From NCBI GenBank assembly GCA_001899685.1, contig MKWG01000002.1, positions 291,953 to 355,952 on the forward strand: 64,000 bases of DNA. Direction: 5' to 3'. A program made the position numbers and the translations under genes. Positions 1 to 64,000 of this stretch are shown here, in pieces. How positions within the stretch are numbered: the first letter of the stretch is position 1; each line of letters begins with the position of its first letter. This DNA comes from Sphingobacteriales bacterium 44-15. GTDB lineage: Bacteria; Bacteroidota; Bacteroidia; Chitinophagales; Chitinophagaceae. The notes under the pieces were generated by a model, which was given only the letters and a program-made list of their open reading frames with translations, was not told the DNA's origin and did no database searches.

Positions 1-191
1 TGAACGACGACTATGCAGTAGAGAGGAGAAGCGCCCTGAAAGAAGTATTTCTCACGGTTTTGCCGGAAAGAACTTTTCTTGAGTTTATGGAAATGAAAGG
101 CAAGCTTGGAGGACAGCATAAATTTCCCAGGGTAATGAAAGGCAAGATGCTGGAGGACTGGCAACAATTTATTTCGTCTGTAGCGCTCTGA
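1..191 (+). CDS. GH3 auxin-responsive promoter family protein, C-terminal end only
   Basis: The window opens inside this gene; 62 codons in frame 3 are visible, ending with TGA at 189-191. The tail carries NDDYAVERRSALKE, a GGQHKFPRV block and a final LEDWQQF. I recognise this as the C-terminal signature of bacterial GH3-family proteins, acyl-adenylating enzymes of the ANL type that activate small carboxylic acids; the substrate in Bacteroidota is not established. The 135 bp after the stop hold no gene. The call rests on the tail motif alone, because the catalytic part lies outside the window. Confidence 0.65.
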   Translation, partial: NDDYAVERRSALKEVFLTVLPERTFLEFMEMKGKLGGQHKFPRVMKGKMLEDWQQFISSVAL

Positions 192-326
192 TATCAGCTT
201 CTATATATCAGCTTATTTAAGCAGGTTCCATACTTTCCAAATCCGATTAACTGTTTTTTACCGTATCTGTTAACCACAGTTTCTTACATTTACGCATGTA
301 TTTAAACATACCCAAAAGGTGATATC

Positions 327-968
327 ATGATTGAGGCCCTCTTAAAAGGACTGGCGTTAGGTTTTATATTAGCATTGTCGGTTGGCCCGGTAATATTTAC
401 TATTATAAAGCAAAGTATTTATAACGGGCATGAGGGCGGCTTCAGCTTTGTAGCCGGCGTGTGGATAAGTGATATCCTGCTGGTGATACTCAGCAATGCC
501 TTTACAGAACTGGTAAAAGAATTGCTGGAATATAAAAAGCTCATTGGTTATACAGGCAGCGGGTTCCTTCTTGCAATGGGTGTATACTATCTCTTTTTTA
601 AGAAGGCAAAAACCGCCTCCAATGGCGACGCTATAGTGGTAAAGCTTGGAAGAAAGGATCACACACAGATACTCTTGTCCGGGTTCCTGATCAATACATT
701 AAATCCAAGCGTCATTATTTTCTGGCTGGTCAATGCCACAGCATTTGCAGTCAGCCATACGCTTCAGCAGCGTATAGTGATCTTCACCACCTGTATCCTG
801 TTCAATATGCTTGCTGATGTGGCAAAGGTATTGCTTGCCGGCAGCCTTCGCAAGCGGCTTACGCCGCACAACATCTCTCTTATTACACGTATCTCAGGCG
901 CTATTCTTATAGTATTTGCGTTTGCGCTTATTTACGGGATCATATTCTTAAGCGACAGGGTGCATTAA
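327..968 (+). CDS. LysE family amino-acid exporter
   Basis: This is a 213-residue polytopic inner-membrane protein. The first helix contains LALSVGPVIFTIIKQSI, the S-x-GP signature at the N-terminus of LysE/RhtB exporters, and a second conserved block LLSGFLINTLNPSV (about residues 117-130) carries the NP pair of the family. Length matches the usual 200-220 residues. Family members export amino acids or derivatives by proton antiport; the substrate cannot be read here. AAAGGTGA just upstream of the ATG is a plausible ribosome binding site and fixes the start. The gene stands alone and converges on the CBM9-like gene across a repeat element. Confidence 0.85.
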   Translation: MIEALLKGLALGFILALSVGPVIFTIIKQSIYNGHEGGFSFVAGVWISDILLVILSNAFTELVKELLEYKKLIGYTGSGFLLAMGVYYLFFKKAKTASNGDAIVVKLGRKDHTQILLSGFLINTLNPSVIIFWLVNATAFAVSHTLQQRIVIFTTCILFNMLADVAKVLLAGSLRKRLTPHNISLITRISGAILIVFAFALIYGIIFLSDRVH

Positions 969-989
969 TGCATTTTGGCTCCTTGCTTT

Positions 990-1124
990 GTGAGAAGCGA
1001 TGAATAGTGAAACCGCAAATGTGAAATGATAAACGTGAGAAATGAAACCGCCAAAAGTGAGCAGTAAACTATTCACTATTGGCCATTGCCTATTCACCTT
1101 TATCATCTCCCTTCTCACGTTTAA
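990..1124. repeat. GTGA-type inverted-repeat element, copy 1
   Basis: The left part is built from GTGA-starting words (GTGAGAAG, GTGAAAC, GTGAAATG, GTGAGAAATG) and the right part from their complements. A perfect 12-bp inverted repeat, TAAACGTGAGAA at 1030-1041 and its complement at 1112-1123, brackets the element. It sits between two convergent genes, so it could act as a two-way transcription end. Six related elements occur elsewhere in the window. Confidence 0.7.
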
Positions 1125-1131
1125 CATAACT

Positions 1132-2016
1132 CTACTTATATGCATTCTCCGAAAAAGTGATATACGTAAAGCATTCCGGTATATGCGAGTCCCACACACC
1201 ATGAGGACTCCAGGCCCAGCCTCCGGAATCGGATATACTGTATTTCTTTTGATTGAAGCGGGAAAAATCCATGCGCCATACATCGTTGTGCAGCGGAGGG
1301 AGCGCTCTTCCGTCCCCATCGGCAAGGATCTTTAATGATGACCAGGGAATGGCTATTTCCACTGTCCAGCCTTTATCTTTATCCCTGTCATTATTGATGG
1401 TGCCATTAAGGTGGACCGCAGACTTCAACCCTGGCATATCCCATTTCCAGAACCCGATCCTTTTGCCGCGCGGATGACGGTAACCTACGCCGTTGAATAT
1501 TTTAGCGCCGGGCGCGTCTTTGTTAAATCCCGGCATATTATAGTACCTCTTTTTCTCATACGCATCAAGCCAGAAAAACAATACTTCGTAAATAGTGCCA
1601 AAAGCATTGATCTCAAATTCATAATAACCATCAGCGCCGGCAATAAAAAGTTCCGCGTCATTGTCCTGGTATATCAGGGCGTCTCTTTGGGTATGCGTAG
1701 CCGTTATGTCGGGCTCTTCAAGCCAGTACCCTATATAGAGATACTGATCGTCCCACAATACGGCAGCCCGCGTATCAAGAGGAGTGGCAGCTCCGGAGAT
1801 GAGGTCGGCAAACCTGGCCGATTTAGGCGCATTTTTCCAGGCGGGTTCATCCAGCCTGCCGTCAATGTGCAGAGATCTGCTGATCTTGTATGCAGTATAA
1901 CGCGGGATATCTTCTTCCCTGCAGCGGTCCTGGCTATGGTAATTAGGCTGGCTGTAAACGATATTAAGAAAAAAGGTAAACAGTATTGAGCAAGAAAAAC
2001 AGCCTGCCTTTCGCAT
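1132..2016 (-). CDS. CBM9-like carbohydrate-binding protein, secreted
   Basis: This 294-residue protein has an N-terminal signal peptide (hydrophobic run ending near IVYSQ, about residue 23). The body matches the carbohydrate-binding family 9-like fold: IDGRLDEPAWKNA at about residues 51-63, VLWDDQYLYIGYWLEEPD, and then DNDAELFI and YYEFEINAFGTI. Such stand-alone modules in Bacteroidota are exported and presumed to bind sugars; xylanase-linked CBM9 is the characterised relative. No catalytic domain is present. It is transcribed alone, convergent with the LysE gene. Confidence 0.8.
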   Translation of the reverse strand: MRKAGCFSCSILFTFFLNIVYSQPNYHSQDRCREEDIPRYTAYKISRSLHIDGRLDEPAWKNAPKSARFADLISGAATPLDTRAAVLWDDQYLYIGYWLEEPDITATHTQRDALIYQDNDAELFIAGADGYYEFEINAFGTIYEVLFFWLDAYEKKRYYNMPGFNKDAPGAKIFNGVGYRHPRGKRIGFWKWDMPGLKSAVHLNGTINNDRDKDKGWTVEIAIPWSSLKILADGDGRALPPLHNDVWRMDFSRFNQKKYSISDSGGWAWSPHGVWDSHIPECFTYITFSENAYK

Positions 2017-2104
2017 CTCTTTAATTTATACTGACGCTGTCCAATATAGCCTGCAACCCTCTATCGTCAACAAATATTCATTGCAGGCTATGTATTGAGA
2101 ATGT

Positions 2105-2350
2105 TTAAAAATTGGGATACAATTGATGAATACGTTTTATCCAGCCATGTATATCATCAGCAGAAATGGTTTGTGAATTAAGATTTCCCAGGCTAAAGCG
2201 AATGGTGCGGTTGCTGGTATTGGAAATAAATACAAAATTTCCACCGCAATATATGCTGTACCCATCAAGCCCTTCAGGCGTATCCAGTTTTCTGAAATTG
2301 CTGGTATTGGTCAATGCTTCAAAATCTGTTAGCACACTGATATTATTCAT
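2105..2350 (-). CDS. Small hypothetical protein, 81 aa
   Basis: I do not recognise this small soluble protein. It begins MNNISVLTDFEALTNT and ends with GWIKRIHQLYPNF; it has no signal peptide or membrane segment. A perfect -7 box (TATTTTTG on the minus strand, 2362 to 2355) ends four bases before the ATG, which supports a real, probably leaderless gene. It is divergent from the SDR gene with only 45 bp between the two starts. No function is proposed. Confidence 0.6.
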   Translation of the reverse strand: MNNISVLTDFEALTNTSNFRKLDTPEGLDGYSIYCGGNFVFISNTSNRTIRFSLGNLNSQTISADDIHGWIKRIHQLYPNF

Positions 2351-2354
2351 GCTG

Positions 2355-2362
2355 CAAAAATA
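2355..2362 (-). promoter_or_regulatory. Bacteroidota -7 promoter box for the 81-aa gene
   Basis: The minus strand reads TATTTTTG, a perfect TAnnTTTG box. Its G is four bases from the ATG at 2350, so transcription should start at or next to the start codon. No good -33 TTTG lies at the expected spacing. Confidence 0.45.
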
Positions 2363-2395
2363 AATAAAATGTTTATTACATTCGGTACAAATACA

Positions 2396-3097
2396 ATGAC
2401 TATGGCAAATAAGGTGGCAATAATAACCGGTGCTTCAGGCAATCTTGGTAAGGCGGTTGTGGATAAGTTCCTGGCAGCAGGATACATGGTAAATGGCACG
2501 GTTCATTCCGGTAAAAAAAATGACACGGATAGTACAAATAATAAATATGAGGCGGTACTGGTGGATCTCATGGATGAAAAAAGCGCTCAGCAGTTTGTAG
2601 ACGCCGTAATACAAAAGCACCATCAGATCGACGTAGCTGTTTTAACAGCAGGCGGGTTTGCAATGGGATCAATAGCTGAAACTAAGAGCGCGGATATATT
2701 ACAACAATACGAACTGAACTTTGCAACGGCTTACAATATAGCACGCCCTGTATTTACACAGATGCTGCAGCAAAAAAAAGGGCGTATTTTTCTTACAGGT
2801 TCACGGCCGGGAACAGACGCCAGGTACAGTAAGGGAATGGTGGCGTATGGGCTGTCCAAGGCATTGCTGTTCCGCTTGGCAGAGCTGATGAATGATGAAG
2901 CAAAAGGCACTGAAGTGGTAACAAGTGTGATAGTGCCCGGCACTATTGACACTCCTCAGAACCGGGCTGCAATGCCTGATGCAGACCCAACAAAGTGGGT
3001 AACCCCGGAGTCCATTGCAGATATAATTTATTATTACTGCAGCGCTTCCGCAACGATAATGCGGGAGCCAATACTCAAAGTATATAATGGCGGTTAA
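2396..3097 (+). CDS. SDR family NAD(P)-dependent oxidoreductase
   Basis: This is a classical short-chain dehydrogenase of about 233 residues. The Rossmann cofactor loop TGASGNLG lies near the N-terminus, LTAGG takes the place of the NNAG motif mid-protein, the catalytic serine is in IFLTGSRPG, and YGLSK is the catalytic YxxxK. The C-terminal VIVPGTIDTPQNR fits the usual PGxxxT block. A longer reading from 2369 exists, but ATG 2396 or 2402 gives the normal SDR N-terminus, and a TACATTCG -7-like box at 2377-2384 lies just before it. The substrate is unknown. The stop directly abuts the convergent FMN reductase. Confidence 0.85.
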   Translation: MTMANKVAIITGASGNLGKAVVDKFLAAGYMVNGTVHSGKKNDTDSTNNKYEAVLVDLMDEKSAQQFVDAVIQKHHQIDVAVLTAGGFAMGSIAETKSADILQQYELNFATAYNIARPVFTQMLQQKKGRIFLTGSRPGTDARYSKGMVAYGLSKALLFRLAELMNDEAKGTEVVTSVIVPGTIDTPQNRAAMPDADPTKWVTPESIADIIYYYCSASATIMREPILKVYNGG

Positions 3098-3637
3098 CTA
3101 TGAATTACCCGTTGAGATGATCTCCAGGAGCGACCTGCACTGGTCTTTGATCTTAAGAAGCGTATCGGCATCTTTTATCTCTCCCCTTTCGGTAAGCCTG
3201 GTACGTATGAATGGCAGCAGCAGCCTTGCACTATCGGGAATATTTGCACCCAGTGCGGTTAACGTTAATAACAGTGCGGCATGCGCTTTATCACCCGAGG
3301 ATGCCGCAGTGATCAGCGCAGTGGGTTTGTTGGAGAATGCAGTAGAAGACACTGTCCAGTCCAGCGCATTTTTTAAAGCGCCAGGCACACCAAATGCATA
3401 CTCGGGTATGCAAAAGAATACAGCGTCTGCTTTCTCAATAGATTGAATAAAAGAAGACACTACAGGAGGTGCAGCTTCACTATCGTTAAAAGCCGGGATA
3501 TGCTCAAGCCCCTTGTATATAAGAAAATCCACATGATCCGGGAACAGACCGCTCACAATATGCAGCACTGTGCTTGCAGATGAATTAAGACGGAGGCTGC
3601 CGGATATTCCTAATATGCTGATCTTATCATGATTCAT
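3098..3637 (-). CDS. NADPH-dependent FMN reductase family protein
   Basis: This is a flavodoxin-fold protein of 179 residues. The phosphate-binding loop GISGSLRLNSSAS is at residues 10-22 and the flavin-contact block PEYAFGVPGALKNALDW lies mid-protein, both typical of the NADPH:FMN reductase/azoreductase group. Members reduce FMN, quinones or azo compounds with NAD(P)H in the cytoplasm. It ends base-to-base against the SDR gene on the other strand. The 290 bp upstream toward the outer-membrane barrel gene are AT-rich and hold no other gene that I can see. Confidence 0.85.
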   Translation of the reverse strand: MNHDKISILGISGSLRLNSSASTVLHIVSGLFPDHVDFLIYKGLEHIPAFNDSEAAPPVVSSFIQSIEKADAVFFCIPEYAFGVPGALKNALDWTVSSTAFSNKPTALITAASSGDKAHAALLLTLTALGANIPDSARLLLPFIRTRLTERGEIKDADTLLKIKDQCRSLLEIISTGNS

Positions 3638-3929
3638 TTTAGTAAGTATTTTATTTTAAACCTCCTGTTTAAATTTGTTTTTATCTGCAAAGATGCGCAG
3701 AAATATTAACGTATACTTTAACGTTGCAAATTTGGTATGCTCATATAATTGAAGATATTTGCCTTTTCGCAAAACTTCAACACACACGTTTATCCTTACC
3801 TTTTTTTAATCCAATGATAGTGTATTGCTTTTGTAGTGCAGTGTAAAACCCTTGTACTTTAGTGTTCTTCACCTCCGGATCCAGGTGGTCGGAGCAATGC
3901 ATTTTTTTATATTAACTGACTTTACCACT

Positions 3930-6689
3930 ATGCCGAAACTGATCTTTTTGACCATCAGCTTAACCTTTGCCCTGCACTGTTCCTTTGCTCAGACAGCAGC
4001 GGTCAGCGGGACCGTTACAGACACTGCAAATCAAAAGAAATTGCAATATGCCGTGATTTCCCTCCTTCAGAAATCAGATTCTTCTTTATATAAGTTCACC
4101 CGTGCAGACAAGAATGGTGATTTTTCACTGACCGGTATAAAGGAAGGCTTGTTTACAATCATTATCTCCTACCCATCTTTTGCAGATTACGTTGATGATG
4201 TGGAGCTGAAACCTGGGACAGATATTAAGCTGGGAAATATTAATCTTATCAATAAGAGCGTACTGCTCGAAGAAATTGTAATACGCCAGAATAATGCGGT
4301 GCGGCTGAAAGGGGATACGCTGGAATATACGGCAGACAGCTTCAAGGTAAGGGCCAACGCCAATGCGGAAGAGCTGCTGAAGGCAATGCCCGGCATACAG
4401 GTGGATAAGAACGGCAAGATCATAGCCCAGGGACAGGAAGTGCAAAAGGTATTGGTAGACGGTGAAGAATTTTTCAGCGATGATCCTACCGTGGCTACCC
4501 GCAATATAAGAGCCGATGCAGTGGACAAGGTGCAGGTGTTTGACAAAAAAAGCGATCAGGCTGCCTTTACTGGTATAGATGACGGAGAAAAAACAAAGAC
4601 CATCAACTTAAAGCTCAAAGAAGATAAAAAGAACGGCTATTTCGGAAAAGTGAGCGCCGGTGGCGGGTTGAAAGATAAATTCAACAACGAAGCCATGGTC
4701 AACTTTTTTAAAGGCAAACGAAAGATCGCTGCTTTCGGCACCATGTCCAATACCGGGCAAACAGGGCTCAACTGGCAGGACAACCGGCAATACCTTGGCA
4801 CCGATGAAAATTTTGAGTATGATGAGAACAGCGGCTTCTTTTATTCCTTCGCTCAAAATGATGCTTTTGACTTCAACGGCAACGGGCTGCCCAAGGCATG
4901 GACGGGAGGACTGCACTTTTCCAACAAATGGGACGACAACAAGCACAATTTCAACGCCAGCTATATGTACAAAAAGCTTGATGTAGCCGGCGACGGGGAA
5001 ACCAAAACGCAGTATATCCTTCCCGATACGCTGTATTATATGAATCAGCGCAACACCAATTTCTCACAGCGCTATCGCAATACCCTCAGCGGGAAATATG
5101 AGATACAGCTTGATTCCTCTTCGTCGCTGAAGATTGTTTTCAGCGGGTATAAAGGGCACACAAAAAGCAGCAACATCTTTTACTCCGAAGCGCTTAATGA
5201 AGACTCGGATCCTGTAAATACAAGCCACCGGACAACATCCAATGCAAATGATGAAGCTTCGATGAATACCAATATCATTTACAGGAAAAAGTTTAAAAAG
5301 ACCGGGAGAACGATCACCGCTACCGTAGAGCAAAAATATACTGACAACGATTCGCAGGGATACCTCGATGCGCTTAACAGCTACTTTGGGGAAACAGGAG
5401 AAATTTTCCAGAATGATACTATTGACCAGCGGAAGTATAACCACAGCAAACTCTTTACCTTCAACGGGAAAGTGACCTATACAGAACCCGTCAGCAAGGA
5501 TAATTATATCATCTTTAATTACGGTCTTTCCAATACTACCAGCAGCGCCGACCGCACTACCTATAATTATAATAATGGCAAATACGATGTGCTTGATACC
5601 CTCCTGACCAATGATTATGACTTCCTGGTTACCACCAATGCAGGCGGAGTGGCTTACCGTATAGCCAAGAAGAAATACAATTTTACGATAGGCAGCGACC
5701 TGGCATCCCAGACGTATAAACAAAAAGATAATCTTAAAGATTCATCTTTCCGCTACAACAGGCTGAACCTGTTCCCCAAAATCAATTTCTTTTACAACTT
5801 TAAGCCGCAAACAAGGCTTAGCTTCAATTACAACGGGAGCACCCAGCAACCTACCATCCAGCAGATACAGCCTGTGCAGGAGAATAATGACCCGCTGAAT
5901 ATTTTTATCGGCAATCCTGATCTTGAACCGGCATTCAATCATCGCTTCAATGTTTATTTCAACGATTATAAGGTGCTTAAGCAAAGAGGGATCTTTGCCA
6001 ACGCAAGCTTTAACCTTACTGAAAATGCTATCACTACCAGCAACACGGTGGATAAGTATGGCAAACGCGTATACCAGTCTGTAAACAGCAGCGGCACCTA
6101 CAATTACTCTTCTTATATCAGCTATAATATGGAAGTGCCTTCTATTAAGACCAGGTTCTTTGCCGATATTAATACCTATGGCGGCAAAGGGATCAACTTC
6201 GTGAACCTCGAAAAAAACATTACGCACAACAATACCTATGCAGCAGGTGTCGGCGGCTATTTCTCCAAAGAAAACAAAATGGGCATCAACCTGCGCACAA
6301 ACGTATCTTATAATACGTCGGTAAGCTCCATCTACGAAGCGATAAAAACGAAATACTGGGTATACACCTACAATATAGATACTTATTTTGCGCTGCCGTA
6401 TAAATTTGATCTTTCCAGCGACGCAGATTTTAATTTCAGGCAAAAGACAAACGTGTTTGATCAAAACCGGAATACTATCATCTGGAATGCTTCCCTGAGT
6501 AAGCGCCTGTTCAAGGAAACCTGCTCACTGAAGTTTTCGATCAATGATATCCTCAACCAGAACATTGGTTTCAGGAGAGATATACAAAGCAATTTTATCA
6601 CCGAGAATACTTATGCTACTTTAAGGCGGTTCTGGCTGGTAAGCTTTACCTGGAATTTCTCAAAAAACAATGCGCAAGCGAAAAACTAA
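3930..6689 (+). CDS. Outer membrane beta-barrel protein, TonB-receptor-like
   Basis: This protein of about 919 residues has a signal peptide (MPKLIFLTISLTFALHCSFAQ), a carboxypeptidase-regulatory-like Ig domain (about 22-110), a plug-like segment containing LLKAMPGIQVDKNGKI and VLVDGEEFFSDDP, and a long aromatic-rich C-terminal barrel ending in a short tail. This matches the Bacteroidota outer membrane beta-barrel family, which resembles TonB-dependent receptors. ATG 3930 is chosen over 3852 and 3897 because it gives a clean signal peptide. The GLPGLI gene follows after five bases, a pairing often seen in this phylum. Its cargo is not known. Confidence 0.85.
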   Translation: MPKLIFLTISLTFALHCSFAQTAAVSGTVTDTANQKKLQYAVISLLQKSDSSLYKFTRADKNGDFSLTGIKEGLFTIIISYPSFADYVDDVELKPGTDIKLGNINLINKSVLLEEIVIRQNNAVRLKGDTLEYTADSFKVRANANAEELLKAMPGIQVDKNGKIIAQGQEVQKVLVDGEEFFSDDPTVATRNIRADAVDKVQVFDKKSDQAAFTGIDDGEKTKTINLKLKEDKKNGYFGKVSAGGGLKDKFNNEAMVNFFKGKRKIAAFGTMSNTGQTGLNWQDNRQYLGTDENFEYDENSGFFYSFAQNDAFDFNGNGLPKAWTGGLHFSNKWDDNKHNFNASYMYKKLDVAGDGETKTQYILPDTLYYMNQRNTNFSQRYRNTLSGKYEIQLDSSSSLKIVFSGYKGHTKSSNIFYSEALNEDSDPVNTSHRTTSNANDEASMNTNIIYRKKFKKTGRTITATVEQKYTDNDSQGYLDALNSYFGETGEIFQNDTIDQRKYNHSKLFTFNGKVTYTEPVSKDNYIIFNYGLSNTTSSADRTTYNYNNGKYDVLDTLLTNDYDFLVTTNAGGVAYRIAKKKYNFTIGSDLASQTYKQKDNLKDSSFRYNRLNLFPKINFFYNFKPQTRLSFNYNGSTQQPTIQQIQPVQENNDPLNIFIGNPDLEPAFNHRFNVYFNDYKVLKQRGIFANASFNLTENAITTSNTVDKYGKRVYQSVNSSGTYNYSSYISYNMEVPSIKTRFFADINTYGGKGINFVNLEKNITHNNTYAAGVGGYFSKENKMGINLRTNVSYNTSVSSIYEAIKTKYWVYTYNIDTYFALPYKFDLSSDADFNFRQKTNVFDQNRNTIIWNASLSKRLFKETCSLKFSINDILNQNIGFRRDIQSNFITENTYATLRRFWLVSFTWNFSKNNAQAKN

Positions 6690-6694
6690 GAGCC

Positions 6695-7432
6695 ATGAAA
6701 AAAAAGCAACTGATCCTCCTGCCGGTATTGTTCTGTATTACTCAATTTTTAAACGCCCAGTTTATCCTGAAGGGGAAAATTGAATTTGAAAAGACCGTGA
6801 ATGTATATAAGCAAATGGATTTCGGCGACGACGGGTGGGCGGCAACGCTCAAAAAAACGACACCAGAGTATAAACATACTTATTTTGACCTGGTATTTTC
6901 CGAAGGGAAGACCTTGTATTCACCCGGGAGAGAGAGCAAAGAAAAACCAGCTCCTTTTGGTGAAGGACCAGCTACAGCTAATATAGTATACAACGATTTT
7001 GGAAATCAAAAAACAGTAGCGGCTAAACAGGTATTTGATGAATCCTTCCTGATACAGGACAGCCTGCGCAAATATCAGTGGCATATCACCAAGGATACAC
7101 GTAAAATAGCGGGGTTTGAATGCAAAAGGGCTTTCACCGTCATTATGGACTCCGTATTTGTAGTTGCCTTTTATACAGACGAAATTGTATCCACCGGCGG
7201 ACCGGAATCATTCCAGGGACTGCCGGGAATGATCCTCGGCGTGGTCATTCCAAAAATGTATACCAACTGGTATGCTACTAAAGTAGAGCTTGAGCAGGTA
7301 AAAGACGCCAGCATTACTCCGCCTAAAAAAGGAAAGACCACAGATTACTCCGGCATGGAAAAAACCATACAGCAGAGCCTTAAACGCTGGGGTAAATGGG
7401 GAACAAAATATATATGGCAGATCATGATATGA
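6695..7432 (+). CDS. GLPGLI family protein
   Basis: This 245-residue exported protein starts with a signal peptide (MKKKQLILLPVLFCITQFLNAQ). Near residue 175 it carries ESFQGLPGMILGV, the motif that names the GLPGLI family (TIGR01200). The biochemical role of the family is unknown; genes are commonly placed next to outer-membrane barrels as here, only five bases after the upstream stop, so the two are probably one operon. A tandem repeat array follows the stop codon. Confidence 0.9.
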   Translation: MKKKQLILLPVLFCITQFLNAQFILKGKIEFEKTVNVYKQMDFGDDGWAATLKKTTPEYKHTYFDLVFSEGKTLYSPGRESKEKPAPFGEGPATANIVYNDFGNQKTVAAKQVFDESFLIQDSLRKYQWHITKDTRKIAGFECKRAFTVIMDSVFVVAFYTDEIVSTGGPESFQGLPGMILGVVIPKMYTNWYATKVELEQVKDASITPPKKGKTTDYSGMEKTIQQSLKRWGKWGTKYIWQIMI

Positions 7433-7446
7433 TGCCTGCAGGTAGG

Positions 7447-7767
7447 GGTTTCACGCAAAGCGCGCAGAGAAAGCAAAGACGCAACGGAAGCAATGAACAA
7501 TAAACCCTCTGTGCAACTCCGTGCTCCCTGTGCCTCCGTGGTTCAAATGGGTTTCACGCAAGGCGCTCAGCGGAACAAAGACGCAACAATAAACGATAAA
7601 CGTCAAACGATAAAACCTCTGTGCAACTCCGTGCTCCCCGTGCCTGCGTGGTTCAAATGGGTTTCACGCAAAGCGCGCAGAGAAAGCAAAGACGCAGCGG
7701 AAGCAATGAACAATAAACCCTCTGTGCAACTCCGTGCTCTCCATACCTCCGTGGTTCAAATGGGTTT
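7447..7767. repeat. Three-copy tandem repeat, unit about 103-110 bp
   Basis: Units begin with GGTTTCACGCAA at 7447, 7550 and 7660. Each has a GCAAAG/GCGCAG-rich half and then a half reading CTCTGTGCAACTCCGTGCTC followed by CCTCCGTGGTTCAAATG. Copies 1 and 3 are most alike; copy 2 has extra AAACGATAAACG sequence. It lies between a plus-strand and a minus-strand gene that converge here. An open frame of 98 codons crosses it but only reflects the repeat. Confidence 0.85.
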
Positions 7768-7785
7768 ACCTAAAAAGACTAAGAA

Positions 7786-8847
7786 CTAATATGCCAGGTT
7801 TTTGAGCTTTTCCATATCAGTGATGGTAATTTTTCCTTCTTTGATCTCTATCAATTTTTCGCTCTTAAAATCACTCAGTGTACGGATGAGGGATTCGGTG
7901 GCAGTACCTATATAATGCGCCATATCTTCCCGGGAGATTTCAATAGCGCGGCTTTTTTCATTGTCTTTGAATTTATCATGGATCTCCACGAGCGCTTTGG
8001 CCACCCTTTTGCGCAGGGAGCCATAGGCAAGATTAAGCAGCCTTGTCTCTTTCTCCTTGACATTTTGAGTGATCACTTTAATGAATTTTGCCGCCACGCT
8101 TATATCGTCATATACCATCTGCACAAATTCTTCGGCAGGTATCTCCACTACTTCCGCATCTTCAAGCACCAATGCATTTTCATCATAGTTCCTTCCTTCA
8201 AGCAAGGGCATATACCCCATAAAATCTCCTTTACTGAAAAGGTCGGTAATATACTCCTTACCGTCTTCGTGCACTCTAAACCCCTTCACCTTACCGCTTT
8301 TTAAATAATACAGGAACCGGGGACGCCTTCCCTCAGTGAAAAGCACCTGTTTCCTGGAATAGGTCTCACTGCTGTATTTATTTATATCCAAAGGAAATAT
8401 CCCTGAGCCGGACAGGTCATTGGCCAATTCGCTGAAACCTTTTGCACCCGGTGCATACTTTTTTTGAAGCACGTCGTATTTTTTCAGCCGGCTTTCTATC
8501 GCATTCATCAGCTCATGCTCTTCAAACGGCTTGGTGATATAGTCATCGGCGCCCATTTCCATGCCCTTCCTGAAATCGCTCCGCTCCGTTTTGGCCGTAA
8601 GGAAAATAAAAGGGATATTTTCTGTCTCCGGGTTTTTCCTTACTAAGTGCAATACACCATAACCATCAAGCCCCGGCATCATGATATCACACACTACAAG
8701 ATCGGGCTTGCCCGACAAAACAAGGGAGACACCCTTTTTGCCGTCTTCTGCAACAAGCGTTCTATAACCGGCAAGCGCCAGCAATTCCGCGGTATTCTCC
8801 CTGAGATCATCATTGTCGTCAATAATCAAAATAGTGTGCTGAGACAT
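7786..8847 (-). CDS. Receiver-CRP/FNR fusion transcriptional regulator
   Basis: This 353-residue regulator has three parts. A CheY-like receiver (about 1-120) has Asp10/Asp11, phospho-acceptor Asp54 in VVCDIMMPG, Thr84 and Lys106. A cyclic-nucleotide-binding-type beta roll spans about 155-245, and a CRP/FNR winged helix spans about 275-353. The recognition helix reads TATESLIRTL: Glu318 and Arg322 match the Glu and Arg that read the TGA/TCA half-sites in FNR and CRP. The only cysteine is Cys53, so an FNR iron-sulfur cluster is impossible and phosphorylation is the likely input. ATG 8847 is chosen because the longer start at 8871 overlaps a perfect -7 box. It is divergent from ccoI. I infer it controls the cbb3 island. 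Confidence 0.88.
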   Translation of the reverse strand: MSQHTILIIDDNDDLRENTAELLALAGYRTLVAEDGKKGVSLVLSGKPDLVVCDIMMPGLDGYGVLHLVRKNPETENIPFIFLTAKTERSDFRKGMEMGADDYITKPFEEHELMNAIESRLKKYDVLQKKYAPGAKGFSELANDLSGSGIFPLDINKYSSETYSRKQVLFTEGRRPRFLYYLKSGKVKGFRVHEDGKEYITDLFSKGDFMGYMPLLEGRNYDENALVLEDAEVVEIPAEEFVQMVYDDISVAAKFIKVITQNVKEKETRLLNLAYGSLRKRVAKALVEIHDKFKDNEKSRAIEISREDMAHYIGTATESLIRTLSDFKSEKLIEIKEGKITITDMEKLKNLAY

Positions 8848-8868
8848 AATTTTTACTTTAGGTATCGG

Positions 8869-8876
8869 CAAATATA
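8869..8876 (-). promoter_or_regulatory. -7 promoter box of the receiver-CRP gene
   Basis: The minus strand reads TATATTTG, a perfect TAnnTTTG. The predicted transcript starts near 8863 with a leader of about 16 bases to ATG 8847. The neighbouring FNR-type site is centred about 25 bp upstream of the box, where the -33 element should be, which would suit autorepression. Confidence 0.55.
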
Positions 8877-8887
8877 CTCATTCAGTT

Positions 8888-8901
8888 TTGACAATAATCA
8901 G
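8888..8901. promoter_or_regulatory. FNR/FixK-type operator between regulator and ccoI
   Basis: The sequence is TTGAC-AATA-ATCAG, matching the FNR consensus TTGATnnnnATCAA at 8 of 10 defined bases with correct spacing. Its centre is 57.5 bp from the end of the ccoI -7 box and 25.5 bp from that of the divergent regulator gene. This geometry fits activation of ccoI and repression of the regulator. Confidence 0.6.
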
Positions 8902-8945
8902 CGGCAGAATTGAGGAACATCATAAGGCAGGCTTCCGGGTGGTGC

Positions 8946-8952
8946 TATTTTG
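8946..8952 (+). promoter_or_regulatory. -7 promoter box of ccoI
   Basis: The sequence CTATTTTGC contains TA and TTTG separated by one base rather than two. It ends eight bases before ATG 8961, so the leader would be only a few bases. This supports ATG 8961 over the longer reading from 8910. Confidence 0.4.
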
Positions 8953-8960
8953 CGGCTTAT

Positions 8961-11345
8961 ATGTCATCTACTGTAAAGCAAGCTGTTCAATGTACCCATT
9001 GCGGCGAGCCCTGTCATAACGGGAATATTACCCTTGTGGATAAAATATTCTGCTGCGAAGGGTGCCGGATGGTATATGAGATCATCAATGATAATGGTCT
9101 CTGCCGGTATTACAACCTCAACGACAGGCCCGGCATTACCCAGAAAGACCTGGCTAGGCGTGATAAATTTGCTTTTCTTGACGATGGAAAAATCGCAGCA
9201 AAGCTCATCTCTTTCAAAGACGAAAATCAAACCCATATCACTTTTTACCTGCCGCAAATGCATTGCAGCTCCTGCCTTTACCTGCTGGAGAACCTGCATA
9301 AGCTGCATGCCGGGGTCGTGTCGGCTAAAGTAAATTTTACCCGCAAAGAAGCTGACATTGTTTTTGAAAACACAAAAGCATCGCTGAGAGATGTGGCAGA
9401 GCTGCTCACGGCAGTGGGTTATGAGCCTTATATCAGCCTGAATGATTTAAAGGAAACACGCCCGGCTATGGACAGGACACAGATCGTCAGGCTGGGAATA
9501 GCGGGATTCTGCTTTAGTAATATCATGCTGATGAGCTTTCCCGACTACCTTGGCATTGACGCCAGTGAGGAAGGTATACGGGGGATATTCAGGATAGCAA
9601 ACCTCCTGTTGTCGCTGCCTGTTTTCTTTTATGCTGCCCTGCCGTTTTATGAGTCTTCCTGGAAAGGCATTAAACATAAGTTCCTCAATATAGATATCCC
9701 TATTGCCCTGGCCATCATCATTACTTTCATCCGTAGTGTTTGGGAAGTTTTTTCAGGCGCGGGAGGGGGTTATTTCGACTCGATGACCGGTATTGTTTTT
9801 TTTATGCTCGCCGGCAGGGTGGTACAGGACAAAACGTATCGGCAGCTCTCCTTCGACAGGGATTACAGCTCTTATTTTCCGGTGGCGGTATCTGTTTGGA
9901 AAGATAAAAAAGAAATACCCACGCTGTTGCCGGAGATAAAAGTAAATGACACCATGCTCATTCATCATGGCGAGCTGATCCCCGCCGACGGGCTGATCAT
10001 TAAGGGAAAGGCATTGATCGATTATAGCTTCGTAACAGGGGAATCCCTGCCGGTGCCCAAAGAGATAGGGGAAATGGTATACGCCGGCGGCAAGCAAACG
10101 GAAGGCAATATAGAAGTAATGGTCATTAAAGAAGTGAACCAGAGCTATCTCACCAGCCTTTGGAATAAAGAGGATCAGCCTCATAAGCAAAAGAGTGTTT
10201 CTTTTGTGCACCGGGTCAGCAAATACTTCACCGGTATTGTAATACTTATTGCAGGGCTTGCAGCTGCCTATTGGGCATTTCATGACCCTTCCCGCATATG
10301 GACTGCCGTGACAGCGGTCTTCATTATCGCCTGCCCCTGTGCATTATTATTGTCCAACAGCTTTACCAATGGTCATATCTTAAATATACTCGGCCGCAAC
10401 CGGTTCTACCTGCGGAAAGCGTCTGTGCTTGAAGATATTGCTCATGTTGACCATATTGTTTTTGATAAAACCGGCACACTCACTTCTGCAGGCGAACAGG
10501 AAATTGGTTATGAAGGACAGGAGCTGACTGATACGCAGATCTCAGCGGTCGTGGCATTGGCTTCCTGCTCCAACCATCCGCTCAGCAAAGCACTGGCAGC
10601 ACATTTTCCTGTCAGTGAAAAACCTGCCGTCCAGGGCTTTAAGGAATACCCGGGCAAAGGCATTGAAGGGTTTGTGAATGATCATTGGCTGTGGATAGGA
10701 GCGGCACAGGAAGGAACGCAAAAAAAGATTGCCGCTACCACCGTTCATATCCGCTTTGAAAACCAGGATACAGGGAAATTCCTGTTCAGCAATCATTACC
10801 GCAAAAGTGTACCCGAGCTATTGCAAACGCTCGGGAAAAGCTACAGGCTTTCCGTAATATCAGGAGATAATAATGCAGAAATGCAGCGGCTGCGCCGGCT
10901 TACCGGCGACAAGACCACGCTGCTTTTCCACCAGAAGCCCGAAGACAAGCTGCATTATATACAGAGCCTGCAGCAAAAGGGTGAAAAAGTAATGATGATC
11001 GGCGACGGGCTGAATGATGCAGGTGCATTGAAACAGAGTGATGCAGGCATAGCCGTAAGCGAACAGTCCAACAACTTCACCCCTGCCAGTGATGGCATTA
11101 TAGCTGCAAAGCAATTGCCTCTTCTGGATAAATTTATCCGGCTAAGCAAAATGAACAGGAAGATTGTGCTGGCAAGCTTTGCGCTTTCTGTATTATATAA
11201 TGTTATCGGACTGTATTTTGCCGTCCAGGCAGATCTTTCCCCTCTTATAGCTGCCATACTTATGCCGTCCAGCTCTCTTAGCATAGTGCTGCTCAGCTTC
11301 GGCGCCAGCAATATAGGAGCGCGGCTGATGAGGCTTGAGTGGTGA
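8961..11345 (+). CDS. ccoI: Copper-translocating P-type ATPase for cbb3 oxidase assembly
   Basis: This is a P1B-type ATPase of 794 residues. The N-terminus has a metal-binding region (CTHCGEPC, then CCEGCRMVYE) and an HMA domain with MHCSSCLYLLENL. Membrane helices follow, then the actuator loop FVTGESLPVP, the transport motif ACPCALLLS, the phosphorylation site DKTGTLTSAG and the hinge GDGLNDAGAL. CcoI/FixI exports or delivers copper for the CuB site of cbb3 oxidase, and the oxidase genes follow directly. The start is set at 8961 by the adjacent -7 box and the FNR-type site. The gene ends at 11345, where a GTGA repeat begins. Confidence 0.9.
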   Translation: MSSTVKQAVQCTHCGEPCHNGNITLVDKIFCCEGCRMVYEIINDNGLCRYYNLNDRPGITQKDLARRDKFAFLDDGKIAAKLISFKDENQTHITFYLPQMHCSSCLYLLENLHKLHAGVVSAKVNFTRKEADIVFENTKASLRDVAELLTAVGYEPYISLNDLKETRPAMDRTQIVRLGIAGFCFSNIMLMSFPDYLGIDASEEGIRGIFRIANLLLSLPVFFYAALPFYESSWKGIKHKFLNIDIPIALAIIITFIRSVWEVFSGAGGGYFDSMTGIVFFMLAGRVVQDKTYRQLSFDRDYSSYFPVAVSVWKDKKEIPTLLPEIKVNDTMLIHHGELIPADGLIIKGKALIDYSFVTGESLPVPKEIGEMVYAGGKQTEGNIEVMVIKEVNQSYLTSLWNKEDQPHKQKSVSFVHRVSKYFTGIVILIAGLAAAYWAFHDPSRIWTAVTAVFIIACPCALLLSNSFTNGHILNILGRNRFYLRKASVLEDIAHVDHIVFDKTGTLTSAGEQEIGYEGQELTDTQISAVVALASCSNHPLSKALAAHFPVSEKPAVQGFKEYPGKGIEGFVNDHWLWIGAAQEGTQKKIAATTVHIRFENQDTGKFLFSNHYRKSVPELLQTLGKSYRLSVISGDNNAEMQRLRRLTGDKTTLLFHQKPEDKLHYIQSLQQKGEKVMMIGDGLNDAGALKQSDAGIAVSEQSNNFTPASDGIIAAKQLPLLDKFIRLSKMNRKIVLASFALSVLYNVIGLYFAVQADLSPLIAAILMPSSSLSIVLLSFGASNIGARLMRLEW

Positions 11346-11418
11346 ATGATGAGAGAGGTGAGAGGTGAAAAGTCTCCAGGTTACAGGTTTCACCTTTCAC
11401 GCCTCACCTTTCACGTTC
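11345..11418. repeat. GTGA-type inverted-repeat element, copy 2
   Basis: GAGAGAGGTGAGAGGTGAAA on the left pairs imperfectly with TTTCACCTTTCACGCCTCACC and a second TTTCACG on the right, around a short centre. It follows the ccoI stop at once and ends just before the FNR-type site of ccoS, so it may end the ccoI transcript or separate the two units. Confidence 0.65.
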
Positions 11419-11422
11419 CCGC

Positions 11423-11436
11423 TTGACAAAAATCAT
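11423..11436. promoter_or_regulatory. FNR/FixK-type operator upstream of ccoS
   Basis: The sequence is TTGAC-AAAA-ATCAT, 8 of 10 consensus bases with exact N4 spacing. Its centre is 58.5 bp from the end of the -7 box at 11481-11488, the same geometry as at ccoI. Confidence 0.6.
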
Positions 11437-11480
11437 GTTCTCCGGTGATGCAGCTTATGATCCGGGGGCAGCGTGCAAAA

Positions 11481-11488
11481 TATTTTTA
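11481..11488 (+). promoter_or_regulatory. -7 promoter box of the ccoS-NOQPGH operon
   Basis: TATTTTTA matches TAnnTTTG at seven of eight positions counting the free bases. The predicted start is near 11495, about 11 bases before ATG 11506. This rules out the longer ccoS reading from 11473, which would begin upstream of the promoter box. Confidence 0.45.
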
Positions 11489-11505
11489 CAAATCAATTTT
11501 TCACT

Positions 11506-11667
11506 ATGGCTGTTATTGTCATCCTTCTTTTGGCAAGCATCTCGGTGGCCGGGCTTTTCCTGGCAGCTTTTTTATGGAGCGTGAAGTCCGGGCAGTTTGA
11601 AGACGATTTTTCCCCTCCATCCCGCATTTTGTTCGATAACGACACGCAATCATCAACCCAATCATAA
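11506..11667 (+). CDS. ccoS: cbb3 oxidase assembly/maturation protein CcoS
   Basis: This 53-residue protein has one membrane helix (MAVIVILLLASISVAGLFLA) and then FLWSVKSGQFEDDFSPPSRILFD, the diagnostic FxWSxKSGQFDD block of CcoS (FixS). CcoS is needed to insert cofactors into cbb3 oxidase. It opens the operon; ccoNO starts 23 bases after its stop. The start is chosen from the promoter geometry and from the usual CcoS N-terminus. Confidence 0.9.
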   Translation: MAVIVILLLASISVAGLFLAAFLWSVKSGQFEDDFSPPSRILFDNDTQSSTQS

Positions 11668-11690
11668 AATCAAGACAACACTACCGGTTT

Positions 11691-13823
11691 ATGCAAGTAG
11701 AGAAATTTTATTACGACAACAAAATTGTAAAAGCATTTGGCTATGCTACGGTTATTTTTGGCATTGTAGGCATGCTTGCAGGGCTATGGGCAGCTATCCA
11801 GATATATGCCCCTGCCGCCAGTCTTCATTTCGCCCCCACTACCTTCGGGCGCATCAGACCATTACATACCAATGCGATCATCTTTGCCTTTGTAGGCAAC
11901 TGTATTTTTACGGGTGTTTATTATTCGCTTCAAAGGCTGTGCAAGGCCAGGATGTTCAGCGACAGGCTTAGCTGGATCCATTTCTGGGGATGGCAGCTCA
12001 TTATAGCATCTGCCGCTATAACACTCCTCCTTGGCTTTACCACAGGTAAAGAATATGCGGAGCTGGAATGGCCGATAGATATTGCCATTACGCTGGTATG
12101 GGTTGTATTCGGCATCAACATGTTTGGCACTATCATCAAACGCAGGGAAAAGCATTTATATGTAGCCATATGGTTTTATATAGCCACATGGGTTACTGTA
12201 GCTATGCTGCATATTGTAAATTCATTTGAGATCCCTGTTACTTTTTTCAAAAGCTATAGCTGGTATGCAGGGGTGCAGGATGCGCTGGTGCAATGGTGGT
12301 ATGGGCATAATGCAGTGGCATTTTTCCTTACAACACCCATACTCGGGCTTATGTATTATTTCCTGCCCAAGGCAGCTAACCGCCCTGTATACTCCTACAG
12401 GCTTTCCATTATCCACTTCTGGTCGCTGATATTTATCTATATATGGGCCGGTCCTCACCACCTCCTGTATACTGCACTTCCCGACTGGGCGCAGTCGCTC
12501 GGAACAGTGTTCTCACTAATGCTCATATTCCCGTCATGGGGCGGTATGCTCAACGGGCTGTTTACCCTGCGCGGCGCCTGGGATAAGGTACGTGAAGATC
12601 CTGTATTGAAATTCATGGTAGTTGCCATTACCTGTTATGGTATGGCAACACTGGAAGGGCCGTTGCTGAGCCTGAAGAATGTGAATGCCATCGCCCATTT
12701 CAGCGACTGGATCATTGCCCACGTGCATGTAGGAGGGCTGGGCTGGAACGGATTCATGGCCTTCGCTATGTTGTACTATCTCGTTCCGAAAATGTGGAAT
12801 ACACCACTGTACTCTAAGAAATTAGCCACAAACCATTTCTGGCTGGGCACTATCGGCATCATACTCTATGCGGTACCGTTATACTGGGCAGGATTTACCC
12901 AGAGCATTATGTGGAAGACCTTTACCCCGGAAGGGCAACTGAAATTCCAGTTCCTTGAAACGGTAACCAATATTATCCCGATGTATGTTACCAGGAGCAT
13001 CGGCGGAGGAATATACCTTATCGGCGCACTTCTGATGGTATACAACCTGGTCAAAACAATAGCAAAGGGGCAGTTTGTAGCGAACGAGGCGGCAGAAGCG
13101 GCGCCCATTGCAAGAGAAGCGCTGGCACACAAAGAAAGCTGGCACAGGAAAATTGAGCGCAAGCCTGTAACAATGCTGGTGCTCAGCCTAATTGTTGTAG
13201 GGATCGGCGGTATACTGGAAATGGTACCGACATTTCTTGTAAAATCCAATGTGCCTACCATTGCCAGCGTAAAGCCCTATACGCCGCTCGAGTTGCAGGG
13301 AAGGGATATTTATGTAAGAGAAGGATGTTATACCTGCCACTCGCAGATGGTTCGTCCTTTCAGAGATGAGGTTGCCCGCTACGGGGAATACTCCAAAGCC
13401 GGTGAGTTTGTATACGATCATCCCTTCCAGTGGGGCAGCAAACGTACAGGACCTGATCTTGCACGTGTAGGAGGAAAATATCCTGATAGCTGGCACTACA
13501 ATCACATGGACGATCCGACCTCTATGTCGCCGGGATCTGTTATGCCTTCTTATCCATGGCTGCTCGATAATGCCCTGGATACCACTACCACAGCAGCAAA
13601 AATAAGGGCGATGCAAAAGCTTGGCGTTCCTTACCCTGAAGGGTTTGACAAAATTGCCAATACCGAATTGTCTGCACAGGCAGCGTCTATTACAGCAAGC
13701 TTAAAGAAAGACAAAATTGAGACGCCGCCGGACAAGGAGATCATTGCCCTGATCGCTTACCTGCAGCGTATCGGCAAAGACATAAAGCTGGAGCAGAACA
13801 ATACGCAAACAGCATCAAAATAA
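11691..13823 (+). CDS. ccoNO: Cytochrome cbb3 oxidase subunits I and II fused (CcoNO)
   Basis: This 710-residue fusion has CcoN in about the first 480 residues: heme- and copper-binding histidines in LHTNAIIFAFVG, WWYGHNAVAFFLT, WAGPHHLLYTALPDWAQ and AHVHVGGLGWNGFM. A linker helix joins it to a CcoO part with the heme c site CYTCHSQMVRPFRDE and axial methionine in SVMPSYPWL. The cbb3 oxidase reduces oxygen at very low concentration and pumps protons across the inner membrane. Fusion of the two subunits is typical of Bacteroidota. It lies second in the operon with ccoQ 18 bases downstream. Confidence 0.95.
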   Translation: MQVEKFYYDNKIVKAFGYATVIFGIVGMLAGLWAAIQIYAPAASLHFAPTTFGRIRPLHTNAIIFAFVGNCIFTGVYYSLQRLCKARMFSDRLSWIHFWGWQLIIASAAITLLLGFTTGKEYAELEWPIDIAITLVWVVFGINMFGTIIKRREKHLYVAIWFYIATWVTVAMLHIVNSFEIPVTFFKSYSWYAGVQDALVQWWYGHNAVAFFLTTPILGLMYYFLPKAANRPVYSYRLSIIHFWSLIFIYIWAGPHHLLYTALPDWAQSLGTVFSLMLIFPSWGGMLNGLFTLRGAWDKVREDPVLKFMVVAITCYGMATLEGPLLSLKNVNAIAHFSDWIIAHVHVGGLGWNGFMAFAMLYYLVPKMWNTPLYSKKLATNHFWLGTIGIILYAVPLYWAGFTQSIMWKTFTPEGQLKFQFLETVTNIIPMYVTRSIGGGIYLIGALLMVYNLVKTIAKGQFVANEAAEAAPIAREALAHKESWHRKIERKPVTMLVLSLIVVGIGGILEMVPTFLVKSNVPTIASVKPYTPLELQGRDIYVREGCYTCHSQMVRPFRDEVARYGEYSKAGEFVYDHPFQWGSKRTGPDLARVGGKYPDSWHYNHMDDPTSMSPGSVMPSYPWLLDNALDTTTTAAKIRAMQKLGVPYPEGFDKIANTELSAQAASITASLKKDKIETPPDKEIIALIAYLQRIGKDIKLEQNNTQTASK

Positions 13824-13841
13824 CTATTAGAAACTACGTAT

Positions 13842-14012
13842 ATGAAATTCATTCACTATCTCGAAAAGATCAGCGGCGTTGATATCTACGCACTGATCTC
13901 CTTCGGCATATTCTTCCTGTTTTTTCTTGCTATGCTCACATGGGTATTTAAAACGGATAAAAACAAACTTGACACGATCAGCAACATCCCATTGGATGAA
14001 CAAGAATCATAA
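13842..14012 (+). CDS. ccoQ: cbb3 oxidase small subunit CcoQ
   Basis: This 56-residue protein begins MKFIHYLEKISGVDIYAL, has one membrane helix (ISFGIFFLFFLAMLTWVF), and ends in a polar tail DKNKLDTISN. Size, topology and place between ccoNO and ccoP identify CcoQ (FixQ), which stabilises the oxidase complex. It lies 18 bases after ccoNO and 12 bases before ccoP. Confidence 0.85.
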   Translation: MKFIHYLEKISGVDIYALISFGIFFLFFLAMLTWVFKTDKNKLDTISNIPLDEQES

Positions 14013-14024
14013 AACTACTCTGCC

Positions 14025-15182
14025 ATGTTACTGAAAGAAATATACAAATCCCTGACCCGCCGCGCTACCGGGGTTGCCGTTATGGTATTCGTAATTGCAA
14101 CCATATCCGGCCTACCGGCATTTGCCGGTGGGCCGCCGGTACCATCCTCCCTGTCTAATTCACTGGCATTGACCCTCGTAACACTGATGATCATCCTGCT
14201 CATCATTATTGCCATGCTTGGCAACCTGCTGGTAGAAATAGCAGGTATCAGGCTGAAAAAGGAAAAAGCTGAGGAAGGAAAAAGTAAAACAGCCGTTGCT
14301 ACCGTATTGCTTCCCGTTTTCCTGCTGCTTTCCACCGGCGTCATGGCACAGGATGAAGCAAAGAGTTCTTCCGTTACCAGCATCGGGGGACTGTCTCCGT
14401 TTGCCTTCTATTCAATGCTGACCATCATTTTTGTAGAAATGCTGGTCATTCTCGTCCTGCTCATCAATATCAAATTCCTGCTTAAGAAAGATGTTGAAAG
14501 AGTATATGAAGTCACTCCTGCAAAAAAAGAGAAAACTTTCCAGGAATGGTGGGCAAAGCTTAATAAGTTCAAACCCATCGAGCAGGAATCTTCTGTGGAA
14601 CTTGAGCATGAATATGATGGCATACGCGAGCTGGACAACAGGCTTCCCCCATGGTGGCTGTATGGGTTTTATGTAACCATCATTTTTGGTGTGGTGTATC
14701 TGTGGCGTTATCACGTGGCTTACAGCGCCCCGCTCAGCAAAGAAGAGCTGGAGATCTCCATAAAGAATGCTGATGCGCAGGTAAAGGCCTATCTCGGGAA
14801 GAAAGGCGAATCCATAGATGAAAACAGCGTTGCGGTACTGACGGATGCACAGGATATTGCAGAAGGTAAAAAAATATTTACATCTTCCTGTGCAGCCTGT
14901 CATAAAGAAGACGGAGGAGGAATGGTAGGACCAAATCTTACAGATGACTACTGGATGCATGGCGGGGACATAAAAAGCATATTTAAAACCATTCGTTATG
15001 GCATCAATGCTATGCCCCAATGGCAGTCAACCTACTCCAACAAACAAATCGCACAGGTGGCCAGTTATGTCAAATCATTGCATGGCACCAATCCGCCGGG
15101 AGCAAAACCACCACAGGGAGATATTTATACAGAAGGTGCAGCAACAGCAACACCTGCTGCAGACAGCGCGACAGGTAAGTGA
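14025..15182 (+). CDS. ccoP: cbb3 oxidase cytochrome c subunit CcoP
   Basis: This 385-residue protein has two N-terminal hydrophobic segments, a helix in AFYSMLTIIFVEMLVILVLL and the CcoP N-domain helix PPWWLYGFYVTIIFGVVYLW. One cytochrome c domain (about 275-360) has CAACHKEDGGG and axial methionine in AMPQW. Only one heme c site is present, whereas proteobacterial CcoP has two; the single-heme form is common in Bacteroidota. It passes electrons to CcoN. A proline/alanine-rich tail follows. Confidence 0.92.
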   Translation: MLLKEIYKSLTRRATGVAVMVFVIATISGLPAFAGGPPVPSSLSNSLALTLVTLMIILLIIIAMLGNLLVEIAGIRLKKEKAEEGKSKTAVATVLLPVFLLLSTGVMAQDEAKSSSVTSIGGLSPFAFYSMLTIIFVEMLVILVLLINIKFLLKKDVERVYEVTPAKKEKTFQEWWAKLNKFKPIEQESSVELEHEYDGIRELDNRLPPWWLYGFYVTIIFGVVYLWRYHVAYSAPLSKEELEISIKNADAQVKAYLGKKGESIDENSVAVLTDAQDIAEGKKIFTSSCAACHKEDGGGMVGPNLTDDYWMHGGDIKSIFKTIRYGINAMPQWQSTYSNKQIAQVASYVKSLHGTNPPGAKPPQGDIYTEGAATATPAADSATGK

Positions 15183-15209
15183 TCAGTGGCCAAGAAACGG
15201 TAAGTAAGC

Positions 15210-16634
15210 ATGGAAACAGTACATAAAAACTCAACAGCGGGCGAAGAATCATTCCGCGACAGGATAGCTACAGTAGACGCTAAGGGAAAGCGTAAATGGG
15301 TTTATGCTCATAAAACACGTGGAAAACTGTTCAATATACGCACATGGGTGAGCTGGTTCTTTTTTGCGCTGTTCTTTACACTGCCTTTTATTCAATATAA
15401 AGGCAGACCATTGTTCCTGTTCAATATTCCCGAGGCAAAGTTTATTTTATTCGGGAATGTATTCTGGCCGCAGGACTTTTTCATCTTCGGGCTTTTCATG
15501 GTTACCGGTATTGTATTTATCATTTTGTTTACCGCTGCTTTCGGCCGCCTGTTTTGCGGATGGGTTTGCCCGCAGACCATTTTTATGGAAATGCTTTTCC
15601 GAAAAATAGAGTTTGCGATTGAAGGAGATGCCCCCGCTCAGAAGATGCTGAACAAAGCTCCTTGGAACAGCAAAAAGATATGGAAGAAAACCCTTAAGCA
15701 TTTTATATTTTTTGCGCTGGCTTTTATCATTTCAAATTTTTTCCTGTCCTATATCATTGGTATGAAAGCCCTGCTGGCCATCATAACAGAGCCCGCCTCA
15801 CAGCATATAGGAGGGCTTATAAGTATCATACTTTTCGCGGCAACTTTTTATGGCGTATATGCTTATTTCCGGGAGCAGGCCTGCACTGTAGTATGCCCTT
15901 ACGGAAGATTGCAGGGGGTCCTGCTCGACAGGAACTCCATGATCGTTGCATACGATTATAAACGCGGGGAACCGCGCGGCAAATTCAAAAAGCAAAAAAC
16001 CGCTATAGTGGAGACCGGCGATTGTATTGACTGCTTTCAGTGTGTAAAAGTTTGCCCTACAGGTATAGATATACGTAACGGTACCCAGATGGAATGCGTA
16101 GGCTGTACTTCGTGTATTGATGCCTGCAATAAAATGATGGATGCTACCGAGAAACCAAGGGGGCTGATAAGATATGCCTCGGAAAACGGCATTGCCGAAG
16201 GAAAGAAACTGCAGTATACCGGCAGGATGAAGTTTTATACTATACTGCTTATCGTACTCTCAGGCGTACTTACTGCTTTGCTCGTTTCAAGGAAGGATGT
16301 GGACGGTACCATTATACGCGCCGGCGGAATGCTGTACCAGGAGCGGGGTACAGACAGCGTATCCAACCTGTACAATATTAAGATGATCAACAAAACAGTA
16401 AAGGATCTTTCCATCTCTTTAAAGCTGGATGATATGCCGGGGCGGATCATTGAAGCCGAAGGCCATAATATCAGCATCAACAGAGAAGGACAGGGAACGG
16501 GGTCATTTTTTATCGTATTGCCAAGGAATATCATTAAAGAAAGAAAGACAAGGCTTTCCGTTAGTGTTTTTGAAGGGGATAAAAAGATCACCACCCTTAA
16601 AACCACCTTCATGGGACCTGCAAGCCGGAATTAG
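15210..16634 (+). CDS. ccoG: cbb3 oxidase accessory ferredoxin-like protein CcoG
   Basis: This 474-residue membrane protein has several helices, cysteine motifs CGWVCPQTIFME and CTVVCPYGRLQ, and two [4Fe-4S] motifs CIDCFQCVKVCPTGID and CVGCTSCIDACNKM (about 271-310). An Ig-like C-terminal domain is in the periplasm. CcoG (RdxA/FixG) is a copper reductase-type assembly factor for cbb3 oxidase. It lies 27 bases after ccoP. Confidence 0.93.
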   Translation: METVHKNSTAGEESFRDRIATVDAKGKRKWVYAHKTRGKLFNIRTWVSWFFFALFFTLPFIQYKGRPLFLFNIPEAKFILFGNVFWPQDFFIFGLFMVTGIVFIILFTAAFGRLFCGWVCPQTIFMEMLFRKIEFAIEGDAPAQKMLNKAPWNSKKIWKKTLKHFIFFALAFIISNFFLSYIIGMKALLAIITEPASQHIGGLISIILFAATFYGVYAYFREQACTVVCPYGRLQGVLLDRNSMIVAYDYKRGEPRGKFKKQKTAIVETGDCIDCFQCVKVCPTGIDIRNGTQMECVGCTSCIDACNKMMDATEKPRGLIRYASENGIAEGKKLQYTGRMKFYTILLIVLSGVLTALLVSRKDVDGTIIRAGGMLYQERGTDSVSNLYNIKMINKTVKDLSISLKLDDMPGRIIEAEGHNISINREGQGTGSFFIVLPRNIIKERKTRLSVSVFEGDKKITTLKTTFMGPASRN

Positions 16635-16675
16635 CATAGCCGGAAAAACACATTGTTATTTTTAAAAATACAGCT

Positions 16676-17110
16676 ATGAACTGGGGACATAAATTACTGA
16701 TCGTTATACTTTGCTTCGTGGGAATGATGGCATACCTGGTATACAAAAGCGTGCTTACGGATTTTCAGCTTGTTGACAAGGATTACTATAAAAACGAATT
16801 GAAATACCAGGAAGTAATAGATGGAGCAAACCGTGCCAGCCGGTTGAAAACTGCTGTAAGGATTGAAAGGAACGGCAACAAAATTGTGGTGCAACTACCG
16901 GATGAAATGAAAGGAGAAAAGGTCAGCGGTTCGCTCTGGTTTTATTGTGCATACGATTCAAAGAAAGACCGGAAATTGTCGTTCTCTCCCGACAGCAATG
17001 GCGTACAGTCTTTCGATGCCGCATCATTTGCGCCGGGCAACTATACGGTTAAGCTGGAATGGTTCAGCAACAATGCCGGCTATTATAAAGAGGAAAAACT
17101 CAGCTTATAA
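16676..17110 (+). CDS. ccoH: cbb3 oxidase accessory protein CcoH/FixH
   Basis: This 144-residue protein has one N-terminal helix (LLIVILCFVGMMAYLVY) and a periplasmic domain containing QLVDKDYYKNELKYQEVI, the conserved DYY/YQ block of FixH. FixH/CcoH stays with the cbb3 complex and is needed for its assembly. It starts 41 bases after ccoG and is followed two bases later by the TauE/SafE gene. Confidence 0.9.
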   Translation: MNWGHKLLIVILCFVGMMAYLVYKSVLTDFQLVDKDYYKNELKYQEVIDGANRASRLKTAVRIERNGNKIVVQLPDEMKGEKVSGSLWFYCAYDSKKDRKLSFSPDSNGVQSFDAASFAPGNYTVKLEWFSNNAGYYKEEKLSL

Positions 17111-17112
17111 TT

Positions 17113-17823
17113 ATGTGGGCAGCGCTTACCGGCGGATTGATCATTGGTTTGTTCAGCAGCCTTCATTGCGTAGGCATGTGCGGGCCGCTGGCTTTATCCC
17201 TGCCCGTACATCATCTCTCTGCTTCTCAAAGATTCGTTGCATTGCTGCTATACCAGATAGGCCGCATCATAACATATACAGCGATCGGGCTGGTTTTCGG
17301 CTATGCAGGCAGGCATCTTTATATTGCCGGATTACAGCAGGGGCTTTCTATCGGGCTTGGTATTTTTATGCTGGTGATGATAATGCTTTATTATATATAT
17401 CACCGGAATATCCAACCGTCATTTTTAAATAATTTCTATAAAAATATTCAACGGCTTATCGGTTCCCTTTTGAGATCTTCCGCTTCCGCACCTTCCTTTA
17501 TGCTGCTTGGAATGGCAAACGGTTTGTTACCCTGCGGGATGGTATACGTAGCTATTGCAGGCGCCTTGACTACAGGATCGGTTCTGCACAGCACGCTGTT
17601 TATGGCAATGTTCGGCGCCGGCACATTACCGGCAATGATGGCTTTCGGTTTACTTGGCGCCAGGCTTACACTTCCTGTACGGCAAACACTACGCCGGATC
17701 ATACCGTATGGAATAACAGTAATGGCGCTTATCCTGATCCTGCGCGGGCTTAATCTCGGCATTCCCTTTATAAGCCCGGTGCTTCAGCATGACCCGGGAG
17801 CTCCGGCAGCCTGCCATCCCTGA
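17113..17823 (+). CDS. TauE/SafE-like membrane protein at the end of the cco operon
   Basis: This 236-residue polytopic protein contains two repeats of the fold: GLIIGLFSSLHCVGMCGPLAL near the start and LLGMANGLLPCGMVYVAIAG around residues 133-152. HCVGMCGPL and NGLLPCGMVY are the conserved cysteine motifs of the DsbD-like/TauE-SafE group regularly found after ccoH. A role in copper or thiol handling for cbb3 assembly is inferred from location. It ends base-to-base against the convergent histidine kinase. Confidence 0.85.
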   Translation: MWAALTGGLIIGLFSSLHCVGMCGPLALSLPVHHLSASQRFVALLLYQIGRIITYTAIGLVFGYAGRHLYIAGLQQGLSIGLGIFMLVMIMLYYIYHRNIQPSFLNNFYKNIQRLIGSLLRSSASAPSFMLLGMANGLLPCGMVYVAIAGALTTGSVLHSTLFMAMFGAGTLPAMMAFGLLGARLTLPVRQTLRRIIPYGITVMALILILRGLNLGIPFISPVLQHDPGAPAACHP

Positions 17824-19377
17824 TCATTCTGCAGGAGGCAGCACTATAGTAAATGTTGATCCCTTTTCCAGTTCGCTGTGTACTTCTATTGTACCGTTCA
17901 GAAGGTTGAGATACCGTTTAAGAATAGGCAATCCCAAACCGGTACCCTGTATGTTACCGGCATTTTTTGCCCTGTAAAAATTATCAAAAAGGTGAGGAAG
18001 ATCTTCACCGGGTATACCAATCCCGGTATCCGTTACCGATATACTGAGCTTCTTTGCAGTGTTACTTACAATCACATCAATACATGCGTCCTCCTCAGAA
18101 AATTTAATGGCATTCGAGAGCAGGTTGATCATTGTGTTTTTTAATAGCCGCTTGTCGGTAGCGAACATGGCATCGCCTTCCGAGCGTATCCTGATCTTCT
18201 GGCCCGGCTTTGCCTGGGCTTTCATTTCTTCTGTCACTTCTTCAATAAATTCATTTACATTGAAAGAAGTGATGCTGATAGTAACTTTATTCTCCTCCAG
18301 CTTGCCCAGCGACAGAAAATCTTCCAGCAGCTCATTCATGTGTCTTACAGCATCTTTTATCTTATCAATATGCTTTTTCCGTTTGTCCTGGTCTGAAGTA
18401 TCTGTGTATTTGGAAGCCAGGGTTGCAGAAGAGAGAATAGTAGTTAAGGGAGTTCTGAATTCGTGTGAGGCCATAGAAACAAAACGGCTCTTCAGCTCAT
18501 TCAGCTGCCGCTCCTTTGCCAGTAATTCATTTAAGTCTTTCTGGGACTCCTCAAGCTTTTCCAGGGCCTCTTTTAATATAACAGTACGCTCTTCAACTTT
18601 TGCTTCGAGCTGGGTATTCAGCAATTGCATTTCGGCCGTGATTTTTTCCAGCTCAGTTTGCTTTTGCCGGATGTTCCGCTCCGTTTCCTTTCTTTCGGTG
18701 ATATCTACCACAAAGGCGATAACGAACAGCTCGTTGTTCCGTGTATAATGACTAAGGCTGACTTCTACAGGGAATTCCGAACCATCTTTCCGGATAGCAA
18801 AAAGATCCCGCCCCGACCCCATTGCACGATTAGCGGGAACTTTATAAAAGCCCTTTCGCAATTGCCCGTGATGCGTATGAAACTTGGCGGGGATCAGCAG
18901 CTCTACCGATTTACCGATCAGCTCATCTTTATCATATCCGAATATGTATTCTGCAGAAGGATTTGCAAGTATGATATTGCCCGATGTTTCAGTAAGCAAA
19001 ATACCTTCCGTGGCATTCTCAAACAGAGAGGTCATGTGCGTGCGGTCGAACTGCAGATGTACCAGCAATGATTTGATATACCATGAAAGCAATGTGGAAG
19101 CAAAGATCAGCAGAATAATAAAAAGGCTTTCCGTTGCCCCTGTAATTACACCGGTCTGATACTGATGTATAAGAGGGTATATTGCAGCAATGGCAATGCT
19201 TAATATCCCGGCAATAATTGTAGACAGGCGATGCCGTATAAAAATGGTAAGAAAAATAGCCACAAGCATCCCGCTGCTGATAATGGTTTTACCGGGGAAA
19301 TAATATCCCAGCACGATCGTCACTGCAAATATTACGAAAGCATATATAGTGGCCTGCCTGCTGTTGAATCTGATCAT
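17824..19377 (-). CDS. PAS sensor histidine kinase with FixL-like heme-pocket residues
   Basis: This 517-residue kinase has four or five N-terminal membrane helices (about 10-100), one PAS domain (115-228), a coiled coil (230-295), a HisKA domain with phospho-acceptor His305 in SMASHEFRTP, and a HATPase domain with NLLSNAIKFS, DTGIGIPGEDL and GTGLGLPILKR. In the PAS domain, THHGQLRKGFYKV is followed by GSGRDLFAIRKDGSEFP. Aligned on GSGR, His170 and Arg190 fall exactly where FixL has heme ligand His200 and distal Arg220. No receiver is encoded next to it. I infer a partner in the receiver-CRP protein at the other end of the island; heme binding is untested. Confidence 0.88.
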   Translation of the reverse strand: MIRFNSRQATIYAFVIFAVTIVLGYYFPGKTIISSGMLVAIFLTIFIRHRLSTIIAGILSIAIAAIYPLIHQYQTGVITGATESLFIILLIFASTLLSWYIKSLLVHLQFDRTHMTSLFENATEGILLTETSGNIILANPSAEYIFGYDKDELIGKSVELLIPAKFHTHHGQLRKGFYKVPANRAMGSGRDLFAIRKDGSEFPVEVSLSHYTRNNELFVIAFVVDITERKETERNIRQKQTELEKITAEMQLLNTQLEAKVEERTVILKEALEKLEESQKDLNELLAKERQLNELKSRFVSMASHEFRTPLTTILSSATLASKYTDTSDQDKRKKHIDKIKDAVRHMNELLEDFLSLGKLEENKVTISITSFNVNEFIEEVTEEMKAQAKPGQKIRIRSEGDAMFATDKRLLKNTMINLLSNAIKFSEEDACIDVIVSNTAKKLSISVTDTGIGIPGEDLPHLFDNFYRAKNAGNIQGTGLGLPILKRYLNLLNGTIEVHSELEKGSTFTIVLPPAE

Positions 19378-19430
19378 CAGGGAAAATTACTATTGATTGA
19401 TGAAATACTTTCCCTACATGCAAAAAATTT

Positions 19431-20183
19431 TTATTCCCGGACCGCCAGATCGCGTTCCATAGCGAGCGCCCTGGGAAAAAGTATATCATATTCGAGGTGT
19501 CTGTAATGCTGAAGATTGATATCAAGCTCTCTAAGCTTGGCAAAAGTGACCCTGTGTGAAATACAGGCATTTTCAGGCGGAGTATAGCTACCGGTTTTAA
19601 CACGAAACTGCAATAACAGTTCATTCACCTGCTGTGTCTCAGTGCGCATCAGCTCCTCAAGCGGCTTTTTCAGGGTGCGGGCAAGCAGGCGGGCATAAGG
19701 CTCTTTGCCGGTATGGGCATGGGTAATTTGTTTTATGTAAGGGAATAATATTTCCTGTTTCCTGTGAATCCCATGCAGAATGGTTCCCGACAGATCGGTA
19801 AGATTTTGACTCAGGCCGGTAAGTCCGGGATATTTCGATGCATGTTTGCTCAGGAATCCCTCCGTCAGCGCGGTAATGTCGGGTAATGCAACAACGAAAT
19901 AAGGGTGGTGTACATGCTCAATAAAGTCTATTAAAAAGTCCACATCCCAATCCTCATAGTTGATCAGGTGTGAAAAATGCATTTCATATTGGGCAAGACG
20001 CAATGCCTCAATAATACTTCCTGCATCAAGATCACCGCTTTCACAAATTACCCCAAGCGGCCATTTTCCGCCACAGCAATAATCTATTCCGTATTTCCTG
20101 AATACATCTGCAGCACGGTAGTCCCGCTTTACAATGTCAGAAACATTATCACTTGTTTTTATATCCTGACCGACCGATTCCAT
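19431..20183 (-). CDS. Iron-sulfur cluster repair di-iron protein (RIC/ScdA/YtfE type)
   Basis: This 250-residue protein has an N-terminal ScdA domain with VFRKYGIDYCCGGKWPL (about 28-44) and a hemerythrin-like four-helix domain with FIEHVHHPYFV, LHGIHRKQEILFPYIKQ and YRHLEYDILFPRAL. Length and both domains match RIC proteins, which repair iron-sulfur clusters damaged by nitric oxide or oxidants. It lies beside the cbb3 island, with an FNR-type site about 230 bp upstream. The start ATG at 20183 follows the normal N-terminus of the family. Confidence 0.92.
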   Translation of the reverse strand: MESVGQDIKTSDNVSDIVKRDYRAADVFRKYGIDYCCGGKWPLGVICESGDLDAGSIIEALRLAQYEMHFSHLINYEDWDVDFLIDFIEHVHHPYFVVALPDITALTEGFLSKHASKYPGLTGLSQNLTDLSGTILHGIHRKQEILFPYIKQITHAHTGKEPYARLLARTLKKPLEELMRTETQQVNELLLQFRVKTGSYTPPENACISHRVTFAKLRELDINLQHYRHLEYDILFPRALAMERDLAVRE

Positions 20184-20240
20184 TTTGTTGAATGGTATTG
20201 TTGAATGAACGAAACATGTTGTCCGGCACCTTTTATCATA

Positions 20241-20338
20241 CGTGAGATGACAAACGTGAAACGTGAAGCCTGATAGCTCATCGCCGATACCTCACACCTG
20301 ACAAGCATTCACTTTTATCCGTTCACCTTTCACTTCTG
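20241..20338. repeat. GTGA-type inverted-repeat element, copy 3
   Basis: CGTGAGATGACAAACGTGAA and ACGTGAAG on the left face CTCACACCTGAC, TTCACTTTT, GTTCACC and TTTCACTTCTGAC on the right. It lies upstream of the RIC gene and would be inside its leader if transcription starts near 20351. Confidence 0.6.
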
Positions 20339-20357
20339 ACTATAGTAATCCGGCCCT

Positions 20358-20364
20358 CAAATTA
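20358..20364 (-). promoter_or_regulatory. Possible -7 box of the RIC gene
   Basis: The minus strand reads CTAATTTG, the same one-base-short form as the CTATTTTG box of ccoI. It lies 57.5 bp from the centre of the FNR-type site at 20409-20422. A leader of about 165 bases would result, which is long, so this is tentative. Confidence 0.3.
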
Positions 20365-20408
20365 GACAGCAGCAATACCGGAATCTTTGAGCATAATTAC
20401 CACACAAT

Positions 20409-20422
20409 ATGATTTTAATCAT
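20409..20422. promoter_or_regulatory. FNR/FixK-type operator, RIC side
   Basis: ATGAT-TTTA-ATCAT has perfectly symmetric arms and matches TTGATnnnnATCAA at 8 of 10 positions. It lies between the divergent RIC and flavoprotein genes, 59 bp from a second such site. Confidence 0.55.
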
Positions 20423-20467
20423 GTTTTTGGAAGGCGCTGTTATTCAAAAAATTTTCGGGTGATGGGA

Positions 20468-20481
20468 ATGATTATTATCAG
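20468..20481. promoter_or_regulatory. FNR/FixK-type operator, flavoprotein side
   Basis: ATGAT-TATT-ATCAG matches the FNR consensus in the inner TGAT/ATCA bases. Its centre is 58.5 bp from the end of the -7 box at 20526-20533, the same geometry as at ccoS. Confidence 0.55.
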
Positions 20482-20502
20482 AACGGCTGTTAAGCAATAT
20501 CA

Positions 20503-20533
20503 TTGAGTTCCTTCCTTTTGCCGGATATATTTG
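20503..20533 (+). promoter_or_regulatory. -33/-7 promoter of the flavoprotein-DUF2892 genes
   Basis: The -7 box TATATTTG at 20526-20533 is perfect. A partial -33 (TTG at 20503-20505) lies 20 bp upstream. The predicted start near 20540 leaves a 25-base leader to ATG 20566 and excludes the longer reading from 20503. Confidence 0.5.
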
Positions 20534-20565
20534 CAATATACTTTCAGGGCTTTAAAGTTTTTTTT

Positions 20566-21039
20566 ATGTTGGGTAAACTTAATGATAATGAAATAGAAAA
20601 ATTGCTTGGCAGCCAGGTAATAGGACGCCTGGGTTGTCATGCCGATGGTAAGATATATGTGCTTCCCATAAGCTATGCGTACGATGGCAGGTATATCTAC
20701 TGCCATACAGAGGAAGGCATGAAAATAAATATTATGCGCAGTAACCCCGATGTCTGCTTCCAGGTAGACAAGATGCATAGTATGGCCAACTGGCAGAGCG
20801 TAATAGTATGGGGCAGTTTTGAAGAGCTGAAAGATGAGCAGGCACGTAATGAGGCATTAAAGATATTGACAGGAAGAGCGTTGCCCATCTTAAGCAGTGA
20901 AACCACACATCTGTTCCCGCACTGGCCTTTTCCGTCGGAAGACTTAGGCACCATCGGAGGGATCGTATTCCGCATTCTTCCCACAGAAAAAACAGGAAGG
21001 TTCGAGAGCAACCAGCAATCTACACATTTTAATGTTTAA
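20566..21039 (+). CDS. Pyridoxamine 5'-phosphate oxidase-like flavin-binding protein
   Basis: This 157-residue protein has the split-barrel flavin-binding fold: LLGSQVIGRLGCHADGKIYV, PISYAYDGRYIYCHTEEG and WQSVIVWGSFEELKD are the usual strands of the Pyridox_ox_2 group. Family members bind FMN or heme; many are induced under low oxygen or nitrosative stress. The start is taken at 20566, inside the transcript predicted from the -7 box. The DUF2892 gene follows after 37 bases, probably in the same unit. The FNR-type site upstream suggests low-oxygen control. Confidence 0.82.
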   Translation: MLGKLNDNEIEKLLGSQVIGRLGCHADGKIYVLPISYAYDGRYIYCHTEEGMKINIMRSNPDVCFQVDKMHSMANWQSVIVWGSFEELKDEQARNEALKILTGRALPILSSETTHLFPHWPFPSEDLGTIGGIVFRILPTEKTGRFESNQQSTHFNV

Positions 21040-21076
21040 AGAAATACCTGTTCCATTTAACATAAATCAATCAGTC

Positions 21077-21274
21077 ATGAAAAAGAATGTAGGCGACACA
21101 GATAAAGGAGCAAGAATAATCATCGGGGTAATTATAGCAATTGCCGGGCTATATTTCAAATCATGGTGGGGAATGCTCGCCCTGATACCTTTTGTTACTG
21201 CATTTACCGGCATATGTCCGTTGTATTCAATATTCGGAGCGAATACCTGCAAAACAAAAACCGCTGCGAAATAA
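21077..21274 (+). CDS. DUF2892 family small membrane protein
   Basis: This 65-residue protein begins MKKNVGDTDKGARIIIGV, has two hydrophobic helices and ends with a CPLYSIFGANTC block. This is the DUF2892 family (membrane part of YgaP-like proteins), whose role is not settled. The upstream reading from 21032 is rejected because family members start at MKKNVG. It shares a transcript with the flavin-binding protein and ends just before a hairpin. Confidence 0.85.
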   Translation: MKKNVGDTDKGARIIIGVIIAIAGLYFKSWWGMLALIPFVTAFTGICPLYSIFGANTCKTKTAAK

Positions 21275-21277
21275 AAA

Positions 21278-21343
21278 ATAAAACCACTAAGGCACAATGG
21301 CACAAAGATAATTGGAAACTTTAGTGCTGCTTAGTGGTTTTAT
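21278..21343. terminator. Long hairpin with perfect 14-bp arms between convergent genes
   Basis: ATAAAACCACTAAG at 21278-21291 and its exact complement at 21330-21343 flank a 38-bp centre. A-rich and T-rich edges make it a likely two-way terminator for DUF2892 and the oxidoreductase gene. The ACCACTAAGGCACA wording resembles the reverse complement of the tandem repeat at 7447-7767. Confidence 0.55.
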
Positions 21344-21361
21344 GCAAAGAGAGTACACCTA

Positions 21362-22639
21362 TTAAAAGTCATTGAAATCCCAGGGGCCGCGGAACGGTCT
21401 TGAGATCATCATATTGGCGTATTGGTCATCAAACTTCTCTTTTTTCGGATCCCATTTCAGGGGGCGCTGTAGCTCGTAAGCTATGTTCACTGCATTGCAG
21501 ATGGTAGCTGTCCTGTGCCCGATCTCTACGTCGGCGATAGGTTTGGTTCTTTTCCTTATAGCATTGATCCAGTCCTGGTGATGATTGTCGCTGAAGTAAA
21601 CCCTTTTACCTGTTGGTTTGATTTTCTCCGCAGCAATATTGCCGGGTGTGGAGCGGATAAATGAGCGCGATACTTCTATCGTTCCTTCCGAGCCTATGAA
21701 CTGTATCGCATTGCCTTCGCCCCATTGCTTATGGTTTACAATCACGCCGTTGGCATATTTAAAAGAGAGCCCGTTTTGTGCCCCCGGCGTTGGCGGAGGA
21801 ATAAAGCCAACTGGTCCGGAATCGTCCATACCGAGCGCCCATTGTACGATATCAAACATATGCGCTCCCCAGTCGGTGATATATCCGCCGCCAAAACCCC
21901 GGTAGCCGCGCCACCAGGCCCATGACTGGTCTTCAATGGGAGGCGACAATGTTGGATTGTACCCCCGGTACAAAGACGGCCCGATCCACATATTCCAGTC
22001 GAGGTATTCCGGCACCGGCAATGACGGGAGATCACATTGCTTGACTGGCTCGCCTACAGATACATTGATCTCCTTTACCTGCCCGATATAACCATTCAGT
22101 ACCAGTTCGGTGGCCTGCCGGAAATTGTAGGAAGACCGCTGCATGCTCCCGGTTTGCAGCACACGCTTATATTTCCTGACGGCATTTACCATTGCTCTTC
22201 CTTCGGCAATAGTAAGCGCCAGTGGTTTTTCGCAATAAATATCCTTGCCCGCTTTGGCGGCATCTATAGTTATCTGCGCATGCCAGTGGTCGGGAGTGGC
22301 AACCACTACTGCGTCAATATCCTTGCGATCGAGCAGTTCCCGGTAATGACCATAACCCGTTACATCGGCAGCCGCTTTTTTTGCATTTTGCTGCTTGGCC
22401 TGGGCAATAAAATAGTCCAGCTTTTTCCTGTCAACATCACTGGCGGCAAGCACCATGGTTTCAGGCAGCTTAGACATATTGCCAAGCAGTCCCCTCGCCT
22501 GCTTACCGTTGCCGATAAAGCCCAGGTTGATACGGTCGTTAGGGGCGATATAGCCTTTGCCACCGATAACATGGCGGGGCACAATGGCAAATGCCGCCGC
22601 ACCCACCAGCGTGTTTTTGATAAACGTTTTTCTTTGCAT
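21362..22639 (-). CDS. Gfo/Idh/MocA family oxidoreductase with Tat-like leader
   Basis: This 425-residue protein starts MQRKTFIKNTLVGAAAFAIV, a Tat-like leader with RK in place of RR, as often seen in this family in Bacteroidota. A Rossmann nucleotide loop LGFIGNGKQARGLLG follows (about 42-57), then the EKP motif in IYCEKPLALT, and a substrate domain with WRGYRGFGGGYITDWGAHMFDI. Members oxidise or reduce sugars and glycosides with NAD(P). ATG 22639 is chosen over 22663 because it gives the leader directly. The substrate is unknown. Confidence 0.88.
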   Translation of the reverse strand: MQRKTFIKNTLVGAAAFAIVPRHVIGGKGYIAPNDRINLGFIGNGKQARGLLGNMSKLPETMVLAASDVDRKKLDYFIAQAKQQNAKKAAADVTGYGHYRELLDRKDIDAVVVATPDHWHAQITIDAAKAGKDIYCEKPLALTIAEGRAMVNAVRKYKRVLQTGSMQRSSYNFRQATELVLNGYIGQVKEINVSVGEPVKQCDLPSLPVPEYLDWNMWIGPSLYRGYNPTLSPPIEDQSWAWWRGYRGFGGGYITDWGAHMFDIVQWALGMDDSGPVGFIPPPTPGAQNGLSFKYANGVIVNHKQWGEGNAIQFIGSEGTIEVSRSFIRSTPGNIAAEKIKPTGKRVYFSDNHHQDWINAIRKRTKPIADVEIGHRTATICNAVNIAYELQRPLKWDPKKEKFDDQYANMMISRPFRGPWDFNDF

Positions 22640-22756
22640 CGTTGAAAATTTGTGATTGAGCATTAAATATAAACAGAATAAACCGATAGGATTCTTAGCA
22701 ATAAGAAAGGAGAAAGGATTTCATAATCAATTTTATGCCGGTTGGGCAAAAAACTT

Positions 22757-22786
22757 TTTGGAGTGAGCTCAAAATACCTATCTTTG
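22757..22786 (+). promoter_or_regulatory. Promoter of tRNA-Asp
   Basis: TTTG at 22757-22760, an 18-bp spacer and TATCTTTG at 22779-22786 form an excellent Bacteroidota -33/-7 pair. Transcription should start near 22793, about 34 bases before the mature tRNA. Confidence 0.7.
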
Positions 22787-22826
22787 CCGTCCTGAAAAAA
22801 TGAGGGTAGCGATACCCCGATTGAAA

Positions 22827-22900
22827 GGATCGGTAGTTCAGTTGGTTAGAATGCTGCCCTGTCACGGCAGAGGTCGCGGGTTCGAGTCCCGTCCGGTCCG
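22827..22900 (+). tRNA. tRNA-Asp (GTC)
   Basis: This 74-base tRNA has acceptor stem GGATCGG pairing with CCGGTCC (one T-G pair), D-loop AGTTGGTTAGA, anticodon stem CTGCC/GGCAG around loop CTGTCAC with anticodon GTC, T-loop TTCGAGT and discriminator G. CCA is not encoded. It has its own promoter and terminator. Confidence 0.97.
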
Positions 22901-22903
22901 CTT

Positions 22904-22932
22904 AAAAACCTCGGGGTCATCCGGGGTTTTTT
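22904..22932 (+). terminator. Terminator of tRNA-Asp
   Basis: AAAACCTCGG pairs with CCGGGGTTTT over ten base pairs (one T-G) around loop GGTCAT, followed by more T. It begins four bases after the tRNA. Confidence 0.8.
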
Positions 22933-22989
22933 AATTTATGGCTAACTATGTTTACATTATACAATCTTTAGCTGACAATAGCTTTTACA

Positions 22990-23272
22990 GGGTGCATTCC
23001 AAATTTTCGCAGGAGGCTGTTTTATCAGTTCACTCATTAAATTTTACGTTTTAACCCTGCCTGTCCGGGCAGGCGGGCTTATGACCTTAGAAAAAATGCT
23101 AATTGTTAACTCAACCTTATTACATTATTTCTCCCGGCAGAAGGTAATAAGACAGGATATGTCTGGTATAGACCTGTTACTTAGGTAATAATGTTCCTGG
23201 AGCACATGGTAAACCTTAGAAAGCGAACATTATTTGTATTCCTGTTTTGAAACGGCAACTTGGAATGCACCC
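22990..23272. repeat. 283-bp element with 13-bp inverted ends beside tRNA-Asp
   Basis: GGGTGCATTCCAA at 22990-23002 and its exact complement at 23260-23272 bound a non-coding stretch. Inside lies a GCCTG-tccggg-CAGGC palindrome at 23055-23078. Across the right end, minus-strand bases give a 19-residue frame starting MIFVKAGAFQ. The rest of the gap 22933-23469 shows no gene. It could be a small non-autonomous element or an old insertion scar; no transposase is seen. Confidence 0.5.
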
Positions 23273-23469
23273 GCTTTTACAAATATCATTTTTGTTCATT
23301 ATACTTGACTGTTCATTATTAATGAACATAGATACAAAATGAATATAATCGATAATATCGCAACAACCGCGCTGGAAAAACTGGCTGAACCGACTCCCAT
23401 AAAAGGGAACAGGCAACAGCCTTAACAAGGTATGATGAGCGACCCGGGTATGGTTGGAGCATTCCGGTT

Positions 23470-24051
23470 TTATCGCTTTTCCTGCTGTTGCTTCAGTACC
23501 CAGTAAAGCCCTTTTACATTCACTTTCCATACCGGCAGCAGGAAGACCAGCACAATCTCTTCCAGCAGTTCCAGGGCCGTTACGGCTACCGCCATGTAAA
23601 AAAGCAGCAGGCTTGGTTCGGGCATAAAAAAGGCAGAGATCAAAAAAATGCCCTGTAAGACGGCGGCTGATTTTGCGAGCCAGGTGTGAAAGCTCGTCAT
23701 CTTCCCATAACGCCAGAAAGCGGCGGTCACCTGTACCGCCAAAAGAACAAGAAGAACAGCTACCCATAGGTACTGCCGGCTGATAAAGTCATTTCTTAAT
23801 ACGAACAGGCCAATGATTCCTGCAAGAACAGTAAGATCATCCCCGAGAGAATCCAGTCTCGCCCCGGCAACACTGGTCACCTTATACCTGCGCGCCAGGT
23901 AGCCATCAATGGCATCGGTAAAAAAGCTAAGCCCAAGAAGCCATTTAAACAGGTCTGTTTGCCCGGTAAAAATAAAAAGGAACAGCACAGGCGCCGCGAG
24001 CACCCTGTAGAACGTAATCGCATTGATAATATAATAGCTGGTCTTTTCCAT
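23470..24051 (-). CDS. CDP-alcohol phosphatidyltransferase family protein
   Basis: This integral membrane enzyme of 193 residues carries the family motif DAIDGYLARRYKVTS followed by GARLDSLGDD, a full D-x2-D-G-x2-A-R-x8-G-x3-D-x3-D signature with all four metal-binding aspartates. Members join CDP-diacylglycerol or similar to an alcohol to make phospholipids. Several hydrophobic helices follow. An in-frame ATG at 24081 is possible; 24051 (MEKTSYYIINAITFYR) fits the family start better. The exact head group cannot be read. Confidence 0.85.
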   Translation of the reverse strand: MEKTSYYIINAITFYRVLAAPVLFLFIFTGQTDLFKWLLGLSFFTDAIDGYLARRYKVTSVAGARLDSLGDDLTVLAGIIGLFVLRNDFISRQYLWVAVLLVLLAVQVTAAFWRYGKMTSFHTWLAKSAAVLQGIFLISAFFMPEPSLLLFYMAVAVTALELLEEIVLVFLLPVWKVNVKGLYWVLKQQQEKR

Positions 24052-24281
24052 AACACGGGTGATGCTTTCAACCGGCTGCAACTTTTCAAAATAGTTCCCG
24101 CTGCTTCAGTCCCGCGCCTGCTTCCGCAGGTCAAAGATCGCTCCTTCTTTCCGATATCTTTTCTATTACGATAGTTTATCTGACAGCTCAATTTACGAAT
24201 TTTGGACAGCGCCCGGCACCTCCATCAAAATGATAGTATTACACGCTAAAAGCATAACTTGTATTACTAATCATTCTATCC

Positions 24282-24721
24282 ATGGTAGCGGGATATTCAG
24301 GCACAGCGCTTGCCAGGAAACTGGGGATCAAAGAAGGCCTCACCGTAAGACTGGTTCAGCAACCGGCGTATTATTTTGATCTGTTTACCGATTTCCCGGA
24401 AAACATTACTATAGTTGACGATATCCGTCAGCCAAAGGATCTCATTCATTATTTCACTAAAAATGCTGCCACATTAGAAAAAGATATCCCTCATTTAAAA
24501 AAGAAATAAAACCCAATGGGATGATATGGGTGTCGTGGCCCAAAAAAGCATCAAAGGTTGCTACAGATATAACAGAAGATATCATAAGGGCAACAGCTTT
24601 GAAAAATGGGTTGGTAGATATTAAAGTATGCGCGATAGATGCTACATGGTCGGGATTAAAGCTGGTGATACCGTTGAAAAGCAGGTATCCGGGAAAATCT
24701 ATTTCCCCATCCATTTTTTGA
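24282..24721 (+). pseudogene. DUF3052 family gene with a -1 frameshift at A AAA AAG
   Basis: The first frame (24282-24509) gives 75 residues beginning MVAGYSGTALARKLGIKEGL and stops at TAA. The second (to 24721) continues with MIWVSWPKKASKVATDITED and DATWSGLKLV. Together they make one DUF3052 protein of about 146 residues, the normal family size. The break is at 24497-24503, which reads A AAA AAG in phase; slipping back one base there gives KKEIKPNGMIWV and restores the whole protein. It is either a one-base loss in a run of A or a programmed -1 frameshift. The family function is unknown. The 3' end overlaps the convergent LytTR gene by 23 bp. Confidence 0.8.
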
Positions 24722-25472
24722 AGTCGCTTACCTTTTCCCTGCTAACCACTACTTCCTTATCTATTTCCGGTTTAAGATGTAATATAAGCCTGTTGCCAAA
24801 ATAATCATTGATCTGTGCGATGCTATGTATGGATACGTAAAAGCTCCTGCTGATACGGAAATATTTCTCTCCGTCAAGCATATCTTCCAGCTCATCCATG
24901 GTATAGTCTACTACAAATTTTTTGTTGTCTTTGGTTTTAAAAAAGTTCAGCCTGCCATCACTGTAGAAATAAGCGATATCCTCTGTAGGTATGCTCACCA
25001 GCTTTTGCGCCTGCTTCACCAGGAAACGCTTCCGGTATTCTTTTGGCTGAAGTTTCTTATGCAATTCTTTCACAAGATCGTTAAAAGGGATTTCAGCAGC
25101 ATTGGCGCTTTTTGATGTATTGAGCTGCAGGTATTTGTCCAGCGCGAGCTGCAATTCCTCCTTCTGTACCGGCTTCAGCAAATAATCAATGCTGTTTACT
25201 TTAAAGGCTTTCAGCGCATATTCATCGTAGGAGGTCGTAAATATTACCGGGCACTTTACGATCGTCTGGTCAAAAATAGCAAAGCTCTGCCCGTCGGATA
25301 ATTCAATATCCATCAATATCAGGTCGGGTGAAGGATTGGTCTCCAGCCACAATACCGTGCTGCTAATGCTGTCTGTTACACCTGTTACTTCCGATGGTAC
25401 GGTAAGCTCTGACAGTACTTTTTTTAATTTTTTTACTGCGAGATCTTCATCTTCAACGATAAGTATTTTCAT
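24699..25472 (-). CDS. LytTR family response regulator
   Basis: This 257-residue protein has a receiver domain (1-120) with acidic residues in IVEDEDLA, phospho-acceptor Asp in LILMDIELSDG and conserved Lys in LLKPVQKEEL. It is followed by a LytTR DNA-binding domain (about 150-257) with KAQKLVSIPTEDIAYFYSDG analogues and YFRISRSFYVSIHSI. Such regulators pair with LytS-type kinases, and two of those genes lie directly upstream, the nearest one base away. The targets are unknown. Confidence 0.92.
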   Translation of the reverse strand: MKILIVEDEDLAVKKLKKVLSELTVPSEVTGVTDSISSTVLWLETNPSPDLILMDIELSDGQSFAIFDQTIVKCPVIFTTSYDEYALKAFKVNSIDYLLKPVQKEELQLALDKYLQLNTSKSANAAEIPFNDLVKELHKKLQPKEYRKRFLVKQAQKLVSIPTEDIAYFYSDGRLNFFKTKDNKKFVVDYTMDELEDMLDGEKYFRISRSFYVSIHSIAQINDYFGNRLILHLKPEIDKEVVVSREKVSDFKKWMGK

Positions 25473-25473
25473 A

Positions 25474-26559
25474 TTAAGCTGTCTTATTTATTTTATTGAT
25501 GATTTTTTTATTTTCCGATGCATTATTCCAGATCAGCGGCAACACCACCGTGAAATTCTTTTCATTTGAGATCACCTGGAAACCCTGTTGACCCAGAAGA
25601 TTATATTTTGCCCTGATATTATCCAACCCTACCCGGTGACTATGCCCCTTCAATACCCTTGGTTGTACATTATTGTTAACGATGAGCTTACTGCCTTCCG
25701 TCGTAAATATGTCAATGGTGAGTGGAATATTTTTTGAAAGCACATTGTGCTTCACCACGTTCTCTATCAGTAACTGCAGCGACATGGAAGGCAGGAGATA
25801 AGACTCATATCTTTTGTCAATGCTCATATTCAATTTCAATGCTTCTCCGTGGCGGGTCTGCAATAGTTTATAGTACGATTCTACAAACTTTATTTCACTT
25901 TCTACGGCGCTCAGCCCGTCTTCATTATTCTTAAGCAGGTAACGGTATACTTTGCTCAGCTCATTTAAAAATACTTCAGCTTTTTGCTTGTCTTCGGTAA
26001 TGAGTGACGAAAGGCTGTTGAAGCAGTTAAACAGGAAATGCGGGTTTACCTGGCTTTTAAGAGTGTTGAATTCCTGCTGCAGCGCCAGTTCCTGCAGCAT
26101 ATTTTTTTCTTCTATACTTTCTTTATATTTCTGGAGTACATGATCACCTTCAAATAAGGTCTCGAATATCAGGTTTACACAAAACCCTACGAGCAGCCCT
26201 TCCATTATATCGTTTTTGCCAATAGTATAGCCAAGGATCCGCATTTTATAGTACAGGAAGAGTATGCATAATACACTGAAAGACATAAAAGGAACAATCA
26301 GCAGGATCAGCAGCATTATACGTATGCGGGTCTGCCTTAATTCGGGGTATTTGTGCTTTAGCCAGTTGGTAATAAAAACATGCCCCTTCCATGAACCCAT
26401 GCCTAAAAGAAAGATGAGCGGGAACGAATATATCCATATCCTGATATCATGAAATATTCTTTCATCAAACAGGATATAATTGAGCACAATATCAATGATC
26501 GGCATTGACAGAAGGAATGAATAAAACTGTAGCCCGGACGGTTTCCATAGATTCTTCAT
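25474..26559 (-). CDS. LytS-type sensor histidine kinase (second of two)
   Basis: This 361-residue protein has N-terminal membrane helices (about 10-150) and a His_kinase domain with NPHFLFNCFNSLSSLI (phospho-acceptor His in NPHFLFN). An ATP-binding part has IENVVKHNVLSK and GLDNIRAKYNLLG. It overlaps the upstream kinase gene by four bases and is one base from the LytTR gene, so the three are one operon. Its N-box keeps the standard KHN residues, unlike the upstream paralogue. Confidence 0.9.
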   Translation of the reverse strand: MKNLWKPSGLQFYSFLLSMPIIDIVLNYILFDERIFHDIRIWIYSFPLIFLLGMGSWKGHVFITNWLKHKYPELRQTRIRIMLLILLIVPFMSFSVLCILFLYYKMRILGYTIGKNDIMEGLLVGFCVNLIFETLFEGDHVLQKYKESIEEKNMLQELALQQEFNTLKSQVNPHFLFNCFNSLSSLITEDKQKAEVFLNELSKVYRYLLKNNEDGLSAVESEIKFVESYYKLLQTRHGEALKLNMSIDKRYESYLLPSMSLQLLIENVVKHNVLSKNIPLTIDIFTTEGSKLIVNNNVQPRVLKGHSHRVGLDNIRAKYNLLGQQGFQVISNEKNFTVVLPLIWNNASENKKIINKINKTA

Positions 26560-27617
26560 ATCGCTTCTACCTCCTCTTTTTCGGGGATCAATGGAATAAT
26601 AATGGTCCGTTCTGAAGACGCATCCCTTATGATAACCTGTGGCTGGTTGAGCAGGCGGTATTTATTCACCAGGTTATCTAGCCCTTCTTCCTCTATAAAT
26701 TCCTCGGACAATATTTTCTGCTGAATATTATTTTTAACGACGAGCCTGCCGCCCGGCATTGTTTTTACAGTAATACGTAATGGAGATTCTTTGCTGATAA
26801 TGTTCTGGCTAAACGCATTTTCGATGATCACCTGCAGGGTGAGCGGAGGTATGCGCTTTAATGTTTCCTGCAAATCCACATCTACTATTACTATTAGTCC
26901 GTCCCCGTATCTTACTTTGAGCAGGTAAATATATGACTCAATAAAATTCAATTCTGTTTGAAGGGTTACCAGTTGGTCTTCCTCATTGCGAAGCATATAG
27001 CGGTATACTTTGCTCATTTCGTTCAGGAATTTTTCAGCGGAGGCATCGTCTTCATGAATTAAGCTTGAAAGAGAGTTGAGGCTGTTAAAAAGAAAATGCG
27101 GGTTTACCTGGCTTTTTAAGCCAATAAGCCTTCCCTCGTTATAGGTACGGGATAATTCTTCCGTTTCTTTCATGCTGTCGCGCCATCTTTCATAGCGGGC
27201 TACTCCTTCCATCAAGAAAGTGATAAATACATTCATAATGAACCATGCCAGGCAGCTCCAGACAAATCCTGTTTCATTAAACCGGTACCCGAAAAAATGA
27301 ATGACCTCATATCCCCGGAACAAGCCATATAAAAAGAGGGCCGAGGTAAGCCAGAATGCTGCGATCATGCATCCCAATCTTAATACGATCTGCCTTTCCA
27401 GGGGAAAGCGGGCTTTGAAGTATACAGCAATACCACCGCAGAAGATGAAATCAATACTTATGGCTATACCGGTACAAATAGTTGCCAGCAGGAATACCTT
27501 CCAGTTGGTGAAATACAACGAGCCGAAAATTGCACTATTGATCAGTATGATGAACGGCGCTGTCACCAACGGCATAATCCGGTAATCCATGCTGGTATAA
27601 TGTGGCAGTACTTTCAT
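26556..27617 (-). CDS. LytS-type sensor histidine kinase (first of two)
   Basis: This 353-residue paralogue of the next gene has N-terminal helices (about 15-145), then NPHFLFNSLNSLSSLI in the phospho-acceptor region and a HATPase-like part with IENAFSQNIISKESPL and GLDNLVNKYRLLNQ. The N-box residue pair KH of its neighbour is SQ here, so ATP binding may be altered. It leads the three-gene unit. The start could also be ATG 27593. Confidence 0.88.
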   Translation of the reverse strand: MKVLPHYTSMDYRIMPLVTAPFIILINSAIFGSLYFTNWKVFLLATICTGIAISIDFIFCGGIAVYFKARFPLERQIVLRLGCMIAAFWLTSALFLYGLFRGYEVIHFFGYRFNETGFVWSCLAWFIMNVFITFLMEGVARYERWRDSMKETEELSRTYNEGRLIGLKSQVNPHFLFNSLNSLSSLIHEDDASAEKFLNEMSKVYRYMLRNEEDQLVTLQTELNFIESYIYLLKVRYGDGLIVIVDVDLQETLKRIPPLTLQVIIENAFSQNIISKESPLRITVKTMPGGRLVVKNNIQQKILSEEFIEEEGLDNLVNKYRLLNQPQVIIRDASSERTIIIPLIPEKEEVEAI

Positions 27618-27932
27618 ACTATTTACAAATTACATTGTTTTTGCCGTTATCTCCTGCCTGCGCCACATGAATTGGGATTTTGCAGTTATAAATTGTAAAA
27701 AGATTTGTATGAACTGGGCGTATTTCCCCCCGTGAGAAAAGTTCGGTTCTCGTTTCCTGTCTTAGAAGGAGACTCCTGACACAGACTCCTTTATATGCAG
27801 GTCTCCCTTGCCTGCCTTTGGCACAGCTTCATGGTAAAATAACCGCAAAGGAAATACAAAGTTGTACGCAAAGAAGGAATTATAAATCATTAGGGCTTAC
27901 TTTCGCCCCGTCAATAAACTCAGGAGTACCTA
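27618..27932. other. Intergenic gap without a recognisable gene
   Basis: This 315-bp divergent gap lies between the LytS kinase and HAD genes. It contains a short direct repeat (GACTCCT twice near 27770-27795) and TACTTTCG, a weak -7-like box, about 30 bases before the HAD start. I see no RNA gene or ORF with support. Confidence 0.5.
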
Positions 27933-28760
27933 ATGCATTTCAAAGACATTAAACTGATTGCTACAGACATGGATGGCACTTTGCTGAATGCTGCAAAGGA
28001 GCTGCCGGTAAATTTTCTACCTGTGTTCGGGCTGTTGCATGCACAGGGCATATTGTTCGCTGCAGCCAGTGGCCGCCAGTTCTATAATATCCGCAATCAG
28101 TTTACCACAATACAGGAGGAAGTAATATTTATTGCAGAGAACGGCAGTTATGTGGTTTACCGGGATCAGGAGCTGTTTGTACAGGCTATTGACCGGGAGA
28201 CAGTGGGCCGGCTGATAACGATAGCCAGAGGCATACCTGATGCGTTCATTATTTTGTGTGGGAAAAAGCAGGCATATATTGAAAATGATACGCCGGAATT
28301 TGTAAAGAATGTAAATATGTATTATGATCGTTGGGAAAAAGTAGACGATCTGCTTCAGGTGCACGATGATGCATTTCTGAAAATTGCCATTTGTGATCTT
28401 GCCGGCTCAGAAAGCAACAGCTTCCTGTATTTTAAGCATCTTGAAAAAGAGCTTGAAGTAAAAGTCTCGGGGAGTATCTGGCTTGATCTTTCACATAAGC
28501 TGGCTAATAAAGGCAGGGCAATTAATGTGCTCCAAAAGCATTTTGGGATTGATTTTAACGGGACGATGGTTTTTGGCGATTATTTAAATGATCTTGAAAT
28601 GATGAAGGAAGGGTACTTTAGCTATGCGATGGAGAATGCGCATCCCGACGTTAAAGCCGCGGCCCGTTTTATTACGGCTTCCAACGAGGAAAATGGAGTA
28701 ATGCAGGTGCTGGAATCCCTGCTTGCGGAAAAGCGGGTTTCAAATATACCGGACAATTAA
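27933..28760 (+). CDS. Cof-type HAD-IIB phosphatase
   Basis: This 275-residue protein has HAD motif I at ATDMDGTLLN (nucleophile Asp), motif II within AASGRQF, a C2B cap, a conserved Lys region in LSHKLANKGRAI, and motif IV at VFGDYLNDLEMM. This is the Cof/IIB subclass that dephosphorylates sugar phosphates, FMN or similar metabolites. The substrate cannot be assigned. The HipA-like gene begins 16 bases after its stop. Confidence 0.9.
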   Translation: MHFKDIKLIATDMDGTLLNAAKELPVNFLPVFGLLHAQGILFAAASGRQFYNIRNQFTTIQEEVIFIAENGSYVVYRDQELFVQAIDRETVGRLITIARGIPDAFIILCGKKQAYIENDTPEFVKNVNMYYDRWEKVDDLLQVHDDAFLKIAICDLAGSESNSFLYFKHLEKELEVKVSGSIWLDLSHKLANKGRAINVLQKHFGIDFNGTMVFGDYLNDLEMMKEGYFSYAMENAHPDVKAAARFITASNEENGVMQVLESLLAEKRVSNIPDN

Positions 28761-28776
28761 TATTTTGTGCCTTCCA

Positions 28777-29574
28777 ATGAATGAGTATCAGCCACAACTG
28801 AGAACAGTACATGTTACCCGCTATGTGACTCCTTTACGCGAGGGCGGGTCGCTGCCTGCCATTGCAGAGGCTGATGACGGGTTCCTGTATGTGTTGAAAT
28901 TCAGAGGGGCGGGACAGGGCGTAAAATCGCTTATTGCAGACCTGGTGGGCGGCGAGATTGCCCGGCTGCTTGGTCTGAAAGTACCGGAAATCGTTTTTGC
29001 GCAGCTCAATGAAGCTTTTGGCCGTACCGAACCTGATGAAGAGATACAGGACCTGCTCAAGGCAAGCACGGGACTTAACCTGGCGCTGCATTACCTTTCG
29101 GGCGCTATTAGTTTTGATCCAGCTGTTGATACGGCAGATGAAGATCTTGCATCACGCATTGTATGGCTGGATTGCCTGCTTACCAATGTAGACAGGACAG
29201 TAAGAAATACCAATATGCTGGTATGGCACAAAGAGCTCTGGCTGATTGATCATGGTGCAGCTCTCTATTTTCACCATACCTGGCACAACTGGAAGGAGCA
29301 GGCGGCAAAGCCCTTTGTACAGGTAAAGGATCACGTTTTGCTGAAGCAGGCATCGAAGCTGGAAGAGATCAATACTGTTTATTCAGCTTTACTTACCCCT
29401 GAACGTATCAGCGCTATAGTCCATTTGATCCCTGATGAATGGCTTGCAGACGGCTCAACCGGTGAGACGCCAGCCGAACGCAGGCAGGTGTATATTTCAT
29501 TTTTAACTGCACGTATAGCCGCCGCTGCTATTTTTGTAAAAGAAGCCCAACATGCAAGACAGGCAATTATTTGA
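28777..29574 (+). CDS. HipA-like kinase (HipA_2 family)
   Basis: This 265-residue protein contains DGFLYVLKFRGAGQGVK (nucleotide-loop region), VGGEIARLLGLKVPEI and a catalytic core WLDCLLTNVDRTVRNTNML followed by LIDHGAALYFHH. These are the catalytic Asp/Asn and the DHG metal site of HipA-type kinases. It is shorter than E. coli HipA and lacks the HipA N-terminal domain. ATG 28777 is used because the longer reading from 28723 overlaps the HAD gene. The last 23 bp overlap the DUF3037 gene. A toxin-like or signalling kinase role is inferred only from family. Confidence 0.82.
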   Translation: MNEYQPQLRTVHVTRYVTPLREGGSLPAIAEADDGFLYVLKFRGAGQGVKSLIADLVGGEIARLLGLKVPEIVFAQLNEAFGRTEPDEEIQDLLKASTGLNLALHYLSGAISFDPAVDTADEDLASRIVWLDCLLTNVDRTVRNTNMLVWHKELWLIDHGAALYFHHTWHNWKEQAAKPFVQVKDHVLLKQASKLEEINTVYSALLTPERISAIVHLIPDEWLADGSTGETPAERRQVYISFLTARIAAAAIFVKEAQHARQAII

Positions 29575-29935
29575 GTACGCTGTTATTCGCGTGGTACCGA
29601 AGGTAGAGCGGGAAGAATTTCTTAACGTGGGGGTCATTCTTTATTGCCGCGACCGGTGTTTCCTCGGTACAAAATTTACCGTGGATGAGCGAAAGCTAAA
29701 GACTCTTTCAGAAAAGCTTGATATAGAGGAAGTAAGAAAACATCTGCGGGCTTTTCAGCAGATATGCGCCGGCGATCCTTCCGGGGGGCCAATTGCATTA
29801 TTGGATATCGCTTCGCGGTTTCGCTGGCTCACAGCCACCCGCAGTACGGTAGTACAGGCATCCAGGGTACATCCGGGATTGTGCCTTGACCCGCAGGAGA
29901 CGCTGGACGAGCTGCACAGAGCAATGGTATTGTAG
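29552..29935 (+). CDS. DUF3037 domain protein
   Basis: This 127-residue protein starts MQDRQLFEYAVIRVVPKVER and contains EFLNVGVILYCRDRCFLGTKF, the diagnostic core of DUF3037. DUF3037 genes regularly lie right after HipA_2-type kinase genes, and here they overlap by 23 bp, so the two are translated from one message and probably act together. No biochemical function is known to me; it could be the partner or antidote of the kinase. Confidence 0.85.
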   Translation: MQDRQLFEYAVIRVVPKVEREEFLNVGVILYCRDRCFLGTKFTVDERKLKTLSEKLDIEEVRKHLRAFQQICAGDPSGGPIALLDIASRFRWLTATRSTVVQASRVHPGLCLDPQETLDELHRAMVL

Positions 29936-30000
29936 CAATGGATGTGTGGGTTTTCAGAGAGCACAAAATAATCATCTTTAAATACATTATATAAATTGTT

Positions 30001-30930
30001 ATGCTTAACAGACGGGATCTTTTAAAATTAAGCGGTGTGACTGCCTTAGGCGCATTACTGCCTTCTGTTGGACTGGCTGCGGGGAAAAATGCTTCCGGCA
30101 TATTCCGGTTTTGTCTTAATACAAGCACTATACGGGGTCAAAACCCGGGGCTGCTTAAATGCATTGAAATAGCCGCTAAAGCAGGCTACGACGGTATGGA
30201 GCTATGGGTAAGCGATGTCCTGGATTATCTCAAGGCAGGTAACGCTGTGCATACGCTGGCAAAATTCATTTCTGACAGGAATTTAAAGGTGGAAAATGCG
30301 ATCAGCTTTACCACCTGGATGGTGGATGATCCTGCAAAAAGAAAAGAAGGATGGAAGCAGCTTGAAGAAGAGATGGCTATAATGGCTGCGCTCGGTTGCC
30401 CTTATATAGCTGCACCGCCTGCCGGGGTAGAGCGTGGCAGACCGGTAGATCTTCAGGAGACAGGTCATTATTATCGGGAGATATTACAGCTTGGAAGAAA
30501 GCATGGCGTGATACCCTTGCTTGAATTCTGGGGTGCTTCAGGTACATTGTACAATCTCAGCCAGGCACTTGCCATAGCAGCAGCAGCAGATGATCCTGAT
30601 GCAAAAATATTACCTGACGTTTACCATTTGTTTCGCGGAAGCTCCGGATTTAACGGGCTAAAGCTGCTCAGCGGGACTGCTGTGGAGGTGATACATTTCA
30701 ATGATTACCCTGCTGACAAGCCTGCAAATGAACAGACAGACAGCGACCGCGTATATCCTGGAGACGGAGCGGCGCCATTAAAACAGGTGCTTCAGTATTT
30801 GCTGGCAATGGGAGGCGCTAAAGTGCTTTCTCTTGAATTGTTCAATAAAACCTATTGGGCACGGGATCCGTTGACGGTGGCAAAAACAGGCTTACACAAA
30901 ATGAAAATATTGGTGGACACAGTGCTGTAA
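30001..30930 (+). CDS. Tat-exported sugar isomerase/epimerase-like TIM-barrel protein
   Basis: This 309-residue protein begins MLNRRDLLKLSGVTALGALL, a canonical twin-arginine leader. The mature part is an AP-endonuclease-2-type TIM barrel: IEIAAKAGYDGMELWVSD, IPLLEFWGASG, KILPDVYHLFRG, VEVIHFNDYPAD and KVLSLELFNKTYW supply the metal-binding Glu, Asp and His typical of xylose-isomerase-like enzymes. Export to the periplasm suggests action on imported or released sugars. The substrate is unknown. Confidence 0.85.
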   Translation: MLNRRDLLKLSGVTALGALLPSVGLAAGKNASGIFRFCLNTSTIRGQNPGLLKCIEIAAKAGYDGMELWVSDVLDYLKAGNAVHTLAKFISDRNLKVENAISFTTWMVDDPAKRKEGWKQLEEEMAIMAALGCPYIAAPPAGVERGRPVDLQETGHYYREILQLGRKHGVIPLLEFWGASGTLYNLSQALAIAAAADDPDAKILPDVYHLFRGSSGFNGLKLLSGTAVEVIHFNDYPADKPANEQTDSDRVYPGDGAAPLKQVLQYLLAMGGAKVLSLELFNKTYWARDPLTVAKTGLHKMKILVDTVL

Positions 30931-31133
30931 GCCGCTTTTCGTACCTTTAAATAGTTTGTGGTATGACATTTGCGTAAATATTCTGCAATTGAAAACAGAT
31001 ATGCAGCCATCATGGCCTGCATTTCTTACGCTGAATACTCAACCTGTATATACCTGCCCGGTTTGGGGGTTGACCGGGAATTGCAACTTTTTTTAATAAT
31101 ATCGTCATTAATAGTATTACATATTAACTGACA

Positions 31134-31427
31134 ATGAAAGCCACGGGAAAATCACCTTCTTTATTATTATGCCTGGCAATGGATATGATTGGATTTGCCA
31201 GCTATGCCCTTCCCGGCTGGGGAGAGTTTTCAGATATTATCTGGGCGCCTTTGTCTGCGATAATTTTTTATAAACTTTTCGGTGGGTGGAAAGGCGCAGC
31301 AGGAGGAATATTGAATTTTATAGAAGAAATTTTTCCGGGGCTCGATTTCATACCGTCCTTTACGATAATGTGGATATTACGGCATTATGGGAAAAATGAA
31401 AAACCTTTGTCAATCCGACCTGTTTAA
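31134..31427 (+). CDS. Hypothetical small membrane protein, 97 aa
   Basis: I do not recognise a named family with certainty. The 97 residues hold three hydrophobic stretches (about 8-25, 32-50 and 75-86) with PGWGEFSDIIWAPLSAIIF and FFGGWKGA-like glycine turns. It stands alone between the Tat protein and the OmpR regulator. It is likely a real gene because codon use and hydrophobic pattern are regular; no function is proposed. Confidence 0.7.
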   Translation: MKATGKSPSLLLCLAMDMIGFASYALPGWGEFSDIIWAPLSAIIFYKLFGGWKGAAGGILNFIEEIFPGLDFIPSFTIMWILRHYGKNEKPLSIRPV

Positions 31428-31462
31428 AGCTGCGGCGCTTCAATTTGTTTGGAGCGCTATTT

Positions 31463-32155
31463 TTATTCTGTAACAAACCGGTATCCGATTCCTTTCACGG
31501 TGATGATCTGAAGAGACGGGTCGTTTTTCAGGTATCCCCTGATCTTGGTGATATATACATCAAGCGTCCTTGAATTAAAGAAAGAGTCGCTGCCCCACAA
31601 TACATTCAATATATCCCTGCGGTCAATTATTTTTTCTTTGTTTTCATACAGCAGTCGAAGCAGCTCGCTTTCCCGGAAAGAAAGTTTTTTTTCTTCGGTG
31701 TTATCCGTAAGTGTCTGGCGGTTAGGATTGAACAAATAATTCCCGATGGCAATGCTGTCTTTTTGCGTCCCCACACTATTACTGCTGTTCCTGTTGCGCA
31801 GCGCATTTTCAATTCTTACAATAAGCTCTTCCATGCTGAAAGGCTTCCTGATATAATCATTGGCGCCGGTGTGAAAGCCTTTTACAAGATCAGTCGTTTG
31901 TGTTTTAGCGGTCAGGAAAATTATCGGGACAGCATTGTTCACCTGCCTTATTTCTTCCGCAATGCTGAATCCGTCTTTGTTGGGAAGCATTATATCCAGC
32001 ACACAAACGTCCGGCGGATCGGCATTAAATCTTGCCAGCGCTTCCCCCCCGTCCATTTCAAGCTGCACTTCATATCCCCTGGTTTCAAGGCTCTCTTTCA
32101 CAATTTTTGCGAGGAACACTTCATCCTCCACGTATAATATTTTAGTCTTGCTCAT
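31463..32155 (-). CDS. OmpR/PhoB-type response regulator
   Basis: This 230-residue protein has a receiver domain (1-120) with acidic pair in YVEDEVFL, phospho-acceptor Asp in VCVLDIMLPNKDG, Thr in IFLTAKTQT and Lys in YIRKPFSMEEL. A C-terminal winged helix has FRESELLRLLYENK, DILNVLWG and TVKGIGYRFV. The start overlaps the end of the kinase gene by 14 bp, showing translational coupling. The targets are unknown. Confidence 0.93.
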   Translation of the reverse strand: MSKTKILYVEDEVFLAKIVKESLETRGYEVQLEMDGGEALARFNADPPDVCVLDIMLPNKDGFSIAEEIRQVNNAVPIIFLTAKTQTTDLVKGFHTGANDYIRKPFSMEELIVRIENALRNRNSSNSVGTQKDSIAIGNYLFNPNRQTLTDNTEEKKLSFRESELLRLLYENKEKIIDRRDILNVLWGSDSFFNSRTLDVYITKIRGYLKNDPSLQIITVKGIGYRFVTE

Positions 32156-33563
32156 GTGCAACAGGTAATTTTACAATGAACTCACAACCGTGTCCCGGTT
32201 CACTTTGAAGCGTAATGGCGCCATGATGCTGTTGCACAATATGCGCTACATAGCTCAGCCCAAGCCCATACCCTTTGATATTATGCTTATCCCCGGCGGG
32301 TATGCGGAAAAACTTTTCAAATATCTTTTGACGGTATTCCGGTGCAATGCCGGCTCCGTTATCCTTTACGCTCAGCGTGCATTCTTTTTCATCACAATGC
32401 ACATTAATATCAATTACAGGTTTTTTGCCGCTGTACTTCAGCGCATTATCAATAAGGTTATACAGCACGCTTGTAATATGCAGGTGATCGGCATTGATAA
32501 TATTATTGGGTCCGGAAGTATGCAGGCTTACTGCAGCGCCTGCCTTCTCAAACTGCAGGCTCATTGAAGCGATAATGTCGGCAGTCAGTTGCTTGATATC
32601 AAAAGCTTCGAGCTGGAGTTCCACCTGCTGTTTCTCGAACATAGACAGCTTCAGCACTTTATCTACCAGCATGGACAACCGGTTAAGCTCATGCCCGGCT
32701 ATGTCGAGATACTCTACAGTGCGTTCCGTTTGCTTCAGCACGTTGAAATTCTTGATCGCTTCGATGGCAACGCTTACCGTTGCAATGGGTGTTTTTAATT
32801 CATGTGTAATATTGCTGATAAAATCGTTTTTGATAGAGGTAAGCCTCTGCTGGGCTTTCAGGTTTCTGTACAAAACAAAGAATGCAGTAATGGTCAGCCC
32901 GATCAGGAATATCGAAAAAATGATCTGGGGCAGCAGTTGCTTCAACAGGTATTCAAAAGTGTTGCCCAGCTCCATGGTATAGCTCACCGGATGTGCAATA
33001 CCTATTACTACCTTGTTCCATTCCCTCCTGCCCTCGTCCTCACGCACAAATTCTTTTTCAACTTTTTTTATTATAGAAAAAGGCACATTAATGGATTCCT
33101 TTTTTAGCGTATTGGAATAGGCTGATTCTATGTCAGCTACCCGCAGGGAGTCCTGCAGGGAATCTATGCCTACAAGAAACTGGAAAAAGCGCCCGCCGGA
33201 GCGAAAGGAATTCCCGGGAATAGAATCGTTTGGCGCAGTATCCGCAGGACGCTCTAATGTTAGAAAGACATTCCTGTTTCGCGGAGGCATGGGGAATAAC
33301 GAATCTGAGAGCTTCTTGCGTACAACATCTGCAAACCTTGCCACATCAGGCGGGAACCCGAGACGCAATTTTGCAGCGCTGTCAATTTTGAGCCTGGATG
33401 TCTGCAGGTCAAAAACAGATTCCCTGAAGAGTATATTCGTTCTGATGCGCAAAATCCTTTTTTCCTCTTCTATTTTGATGGTGAGCCAGTATATCTGGAA
33501 AGCCGCTATCAGCACTATAGCAGCAGTCATTAAACCAACGGGTATACTGAATTTACGGGTCAT
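32142..33563 (-). CDS. Sensor histidine kinase partner of the OmpR regulator
   Basis: This 473-residue protein has a helix near the N-terminus (VGLMTAAIVLIAAFQIYWL), a periplasmic domain of about 190 residues, a second helix (PQIIFSIFLIGLTITAFFVL), HisKA with FISNITHELKTPIATV, and HATPase with NLIDNALKYS, DNGAGIAPEYR and GYGLGLSYVA. No PAS or clear HAMP domain is seen. It is the first gene of the pair and its perfect -7 box ends six bases before ATG, so the message is probably leaderless. The signal is unknown. Confidence 0.92.
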   Translation of the reverse strand: MTRKFSIPVGLMTAAIVLIAAFQIYWLTIKIEEEKRILRIRTNILFRESVFDLQTSRLKIDSAAKLRLGFPPDVARFADVVRKKLSDSLFPMPPRNRNVFLTLERPADTAPNDSIPGNSFRSGGRFFQFLVGIDSLQDSLRVADIESAYSNTLKKESINVPFSIIKKVEKEFVREDEGRREWNKVVIGIAHPVSYTMELGNTFEYLLKQLLPQIIFSIFLIGLTITAFFVLYRNLKAQQRLTSIKNDFISNITHELKTPIATVSVAIEAIKNFNVLKQTERTVEYLDIAGHELNRLSMLVDKVLKLSMFEKQQVELQLEAFDIKQLTADIIASMSLQFEKAGAAVSLHTSGPNNIINADHLHITSVLYNLIDNALKYSGKKPVIDINVHCDEKECTLSVKDNGAGIAPEYRQKIFEKFFRIPAGDKHNIKGYGLGLSYVAHIVQQHHGAITLQSEPGHGCEFIVKLPVAHEQD

Positions 33564-33569
33564 AAACTA

Positions 33570-33577
33570 CAAATTTA
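33570..33577 (-). promoter_or_regulatory. -7 promoter box of the kinase-regulator pair
   Basis: The minus strand reads TAAATTTG, perfect TAnnTTTG, with its G six bases from the ATG at 33563. Transcription should begin at or beside the start codon. Confidence 0.5.
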
Positions 33578-33700
33578 GAATGTAGTATTTGTAGATGCAT
33601 TTTGTATTAACCTTAATTAACATGCATTTGCTATATAATAAATCCGGCAGATCTTCGTTATAATACCACCTTTTATAACTCATCCTGTAAAATAACCATT

Positions 33701-33847
33701 ATGAAATCTTTTAAATCACCCGTCCAAAGGGTGTTCCTTAAACTATTTACCAGCCTGTTGCAAAGGCTTATCCAGCAACCTGATTTTTATCCCATCAAGC
33801 ATTACCATAAGAGAAGAAAAGGCAGGCATATTTTAGACGGACTGTAA
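33701..33847 (+). CDS. Possible small basic protein, 48 aa
   Basis: This short ATG frame encodes MKSFKSPVQRVFLKLFTSLL and a very basic tail (IKHYHKRRKGRHILDGL). It lies alone in a 470-bp gap upstream of a GTGA repeat and a terminator that points the same way. I recognise no family. It could be a small membrane-active peptide or chance; no ribosome binding site is obvious. Confidence 0.3.
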   Translation: MKSFKSPVQRVFLKLFTSLLQRLIQQPDFYPIKHYHKRRKGRHILDGL

Positions 33848-33869
33848 GGAGAGCCCGGCTGTGTTGACC

Positions 33870-33924
33870 GTGAAACGTGAAACGACAACCGTAAGCGTCT
33901 CACCCTTCACTTTTCACATCTCAC
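33870..33924. repeat. GTGA-type inverted-repeat element, copy 4
   Basis: GTGAAACGTGAAACGAC faces CTCACCCTTCAC, TTTTCAC and ATCTCAC over 55 bp. It lies in the gap between the possible 48-aa gene and a terminator. Confidence 0.65.
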
Positions 33925-33983
33925 AATTAACTTAACACTGTATCAGCTGTTTAGCACATCTCTGCAACCACAAAGAGTGCTGC

Positions 33984-34011
33984 GCCTCAGGGTTATGCCT
34001 GGGGCTTTTTT
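33984..34011 (+). terminator. Rho-independent terminator, plus strand
   Basis: GCCTCAGG pairs with CCTGGGGC (8 bp, one T-G) around loop GTTATG, followed by six T. The only plus-strand candidate upstream is the 48-aa frame or an unannotated small RNA. Confidence 0.7.
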
Positions 34012-34034
34012 GTTCCCGCACTTTCAGTTCAACA

Positions 34035-35024
34035 TCAGGCCAGGTCAAGCGTTGGCTTATTCTGCAATATCTTTTCGATCTTTTCATTTACTTCAGGCGT
34101 TATCTTTTTTACCACATCCAAAGCTTTAAGGTTCTCTTCAAGTTGTTGCTTTTTTGTTGCACCAAGGATAGCGGTAGTAACATTCGGGTTGTGTACGGTC
34201 CAGGCGATGGCAAGCGATGCCAGCGACACATCAAGCTTACGGGCCAGCTCCCCGAGCTTCTTTACCTTTTTTATTTTCTCTTCCTGGATCCACCGTTCTT
34301 TGAGCCAGTCGAAACCCTCAATAGCCAGCCTGGATCCTTCAGGGATACCTTCATTATATTTTCCCGTCAGGAAGCCTGCTGCCAGTGGGCTCCAGATGGT
34401 GGTGCCGAGCCCCGCATTCTTAAATACCGGAAGATAGTCCTGCTCCATTTTAAAGCGTTCAAACATATTATACTGCGGCTGCTCCATAGCCGGGCCTATA
34501 AGCCTGTATTGCTGTGCCACCCGATGCGCTTCCATGATCTCCGCACCGCTCCACTGGCTGGTTCCCCAATATAGTATTTTCCCCTGCTGCAACAGCAGGT
34601 TCATTGTCCATACAACTTCTTCAATGGGGACGCTGGTATCAGGCCGGTGACAAAAGAAAAGATCAAGATAGTCCAACTGCAGTCTCTGAAGCGCTTCGTG
34701 GCATGCTTCTACCAGGTGCTTACGGCTTAACCCTGTTTGATTGGGCTTATTGTTTGTCCCTCTCCAGCCAAAATAAGCCTTTGAAGAAACCACGTAGGAG
34801 CTGCGGTCCCAGTTTTTTCTCTTCAGCACCCGGCCCATCAGCTTTTCACTTTCTCCCAGTGCATATACTTCTGCATTATCAAAAAAATTAATACCATTAT
34901 CATAAGCAATGCCCATCAGTTCGTCTGCAAGCGCGTCATCTACCTGCTTATGAAAAGTTACCCAGCTGCCGTAGGAAAGCACGCTCAATTGCAGACCGGT
35001 ATGGCCCATAATACGGTAGTCCAT
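34035..35024 (-). CDS. Aldo/keto reductase (KvAB/YghZ-like)
   Basis: This 329-residue TIM-barrel NADPH reductase has catalytic Asp and Tyr in NFFDNAEVYALGESE, Lys in VVSSKAYFGW and His in LDLFFCHRPD. Cofactor residues lie near ILGATKKQQLEENL. KAYFGWRGTNNKPNQTGLSR matches the KvAB/YghZ subgroup, which reduces aldehydes such as methylglyoxal or glyceraldehyde-type substrates. It is monocistronic, with a hairpin-like repeat upstream. The physiological substrate is not known. Confidence 0.9.
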   Translation of the reverse strand: MDYRIMGHTGLQLSVLSYGSWVTFHKQVDDALADELMGIAYDNGINFFDNAEVYALGESEKLMGRVLKRKNWDRSSYVVSSKAYFGWRGTNNKPNQTGLSRKHLVEACHEALQRLQLDYLDLFFCHRPDTSVPIEEVVWTMNLLLQQGKILYWGTSQWSGAEIMEAHRVAQQYRLIGPAMEQPQYNMFERFKMEQDYLPVFKNAGLGTTIWSPLAAGFLTGKYNEGIPEGSRLAIEGFDWLKERWIQEEKIKKVKKLGELARKLDVSLASLAIAWTVHNPNVTTAILGATKKQQLEENLKALDVVKKITPEVNEKIEKILQNKPTLDLA

Positions 35025-35092
35025 AGTTAAAGAATTATTAATCAGATAAAATAATATAACCTCTCAAAAATAGAGTAATATTTTTAGCTGCA

Positions 35093-35223
35093 GGACATTC
35101 GGGCGTATTTCAATTTTTTGCTTCTGCACAACTTTCCGTCCGGTGAGACACCGACCGGTAGCGGATTCTACAGGCGGGTGGCAATACCAGCCTGCGAAAA
35201 ATTGAAATGCGCCCGGACATGCC
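35093..35223. repeat. 131-bp hairpin-like element with about 29-bp imperfect arms
   Basis: GGACATTCGGGCGTATTTCA and the following TTTTTTGC (35093-35121) is matched in reverse by GCGAAAAATTGAAATGCGCC to 35223, with most positions paired. In the centre CGGTG-AGA-CACCG and CCGGT/ACCGG form a nested hairpin. It fills much of the 310-bp gap between divergent genes; no ORF in it is credible. Confidence 0.6.
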
Positions 35224-35334
35224 CCGGCACAGTATACCCGAATAATTTCGAAGTTTTTCCTTTTCTTTGTAAGGTCCGATGCCATATTTGGAGCAAAAAA
35301 ATTATTTTAGCAATTAATTGAGAATATTTCCCTG

Positions 35335-36114
35335 ATGAGTTACGAGATAAAAGAAGACGGAAAATTCAAGTTCATAGAAGAGGGTAATGGCGAGCCATTG
35401 ATGTTTCTTCATGGGCTGTTTGGTGCGTTAAGTAATTTTGATGCCCAGATCGAATTTTTCAGGAAACAGTACAGGGTAATAGTGCCTTTATTACCTCTTC
35501 TGGAACTTGATCTTTTACATACCTCTGTAAGCGGGATAGAGAAGTTTGTGCAAAAATTTATAGAGTACAAAGAATATAAAGAGATTCACCTGGTGGGCAA
35601 TTCACTGGGGGGACATGTGGCGCTTTTGCATATCCTGAAGCACCCTGAAAATATCAAATCTCTTGTTCTTACAGGCAGTTCCGGTCTTTTTGAAAATGGT
35701 ATGGGCGACACTTATCCGAAAAGAGGCGATTACGAATATATACGCAAGAAGACCGAATTGACGTTTTATGATCCGAAGATGGCAACAAAGGAGCTGGTGG
35801 ATGAGATGTTTGCCATTACTACCAATCGCCTGAAGGTAATTAAGATAATAGCTTTGGCTAAAAGCGCTATCCGCAACAATTTGGGTGAAGAGCTGAATGA
35901 GATCAAGCAGCCAACTTTGCTGGTGTGGGGAAACAATGATACTATAACCCCGCCTTTTGTTGGCCGGGAGTTCAACAAGCTTATTCCCAATAGTGAATTA
36001 CAGTTTATTGATAAATGCGGCCACGCGCCTATGATGGAAGTACCCGAAGAGTTTAACAGAATTTTGCATCAATTTCTCACAAAATTGAACGAACCTGCAG
36101 CGGTTACCGGGTAA
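35335..36114 (+). CDS. Alpha/beta hydrolase
   Basis: This 259-residue protein has the oxyanion block FLHGLFGALSNFD, nucleophile elbow GNSLGG (Ser about residue 94), acid Asp in WGNNDTITPP and His in DKCGHAPMMEVP. This is the standard alpha/beta-hydrolase triad. The CBS-domain gene follows 27 bases later, and BamA-like and NAD kinase genes after that, all plus strand. The substrate is not predictable. Confidence 0.9.
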   Translation: MSYEIKEDGKFKFIEEGNGEPLMFLHGLFGALSNFDAQIEFFRKQYRVIVPLLPLLELDLLHTSVSGIEKFVQKFIEYKEYKEIHLVGNSLGGHVALLHILKHPENIKSLVLTGSSGLFENGMGDTYPKRGDYEYIRKKTELTFYDPKMATKELVDEMFAITTNRLKVIKIIALAKSAIRNNLGEELNEIKQPTLLVWGNNDTITPPFVGREFNKLIPNSELQFIDKCGHAPMMEVPEEFNRILHQFLTKLNEPAAVTG

Positions 36115-36141
36115 TTCGCATCTGTACTTAAAACGGATTCT

Positions 36142-36801
36142 ATGTTTGCAGGAGGTCTCATATCACAAAGCATTCCATTTTTGCATTTGGATGATACCGC
36201 GGGAAAGGCATTACAGGAAATGAATGATTTCCATGTCTCGCAGCTCCCTGTAGTTGCCGATGAAAAATACCTGGGGCTTATAGATGAAGAGACATTGCTG
36301 GATAACGATGAAAAAATATTACTTGATCAACTGCAGCCGGAATTTATAAAGCCATTTGTAAGAGACAGCGACTTTTTTCTCCTCGCCATAAAAAAATCGA
36401 GGGATATGCACCTTTCCGTTGTGCCTGTAATTAACGAACAGTACGAATTGCTGGGTGTGATAACGGAAGATGAACTGTTCAGGCAACTGGCCGTATTTGC
36501 CGGGATTGATGAACCCGGAGGGATCATTATCCTTGAAATGGAGAAAAATGATTTTTCCGCCGGTGAGCTGAACAGGCTTGTAGAATCGAATGATGCCTAT
36601 ATCACCCAGCTCAACAGCTCTTTTGATAATTCCACCAAACTCCTTACGGTTGCTATCCGGGTAAATAAGACCGAAATATCCGACGTTATCGCCACGCTTC
36701 AGCGCCATGAGTATACTATAAGATACTATAATGGCGAAGAATTATATCAAAACGAGCTGCAAAATAATCTCGTTAATCTCATGAATTATCTTAATATCTG
36801 A
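36142..36801 (+). CDS. CBS domain protein
   Basis: This 219-residue protein has two CBS motifs: IPFLHLDDTAGKALQEMNDF with VSQLPVVADEKYLGLIDEE, and KKSRDMHLSVVPVINEQYEL with LLGVITEDELF. The remaining C-terminal 90 residues form an ACT-like alpha/beta region (GGIIILEMEKNDFSAGEL). CBS pairs bind adenosine nucleotides and regulate partners. In this gene order it is followed by a BamA-like gene and NAD kinase, as in many Bacteroidota. Confidence 0.88.
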   Translation: MFAGGLISQSIPFLHLDDTAGKALQEMNDFHVSQLPVVADEKYLGLIDEETLLDNDEKILLDQLQPEFIKPFVRDSDFFLLAIKKSRDMHLSVVPVINEQYELLGVITEDELFRQLAVFAGIDEPGGIIILEMEKNDFSAGELNRLVESNDAYITQLNSSFDNSTKLLTVAIRVNKTEISDVIATLQRHEYTIRYYNGEELYQNELQNNLVNLMNYLNI

Positions 36802-36891
36802 TCCGCGGGGGCGGTATTGATGGATTTATAGGCCAATATTGACTATTTTAGTTATTCGGTCATCACAAAAACACACAGCCACAGGGGATTA

Positions 36892-38319
36892 ATGAGGTAC
36901 TTGAACAAATATGTTTTGACGCTTGGTATACTGTTGTGCCTTTGCAAATGCACCTGTGCCCAGGAAAAGGAGGAGGAATCCCGGGAGGACGACAAAATCC
37001 TGCAAACTTCATTCCTTACGATAAGGAATGTTATTTCCCTGGGCAATAAAATCACAAAAGACTATATTGTTGCCCGGGAAGTACCGCTAAAAAAAGGGCA
37101 GAAATATACCATCTCCGATATTCTGAAAGGTATACCACAATCGAAACAAAACCTGATGAATACAGGGCTCTTCCTGGATGTTACGGTTGATTTTACCAAC
37201 TGGAATAATGATTCGCTGGATATTCTTGTAGATGTGAAGGAGCGCTGGTATTATTTTCCCGTCCCTTATTTTAAGCCTATAGACAGGAATTTCAATGTCT
37301 GGATCAAAGAATATAATGCAAACCTGGCACGGGTAAATTATGGCATCAAGCTCATTGGGTATAACGTGAGCGGAAGAAATGACAAGCTGAATATCTGGCT
37401 TATTTCCGGTTATTCCAGGCAGGTGGTGCTCAATTATACCGCCCCTTACTTTGACAAATCACTAAAGAACGGACTGAGCGTGGATCTACAGTACGCCGCC
37501 AATAAAGAAGTGAATTATGCCACGGAAGATAACAAGCAGTCTTTCTACAAAGATCCCAATGGCTTTGTGACCAGCAGGCTGCGGATAGGGGCAGGGTATA
37601 GCTACAGGACCGGATATATCCGGCGGCATAATGTTAAGTTTAGCTATAATATTATCAAAATAAATGATTCTGTGCTGCAGCGCAACCCCGAATACTTTGG
37701 CAATGGTCAAAAAACCGCACGTTTCCCGGAACTGATCTACCAGTATCAATCCATTAAGGTGAATTATATTCCTTATCCTTTAAAAGGGTTTCAGTGGGAA
37801 GCATCTTTTATGAAACGCGGGTTGGATAAAACATTAAACCTTTGGGAGTTTAATGCCAAGGCCGGTAAATACTGGGAGCTGTTTCCAAAATACTATCTTG
37901 CCCTTCAGGCGAACGCTAATCTGAAGCTGCCGCTGGATCAGCCTTATTTCAACCAGCAACTGCTGGGATATGGAGAAATATTTCTCAGGGGGCTTGAAAA
38001 TTATGTTGTTGATGGCGTTGCCGGAGGAGTATCTAAAATTACGTTCCGGCGGGAAATATGGAGTCCTAAGTTGCATACGGGTTTGAAGTCCAGGTCGTAT
38101 GCAGTGATCCCCTTTCGATTTTTCGCAAAAGCATATGCAGACGCCGGGTATGTATACAACAGGACATCTAATATAAATTCCCTGAATAACAGACTGCTAT
38201 ACAGTGGTGGCGCCGGTTTAGATATATTAAGCATCTATGATGCTACGATCTCTCTTGAATACAGTTTTAACCAATTAGGGCAAAAGGGGTTATTTTTACA
38301 GGCAGGGCTTGGTTTATAA
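36892..38319 (+). CDS. POTRA/BamA-like outer membrane protein
   Basis: This 475-residue protein has a signal peptide (ending near KCTCAQ), a POTRA-like domain (about 45-125: ISLGNKITKDYIVAREVPLK, QNLMNTGLFLDVTVDFTNW) and a barrel of about 300 residues with alternating aromatic strands. It has one POTRA domain rather than the five of BamA. The fold suggests insertion or secretion of outer-membrane proteins; its clients are unknown. It lies 31 bases upstream of nadK. Confidence 0.82.
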   Translation: MRYLNKYVLTLGILLCLCKCTCAQEKEEESREDDKILQTSFLTIRNVISLGNKITKDYIVAREVPLKKGQKYTISDILKGIPQSKQNLMNTGLFLDVTVDFTNWNNDSLDILVDVKERWYYFPVPYFKPIDRNFNVWIKEYNANLARVNYGIKLIGYNVSGRNDKLNIWLISGYSRQVVLNYTAPYFDKSLKNGLSVDLQYAANKEVNYATEDNKQSFYKDPNGFVTSRLRIGAGYSYRTGYIRRHNVKFSYNIIKINDSVLQRNPEYFGNGQKTARFPELIYQYQSIKVNYIPYPLKGFQWEASFMKRGLDKTLNLWEFNAKAGKYWELFPKYYLALQANANLKLPLDQPYFNQQLLGYGEIFLRGLENYVVDGVAGGVSKITFRREIWSPKLHTGLKSRSYAVIPFRFFAKAYADAGYVYNRTSNINSLNNRLLYSGGAGLDILSIYDATISLEYSFNQLGQKGLFLQAGLGL

Positions 38320-38349
38320 TCCTAAACCCGGGGCCGAAATGTAATAGTT

Positions 38350-39225
38350 ATGAAAATTGCAATATACAGCCGTGGCGGCGAGAATTTTAATTATGATGAT
38401 TTATTGTTATTGCTGAAGGAGCTGGAAAAGCAGAATATTTCTTTTGTAATATATCATGATTTCCTGGAGCAGGTAAAACACCTCATATCTGATGATAAGC
38501 ACAATGCTTTTGCAGGAGCTGAAGATCTTGACGAGAGCTTTGAATGTATTGTAAGTATGGGTGGGGATGGCACCATGCTCGACACGGTTACGCTTGTGCG
38601 GGATACCAATATACCGGTGTTGGGTATTAATTTCGGACGGCTGGGTTTCTTGGCAACTATTGGCAAAGATGAGCTGGGAAATGCAGTTACCTCCCTTGCA
38701 GAACGCACTTATATCGTAGACAAAAGAAGCCTTATACACTTAGATGCCAGTATTCCTTTGTTTGCAGATACTCCCTATGGATTAAATGAGTTCGCTATCC
38801 ATAAAAAGGATACATCTCCAATGATCAAGATCCATACATATCTCAATGGAGAATTTCTGAATACATACTGGGCCGACGGACTCATCGTGGCAACCCCCAC
38901 CGGGTCAACGGGCTATTCATTGAGCTGTAACGGGCCGGTGGTTTTCCCGGAGTCGGGCAGCTTCGTAATCACACCCGTGGCGCCCCACAACCTGAACGTT
39001 CGGCCAATAGTAATACCGGATAACAATATCGTTTCTTTTGAGGTGGAAGGAAGGACAGACCAGTTTATATGTGCGCTCGACTCCAGACGGGAAATAGTAG
39101 GTAAGGACATACAACTGGCAATTAAAAAAGAGCAATTCCCGTTAAGCCTTGTGCGGCTTAGTGAAAACAGCTTCCTGGAAACCCTTCGCAACAAGCTGTC
39201 GTGGGGGTTGGATAAAAGGAACTGA
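38350..39225 (+). CDS. nadK: NAD kinase
   Basis: This 291-residue protein carries the NAD kinase motifs GGDGTMLDTV (about residues 74-83), NFGRLGFLAT, ADGLIVATPTGSTGYSLSC and PVAPHNLNVRPIV. It phosphorylates NAD to NADP with ATP in the cytoplasm. Length is normal for bacterial NadK. It is last of a plus-strand series and is followed by a GTGA repeat that may end transcription. Confidence 0.96.
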   Translation: MKIAIYSRGGENFNYDDLLLLLKELEKQNISFVIYHDFLEQVKHLISDDKHNAFAGAEDLDESFECIVSMGGDGTMLDTVTLVRDTNIPVLGINFGRLGFLATIGKDELGNAVTSLAERTYIVDKRSLIHLDASIPLFADTPYGLNEFAIHKKDTSPMIKIHTYLNGEFLNTYWADGLIVATPTGSTGYSLSCNGPVVFPESGSFVITPVAPHNLNVRPIVIPDNNIVSFEVEGRTDQFICALDSRREIVGKDIQLAIKKEQFPLSLVRLSENSFLETLRNKLSWGLDKRN

Positions 39226-39231
39226 CATTAT

Positions 39232-39291
39232 GTGAAACGACAGGCGTGAAAGGTGAGAGGTGCTTTCTCGTCTGTCGTCTCACCTCTCACG
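39232..39291. repeat. GTGA-type inverted-repeat element, copy 5
   Basis: GTGAAACGACAGGCGTGAAA and GGTGAGAGGTG are mirrored by GTCTGTCGTCTCACCTCTCAC over 60 bp. It starts seven bases after the nadK stop. Confidence 0.7.
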
Positions 39292-39425
39292 TATTAAGAT
39301 TTTTATAAAATCGCAGGAATTAGTGCGGAGATTCGCAGCTAAACCTGTATTTTGCAGGGACTATCTTATGGCAATTTCCTGGTGCTACCCTGTAGATATC
39401 TATTTTGAAGGCAAATCATGATTAC

Positions 39426-40283
39426 ATGAAGAATGTATTGATGTTTTTAATGTTGGTTGTTACCATTACTTCCACCCGGGCACAGGTAGCAGACGGGTAT
39501 GTGCAGGAAGGAGAAATAGGCGTTACACTTGGGGCCGCACACTATTTTGGCGATCTTAATACCAATGCCTCGCTTAACCGCCCAAAGCCGGCGGTAGGTG
39601 TTTTCTTCCGCAAGCAGTTCAGCCAGTATATCGCAGCCAGGCTTAACCTTCACTGGGCCCAGCTTGGTTATTCTGATGTATACAGCAGCAACGAATATCA
39701 AAGAAGGAGAAACCTGAGCTTCAACAGCAATATCTGGGAAGCCACTATCCAGGGGGATTTTAATTTTATGCGCTTTGTTCCCGGTGATCCCTATTTGCGT
39801 TTTACACCTTATGTTACCTTAGGCGCCGGTGCTTTTAATTTCGACCCCTATGCATATCTCGGGGGTAAAAAATATTTTTTAAGACCTCTCGGTACAGAGG
39901 GCCAGGGTTCCTTGCTATATCCCGGGCGAAAAACGTATAGCGCTGTTGCCTTTTCGTTTCCCTTGGGAATGGGTATTAAATACAATATTAATCCCAATAT
40001 TAATTTTACTTTCGAAGTAGCATACCGTTTCACCACTACGGATTACCTGGATGATGTAAGTAAGACATACGCCCCCGATGCATTTGACCAGACTTTTCCT
40101 GATGGATCTTCTACACTCTGGTATATGCTGCAGGACCGTTCTTATGAAACAGGGGACGGGACCCGCATAGGCACCAAAGGCCGCCAGCGCGGGTTCAGCA
40201 ACCAGATGGATGCCTACATCATTGCAGAAGCCGGCTTGTCTTTTAACCTTACTTCCTACAAATGCCCTACTGCCAAATGGTGA
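39426..40283 (+). CDS. DUF6089 family outer-membrane-type protein
   Basis: This 285-residue protein has a signal peptide (MKNVLMFLMLVVTITSTRAQ). It begins its mature part with EGEIGVTLGAAHYFGDLN, typical of DUF6089 small barrels in Bacteroidota, and has alternating strands and aromatic residues to the C-terminus. ATG 39426 gives the signal peptide directly; 39405 is less likely. Function is unknown; related proteins are often annotated with type IX secretion or surface roles, which I cannot confirm here. Confidence 0.8.
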   Translation: MKNVLMFLMLVVTITSTRAQVADGYVQEGEIGVTLGAAHYFGDLNTNASLNRPKPAVGVFFRKQFSQYIAARLNLHWAQLGYSDVYSSNEYQRRRNLSFNSNIWEATIQGDFNFMRFVPGDPYLRFTPYVTLGAGAFNFDPYAYLGGKKYFLRPLGTEGQGSLLYPGRKTYSAVAFSFPLGMGIKYNINPNINFTFEVAYRFTTTDYLDDVSKTYAPDAFDQTFPDGSSTLWYMLQDRSYETGDGTRIGTKGRQRGFSNQMDAYIIAEAGLSFNLTSYKCPTAKW

Positions 40284-40299
40284 TGATATATTAAGAAGT

Positions 40300-40307
40300 A
40301 GCTTTGC
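40300..40307 (+). promoter_or_regulatory. -7 promoter box of the FUSC gene
   Basis: TAGCTTTG is a perfect TAnnTTTG box; the start would be near 40314, 15 bases before ATG 40329. No clear -33 is present. Confidence 0.4.
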
Positions 40308-40328
40308 GGCATATCCCGCAATGAGTTC

Positions 40329-42554
40329 ATGAACTATATCACCGAATTCAAAAAATTTATTACCGGCCAGTATCTTGCCAAAGGTATTCGCATAACCGCT
40401 GGCGCCATCCTGCCGGCATTGGTATTGTACTGGTTCGACTGGCTGACTGTAGGAATAGCCATGCCCCTCGGGGCATTGATGGTGAGCCTTACTGATTCTC
40501 CCGGGCCAATTCACCATCGCCGCAATGGCATGATGGTAAGCAATATCTTTAATTTTCTTGTTGCAATACTCATCGGGTTTACCAGGTATTACTCCTGGCT
40601 GCTTGGCGCAGAGCTGGCATTGCTAAGCTTCTTCTTGTCATTTATAGGCATATACGGCAATCGCGCCAGCTCGGTAGGGCTTATCGCTATTATCATAATG
40701 GTGCTCAATATTGATGTGCATACAGGACAGCAACGGGTAATGCAGGATGCGTTTTTTATGCTTGCAGGGGGGGTATGGTACATGCTGCTGAGCTTACTGC
40801 TGTACACGCTCAGACCTTATCGTTTGATCCAGCAGGCACTCGGAGAATGTATCATCACAACGGCTTCCTATCTCGAGGTGAAATCAAAGCTCTACAGGAG
40901 CCCGGAAGGCTTTGACGAAACATATAAAGAATTGCTCTCCCTGCAGATAGATATTCATCATCAGCAGGAGCAGCTCAGAGAGCTTATGTTCAAGGCGCGG
41001 GGGTTTATGCGGGAATCTACGGCTAAAAGCAGGATCTTACTGATGATGTTCATTGATTCGGTAGACCTTTTTGAGCAGGTGATGACTTCCCAGCAGGACT
41101 ATAAGCTTCTTCATGAGTATTTCCGGGAAGGAGATATGATGGAACGTTTCCGTTTCCTCATTGCCGAAACTGCGCATGAGCTTGAAAGGATAGGGCTTGT
41201 GGTGCAAAGCGGCTTCCCTTCAAAAGATAAAGGACGTTTGGATCAATTGATCAGGGAAACAGAAGATGCTTTTGTAGCATACAGGGACACACATTTAAAG
41301 TCCTCCAATATCGAAGGATTTATCAGCCTGAGGCATGTATTGAACTCCATCAAGGATATTGCAGAGCGCATCAAGCGGCTTCACCGCTACAGCACTTACA
41401 GCAGCGAAGTGAGCAAAGAGGTAAAACCGGATACTGTTGATGCAGAGAAATTTGTCTCCTCCCAGGAAATGGATTTGAAGCTCTTTGCCGGGAACCTTTC
41501 CTGGAAATCTAATATTTTCCGGCATTCGCTAAGGGTAAGCATATGCATTTTGACCGGGTATATCATAGCGCAATTTTTCCCGTTTGGGCATAGCTACTGG
41601 ATATTGCTCACAATAGTCACCATTTTGAAACCTGCTTACGGGCTGACCAAACAAAGGAATATAGAACGCCTGATTGGAACACTGGCAGGCGTAGGATCCG
41701 GTTTTTTATTATTAAGCCTGGTGCACAACAACACTGCGTTGTTTGTAAGCCTTATACTATCAATGATCATCGGGTACAGCTTTTTGCAGATCAAATATGT
41801 TGTAAGTGTGGTGGGGATCACACTCTATGTTTTACTTTCCTTTCATTTTCTTCATCCTGTAGATTTCCGGATGATCTCTACAGACCGGGTCATTGATACC
41901 ATGATTGGTTCTGCCATTTCTTTTTTTGGGGCATTATTTATTTTCCCGAAATGGGAGCAGGAGCAGGTACCCGAATACCTTGAAAAGCTGATGGAAGCGA
42001 ACCTCCGCTATTTTGCTGCTGTTTCACAGGCCTTTTATCAAAAACCCGAAGCAGTTAATATTTACAAGATCACCCGGAAGGAAGCGTATGTAGCCCTGGC
42101 AAATTTATCGGACGCTTTTCAGCGGCTGCTTTCTGAGCCTAAGAAAAATGTCAGGAATACTGAGATGCTTCACCAGCTCGTAGTGAGCAATCACATGCTT
42201 ACTTCTCATATCGCTTCCCTTGCCACTTATGCTATATCTCTTGCGCCGCGCTATAAATCGGATGCGTTTAAGCCTGTGGCGGAAAGTATACAACAGCAGA
42301 TGAAAAATGCAATGGAACTACTACAACACAAGACACCTGCGGCGCTAAAGGATGCCGGAGAAAACAGCTTTTCTCGGGTAAGGGATATGGTGCAGGGACT
42401 GCTGCATAAAAGGCTGGAAGAGATAAAGGAAGGAACGGAATTCAGCAATGTGAGGAAGGAGCTGTCGGGCTATAAGACCATCGCCGATCAGTTTGAGCTG
42501 ATACAAACCATCATCACGGATATTAACAATATTCTAAGGAAGCAACAGGTATGA
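40329..42554 (+). CDS. FUSC family membrane protein (YccS/YhfK-like)
   Basis: This 741-residue protein has two membrane blocks of about six helices each (about 20-165 and 395-540) separated by a soluble helical domain, and a C-terminal soluble helical domain. AGAILPALVLYWFDWLTVGI and SYWILLTIVTILKPAYGLTK are the conserved FUSC blocks. FUSC proteins resemble aromatic-acid exporters, but the physiological role of the YccS type is unsettled. It is monocistronic. Confidence 0.88.
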   Translation: MNYITEFKKFITGQYLAKGIRITAGAILPALVLYWFDWLTVGIAMPLGALMVSLTDSPGPIHHRRNGMMVSNIFNFLVAILIGFTRYYSWLLGAELALLSFFLSFIGIYGNRASSVGLIAIIIMVLNIDVHTGQQRVMQDAFFMLAGGVWYMLLSLLLYTLRPYRLIQQALGECIITTASYLEVKSKLYRSPEGFDETYKELLSLQIDIHHQQEQLRELMFKARGFMRESTAKSRILLMMFIDSVDLFEQVMTSQQDYKLLHEYFREGDMMERFRFLIAETAHELERIGLVVQSGFPSKDKGRLDQLIRETEDAFVAYRDTHLKSSNIEGFISLRHVLNSIKDIAERIKRLHRYSTYSSEVSKEVKPDTVDAEKFVSSQEMDLKLFAGNLSWKSNIFRHSLRVSICILTGYIIAQFFPFGHSYWILLTIVTILKPAYGLTKQRNIERLIGTLAGVGSGFLLLSLVHNNTALFVSLILSMIIGYSFLQIKYVVSVVGITLYVLLSFHFLHPVDFRMISTDRVIDTMIGSAISFFGALFIFPKWEQEQVPEYLEKLMEANLRYFAAVSQAFYQKPEAVNIYKITRKEAYVALANLSDAFQRLLSEPKKNVRNTEMLHQLVVSNHMLTSHIASLATYAISLAPRYKSDAFKPVAESIQQQMKNAMELLQHKTPAALKDAGENSFSRVRDMVQGLLHKRLEEIKEGTEFSNVRKELSGYKTIADQFELIQTIITDINNILRKQQV

Positions 42555-42716
42555 TTTTTGCTTTCTTCCCATGCTTTTTTTAAACTATTTTCCGTAGATT
42601 ACAAATCCGTTAATAAAAGTTAAAAGAAAAGAGCCGGTGCTGATTGCTGCAACGATGCAGTAATATTTACCTGATTGATTCTTAAACCATAGAACGTTAT
42701 TGTATGTATCCCGGAA

Positions 42717-42724
42717 TAAATTTG
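42717..42724 (+). promoter_or_regulatory. -7 promoter box of the L,D-transpeptidase-like gene
   Basis: TAAATTTG matches TAnnTTTG perfectly; the predicted start near 42731 leaves 19 bases to ATG 42750. Confidence 0.4.
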
Positions 42725-42749
42725 CTCAATTTGAATTAACAATATCCCT

Positions 42750-43544
42750 ATGCAAAAGTCGTTTATAGTGAGGCTTAGAAATTATAATCCAATGAAAATC
42801 CGTATTCTACCTAAATACATAGGCTATTGCCTTCTTTTGGCTTTACCGGTGATAGTAGCCGGCAGGCTCGAAAAGAAAATCCTGCCTCCTCTTTTACCAA
42901 CAATCACTTATTATCTTCCCACTGATATTAAAGCAGAAGCGAGAAGCTTATTTGTAAACCGGCTGTACGACAGCATCCGCCTTGCTGATTACGGACTGCA
43001 GAAAAATGTGCTTGACCTGGCTATAAAGGGATTCAGCAAACTGGCGTTAAAAGGCAAGCTGAACAGGGACAGCATACTTACTATAGTAGATTTTTCAAAG
43101 CCTTCCTGCGACAAGCGATTGTATGTTATAGATCTTAAAAATGAAACATTATTGTTTAATACTCTTGTAGCACATGGCAGGAATTCGGGAATGGAATATG
43201 CCCGCAGCTTTTCCAATATCCCGTCTTCAAAAAAGAGCAGCCTTGGATTTTATATTACCCAGTCTACTTATCGTGGAGATAATGGATACTCGCTGAGGCT
43301 TCAGGGAGTGGAAAGAAATATCAATGACAAAGCGCTCAGGAGATGTATTGTAATGCATGGCGCTGATTATGTCAATAATGAATTTCTTGAAACAAGCGGC
43401 ATGCTGGGCAGGAGCTTTGGCTGTCCCGCCATCCCGATGGAGCTGCATTCGGAAATTATTAATACTATAAAGGAAGGATCCTGTTTGTTTATCTATTCCC
43501 CCGATAAAAAATATTTCAAAATGTCTACGGTTCTAAACGGTTAA
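42750..43544 (+). CDS. Murein L,D-transpeptidase catalytic domain family protein
   Basis: This protein of up to 264 residues has a hydrophobic leader (IGYCLLLALPVIVAG) and a YkuD_2-type domain. RCIVMHGADYVNNEF carries the conserved His and GRSFGCPAIP the catalytic Cys in the SxGCP motif. Such enzymes form or edit peptidoglycan cross-links or attach proteins in the periplasm. ATG 42750 fits the promoter; ATG 42792 gives a more usual leader, so the start is uncertain. A strong terminator follows. Confidence 0.85.
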   Translation: MQKSFIVRLRNYNPMKIRILPKYIGYCLLLALPVIVAGRLEKKILPPLLPTITYYLPTDIKAEARSLFVNRLYDSIRLADYGLQKNVLDLAIKGFSKLALKGKLNRDSILTIVDFSKPSCDKRLYVIDLKNETLLFNTLVAHGRNSGMEYARSFSNIPSSKKSSLGFYITQSTYRGDNGYSLRLQGVERNINDKALRRCIVMHGADYVNNEFLETSGMLGRSFGCPAIPMELHSEIINTIKEGSCLFIYSPDKKYFKMSTVLNG

Positions 43545-43572
43545 GGTGAAAGTAAGAATGGTTAAGGTTGAT

Positions 43573-43603
43573 GCCCGGGTCCAATAGCGACCGGGCTTTT
43601 TTT
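43573..43603 (+). terminator. Rho-independent terminator after the L,D-transpeptidase gene
   Basis: GCCCGGGTC pairs with GACCGGGC (8 bp with one bulged G) around loop CAATAGC, followed by seven T. It touches the end of the convergent gene at 43602. Confidence 0.8.
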
Positions 43604-44252
43604 ATGAGAGGAAAGAAAATGCAAGCCATTGCCCTAAAAAACCTGAAGCCAGGCCCATAACGATCTCCTTCATGCTATGATCTGAAACAAGCAGCCTTGC
43701 AGTACACACCAGACCTGCTATAAGGATGGCAATAGCTATGGGATAACTGATGAATGCAGAAGAGGTAAAAAGCGTCATCACCAACAGCCCTGCCAGTCCT
43801 CCGGCGCCAGTGGCATGCATGCTTATTTTAAAGTAAATATTCGCAACAAAGTCAGTAGACACAGCAAGAAAAATACCTAAAGCCATCTTAGCCATAACAG
43901 GAGGCATTCCCGGCTTATTATTAAAAACATAAAATGTCCAAAAGAAAAAGATCATGGTGATGGAGTAGAGAATAATCCTTTCTTTCTGGGTATTGAGATA
44001 AAGCGATTGGATAAACCCCAGCGCTTTGCATAATAATACGGCAACCAAAGGGAAGAACACGCTGTTAATTATATAGATCAAAACCGTTTGTCCCCTGTCC
44101 TTTGCCCCGATGCCTATAAAGTAATCAGATTGACCATATACAAGGTATATACACATGTACAGCCCCAGTAACAGGGGATGAAACAGCCAGGATATGAGAC
44201 TGGCGGTATACCTGAGCAATGGGGGCGCCGGGATTTGTGTAGTATAACTCAT
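43602..44252 (-). CDS. Polytopic membrane protein, PAP2-like
   Basis: This 216-residue protein has six or so helices. KISMHATGAGGLAG and ARLLVSDHSMKEIVMG resemble the SxH and RxxxxxH parts of PAP2-type phosphatases, but the first KxxxxxxRP motif is not evident, so activity is uncertain. The start codon overlaps the rpoN stop by four bases, so it is translated from the sigma-54 message. Its job is unknown. Confidence 0.7.
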   Translation of the reverse strand: MSYTTQIPAPPLLRYTASLISWLFHPLLLGLYMCIYLVYGQSDYFIGIGAKDRGQTVLIYIINSVFFPLVAVLLCKALGFIQSLYLNTQKERIILYSITMIFFFWTFYVFNNKPGMPPVMAKMALGIFLAVSTDFVANIYFKISMHATGAGGLAGLLVMTLFTSSAFISYPIAIAILIAGLVCTARLLVSDHSMKEIVMGLASGFLGQWLAFSFLS

Positions 44253-45736
44253 AATTGTTTTCTTAGCCTCGCAACGGGAATATTCAGTTGCTCTCTGTAT
44301 TTGGCTACCGTCCTCCGGGCAATATTATATCCTTTCTGCTGCAGCAGGTCGGTCAGCCTTTCATCGCTCAGCGGTTTTTTCTTACTTTCTCCTTCCACCA
44401 TGTCGCTTAATATCTTTTTCACTTCTCTTGTAGATACCTCTTCACCGCTTTCGGTGCTCAGCGATTCGCTGAAGAAGAATTTAAGGCGGTAAGTGCCAAA
44501 TTCTGTTTGCACAAATTTGCTGTTTGCCACACGGCTCACCGTAGAGATATCCAGCCCTGTCCGTTCGGCAATGTCTTTCAGGATCATTGGCTTCAGTGTT
44601 GTTTCATCGCCGGTGAGGAAAAAATCGTGCTGGTAATCCATAATAGAGTGCATGGTGGCATACAGGGTATGCTGCCGCTGCTTTATGGCGTCAATGAACC
44701 ATTTTGCAGCATCAATCTTTTGTTTAATAAACAGTACCGCTTCCTTCTGCCGTTTATCTTTTTTGCTTCCTTTATCATAATCCCGCAGCATATCCTTATA
44801 CCCTTCACTGATACGGAGATCAGGGGCGTTTTTGGAGTTAAGCGTCAGCTCCAGCACATTGTTGTTGTTATGAATAAAGAAGTCGGGAATAATATAGCTT
44901 TCCGCTTTGTTTACCTCCCCGATATTACCTCCTGGCTTTGGGTTTAGCCGTATGATCTGGTTGATCGCGTTTTTAAGATCTTCATCAGTGAGGTTTAAGC
45001 CCCTTTGTATTTTCTCATAGTGTTTTTTGGTAAACTCATCAAAGTATTTGGATAAGATATTGATGGTCATTGCTACTTCTCCGCCTTCATCGCCTTTCCT
45101 TTTCAGTTGAAGCAGGAGGCATTCCCGCAGATCCCTTGCGCAGATGCCCGGCGGGTCAAATTGCTGGATCTCCTTCACGAGGCTCCCTATCTCTTCTTCG
45201 GTTGCCGATATATTCTGGCGGAAAGCAAGATCGTCTGCTATGGCGCCAAAATCCCTTCTGAGATACCCGTCATCATCTATGCTGCCAACAATATGTTCTG
45301 CTATCTTTTTTTGCCTGTCGTCCAGATTAAGCATGCTGAGCTGGTCAAGCAGCAGCTCGTGGAAGGTTCTTTCTATTTTAAAAGGGAGGGTCTGTTTTTC
45401 ATCTATTTCAGGATAATTGTCGTCTTTAAGCTTATAATCTGCAATATCGTCTTCGTCGCTTACATATTCGCTGATGTCAATATTATCATATTCATCCTCG
45501 CTGCCATCATTCTCAAACTCTTCATCATCTGCCCCCGCATTATCAAAATCTTCATTATCCATTTCCCCTTCCTCATGTGTTTCTTCTGCTGTTTCCAGGG
45601 CGGGGTTTTCTTCCATCTCCTCTTTGATCCTTTCTTCAAGATTGGCCGTAGGCACCTGCAGCAATTTCATGAGCTGAATTTGCTGTGGCGACAGTTTCTG
45701 TAGTAGCTTTTGCTGTAAACTTTGACTCAGGGCCAT
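44249..45736 (-). CDS. rpoN: RNA polymerase sigma-54 factor
   Basis: This 495-residue protein has a glutamine-rich activator-binding region I (QSLQQKLLQKLSPQQIQLMK), an acidic linker (about 45-110), a core-binding domain with FDPPGICARDLRECLLLQLK, and a C-terminal DNA-binding domain. The RpoN box ARRTVAKYRE is near the end. Sigma-54 directs transcription from -24/-12 promoters with AAA+ activators; no such activator is encoded in this window. The downstream membrane-protein gene overlaps by four bases. Confidence 0.97.
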   Translation of the reverse strand: MALSQSLQQKLLQKLSPQQIQLMKLLQVPTANLEERIKEEMEENPALETAEETHEEGEMDNEDFDNAGADDEEFENDGSEDEYDNIDISEYVSDEDDIADYKLKDDNYPEIDEKQTLPFKIERTFHELLLDQLSMLNLDDRQKKIAEHIVGSIDDDGYLRRDFGAIADDLAFRQNISATEEEIGSLVKEIQQFDPPGICARDLRECLLLQLKRKGDEGGEVAMTINILSKYFDEFTKKHYEKIQRGLNLTDEDLKNAINQIIRLNPKPGGNIGEVNKAESYIIPDFFIHNNNNVLELTLNSKNAPDLRISEGYKDMLRDYDKGSKKDKRQKEAVLFIKQKIDAAKWFIDAIKQRQHTLYATMHSIMDYQHDFFLTGDETTLKPMILKDIAERTGLDISTVSRVANSKFVQTEFGTYRLKFFFSESLSTESGEEVSTREVKKILSDMVEGESKKKPLSDERLTDLLQQKGYNIARRTVAKYREQLNIPVARLRKQL

Positions 45737-45956
45737 AGTTGAGATAAATATTGTTTAATGAGGCCAGCAGGATCATTTCATAAAAAAGGGCGGCTTGCCA
45801 CAAAAATCAGGCCGCAATTTAATTAAATCAATTTATGTCTGGGAATATTCTGGATTTTATTGTCCCCCTTAACAAAACTTTATTGATTATACCGTGTTTA
45901 TACTGCTATATGTTGGGTAAATACCAAAAAATAAGAGCGGGTATATTTTACGACAC

Positions 45957-45964
45957 TAAATTTG
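45957..45964 (+). promoter_or_regulatory. -7 promoter box of the REC-Hpt gene
   Basis: TAAATTTG is perfect; transcription would start near 45970 with a leader of about 45 bases. The rest of the 45737-46014 gap is AT-rich and holds no gene that I can see. Confidence 0.4.
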
Positions 45965-46014
45965 CAGCGCAATCGTTTTAAATTAAGTAAGCTTACCTGT
46001 AATAAACCATATTT

Positions 46015-46785
46015 ATGCTTAGCAAAGCACTGAAAGATATATCAATATTGCTTGTTGAAGATAATGAGATGAATACTTTGCTGGCTTCAGCCATACTTCA
46101 ACGTACCGGCGCAATCATTACGGAAGCAGCCAATGGGATGGAAGCCATAGACTTTCTTAAAAAAAGAGCATTTAATGTGGTGTTGATGGATCTGCATCTC
46201 CCGGTAATGAATGGCTTTGATACTACGCGGTATATCCGTGAGAACCTCAGGCTCGAAGTGCCGGTAATAGCTATTACTGCGAATGTTATCAACGGAGAAG
46301 AATCAAAATGCCTGGAAGCCGGAATGAATGGCTTTATTTCTAAACCTTATACAGAAAAAGACCTGCTCGAAAAAATACAGGGGACCATTAATATAGCAGA
46401 AGGCAGCAGGATAGAAGCCGCCCCGGAACCAAATGCAGAAAGCGCTGATTTGTATAGCATTTCAACGCTTGAAAATGTTTGCAAGGGCAATCGCAGCATG
46501 ATCGCCGATATGCTGAAAGCATTTATTAAACAGGTGCCGGTAACTGTGAAGGATATAAAGGCGGCATACCTGGCAAAGGATTTTCAGTCCATATACGCTG
46601 CAGCTCACAACATTAAACCTAATATAGATACTCTCGGGATCAACTCCCTTAAAGAAAATATCAGGCAGATAGAATCTTTTGCCACCCGGGGGAAAAACGG
46701 TAGTGAGCTCCTGCACCTGATCACCGTGCTGGATACTACCCTGTTTAACGTAGTGGAGCAGCTTAAAGAAAAGGAACTGGCATAA
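46015..46785 (+). CDS. Response regulator with C-terminal Hpt domain
   Basis: This 256-residue protein has a receiver domain (about 8-125) with LLVEDNEMNTLLAS, phospho-acceptor Asp in VVLMDLHLPVMNG and Lys in FISKPYTEKD. An Hpt domain (about 155-250) has the phospho-transfer His in AAHNIKPNIDTLG. This is the receiver plus Hpt arrangement of phosphorelay proteins, here without a kinase. No hybrid kinase lies nearby. It converges on the GHL10 gene with four bases between stops. Confidence 0.9.
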   Translation: MLSKALKDISILLVEDNEMNTLLASAILQRTGAIITEAANGMEAIDFLKKRAFNVVLMDLHLPVMNGFDTTRYIRENLRLEVPVIAITANVINGEESKCLEAGMNGFISKPYTEKDLLEKIQGTINIAEGSRIEAAPEPNAESADLYSISTLENVCKGNRSMIADMLKAFIKQVPVTVKDIKAAYLAKDFQSIYAAAHNIKPNIDTLGINSLKENIRQIESFATRGKNGSELLHLITVLDTTLFNVVEQLKEKELA

Positions 46786-46789
46786 CTGA

Positions 46790-48355
46790 TCATTCCACTA
46801 TTACCCAGTCTTTCTTTGCATCAGACCATTGTACTTTTTGCAATATATTCAGCTCACTTTCCATATTAGCGTTATCTACTGAAGTTATCCCGATATAAAA
46901 GCTTTTTTGTGAAGAGTTTTTATGTATCAGGTCTTCAGGGCTGAATGATACCGTCATAGTATCTGAACTGTACGGAAAAATGATATCAGGAGCAAGGTTA
47001 CTGATATCAATACTGTCTACCGAAGGGAAAGCATATAATGCAAATTTCCTGATCTTTTTTTCCTGCTCTATATTAACCAGGTTTATTTTTACCAGGGAGG
47101 TGCGGCCTGATCTCTCTGTAAATATCCCGGCAACAACAGGAGGCGTTGGTTGTATACTGTCTATCCAGTGCATAGGAGGTAAAAGCGCCGGGTATTTATA
47201 GTAATGTTCTTTGAGACTGTCGCTCCATCCATTGACGTTCCCCAAAAAAGCTTTGCTGCTGAAATATACCTGTCCCTGTATGGTGGGGTATTGCCGCGTG
47301 TCTTCTATCTGCCTTGGGATGATATCTTTATCCCTCCAGCGTGTGTTCGATCCGGCTTTATAAATGCCCAGCCCTATATAGCACTGGCGGCCGAAGCAGT
47401 TTTTGCTCCACCAGTCTACCAGCACTTCATAGGGTGCGGCTTTGTGTCCGTGCTCCCAGTACAATTGCGGTACCACATAATCAATATACCCGTTCCTGAG
47501 CCAGAGCAGAATGTCGGCATAGAGATCATCGTAATTGGTTTGCCCCGCTTTCGTGTCGCTTCCGAGGCTGTCCTGCGATTTATTCCTCCATACGCCAAAC
47601 GGGCTGATGCCAAACCTGCATTCCGGTTTTTCTTCTTTGATGGCCCTGCTCAGTTTGGCTATAATAGAGTCTACATTGCTCCTCCGCCAGTCATCCCTGT
47701 TCATTCCTGCATTATATTGTGCAAAGCTTTTATCATCAGGAAATTCCTTTCCCGCAATGCGGTAAGGGTAGAAATAGTCGTCGAAGTGAAGCGCATCCAC
47801 ATCATAGCGGCGTACTATATCCCTGATCACTTTAACTACAAATTCCTGTCCCTGCGGGTTGCCGGGGTCAAAATACCTTTTACCGCCGTAGGCGAGAAAC
47901 CATTCAGGATGCACTTTTGTAATATGTGTTGGTGCAATGGAAGATTTCCCGATCTGGAATTCTGCACGGTAAGGATTGCACCAGGCATGAAACTCCATCC
48001 CCCGCTTATGCGTTTCAGTGATCATGAATTCGAGAGGATCATAGTAAGGAAAAGGCGGCCGCCCCTGCTTCCCGGTAAGCCATTCACTCCAGGGTTCATA
48101 CGGCGAAGGATAAAAAGCATCCGTAGCGGGCCTGATCTGAACGATGACGGCATTCATTCCCTTGCTTTGCAAAGTATCCAGCAGGCGGATAAATTCTGCC
48201 TTTTGGCTCACGGCATCGTAATTGCCTCTCGAAGGCCAATCTATATTATCAACCGTAGCTATCCATGCGGCACGGAACTCATATTTAGGATATTGACCAA
48301 AGCAAAAAGTGCTGCAGAAAAATACGCTCAGCAGTAAAATAGATAAAATTCTCAT
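46790..48355 (-). CDS. Family 10 glycosyl hydrolase-like protein (GHL10)
   Basis: This secreted protein of about 521 residues has a signal peptide (MRILSILLLSVFFCSTFCFG) and a GHL10 TIM barrel: EFRAAWIATVDNIDWPSRG, MNAVIVQIRPATDAFYPS, FHAWCNPYRAEFQ, VDALHFDDYFYPY and GISPFGVWRN. A C-terminal Ig-like region of about 110 residues follows. The family cleaves glycans, sometimes peptidoglycan-related ones. Starts at 48361 or 48391 are possible; 48355 gives the signal peptide directly. A repeat lies upstream. Confidence 0.88.
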   Translation of the reverse strand: MRILSILLLSVFFCSTFCFGQYPKYEFRAAWIATVDNIDWPSRGNYDAVSQKAEFIRLLDTLQSKGMNAVIVQIRPATDAFYPSPYEPWSEWLTGKQGRPPFPYYDPLEFMITETHKRGMEFHAWCNPYRAEFQIGKSSIAPTHITKVHPEWFLAYGGKRYFDPGNPQGQEFVVKVIRDIVRRYDVDALHFDDYFYPYRIAGKEFPDDKSFAQYNAGMNRDDWRRSNVDSIIAKLSRAIKEEKPECRFGISPFGVWRNKSQDSLGSDTKAGQTNYDDLYADILLWLRNGYIDYVVPQLYWEHGHKAAPYEVLVDWWSKNCFGRQCYIGLGIYKAGSNTRWRDKDIIPRQIEDTRQYPTIQGQVYFSSKAFLGNVNGWSDSLKEHYYKYPALLPPMHWIDSIQPTPPVVAGIFTERSGRTSLVKINLVNIEQEKKIRKFALYAFPSVDSIDISNLAPDIIFPYSSDTMTVSFSPEDLIHKNSSQKSFYIGITSVDNANMESELNILQKVQWSDAKKDWVIVE

Positions 48356-48361
48356 GATCAT

Positions 48362-48538
48362 GTTTAAGTTACAGGTTTCAGGTTTCAGCAATGGGCTATG
48401 AGCAATGAGCTATGAGCCTTCAGCAGTAGGCGGCCAGCCTTTTAGCTATGAGCGCCGGTTTGCAGCGTCCAAAGCCCATTGCCCATAGCTGACAGCCATA
48501 CTCACCTCTCACTATTGCCCATTCACCAAACCATGAAG
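48362..48538. repeat. Inverted-repeat element rich in CTATGAGC words, copy 6 (divergent type)
   Basis: GGCTATGAGCAATGAGCTAT, GAGCC and TTTAGCTATGAGC on the left face AGCCCATTGCCCATAGCTG and CTCACCTCTCACTATTGCCC on the right. It belongs to the same style as the GTGA elements but with other words mixed in. It separates the GHL10 and MarR genes. Confidence 0.55.
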
Positions 48539-48543
48539 ATACA

Positions 48544-48999
48544 TCAATCAGGCTTTCTGATCTTATCCAGCAGTATATTAAGGGTCTTTACTTCATCTTC
48601 TGAAAGTGCGCCAAGGGTGGCATCCATTTCAGCATTTTTTGCATCAAGCCGTTGCAGCAGCTTCAGACCGGTATCTGTAATAGAAATATCCACCAGTCTT
48701 TTATCGCTTGTGCAGGTTTTCTTGCCTGCCAGCCCTTTTAATACAAGACGGTCAACAATACGGCTGGTATCGCTCATCCTGTCGAGCATTCTTTCCCTTA
48801 TTTGCAGTGTGGATATGGGCCGGGGAGCGGACCCGCGAAGTATGCGGAGTATATTGAATTGCTGGGGAGTAATATTTTCAGCATCAAAGAGGGCTTTCTG
48901 TCTTTCCATCACCCAGTTGTAGGTGTAAATGATGTTGATGCTGGCTTTGTGGTGTTCGTTCCTGAATTTAGCCTGTTTGATATCCTGCTCTAATGACAT
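48544..48999 (-). CDS. MarR family transcriptional regulator
   Basis: This 151-residue protein has the MarR winged helix: ITPQQFNILRILRGSAP, STLQIRERMLDRMSDTSRIV (recognition helix region) and LVLKGLAGKKTCTSDKRLVDI with the wing. MarR dimers usually repress neighbouring genes. It is divergent from the aminotransferase; its -7 box lies inside the shared 50-bp gap, so mutual control is likely. The ligand is unknown. Confidence 0.92.
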   Translation of the reverse strand: MSLEQDIKQAKFRNEHHKASINIIYTYNWVMERQKALFDAENITPQQFNILRILRGSAPRPISTLQIRERMLDRMSDTSRIVDRLVLKGLAGKKTCTSDKRLVDISITDTGLKLLQRLDAKNAEMDATLGALSEDEVKTLNILLDKIRKPD

Positions 49000-49008
49000 T
49001 AGGTGCTG

Positions 49009-49043
49009 TTTGACACAAAAGTAATTTTTTCAAAGTAATTTTG
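49009..49043 (+). promoter_or_regulatory. Promoter of the aminotransferase gene
   Basis: TTTG at 49009-49012 and perfect TAATTTTG at 49036-49043 (23-bp spacer). The -7 box ends six bases before ATG 49050, so the mRNA should be leaderless, and the TTG start at 49041 is excluded. Confidence 0.5.
49016..49023 (-). promoter_or_regulatory. -7 promoter box of the MarR gene
   Basis: The minus strand reads TACTTTTG, perfect TAnnTTTG; the predicted start is near 49010, about 11 bases from the ATG. It lies inside the opposing promoter, between its -33 and -7 elements. Confidence 0.5.
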
Positions 49044-49049
49044 CTCATT

Positions 49050-50360
49050 ATGTCCCATATAGCACAAAAGGGTAAAAGTGATGCCGGCTTGTTACCTCAA
49101 CATGGCGCGCTTTCAACCCTTGCCGAAACATTGATAGGCTCCGAGATCATTAAGCTTAGCGGTGAAATAAGAGAAAAGCTGCGCCAGGGTGAAAAGATAT
49201 ATAATTTCACTATTGGTGATTTTGATCCTGCCATTTTCCCTATACCCAAAGCGCTTGAAGAAGAGATCATAAAGGCTTACAGGAGCCACTTTACTAACTA
49301 TCCCGCAGCCGAAGGAAATGCCGATCTCCGTGAGTCAATAGCTGCATTTATAAGTGAAAAAGAAGGGATTAAATATGCCCCTAATGAGATATTGGTGGCT
49401 TCCGGGGGAAGACCGCTTATATACGGCTTCTTCAGAACTGTTGCCGACAAAGGGGATAAGATAATATACGCGGTCCCTTCATGGAACAATAACCATTATA
49501 CTCATTTTGTGGAAGGAGTGCATTGCGAAGTGCAGGCAACGCCGCAAAATAATTTTATGCCGCTCGCTGAAGATATCCAGCCCTATCTCAGCGAAGCGGT
49601 TATCCTGGCCCTCTGTTCACCGCAAAACCCTACCGGCACAACCTTCCGGAAAGAAACGCTTGAAAGTATATGCGATATGGTGATAGAGGAGAACAGAAGA
49701 CGCGGCCCGGGCAAAAAGAAGCTATATGTATTGTACGACCAGATGTACTGGCAGCTCACCTACGGCAACATTTCTCATTACGATCCTGTGTCGCTGCAAC
49801 CTGAAATGAAGGAGTATACCGTATATATAGACGCTATCAGCAAATGCTTCGCTGCCACCGGCGTTCGTGTAGGATGGGCGTTGGGTCCTGAAGCGATCAT
49901 CAGCAAAATGAAAGCTATTCTTTCCCATATAGGCGCCTGGGCGCCTATGGCTGAGCAAAAAGCCGTAGCTACATTTTTACAGCAACGGGAAGCTGTTGAT
50001 AGTTTCCTGCAGCATTTTAAGAGCGAGGTATCGCTGCGGCTCAATAAGATCTATGAAGGGTTTATGGAACTGAAAGCACAGGGACTGCCGGTAAATGCTA
50101 TTGCCCCCGAAGCTGCCATCTATCTTACCATACAGGTAGATGCCGTAGGGAAAATAACAGCGGGGGGAACGCCTCTCCGTGAACAGAAGGATGTTACGGC
50201 CTACCTGCTGAATGAGGCCGGACTGGCAGTGGTGCCTTTCTATGCATTTGGCGCTCCTGAAAATTCAAGCTGGTACCGTTTGAGTGTGGGCACCTGTAAA
50301 AAAGAGGAAATAAATGATATGCTCAATGCGTTAAGAAATGCGCTGCGTGTACTGAAATAG
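49050..50360 (+). CDS. Pyridoxal-phosphate aminotransferase, class I/II
   Basis: This 436-residue fold-type I enzyme contains FTIGDFDPAIFPIP, LVASGGRPLIYGFF (PLP phosphate region), ALCSPQNPTGTTF, LYDQMYWQL and the PLP lysine in DAISKCFAATGVRVGWALGP. It belongs to the aspartate-aminotransferase-like group. The start is 49050 because the TTG at 49041 lies in the promoter. The divergent MarR regulator may control it. The amino-acid specificity is unknown. Confidence 0.9.
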   Translation: MSHIAQKGKSDAGLLPQHGALSTLAETLIGSEIIKLSGEIREKLRQGEKIYNFTIGDFDPAIFPIPKALEEEIIKAYRSHFTNYPAAEGNADLRESIAAFISEKEGIKYAPNEILVASGGRPLIYGFFRTVADKGDKIIYAVPSWNNNHYTHFVEGVHCEVQATPQNNFMPLAEDIQPYLSEAVILALCSPQNPTGTTFRKETLESICDMVIEENRRRGPGKKKLYVLYDQMYWQLTYGNISHYDPVSLQPEMKEYTVYIDAISKCFAATGVRVGWALGPEAIISKMKAILSHIGAWAPMAEQKAVATFLQQREAVDSFLQHFKSEVSLRLNKIYEGFMELKAQGLPVNAIAPEAAIYLTIQVDAVGKITAGGTPLREQKDVTAYLLNEAGLAVVPFYAFGAPENSSWYRLSVGTCKKEEINDMLNALRNALRVLK

Positions 50361-50395
50361 CGGCTAAATACTCCATAAAAAAAATAAATGATCTT

Positions 50396-51100
50396 ATGAA
50401 AAATATAATGAAGTACAGCTTTATTGGTTTGCTGATCTTTTCTTTAACTGCCTGCGAAACGGCGCAACAGGTATTGTCGGGCATGAATACAGGGAATGGC
50501 GCATTGTCCACTTCTGAAATAGCCGCCGGTTTAAAAGAAGCATTAACTATCGGCACGCAGAACAGCAGCAACAGGCTTTCGGCCGTAGATGGATTTTTTG
50601 GCAATGCAGCCATTAAGATCCTTATGCCGGAAGAAGCTAAAAAAGTAGAAAGCGCCTTAAGAAATATCGGGCTGGGCAGCCTGGTAGATAAAGCGGTGCT
50701 ATCCATAAACCGTGCAGCGGAAGAAGCCTCCAGGTCGGCAGCGCCTATTTTTGTAAATGCCATCAAAGAAATGACCATTACAGATGCAGTGGGCATCCTG
50801 AAAGGAAGTGATTATGCCGCTACCGACTATTTCAAAAGTAAAACCACCACTGCGCTCAGCAATGCTTTCCGCCCCGTAATTGAAAAAGCCTTAGCTAAAA
50901 CAGACGCTACCAAATACTGGGGAGATGTTTTCAGCGCCTACAATAAGTTTGCGGCGAAGCCTGTAAATACAGATCTTACGGGATATGTGACAGAGAAATC
51001 TATCAATGGTATTTTTTATGAAGTAGGGCTGGAAGAGCAAAAGATCAGGAAAGATCCCGCAGCAAGAGTTACGGAACTACTGAAAAAAGTATTTGGCTGA
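50396..51100 (+). CDS. DUF4197 lipoprotein
   Basis: This 234-residue protein has a lipoprotein leader ending FSLTAC (lipidated Cys near residue 20). The DUF4197 body includes EIAAGLKEALTIGTQNSSNR, AIKILMPEEAKKVES, LNRAAEEAS-like INRAAEEASRSAAPIFVNAI and FYEVGLEEQKIRKDPAARVT. Family function is unknown. It is likely on the inner face of the outer membrane. The GH125 gene follows after 42 bases. Confidence 0.92.
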   Translation: MKNIMKYSFIGLLIFSLTACETAQQVLSGMNTGNGALSTSEIAAGLKEALTIGTQNSSNRLSAVDGFFGNAAIKILMPEEAKKVESALRNIGLGSLVDKAVLSINRAAEEASRSAAPIFVNAIKEMTITDAVGILKGSDYAATDYFKSKTTTALSNAFRPVIEKALAKTDATKYWGDVFSAYNKFAAKPVNTDLTGYVTEKSINGIFYEVGLEEQKIRKDPAARVTELLKKVFG

Positions 51101-51142
51101 TAAATGCTTTGTGTAATTTCACATCAACAGAAATTACAAAGC

Positions 51143-52558
51143 ATGCAACGCCGGACATTTATCCGCCATACCACAATGGCATCTGCCGCTTTAGCGGTAT
51201 CTTCTCCTTACGTTTTTAACAAGCCGGATTTCCCGGTAGTACGCATACCCGAAGCAGACAGGAAATTCAGGAGCACTGCAGTGGAAAAGATCATAGCGGA
51301 AGTAAAAAAGAAAGCCGGTAATAAAGAAATTGCCTGGCTGTTTGAGAATTGTTTTCCCAATACACTCGATACCACAGTGGAATATAAGGTGAAAGATGGC
51401 CGCCCGGATACTTTTGTAATCACAGGCGATATTCATGCCATGTGGCTAAGAGACAGTACCGCACAGGTTTGGCCTTATATGTCCCTTATGAAAGAAGACG
51501 CAGCGCTTCAGCAATTGATCGCAGGAGTGATCAGCAGGCAGAGCGCCTGTATCAATATTGACCCTTATGCTAATGCTTTTAACGATGGTCCCACAGGCAG
51601 CGAATGGGAAAAAGACCATACTGCCATGAAGCCGGAGCTGCACGAGCGTAAATGGGAGATTGATTCGCTTTGCTATCCTGTAAGGCTGAGCTATCATTAC
51701 TGGAAGATCACAGGCGATGTCTCGCCGTTTGATGCCGGTTGGCGGCAGGCAATGCAGGCAGTAGTGAAAACATTCAGGGAGCAGCAGCGAAAAACAGACA
51801 GGGGACCTTATACATTTGGCCGCACTACTTCCTGGTCAACGGATACTGTTCCTGGCAACGGTTATGGCAATCCCGTCAAACCGGTGGGGCTGATAGTTTC
51901 CATTTTCCGTCCTTCAGACGATGCTACGATCTACCCTTTCCTGGTGCCCTCTAATTTCTTTGCCGTGGCTTCGCTGAAACAGCTTGCAGAAATGGCGAAG
52001 GTGATCATGAAAGACGATGCCTTTGCCGCAGAATGTAAGGCTTTTGCCACAGAAGTTGAACAGGCGCTCCTTAAATATGCCGTTACAGAGCGGCAAGGCT
52101 TTGGCAGGGTATACGCTTATGAAGTAGATGGTTTTGGGAACCAGTTGTGCATGGACGACAGCAATGTGCCCAGTCTTCTGGCGCTGCCTTACTTTAGCGG
52201 GGTAAAAGCCTCTGACCCGGTGTACAGGAATACCAGACGGTTGATACTGAGCAGTTCCAATCCATATTTTTTCAGCGGTAAGGCAGGAGAAGGGATCGGG
52301 AGCCCTCATACCCTGGTGGACAATATCTGGCCGATCGGCATTATTATCCGGGCGCTTACCAGCACAGATGATGCTGAAATACGGCATTGCCTGACAATGC
52401 TGCAAAGCACACATGCAGGCACGGGTTTTATGCATGAAAGCTTTAATAAAGATGATGCTTCGAAATTTACCAGAAAATGGTTTGCATGGGCTAATACCAT
52501 CTTTGGCGAGCTTATACTTAAGCTGTACCGCGAAAAGCCTCATTTACTAAATCAGTAA
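51143..52558 (+). CDS. Glycoside hydrolase family 125 (exo-alpha-1,6-mannosidase type)
   Basis: This 471-residue protein starts MQRRTFIRHTTMASAALAVS, a Tat leader. The (alpha/alpha)6 catalytic domain includes TFVITGDIHAMWLRDSTAQV (acidic residue of the active site region), DGPTGSEWEKDHTAMKPELHE-like DHTAMKPELHERKWEIDSL, GRTTSWSTDTVPGNGYGNPV and LCMDDSNVPSLLALPYF. GH125 enzymes trim alpha-1,6-mannose from N-glycan-like substrates. ATG 51143 is chosen to give the Tat leader. It may be cotranscribed with DUF4197. Confidence 0.93.
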   Translation: MQRRTFIRHTTMASAALAVSSPYVFNKPDFPVVRIPEADRKFRSTAVEKIIAEVKKKAGNKEIAWLFENCFPNTLDTTVEYKVKDGRPDTFVITGDIHAMWLRDSTAQVWPYMSLMKEDAALQQLIAGVISRQSACINIDPYANAFNDGPTGSEWEKDHTAMKPELHERKWEIDSLCYPVRLSYHYWKITGDVSPFDAGWRQAMQAVVKTFREQQRKTDRGPYTFGRTTSWSTDTVPGNGYGNPVKPVGLIVSIFRPSDDATIYPFLVPSNFFAVASLKQLAEMAKVIMKDDAFAAECKAFATEVEQALLKYAVTERQGFGRVYAYEVDGFGNQLCMDDSNVPSLLALPYFSGVKASDPVYRNTRRLILSSSNPYFFSGKAGEGIGSPHTLVDNIWPIGIIIRALTSTDDAEIRHCLTMLQSTHAGTGFMHESFNKDDASKFTRKWFAWANTIFGELILKLYREKPHLLNQ

Positions 52559-52607
52559 AAAAAGCGCTGCCATGAGCGTTATCATAATAATTGTCGGGCT
52601 ATAGTGC

Positions 52608-52615
52608 TAATTTTG
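52608..52615 (+). promoter_or_regulatory. -7 promoter box of the ferredoxin oxidoreductase gene
   Basis: TAATTTTG is a perfect box; the start would be near 52622, about 11 bases before ATG 52633. This excludes the longer reading from 52591. Confidence 0.45.
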
Positions 52616-52632
52616 CCGGAATTTATTCTAAA

Positions 52633-53670
52633 ATGAGTACAACAGCAGTTCCTTCCCAACCTGCGTTGACGGCAAAAGATTTTTCTACAGATCAGGAAGT
52701 CAGGTGGTGCCCGGGTTGCGGAGATTATTCTATACTGGCGCAGGTGCAGAAAGTGATGCCGGGGTTAGGCATAGCCAGGGAAAATATCGTCATTATTTCC
52801 GGCATAGGATGTTCCTCGAGGTTTCCCTATTATATGAACACGTATGGCATGCATTCCATTCACGGAAGAGCCACTGCCATAGCCTCCGGTCTTAAGGCCA
52901 CAAGGCCTGAGCTGAGCGTATGGATAGTTGCCGGCGACGGTGATGCGCTGAGCATTGGCGGCAACCATACCATCCATTTACTGCGGCGGAATTTTGATGT
53001 AAATATGATGGTGTTCAATAACCAGATATACGGACTCACCAAAGGACAATATTCGCCTACATCCGAAGAGCGCAAGGTTACCAAGTCTACCCCGATGGGT
53101 AGTATTGACCATCCCTTCAACCCGCTGGCGCTTGCCATGGGAGCCGATGCTACTTTTATAGCCCGCAGTATGGACAGGGATCCCAGGCATTTGCAGGAGA
53201 TACTTATCCGCAGCCACCGGCACAAGGGAGCTTCATTTACCGAAATATACCAGAACTGTAACATATTCAATGACGGCGCCTTCGAGATCTTCACGGATAA
53301 AGGTTCCAAACCGGAACATGCTCTATTCCTTGAACAGGGCAAGCCCCTGGTATTCGGCGCCGCAAGGAATAAGGGTGTCAGGCTGGATGGATTGAGACCT
53401 GTAGTGGTGGAATTAGGCAATGGCATATCAGAAGATGATCTGTGGATCCATGATGAAAATGACTTTTACAAAGCGCAGATACTGGTGAGAATGTTTGATG
53501 ATCCTTCCCTGCAGCATCACCTGCCCCGGCCGTTTGGAGTGTTTTACGAAACCTCCCGCGCATGTTACGAAGACCTTATGACCATGCAGCTTGAAGAAGC
53601 CTTTGCTACAAAAGGCAAGGGCGACCTGGACAAATTACTCAGGGGGCGTGAAGTGTGGACTATAGCATAG
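52633..53670 (+). CDS. 2-oxoacid:ferredoxin oxidoreductase beta subunit, without its alpha gene nearby
   Basis: This 345-residue protein carries the thiamine-diphosphate and cluster motifs: VRWCPGCGDYSILAQVQK, GIGCSSRFPYYMNTYGMHS (Cys residues of the 4Fe-4S cluster), WIVAGDGDALSIGGNHTIH (GDG-x-N ThDP motif) and YGLTKGQYSPTSE. It matches KorB/OorB (2-oxoglutarate or pyruvate type). The alpha subunit (KorA), normally the adjacent gene, is not present on either side; GH125 is upstream and a cupin gene downstream. It must act with a partner from elsewhere. Confidence 0.93.
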   Translation: MSTTAVPSQPALTAKDFSTDQEVRWCPGCGDYSILAQVQKVMPGLGIARENIVIISGIGCSSRFPYYMNTYGMHSIHGRATAIASGLKATRPELSVWIVAGDGDALSIGGNHTIHLLRRNFDVNMMVFNNQIYGLTKGQYSPTSEERKVTKSTPMGSIDHPFNPLALAMGADATFIARSMDRDPRHLQEILIRSHRHKGASFTEIYQNCNIFNDGAFEIFTDKGSKPEHALFLEQGKPLVFGAARNKGVRLDGLRPVVVELGNGISEDDLWIHDENDFYKAQILVRMFDDPSLQHHLPRPFGVFYETSRACYEDLMTMQLEEAFATKGKGDLDKLLRGREVWTIA

Positions 53671-53992
53671 CCTGTCATCAAAGCCGGAAAAATAAAATGC
53701 CGGCGATAGACATCACCGGCCGTGCTTACCTCTGAAACCACAAAAAACAGTCATTGATATTCCCGGTATACGGGCATCAATCATTAATATTATAAATGAA
53801 TTGGATTAAATATAGTAAACAGGGATACAGGTTTGAAATATGACCGGTGGTAAATAAAATATCAGATTTTAAACGCGGTGGCGACAGAAGGGAGAATTTA
53901 TATGATTCATTCCTCCATATGGTACTTCAGGGACGGCTATACTTTCCGCTAAATTAATAGGACTCTTTAATATTTCAAAACAATTTGACGTG
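53671..53992. other. Intergenic gap without a recognisable gene
   Basis: This 322-bp AT-rich gap lies between convergent genes. It contains a nine-pair hairpin, GCCGGCGAT-agac-ATCACCGGC, near 53699-53720 with one mismatch and no T-run, and nothing else that I can interpret. Confidence 0.5.
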
Positions 53993-54883
53993 TTATTGCA
54001 TTTCAGCGCTCTCCAGCTCCCTGCTCGCTGCAAGCATTGTCTTTTCTTTTTTGAAATCGTACCACCATTTGGGTGCGGTTTTTTTCATCAGGGTATCAAT
54101 ATTACGCATCCCGACCAGGTTCCATACCCCACGTATTTTACCGCCAATGCCAGACTGGAGCGCTCTCAGGCTCATTGCAAAACCACTGTCAATATATTCC
54201 ATGTGATGCCAGTAACCGGCGGGCATAAACAGGGTGTCGCCAGGCTCAAGGATCATTTCGTATCCTTTTGCCAGCTTCAGGGCCGGGAACTGTCTATAAT
54301 CAGGTTTGCCGTTCTGCTGGTAATAATGCGAAAAATCGGCAAGGCTCAGTACCTCGTATGGTTTCCGGTAAAGCTTATACTGTTCTTCATAAGGAAAAAG
54401 CAATACCCGCTTTCTGCCCATAAATTGCGTGTGCAGGATGTGTGACAGGTCAATATCAAAATGCATGTGTGTGATAGAGGTAGCGCCGCCTACAAACAGC
54501 ATCGGGAATCTTTTTACAAATCCTTTCATAAGCTCGTCGGGCCATTCAAAATCCTGAGTTAGCTGCGGGGCGTGATCAAATATATTGAACAGGAATATTC
54601 TCCAACCTGCCGGGCCTTTTCTTATCATATCAATATATTCTCCAAACGTAGTATAATCATCCGCCTTGTTTACAGGCGTATAGGCATCGCTTTTAACATT
54701 GTTATAAATACCAACTTTTTTATCGCCCACGATTTCTTTAAAATAATCCCAGTTCCATTTTGCCAGGGCAGGCCATTTGTGAGACAGTTGCCGTATCACT
54801 AATGGTTTGCCGGGTTCGTAATATTGCTTTTTGAAATTATCCGGAGAGATTGTATCCACCGTATCCACTGCTCTTAATAGCAT
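53993..54883 (-). CDS. Cupin-like/JmjC domain protein (Cupin_8)
   Basis: This 296-residue protein has a JmjC-type double-stranded beta helix. Its iron ligands are His and Asp in THMHFDIDLSH and a His in MPAGYWHHMEYI; upstream blocks are FKKQYYEPGKPLVIRQLSHK and FPMLFVGGATSI. Bacterial Cupin_8 proteins are Fe(II)/2-oxoglutarate-dependent hydroxylases acting on proteins or small molecules. ATG 54883 is chosen because the longer frame begins at a TTG inside the -7 box. It is monocistronic. The substrate is unknown. Confidence 0.88.
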   Translation of the reverse strand: MLLRAVDTVDTISPDNFKKQYYEPGKPLVIRQLSHKWPALAKWNWDYFKEIVGDKKVGIYNNVKSDAYTPVNKADDYTTFGEYIDMIRKGPAGWRIFLFNIFDHAPQLTQDFEWPDELMKGFVKRFPMLFVGGATSITHMHFDIDLSHILHTQFMGRKRVLLFPYEEQYKLYRKPYEVLSLADFSHYYQQNGKPDYRQFPALKLAKGYEMILEPGDTLFMPAGYWHHMEYIDSGFAMSLRALQSGIGGKIRGVWNLVGMRNIDTLMKKTAPKWWYDFKKEKTMLAASRELESAEMQ

Positions 54884-54904
54884 ATCGCTTGTAATTTTGT
54901 AACG

Positions 54905-54912
54905 CAAAAATA
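54905..54912 (-). promoter_or_regulatory. -7 promoter box of the cupin gene
   Basis: The minus strand reads TATTTTTG, perfect TAnnTTTG; the predicted start near 54898 gives a 15-base leader to ATG 54883 and excludes the TTG at 54907. Confidence 0.5.
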
Positions 54913-55014
54913 ATCTATGAATTGATACCAGTTGTTAAAGTCCCTGCAAAGCCTTATATTGATATTTTTTACCATGAATTATCCTGGCGGAATAGCTGTA
55001 AAAATCTCCGGGGA

Positions 55015-55614
55015 ATGAACTATCTCGCTCACGCATATCTGTCTTTTGGCCAGCCGCAGCTCTTAGTGGGCAATATGATCAGCGATTTTGTAAAAGGGCG
55101 TAAAAAGAACGACTACCCGGCGCTTATTTACCAGGGCATTATGCTGCACCGGGCTATTGACAATTTTACGGATACACATAATGCTACCAGGGAAGCCAAA
55201 GGTTTCTTCAAAGATGATTATGGATTATATTCCGGTGCATTCATAGATATAGTATATGATCATTTCCTGGCAAAGAACGAATCGTTGTTCTCTCCCGGCG
55301 GGCTACAGTTGTTTGCTGATAAAATCTACCGGTCGCTCGAACAACAGCAGGAATATCTTCCTGACAGGTTTCTTATGCTGCTTCCACACATGAAGCATCA
55401 AAACTGGCTGTTCAATTACCGGCTTAGCGATGGCGTGCGCAATAGTTTCCGCGGGCTGGTGCACAGGGCCGCATATATGCACGACAGTGCCCGTGCATTT
55501 GAGATCTTTTTGGAAAACTATACACAACTGGAAATGATATCAGGAATATTCCTTCCTGATGTAGAACGCTTTGCAAAGGAGCAGTATAACAAAATAATGA
55601 CCGGCTGGTCATAA
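55015..55614 (+). CDS. ACP phosphodiesterase (AcpH) family protein
   Basis: This 199-residue protein of the DUF479/AcpH family has MNYLAHAYLSFGQPQLLVGN at the N-terminus, then LHRAIDNFTDTHNATREAK (conserved HRxIDxFTDxH) and FIDIVYDHFLAKNE. AcpH removes the phosphopantetheine group from acyl carrier protein. The reading from 54922 is rejected because all family members start at MNYLAH. It is followed by the DUF2911 pair. Confidence 0.9.
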   Translation: MNYLAHAYLSFGQPQLLVGNMISDFVKGRKKNDYPALIYQGIMLHRAIDNFTDTHNATREAKGFFKDDYGLYSGAFIDIVYDHFLAKNESLFSPGGLQLFADKIYRSLEQQQEYLPDRFLMLLPHMKHQNWLFNYRLSDGVRNSFRGLVHRAAYMHDSARAFEIFLENYTQLEMISGIFLPDVERFAKEQYNKIMTGWS

Positions 55615-55654
55615 GAGGGCGCATTATTCTCTTTTTCAACAACAGTCAATCCTG

Positions 55655-55662
55655 TACATTTG
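55655..55662 (+). promoter_or_regulatory. -7 promoter box of the first DUF2911 gene
   Basis: TACATTTG is a perfect box that ends five bases before ATG 55668, so the transcript is probably leaderless. TTTTTC about 19 bp upstream is a partial -33. Confidence 0.5.
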
Positions 55663-55667
55663 CTGCT

Positions 55668-56237
55668 ATGAATAAACTAATGAAAACATTGCCGGCTGGT
55701 ATTGCCCTGATGCTTGTTTTGCAGGTATCGGCCCAGGAAAGCTGGCCGCCCCTGGATAACTCTCCTATGGACATGGTATATTATCCCGTGGATTATCCCA
55801 TTCTTAAAATAAGAAAGCAGGCTCCGGAAGCTCCTGTAATAAAAATTGTGTACAGCCGTCCTGTAAAAAAGAATCGCAAGATCTTCGGCGAACTGGTGGA
55901 ATATGGCAAAGTATGGAGGCTTGGGGCTAATGAAGCTACCGAAATAGATTGCTATAAGGATATCAAAATAGGAAATATCAAAATAAAAAAAGGGAAGTAT
56001 ACCATGTATGCTATTCCCGAAGCGGATAAATGGACGATCATTATCAATAAAGATAATGATGTGTGGGGATCATTTGCCTACGATCAGCAAAAAGATATTT
56101 TGCGCACCACCGTCAAAACACAGAAGACAGACGCGCCGGTGGAAATGTTTTCAATGCTTTTTAAAAAAACAACATCTGGTGCAAACCTGCTGATGGCATG
56201 GGAAGATACAGAAGTTGCTTTACCCATAAGCTTTTAA
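55668..56237 (+). CDS. DUF2911 protein, first of a tandem pair
   Basis: This 189-residue protein has a signal peptide (ending VLQVSAQ). The mature part has IVYSRPVKKNRKIFGELVEY, WRLGANEATEIDCYKD and KKGKYTMYAIPEADKWTIII, the defining DUF2911 blocks. The family has no known function; it is exported and beta-rich. The next gene, 31 bases on, is a paralogue with the same blocks. Confidence 0.9.
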   Translation: MNKLMKTLPAGIALMLVLQVSAQESWPPLDNSPMDMVYYPVDYPILKIRKQAPEAPVIKIVYSRPVKKNRKIFGELVEYGKVWRLGANEATEIDCYKDIKIGNIKIKKGKYTMYAIPEADKWTIIINKDNDVWGSFAYDQQKDILRTTVKTQKTDAPVEMFSMLFKKTTSGANLLMAWEDTEVALPISF

Positions 56238-56268
56238 AATATTTACCACTTTGCCCATAACTTACTTT

Positions 56269-56907
56269 ATGCTGCGTAAATGTTGTAGTGCTATAATAAT
56301 ATTGTATTGCGCTGTATTTTACTGCTCCTGCCAGAGCGGGTCGCCTGCCGGTACTAATACAAGAGATACTACGGGGCTGTTTCCGCCTCCAATACATGAA
56401 TCAGGGACACCCGTTTCAACGCTTGATAAATCCCCCCTGGACGTAGTATATTTTCCTATGGAATACCCCAAGCTGAAAATGATCGGCAGCATTAAAACAC
56501 CTCCGGTATTCAGGATATTTTATAGCCGTCCGCAGAAGAGTGGAAGACAAATATTCGGAGGGGTAGTGAAATTCGGAGAGCGGTGGAGGCTTGGCGCCAA
56601 TGAAGCTACCGAGATCGAATTCTTCCAGGACGTGACCATCCAGGGCACAAAGGTCCGCAAAGGCGACTATATACTGTATTGCATACCGCAGCCCACGGAA
56701 TGGACGCTGATCCTTAACGGTGATCTGTATAGCTGGGGGCTTAAAATAGATGAAGCAAAAGATATATTTAAATTTACCGTTCCCGTAGTAAAAGCTGCCA
56801 GGCCTATTGAAGAGTTTACCATGGAAACCGAAGCCACCAATACAGGAGCCAACCTATGGATCGGATGGGATGATACCAGGGTAGCGCTCCCGGTTGATAT
56901 CAGATAA
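56269..56907 (+). CDS. DUF2911 lipoprotein, second of a tandem pair
   Basis: This 212-residue protein has a lipoprotein-type leader ending FYCSC. The core reads FYSRPQKSGRQIFGGVVKFG, WRLGANEATEIEFFQD and VRKGDYILYCIPQPTEWTLI, so it duplicates the previous gene with moderate divergence. The lipid anchor would tether this copy while the first would be soluble in the periplasm. The stop ATGA region overlaps the upstream edge of the FabH frame. Function is unknown. Confidence 0.88.
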   Translation: MLRKCCSAIIILYCAVFYCSCQSGSPAGTNTRDTTGLFPPPIHESGTPVSTLDKSPLDVVYFPMEYPKLKMIGSIKTPPVFRIFYSRPQKSGRQIFGGVVKFGERWRLGANEATEIEFFQDVTIQGTKVRKGDYILYCIPQPTEWTLILNGDLYSWGLKIDEAKDIFKFTVPVVKAARPIEEFTMETEATNTGANLWIGWDDTRVALPVDIR

Positions 56908-56966
56908 TGATCCGGCTCACTTTGCCGGTGAAAAGATATTTTTTTAATAACATTAATTGGATTGCT

Positions 56967-58016
56967 ATGCCGCATGCAAAGATCGCCGGAACAGGGATGT
57001 ATGTTCCCGAACATGTTGTAACTAATTTTGACCTTCAAAAATATATGGATACCAGCGATGACTGGATCCGGGAAAGGACGGGTATCCAGGAACGGAGATT
57101 TGCCGGGCGGGATACCGAGACCACCACTACCATGGCTGTTGAAGCATCGAAAACAGCTATTGAGCGCGCCGGCATTACACCACAGGATATTGACTTTATT
57201 GTATTTGCCACACTCAGCCCCGATTATTATTTTCCCGGTTGCGGGGTGCTGCTGCAAAGAGCCATGAAGATGAGAGAGATCGGAGCTTTGGATGTGCGCA
57301 ACCAATGCAGCGGATTTGTATATGCTATAAGTGTTGCTGACCAGTTTATAAGATCAGGCATGTATAAGAACATACTGGTGGTTGGAAGTGAAAAGCATTC
57401 CTTCGGTTTGGACTTTAGCACCCGTGGCAGAAGTGTGTCTGTAATATTTGGGGATGGCGCCGGGGCGGTAGTGTTGCAGCCCACTGAAGAAGAAGATCGT
57501 GGCATACTAAGCACTCATTTGCACAGTGATGGAGAAAGCGCTGAAAGCCTTGCTATGTACAACCCAGGCACACATGCCAACCATTGGGTGCAACAGCCGG
57601 TTGCTGATTTCAATCCAGCAGAGATAGGAGATATGTTTATGAGCCATAGCATGATCGATAAGGCGCAAAACTTTCCCTATATGGATGGGCCGGCAGTTTT
57701 TAAAAAAGCAATAGTAAAATTCCCCGAGGTGATCATGGAGGCTTTGGATGCCAACGGTCTGAAGCCGGGAGACATTGATATGCTTATTCCGCACCAGGCT
57801 AATCTTCGTATTGCCCAGTTCGTGCAGCAAAAGCTTGGGCTCAGCGATGATAAGGTATACAACAATATCCAGAAGTATGGCAATACTACTGCAGCATCAA
57901 TCCCTATTGCGCTTTGTGAAGCATGGGAAGCAGGTAAGATAAAACCTGCTGACCTGGTATGCCTGGCTTCTTTCGGAAGTGGTTTTACATGGGGAAGCGC
58001 TTTACTTAGATGGTGA
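56967..58016 (+). CDS. 3-oxoacyl-ACP synthase III family protein (FabH-like)
   Basis: This 349-residue thiolase-fold protein has a catalytic Cys in [14 protein letters not shown] (near residue 115), His in IPHQANLRI and Asn in [14 protein letters not shown]-terminal [10 protein letters not shown] and YVPEHVVTN are typical of FabH-type synthases. Such enzymes start fatty-acid or specialised chains. ATG 56967 is chosen because the frame upstream overlaps the DUF2911 gene. It overlaps the convergent mtgA gene by 15 bp. It may not be the housekeeping FabH, because no fatty-acid genes lie nearby. Confidence 0.88.
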
Positions 58017-58730
58017 GGCTTTGTCTTTTTTGCCCGGAAGCACATTTATGATATCAGGATCGTTGTCGAGGTTGCTCATTTGCAATAATACCCAGGGATA
58101 ACGTGCAGCCACAAAACGGGAAACCGGTTTTACGGTAAACCGGGTTGGGTTGGGAAGGCATGCAGCGATCATTGCAGCCTCTGTCCTGGTCAGCCTGGAT
58201 GCAGGTTTATTAAAATAATTTTGCGCAGCAGCTTCTATACCAAAAATACCTTTTCCCATTTCGGATACATTCAGGTATACTTCAAGTATCCGTTGTTTAC
58301 CCCACACCCATTCGATCATAAAAGTAAAGTAGACTTCAAGCCCTTTTCTCAGCCAGGTGCGCCCCTGCCACAGGAATACATTTTTTGCTACCTGCTGGCT
58401 GATAGTGGAAGCTCCGGCGATCCTGTTCTTTTTTCGCTTGTTTTTTTCGATAGCGCGTTCTATGCTTTTCCAGTCAAAGCCATTGTGGTCGGGAAAAAGC
58501 TGGTCTTCAGAAGCAATTACGGCCAGACCCGCCCATGGCGAAATTTTTTCTGCACTCACATAGTCTCTTTTCAGCCCGTTGCCTGTAAGAAAGCTCCCCA
58601 ACTGTGTAATAGTTACCGGGGGATCCATCCATTTCAGCAGGAATATATACACGAATTGCAGTATAAAAAGTATAAGCAATGACCGCTTGATGAAACGCCA
58701 GGATCTGGACAGGAAATTCCTCACATGCAA
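58002..58730 (-). CDS. mtgA: Monofunctional peptidoglycan glycosyltransferase
   Basis: This 242-residue protein has one N-terminal membrane helix ([17 protein letters not shown]) and a GT51 domain: [17 protein letters not shown] (catalytic Glu), [53 protein letters not shown] and [17 protein letters not shown]. It polymerises lipid II without a transpeptidase domain. Length and domain content fit MtgA. It is monocistronic and convergent with the FabH-like gene. Confidence 0.95.
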
Positions 58731-58799
58731 CTAAAATGATGAAGCTGCAAAATAAACAATTGCATTTGCCCGGGGAACTGTTTTTGAGAGCATTTCAAA

Positions 58800-58860
58800 T
58801 TTTCACCCCATTTTCTCCTTCTCTGCTGTGGGGAAAGGAGATGGCAGGGGTGGGGAAAAA
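58800..58860. repeat. Imperfect inverted repeat with CACCCCA and TGGGGTG-type arms
   Basis: TTTTCACCCCATTTTCTCCT on the left is matched by AAAGGAGATGGCAGGGGTGG then GGAAAA on the right, with several mismatches. It lies between the divergent mtgA gene and the hypothetical gene downstream and has no ORF. Confidence 0.5.
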
Positions 58861-58947
58861 TATGCAGCGAAAAATTATATATACCCCGTTCACCGCTTCA
58901 GGTTGGTATCATGGTCGGTTTTCGCTTTTTGCGTGAGATACGATTCT

Positions 58948-58963
58948 CGCAGCGATCGCTGCG
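58948..58963. repeat. 16-bp perfect palindrome CGCAGCGATCGCTGCG
   Basis: The sequence is its own reverse complement and contains GCGATCGC. It lies about 70 bases from the end of the minus-strand hypothetical gene. It could be a protein-binding site or part of a hairpin terminator; no T-run follows. Confidence 0.4.
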
Positions 58964-59030
58964 ATGCAGTGAACGCAGCAATGTTTTCTTTGCGCCGCAA
59001 CGTGAAATCATTTAAACAATCCTTTTATGC

Positions 59031-59573
59031 TTAGGTAAGCTTTATATAAGCAATAGTGTATTTTTTCCCTATGGGATAATAATACTTACGCAGCTTTTTC
59101 ATCGTAAAGCCCAGCAGCGCCACGCCGCCTGCAATAGCCAGCGTGCCAGGCTCGATCTTTCTTTTTTGTATCAACCCGTTGAAAGTGTGGAGGAATGCGT
59201 ATCCTATACCGCCGATCATAAATAAAGTGCCGTTCCGTATAAATTCAAAGGGCTTGCCGGGCTTGGGTATGGCGGCGATTTCATTAATATGGTACCTGAG
59301 ATCATACCTGCCCACGGTATCGGCAAACCTGGTTCCCCAGGGCGTAGGTGTCATCCGGATATCATAATTGTACATAAAAATACTGTCTTTATATACTCTT
59401 TCGAGGGTGCCTTCTATCAGGCTGCCGTTGACATGAATAAATGCTATAGGAGCACCTTTAAAATAGTTTTTGATGGTTCGCCCGTTTTTCTTCAATGATA
59501 AAAAATCACTTTGCTGCGAAAAAGCAGCAGCGCACAAAAAAAGCAATGAAAGAAAAAGTAAACATCTGGTCAT
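59031..59573 (-). CDS. Secreted hypothetical protein, 180 aa
   Basis: It begins with a signal peptide (MTRCLLFLSLLFLCAAAFSQ). The mature part has INGSLIEGTLE-like VNGSLIEGTLERVYKDSIFM, a central glycine/phenylalanine hydrophobic stretch (NGTLFMIGGIGYAFLHTFNG, IAGGVALLGFTM) and a basic tail. I recognise no named family with confidence; similar proteins are seen in Bacteroidota without a known role. No partner gene is evident. Confidence 0.72.
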   Translation of the reverse strand: MTRCLLFLSLLFLCAAAFSQQSDFLSLKKNGRTIKNYFKGAPIAFIHVNGSLIEGTLERVYKDSIFMYNYDIRMTPTPWGTRFADTVGRYDLRYHINEIAAIPKPGKPFEFIRNGTLFMIGGIGYAFLHTFNGLIQKRKIEPGTLAIAGGVALLGFTMKKLRKYYYPIGKKYTIAYIKLT

Positions 59574-59679
59574 TCAGGAAAAGTTGACATTACAAATAAC
59601 CGTTAATGTTATATAGGTTGATGATTTGTTTTGTTGCAGGGATGTTAAAATGAGGGAAGATAGTGGCGGTAGGTTAATT

Positions 59680-59745
59680 TTTTTTGTGAAAAGTCAGTCG
59701 ATAAAGGTGAGAAGTAGATTTGCTATTCACCATTCACCACTCCAG
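59680..59745. repeat. GTGA-type inverted-repeat element, copy 7
   Basis: GTGAAAAGTCAGTCGATAAA and GGTGAGAAG on the left face CTATTCACCATTCACCACTCC on the right. It is less complete than the others and its right end runs into the methyltransferase gene end. Confidence 0.45.
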
Positions 59746-60351
59746 TACAAGTACACTCACTCCTGTTGCGCTGCCATTCCATACAACTTCACCGTTCCAT
59801 TGTTGTAAGCAGTAAGGTAGCAGGCTATTGATAAACTGTTTTGCTACCAGCCGCTGGGGAGTACTTATAATGATCGCGACTTTATGTTGCAGAAAATATT
59901 CCAGCACAGTTAATAACTCATCAAAAACCGCAGGTTCATAGTTTACATCACTCAATAACAAAACATCCGGCAAAGGAGCCTGCATTGCATTTTTCCAATC
60001 CATCACTATAGCCTCAGTATTTTTCAATTGCAGATGAGCTACGGATTGTTGTATACATGCTACGGCCTGTTCTTCCCTGTCGGTAAGAGTTACCTCCTTT
60101 GCTATACCTGCCGCATACAAACCCGGCAACCCTAATCCTGCTGCCAGCTCCAAGACATTTTTCCCTCCAATATAGTGCGGATGCTCCTGCAGGAAATTGC
60201 ATAACCCGATTGATGCCGGCCATACCTGTGCCCAGTAAGCAGCGTCTTTATTATTGCTGTATGCCCGCTGCACAGCTTCTGCATTGGGTACATATATTTC
60301 CAGTTGAGTGTTGGCAATGGAAAATGGGTGAAGGTGGAGAGGGAGTGGCAT
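59734..60351 (-). CDS. Class I SAM-dependent methyltransferase (METTL16/FAM86-like family 16)
   Basis: This 205-residue protein has AdoMet motif I at VLELAAGLGLPGLYAA (about 65-80), TLTDREEQAV, then LLSDVNYEPAVF, which resembles the D-V/I-x-Y motif of family-16 protein-lysine or protein-arginine methyltransferases. WAQVWPASIGLCNFL at the N-terminus fits the same group. The substrate is unknown. It lies at the edge of a region of broken genes. Confidence 0.82.
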   Translation of the reverse strand: MPLPLHLHPFSIANTQLEIYVPNAEAVQRAYSNNKDAAYWAQVWPASIGLCNFLQEHPHYIGGKNVLELAAGLGLPGLYAAGIAKEVTLTDREEQAVACIQQSVAHLQLKNTEAIVMDWKNAMQAPLPDVLLLSDVNYEPAVFDELLTVLEYFLQHKVAIIISTPQRLVAKQFINSLLPYCLQQWNGEVVWNGSATGVSVLVLEW

Positions 60352-60447
60352 GGGTGCAAAGATGGAACAACCTAATGAGAAATATCAATCAACGGCGCGA
60401 CAATTTGAAATGCAGCCCAAGCGTTTCCTTCCTGTTGCACAATCGGT

Positions 60448-60960
60448 TCATTTACACCAGGCTTTAAGCCTCTGCTCACATTCCGTCACCGGCAATCTTT
60501 TATTCGTTAATATTAATTTTTTTAGAAAGGTGCAAGCTTCAGCATTTGAAAGGACTTTACTTTCTACCAGTTGGTCCATCAGCCAGAATATACCATGAAC
60601 TATTATCTGTTTTGCTGTTGCAATAGCTCTCAAAGATTTATCACCTGATAATAAGATGGCTTCTTTTTACAAAGCATAAAAGACTGCCGACCAATCCTGT
60701 TCTGACAACCGGTTATCTTCCTGGCTCAGCACCTGGATTTCTATCAGTTCACCTGCCGAAATACTGATCACCGTAAACTTACCAGAATTAATATGCGGTT
60801 GAATCAATGTAACCTGTACCTCATACCATTCGGCAAGAATGATCTCTGTAGTAGTAAATTCATATTGAAGCGCCAGGCAATGATCAAACAATCCTGTCTT
60901 TACCAGATCAATCAGAATATTAGCATCTTGTATAGCAATTTTTGGAATAGGCAGCAACAC
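60448..60960 (-). pseudogene. PIN-domain toxin gene split by an in-frame TAA
   Basis: Reading from ATG 60960, 97 residues are followed by TAA at 60667-60669. The same frame then continues with KEAILLSGDKSLRAIATAKQ to 60448, giving 170 residues in total. Asp12 (QDANILIDL), Glu39, Asp in LSEQDWSAVFYA and Asp in LLSGDKSLR are the PIN nuclease acidic residues; those after the stop are lost. One change such as CAA to TAA explains the break. PIN proteins in such pairs are RNase toxins. An ImmA/IrrE-like fragment lies six bases upstream. Confidence 0.8.
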
Positions 60961-60966
60961 AGCGTT

Positions 60967-61251
60967 TTAAGCATTGGCATCTAATTGTTCCCTGAATGCA
61001 GCCGGTTTTACGCCCGCAAGATTTGCGGCTTTGCTCAGGCTTACCATTTCTTCAGCGGCTAGCCTGAACACAAGGTGTTCAAAGCGATAGCTTTTTTCCC
61101 TCCCGGCAAAACTACCTAATCCTTCTTCCTTTTTATTGGCTGCTATTGATTTCCAGAACCGGGCTGCGGCATTTTTACGTATTATACCTTTCAATTGAGC
61201 CCTCATCATAATAGCCTGCACAGAAATACCAAATTGCTCTTTAATGCTCAC
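60967..61251 (-). pseudogene. Truncated ImmA/IrrE-type (COG2856) antitoxin fragment
   Basis: The 94-residue frame (GTG start) reads IKEQFGISVQAIMMRAQLKG and later SYRFEHLVFRLAAEEMVSLS, which resembles the C-terminal half of XRE-ImmA/IrrE proteins. The N-terminal XRE helix-turn-helix and the HExxH protease motif are missing. It stands directly before the PIN gene, the usual antitoxin place. Such HTH-ImmA plus PIN pairs are described toxin-antitoxin arrangements; here both halves are damaged. Confidence 0.6.
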
Positions 61252-61420
61252 CAGATTTGCGCTGCCGGCTCATTACATCATCAAATATTTTCCGGAAAGC
61301 GATATCCCTGTTTTGTGCGTCAGGATCCTCTGCATATTTCTCTTTAAAGTCGGGATGCGATTTCATTTTTGATGCCAGCTTCACAAATTTTACCCGCTGC
61401 TCTTCAGGCGTGGTATCCCG
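61241..61420 (-). pseudogene. Fragment resembling the HsdR type I restriction subunit C-terminus
   Basis: The frame reads TPEEQRVKFVKLASKMKSHP and continues to PDAQNRDIAFRKIFDDVMSR with a basic end, then stops. I recall a similar QNRxIAFxKIFxDVM block near the C-terminus of type I restriction HsdR subunits, but the rest is gone and the match is not verified. It overlaps the ImmA-like frame by 11 bp at the junction. Upstream residues (61421-61546) are unrelated. A remnant of a defence island is likely. Confidence 0.4.
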
Positions 61421-61446
61421 GCCCTGAAACCAACAGAGGCATCTAA

Positions 61447-61683
61447 TCACACTATCAAAATAAATATAAACCGATTTTCCAAAAACTGTGTATTCCGGTT
61501 TACCGCAAAGAAGAGCGTGAAGATATAAGAATAAGCAGGTCATCACAGACGGACCCGGTGCAAACGGTTACTTATGCTTTTACCGGCCGGGGAATAGCTG
61601 CGCTTAGCGGTATATTTGATAATGCAAGGGCTGTCAAGATCAATATTCCGATAATGCAGGTGTCTAAAGAAAATAAACACTGA
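61447..61683 (+). pseudogene. Orphan C-terminal gene fragment
   Basis: A stop-free frame of 78 codons without a plausible start ends at TGA 61681-61683. It reads PIFQKLCIPVYRKEEREDIR and later TVTYAFTGRGIAALSGIFDN. The sequence looks like coding DNA with a beta-rich end but I recognise no family. It starts after a TAA and is probably the 3' remnant of a gene truncated by a rearrangement. The rest of the 61547-61822 region shows no other gene. Confidence 0.35.
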
Positions 61684-61822
61684 CCGGAATTTTTAGATCA
61701 TTTCCCCTCCAAAGACAATTGCTATTCAAAAAAACTTTATCTTAAACGCTTAAAAATTCATGAGTTTGTCCGGGGTTCTTTCTCTCAGGAAATAAACCGG
61801 GGCTATAAATGACAGCACAACA

Positions 61823-63196
61823 ATGATAAAGATTAAAATGGGCTTAGAGACCTCCGGACTGGATGCCAAACTGAGAAAATTCTGGACCGTATCAGGCGAT
61901 AAAATTGCTCTTATTGAAAAGAATTATGACCGCACCAAAGGCTCTCCTGTATTTACTGTGGGAGGTAAGTATACTACAAGGGGCTGGACGGAATGGACGC
62001 AGGGCTTCCAGTACGGATCCGCAATATTACAATATGATGCAACAGGTGATAAAGCAGCGCTGGAAATTGGCCGGGGAAATACGGTTAGCATGATGGCGCC
62101 GCATATCAGTCATACAGGAGTGCACGACCACGGCTTTAATAATATAAGCACCTACGGGAGCCTGCTGCGCCTGATGCACGAGGGAAAGATTGCATATAAT
62201 GAATGGGAAAAGCAGTTTTATATGCTCGCTTTAAAGATCACAGGCGCCGTGCAGGCAAGCCGCTGGACCACTATTAAAGATGGCGGCTTTATTCATTCCT
62301 TCAACGGTCCGCATTCTTTGTTTGTAGATACTATCCGCTCTGTCCGGGCGCTGATCGTTTCCCATAGTCTCGGGCATTTTTTGCAGGCAGAAGGAGACCT
62401 GAAGATCAGCTTGCTGGAACGCGCCCTGCAACACCTGTCGGCCACTGCGCAATATTCTGTTTTTTACAATGAAGGGCGTGATATATACGATATATGGGGG
62501 CGTACAGCGCATGAATGTGTTTTTAATACAAAAGACGGCAACTATCGCTGCCCTAATTCACAGCAGGGATATACCGGCTTCAGCACCTGGACAAGGGGAC
62601 TGGCCTGGGCGATGTGCGGCTTTGCGGAAGAGCTGGAGTGGCTTGACCGGCAGCCTGATGAGGCAATACCTGGTGGAAAGACGGCGGTAATGAACTGGAT
62701 GATGAAAGCAGCAAAAGCTACCTGCGATTTTTATATTGAAAATACCCCTGCCGACGGCATCCCTTATTGGGATACCGGAGCGCCCCAGTTATATAAGCTG
62801 GGTAACTACCTGGATAAACCTGCTGACCCTTACAACGATTTTGAGCCGGTAGACAGCTCTGCCGCCGCCATCGCATCCCAGGGGCTGCTGCGGCTGGGAA
62901 AACTTTTACAACAGAAAGGAGATGCACAAAATGGCAATCGCTACTGGCAGGCCGGGCTAACGGTGCTGGATACCCTCTTTGATGAACCTTATCTAAGCAC
63001 AGACCCAAATCATGAGGGACTGATATTGCATTCTATCTATCATCGCCCCAACGGCTGGGATCATATACCTGCAGGAAGCCGGATACCCAACGGCGAATCT
63101 TCGATGTGGGGAGATTACCATGCACGGGAAACGGCTCTTTACCTGCAGCGTATCATCAATAATGAGACCTATTATACTTTCTTCAATATACAATAG
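61823..63196 (+). CDS. Glycoside hydrolase family 88-like (unsaturated glucuronyl hydrolase)
   Basis: This 457-residue (alpha/alpha)6-barrel protein contains SPVFTVGGKYTTRGWTEWTQ, SHTGVHDHGFNNISTYG, a catalytic Asp in DGIPYWDTGAP, EPVDSSAAAIASQGLLRLG and GESSMWGDYHARETAL. These match GH88 unsaturated uronyl hydrolases, which remove 4,5-unsaturated uronate from polysaccharide-lyase products. No signal peptide is seen, so it is cytoplasmic. An ATG at 61838 is also possible. A TIM-barrel sugar isomerase-like gene follows 61 bases later. Confidence 0.9.
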   Translation: MIKIKMGLETSGLDAKLRKFWTVSGDKIALIEKNYDRTKGSPVFTVGGKYTTRGWTEWTQGFQYGSAILQYDATGDKAALEIGRGNTVSMMAPHISHTGVHDHGFNNISTYGSLLRLMHEGKIAYNEWEKQFYMLALKITGAVQASRWTTIKDGGFIHSFNGPHSLFVDTIRSVRALIVSHSLGHFLQAEGDLKISLLERALQHLSATAQYSVFYNEGRDIYDIWGRTAHECVFNTKDGNYRCPNSQQGYTGFSTWTRGLAWAMCGFAEELEWLDRQPDEAIPGGKTAVMNWMMKAAKATCDFYIENTPADGIPYWDTGAPQLYKLGNYLDKPADPYNDFEPVDSSAAAIASQGLLRLGKLLQQKGDAQNGNRYWQAGLTVLDTLFDEPYLSTDPNHEGLILHSIYHRPNGWDHIPAGSRIPNGESSMWGDYHARETALYLQRIINNETYYTFFNIQ

Positions 63197-63257
63197 TACA
63201 ATTGACTTTCTTGCGGCATCAAAATACAGGTATGCGGCATAAAATTAAAAAACAACG

Positions 63258-64000
63258 ATGAGCACAGGAGCACTTGAAGATCTTTCCCGGTTGTGTGTGC
63301 ACACGATCACTACCAAACCGTGGGATATAGTAACCGCGGCAAAAAATTATGCTGCAGCAGGCGTTAAAGGTATTACGGTGTGGCGGGATACGCTTGAGGG
63401 GCGGGATATTAAGCAGACGGGTAACATGCTGCGGGAGGAAGGATTAAATATTGTCTCACTTTGCAGGGGCGGTTTCTTCCCGGCTGCAGACAAGAGTAAA
63501 AGGAAGATCGCTATTGATGACAACAGGAAAGCAATAGAAGAAGCTGCCGCATTGGGAACGCCTCTGATCGTGCTGGTATGCGGTGCAGATCCCACGCAAA
63601 GCCTGGATGATTCAAGGCAACAGATACAGGATGGCATAGCTGCTGTGCTGGATGAAGCATCTGCTGCAGGAGTAAAGCTTGCTATAGAGCCTTTGCATCC
63701 CATGTATGCGGATACGCGCTCGGCTATCAATACGCTGGCGCAGGCAAATGATATGGCAGAAGCGCTGAACTCTCCCTGGGTGGGCGTAGCTGTAGATGTA
63801 TATCATTTGTGGTGGGACCCTTCGCTGGAACAGGAGATCAAACGTTGCGGGCAACATCATAACCTGCTCGCTTTTCATGTCTGCGACTGGAACGTTCCTA
63901 CCACGGATATGCTGCTCGACAGGGGATTGATGGGAGAAGGATGTATCCCCATCCGGAAGATCCGCTCCTGGGTGGAAGCCACAGGCTTCAACGGCTTTAA
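63258..64000 (+). CDS. Sugar phosphate isomerase/epimerase, partial (runs off the window)
   Basis: ATG 63258 begins 247 visible codons. The AP-endonuclease-2-type TIM barrel includes AAAGVKGITVWRDTL, IVSLCRGGFFP, GTPLIVLVCGADP, KLAIEPLHPMYADTR (metal-binding Glu), VAVDVYHLWWD (Asp/His) and LAFHVCDWN. Members isomerise or epimerise sugars or related small molecules. It is cytoplasmic and probably cotranscribed with GH88, so it may process the released uronate or sugar. The C-terminus lies outside the window. Confidence 0.85.
   Translation, partial: MSTGALEDLSRLCVHTITTKPWDIVTAAKNYAAAGVKGITVWRDTLEGRDIKQTGNMLREEGLNIVSLCRGGFFPAADKSKRKIAIDDNRKAIEEAAALGTPLIVLVCGADPTQSLDDSRQQIQDGIAAVLDEASAAGVKLAIEPLHPMYADTRSAINTLAQANDMAEALNSPWVGVAVDVYHLWWDPSLEQEIKRCGQHHNLLAFHVCDWNVPTTDMLLDRGLMGEGCIPIRKIRSWVEATGFNGF

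Follow-up and report, generated by a model that had tools for sequence, protein, structure and literature searches.

What controls a cbb3-type cytochrome oxidase whose genes are bracketed by a PAS-domain histidine kinase at one end and, at the other, by a receiver domain fused to a CRP/FNR-type DNA-binding protein? This arrangement is found in the window, the whole 64-kb stretch of DNA analyzed here, which belongs to a genome of 6.0 Mb; its regulator has its closest named relatives in the Chitinophagaceae. In the open-licence literature we found no account of cbb3 oxidase control in these Bacteroidota and no report from this phylum of a FixL-like kinase that has a receiver-CRP regulator as its partner. 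The cbb3 oxidase of Flavobacterium psychrophilum is strongly upregulated under oxygen limitation, and the terms Crp, FNR and histidine kinase are absent from the main text of that paper (PMC9723704). A sequence-only reading of the locus had proposed an oxygen circuit that unites FixJ-like and FixK-like functions in one chain and acts through FNR-type operators.

The cco genes lie on the plus strand. They start with a ccoI-type copper P-type ATPase gene (8961..11345, ATG at 8961; E1-E2_ATPase, ATPase-cat_bd), followed by ccoS (11506..11667; Pfam FixS), a fused ccoN/ccoO gene for oxidase subunits I/II (11691..13823; NF011053, 1276.5 bits), a 56-aa ORF at the ccoQ position (13842..14012; assigned by position only), ccoP (14025..15182; Pfam FixP_N, Cytochrome_CBB3), ccoG (15210..16634; TIGR02745, 405.9 bits), ccoH (16676..17110; Pfam FixH) and, as the last of the series, a gene for a DsbD_2-family membrane protein, here named ccoX (17113..17823; DsbD_2). 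On the minus strand follow the gene of the 517-aa sensor histidine kinase (17824..19377) and that of a RIC-type di-iron Fe-S repair protein (19431..20183; ScdA_N; TIGR03652 at 142.6 bits, under the cut-off of 204.7), which ends 53 bp upstream of the kinase gene and is presumably co-transcribed with it. A PNPOx-family flavoprotein gene (20566..21039, plus strand; Pyridox_ox_2) comes next. At the opposite end, the gene of the 353-aa response regulator (7786..8847, minus strand) diverges from ccoI. Pfam and TIGR profile matches bear out the gene coordinates and domains read from the sequence earlier, with the PAS kinase at one end of the island and the receiver-CRP/FNR fusion at the other.

The regulator consists of Response_reg (residues 6-118), cNMP_binding (162-245) and HTH_Crp_2 (280-351; all Pfam). 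Residues D54 and K106 of the receiver and E318 and R322 of the recognition helix are invariant in 25 aligned sequences. C53 is the sole cysteine of the whole chain, and hence the regulator has no FNR-type Fe-S ligand set, which for a [4Fe-4S] cluster would comprise four cysteines. The cNMP-type fold and the Crp HTH with its E...R recognition helix are those of the FixK/CRP-FNR superfamily, whereas FixK stands alone without an input domain and this chain carries an N-terminal receiver. In FixJ, the receiver is followed by a LuxR-type (GerE) HTH. Because the output here is of the CRP/FNR and not of the LuxR type, the proposed union of FixJ-like and FixK-like functions stands for the CRP/FNR half without Fe-S ligands, while "FixJ-like" holds for role only. 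The best PDB matches of the receiver are of the PleD, RpaA and MtrA types, and its own genome contains 51 receiver matches. By the sequence features tested, the regulator is a member of neither FixJ nor FNR.

The window kinase has a hydrophobic N-terminus (read by eye), a FixL/DosP-like PAS domain (PAS Pfam matches between residues 114 and 231) and the kinase module of FixL, namely HisKA and HATPase_c. Its PAS matched 20 PDB sequences, the best 14 being 10jx and 13 chains of FixL or DosP type. The alignment fills the positions of the heme-binding proximal His and the distal Arg of FixL, confirming the two heme-pocket residues named in the earlier reading. Ala, Val and Leu align (counted by eye) to the pocket residues I215, L236 and I238 of BjFixL. 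From its sequence, the kinase is a candidate FixL-type sensor.

The 9 kb between the two window genes, filled by the cco genes, would be compatible with kinase and regulator being unrelated, each having other partners. Used as a query against its own genome, the window kinase detected one clear second copy (332.5 bits; next match 106.8), which lies on contig C38 beside the regulator's second copy. Across a phylum sample of 148 genomes, the fusion was found in 23 (E<=1e-40; at most 14 first-look candidates scored per genome, so fusions may be missed), all of them Bacteroidia, the class of the window. The gene immediately preceding the regulator, in the same orientation, encodes a kinase homologue in 22 of 24 survey loci (two from one genome, one being the second copy of the window genome) and in 71 of the 78 named loci for which sufficient sequence was available. 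The named loci are the best 80 of 581, which biases them towards the window protein, and may overlap the survey genomes; two of the 80 were set aside for too little upstream DNA. Overall, 93 of 102 homologous loci (survey plus best 80 of 581 named) show this order, so that the pairing, previously drawn from location only, is now backed both by these loci and by the adjacent second copy, and the gene pair is recurrent among Bacteroidota. The cco genes (>100 bits) occur in 7 of the 24 survey loci and in 30 of the best 80 of 581 named ones, giving cbb3 genes near the regulator in 37 of 104 loci; a rough chance expectation is about one locus in 200, assuming about one ccoN per 2-6 Mb genome and 16-19 kb of flank per locus.

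The bracketing itself was seen in one other locus, from Flavihumibacter cheonanensis (L069), in which the kinase is cut by the locus end. Since the pair is adjacent in most loci and the bracketing is repeated in L069, the split in the window looks, on sequence comparison, like a local rearrangement of a conserved pair. The bracketing layout noted earlier is thus present in the window yet uncommon, the pair being usually adjacent and often near cco genes. Regulator and kinase prefer the same own copy, first or second, in only 48 of 89 loci (best 80 of 581 named included), which would suit unrelated ends and led us to drop copy preference as proof of pairing; the size of this preference correlates with a Spearman coefficient of 0.55, uncorrected for phylogeny (loci including the best 80 of 581 named). 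Presence and absence likewise fails as evidence within Bacteroidia, as ccoN is present in 20 of the 23 fusion-bearing genomes and in 11 of the 14 others. Against the adjacent pairs in 93 of 102 loci (survey plus best 80 of 581 named), the linked paralogous pair in the same genome and the same split in L069, we regard unrelated ends as very improbable; the comparisons support a conserved pair to which kinase and regulator belong.

If the two proteins form a pair, where would the regulator bind? The dyad TGAYN4RTCA occurs five times in the 64 kb, compared with a shuffle mean of 3.95, and 29 of 100 shuffles reach five; we therefore rejected the count in the window as evidence by itself. All five sites fall within 7842-20480, one of them inside the regulator gene and four in intergenic regions. 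The latter are predicted FNR-type operators: TGACAATAATCA (8889..8900) between the divergent regulator and ccoI genes, TGACAAAAATCA (11424..11435) before the ccoS-NO-P-G-H genes, TGATTTTAATCA (20410..20421) upstream of RIC and kinase, and TGATTATTATCA (20469..20480) upstream of the flavoprotein gene. The window sites keep the TGAY-N4-RTCA core, and their outer bases vary. We take these operators as real because of the comparison with other genomes and not because of their number.

When all inverted repeats of 4 and 5 bases upstream of ccoI and ccoNO were ranked, TGAT-N4-ATCA came first. TGAYN4RTCA was found before ccoNO in 18 of 22 upstream regions (shuffle mean 0.60), before ccoI in 9 of 17 (0.43), before RIC in 4 of 5 (0.12) and before the PNPOx flavoprotein gene in 4 of 5 (0.10). 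It precedes the kinase gene in 3 of 6 regions, ccoG in 3 of 25 and the regulator, which is mostly second in its operon, in 9 of 106. Upstream regions of the internal genes contained none (ccoX 0/25, ccoH 0/19, ccoP 0/6). Matches that started past query residue 40 or scored <60 bits were left out, and because of this filter only six kinase and six ccoP regions were counted. Upstream regions of neighboring genes were rejected as a negative control since they are themselves enriched (231 of 1124 vs 22.9 in shuffles), and for this reason shuffles and the internal cco genes served as controls.

These sites also keep a fixed distance to promoters. Using TAnnTTTG, the Bacteroidota -7 box consensus, we measured the distance from site centre to -7 box across 104 loci (survey plus best 80 of 581 named) and obtained 58 cases at 51 bp and 42 at 29 bp, with 0.55 at each other distance. 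The two peaks were drawn from 25 and 21 gene families, respectively, and no cases at 40 bp appeared in the gene-family breakdown; a reversed control motif, which has fewer sites, gave no spacing peak over the same 104 loci. With the start site taken a few bases past the -7 box, the operator centres are predicted near -63.5 and -41.5. Classical CRP/FNR activators bind near these two positions. By comparison, then, TTGAT-N4-ATCAA-like sites stand at activator distance from the target promoters, as in FNR/FixK regulons.

In the window, the sites at 8889, 11424 and 20469 have their best downstream -7-like box at 50, 51 and 51 bp from the operator centre (distances of 8-89 tested). The boxes are CTATTTTG (8945..8952, plus strand), a weak one in the ccoI direction, TATTTTTA (11481..11488, plus strand) and the perfect box TATATTTG (20526..20533, plus strand). 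From the 20410 site towards RIC (minus strand), a weak -7 match lies at 50/51 and a slightly better one at 16. The ccoI and RIC boxes are both weak, and a weakness of the predicted ccoI box is that it leaves almost no leader before ATG 8961. A perfect predicted -7 box with the sequence TATATTTG also belongs to the regulator gene (8869..8876, minus strand), with the centre of the 8889 operator 18 bp upstream; as this site covers the expected -33 region of the promoter, it suggests that the regulator represses its own gene. Cross-genome comparison and promoter spacing together back the FNR-type operators that had been placed before the ccoI, ccoS, flavoprotein and RIC genes.

Exact composites of site and box number seven in the 6-Mb genome, four at 51 bp and three at 29 bp, compared with two and none, respectively, for the reversed pattern. 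One is the flavoprotein promoter of the window. Four are located at 36.3-44.8 kb of contig C38, no more than 5 kb from the second pair of kinase and regulator (38.5-41.1 kb), and one of these four immediately precedes the second kinase. Another, on contig C22, precedes a CRP-family gene and has a cytochrome c gene on its other side, and the remaining one is on contig C28. The second pair is surrounded by two Usp genes, an Hsp20 gene, a PEP synthase/PPDK-like gene and a zinc-ribbon gene, and in further species sites also accompany Usp, Hsp20, radical-SAM, RIC and P-type ATPase genes located close to the pair; we read the radical-SAM genes as HemN-like. This gene set resembles known low-oxygen and dormancy regulons.

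The same operators could, however, serve a different protein, if an Fe-S FNR-type protein were the real cco activator and the two-component pair controlled other genes or only modulated these. A site lies within 420 bp of ccoN in 18 of 19 cases from Bacteroidia with the fusion (fetched upstream regions), in 10 of 13 cases (11 genomes) from Bacteroidia without it, and in 2 of 20 from other classes (top 20 of 68 ccoN-bearing genomes). Spacing in the fusion-less genomes is mostly 29 bp (6 vs 1 at 51 bp; 7 and 5 with the fusion). As the distances are shared, spacing marks FNR-type activation rather than the fusion, and because sites and spacing are the same in fusion-less Bacteroidia, a stand-alone FNR may, on sequence grounds, share or own the cco operators. 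With every candidate scored in the 11 fusion-less Bacteroidia genomes with ccoN, no frame exceeded 254 aa, and in eight of them a stand-alone CRP/FNR protein is encoded 2.9-5.0 kb from ccoN; six of the eight have an N-terminal CxxC, which is missing in two (G012, G095). The recognition helix, GTATES.IR, is nearly identical in the fusion and in these cco-linked stand-alone proteins.

The own genome likewise encodes a Cys-rich FNR-like protein, on C22, so that fusion and FNR-like protein may share control, by analogy with Rhizobium leguminosarum, where hFixL-FxkR-FixK and FnrN share anaeroboxes according to excerpts of PMC7888657. Both frame lengths occur in 25 of 70 Bacteroidia genomes listed, only the long one in 20 and only the short one in 25 (from a survey of 99 Bacteroidia genomes, 76 with a match, in which frame length is only a proxy). 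A strict replacement of FNR by the fusion looked clean in 14 genomes and was rejected because both lengths occur together in 25 of the 70 listed, which speaks against a simple swap. In a tree of the CRP half (58 of 122 sequences, midpoint root), all 41 fusions group together with less than strong support (87/93), next to a clade containing 13 of 17 stand-alone proteins (95/87).

Three observations speak against an FNR-type protein as the real cco activator. Genomes G002, G045 and G049 encode the fusion, give no FNR-length match (E<=1e-18) and still keep the site before ccoN, although a diverged FNR could be missed, since this threshold also missed the fusion of G002 itself. The helix of the own FNR-like protein (ETLFR) differs from that of the fusion (ESLIR), and it is the fusion helix that matches cco-linked FNRs. 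Finally, four of the seven composites of the genome lie within 5 kb of the second pair. We consider the FNR-type protein unlikely to be the real activator.

The signal poses a separate question. Among the kinases linked to the regulator in the survey and best 80 of 581 named loci, ORFs were obtained for 90 of 93, of which 84 gave a PAS match and 6 gave none in a profile search, the profile being built partly from these same sequences. Within the 84 (same survey and best 80 of 581 named loci), the FixL/DosP heme-His position is His in 80 and not in 4; His and Arg are both present in 46, the pair is missing in 38, and 34 have His without Arg, 18 of these with Met instead. The second kinase of the window genome has Met at the distal Arg position. 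Of the PAS domains of the own genome that align at the FixL position, only those of the two regulator-linked kinases show His there; the control PAS domains are few, several align only partially, and in two (L058, L061) a His is displaced by one column. These domains became the control because a group of "other" PAS domains had to be dropped, as it was mixed with extra copies of linked kinases as well as with FixL-type kinases located next to the pair. A near-canonical FixL PAS is present in six survey kinases (L041, L045-L049), and in six loci a kinase with two such PAS domains lies just upstream of the regulator and of a kinase that gave no PAS match. It is thus likely from the alignments that the linked kinases carry a heme PAS, and the Met variants may sense a different signal.

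The pair could then be cognate and act on these operators while its PAS uses heme to detect NO, CO or redox state, or else responds to a non-heme ligand. A link to nitrosative stress exists for RIC-type proteins. Sites upstream of the RIC and flavoprotein genes, the frequent replacement of the distal Arg (by Met in 18 of 34 His-without-Arg kinases, best 80 of 581 named included) and the composite operator between the CRP-family and cytochrome c genes on C22 would all agree with such a signal. The window kinase, on the other hand, keeps both His and Arg, several linked kinases have a near-canonical FixL PAS, and 37 of 104 loci (survey plus best 80 of 581 named) have cbb3 genes close to the pair, so that a signal other than oxygen appears improbable to us.

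We consider it fairly probable that kinase and receiver-CRP protein are cognate partners in a two-component system, a two-protein functional analogue of FixL-FixJ-FixK. This explanation is based on domain make-up, conserved pairing, operators and promoter spacing, from which we infer the rest. At low oxygen, the PAS domain, probably via heme, would permit phosphoryl transfer from the kinase to receiver residue D54. In this state the regulator would occupy TGAYN4RTCA dyads centred near -41.5 or -63.5 in the manner of an FNR-type dimer, presumably activate ccoI, ccoS-NO-P-G-H, RIC-kinase and the PNPOx flavoprotein gene, and probably repress its own gene, and the high-affinity oxidase would probably be switched on when oxygen is scarce. 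Of the sequence-only reading as a whole, the conserved pair, the Fe-S-free FNR/FixK-type half and the operators hold up, while the layout is uncommon, "FixJ-like" applies to role only and FNR has to be weighed as an alternative.

On a broader proposal we are evenly divided: the regulator would be related to FNR, with a receiver having replaced the Fe-S oxygen sensor, perhaps in a single event early in the history of Bacteroidia. Within this class, one cbb3/anaerobox regulon, with the same operators and spacing, would then be run by a direct Fe-S sensor, a heme-PAS kinase or both in parallel, and duplicated pairs would split the work between respiration (window) and a Usp/Hsp20/PEP-synthase survival set (C38). 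If the two-protein circuit holds true, it would mean that an FNR-type activator can be rewired from direct metal sensing to phosphorylation with its regulon kept, and that a cascade of the FixL-FixJ-FixK type can work as one kinase and one regulator. The pair, with its predicted operators and spacing, makes predictions that can be tested in many species of soils, waters and plant habitats.

By analogy, such a circuit would be known in outline from FixL-FixJ-FixK, hFixL-FxkR-FixK, FnrN and NmpRSTU, which work alike. The likeness to FixL-FixJ-FixK and hFixL-FxkR-FixK comprises the PAS kinase with the FixL His and Arg, a CRP/FNR-type activator without an Fe-S ligand set, the anaerobox operator (TTGAT-N4-ATCAA) and the fixNOQP and fixGHIS targets, and the rhizobial fixK-hfixL operon also adjoins fixNOQP (excerpts of PMC7888657). 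In contrast to FixL-FixJ-FixK, receiver and FixK-like activator here form one chain and therefore need no transcriptional relay, the receiver matches PleD, RpaA and MtrA types in the PDB, the output is not LuxR-type, and many homologous kinases are without the distal Arg. NmpRSTU of Myxococcus xanthus shares a heme-dependent kinase, and the targets of NmpR include a cbb3 oxidase and a hemN-hemerythrin operon, whereas its sensor is a protoglobin, its regulators are NtrC-like and its phosphorelay involves multiple proteins, as given in excerpts of PMC11841059. With FNR/FnrN, the regulator has in common its DNA-binding half, operator and cbb3 targets, and the stand-alone clade is placed next to the fusion clade (midpoint root); unlike these proteins, the fusion is devoid of the Fe-S cysteine set and takes its input through the receiver domain. 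DosR is a LuxR-type regulator, and the sensor domains of DosR/OsdR and of the Burkholderia lxa locus are other than those described here. The likeness to these systems lies in the genes: the DosR/OsdR dormancy regulon is a low-oxygen set with universal stress proteins (PMC5069765), the lxa locus is a low-oxygen set with six Usp and a heat shock protein (excerpts of PMC6127331), and the second pair lies among Usp, Hsp20 and PEP-synthase-like genes.

A genome-wide scan of the organism's own 6-Mb genome for exact FNR-type operators (TGAYN4RTCA) followed by a Bacteroidota −7 box (TAnnTTTG) at 51 or 29 bp placed four of the seven composites in a single cluster (contig C38:36339-44812; locus L035). 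This cluster of Usp/Hsp20/PEP-synthase-like genes surrounds a second kinase-regulator pair and likely constitutes a survival regulon. On contig C22 (86358-86422; L230), an operator-plus-box lies upstream of a CRP-family gene; a cytochrome c gene and a longer ORF with no Pfam match are transcribed divergently from that gene. This placement points to a possible cascade towards another respiratory operon.

Near the pair, 17 loci encode a 130-aa protein (L104:12109-12498 and relatives) without a Pfam match, preceded by a predicted operator in 10 of them. In the window, a ~109-nt intergenic repeat in three direct copies (7446-7767) lies immediately 3' of the regulator gene; the other two copies share 68% and 95% identity with the first.

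Six loci (L108, L110, L113, L114, L122, and L137) carry, next to the receiver-CRP gene and a kinase that has no PAS match, another kinase whose two PAS domains are of the FixL type; this arrangement is the sensor in split or multi-kinase form. Among kinase homologues adjoining a receiver-CRP regulator, the PAS alignment revealed Met at the distal Arg position of FixL-type domains in 18 (e.g., L034, L035, and L040), with a GxGMDL-type motif replacing GxGRDL, possibly reflecting a different heme ligand or signal.
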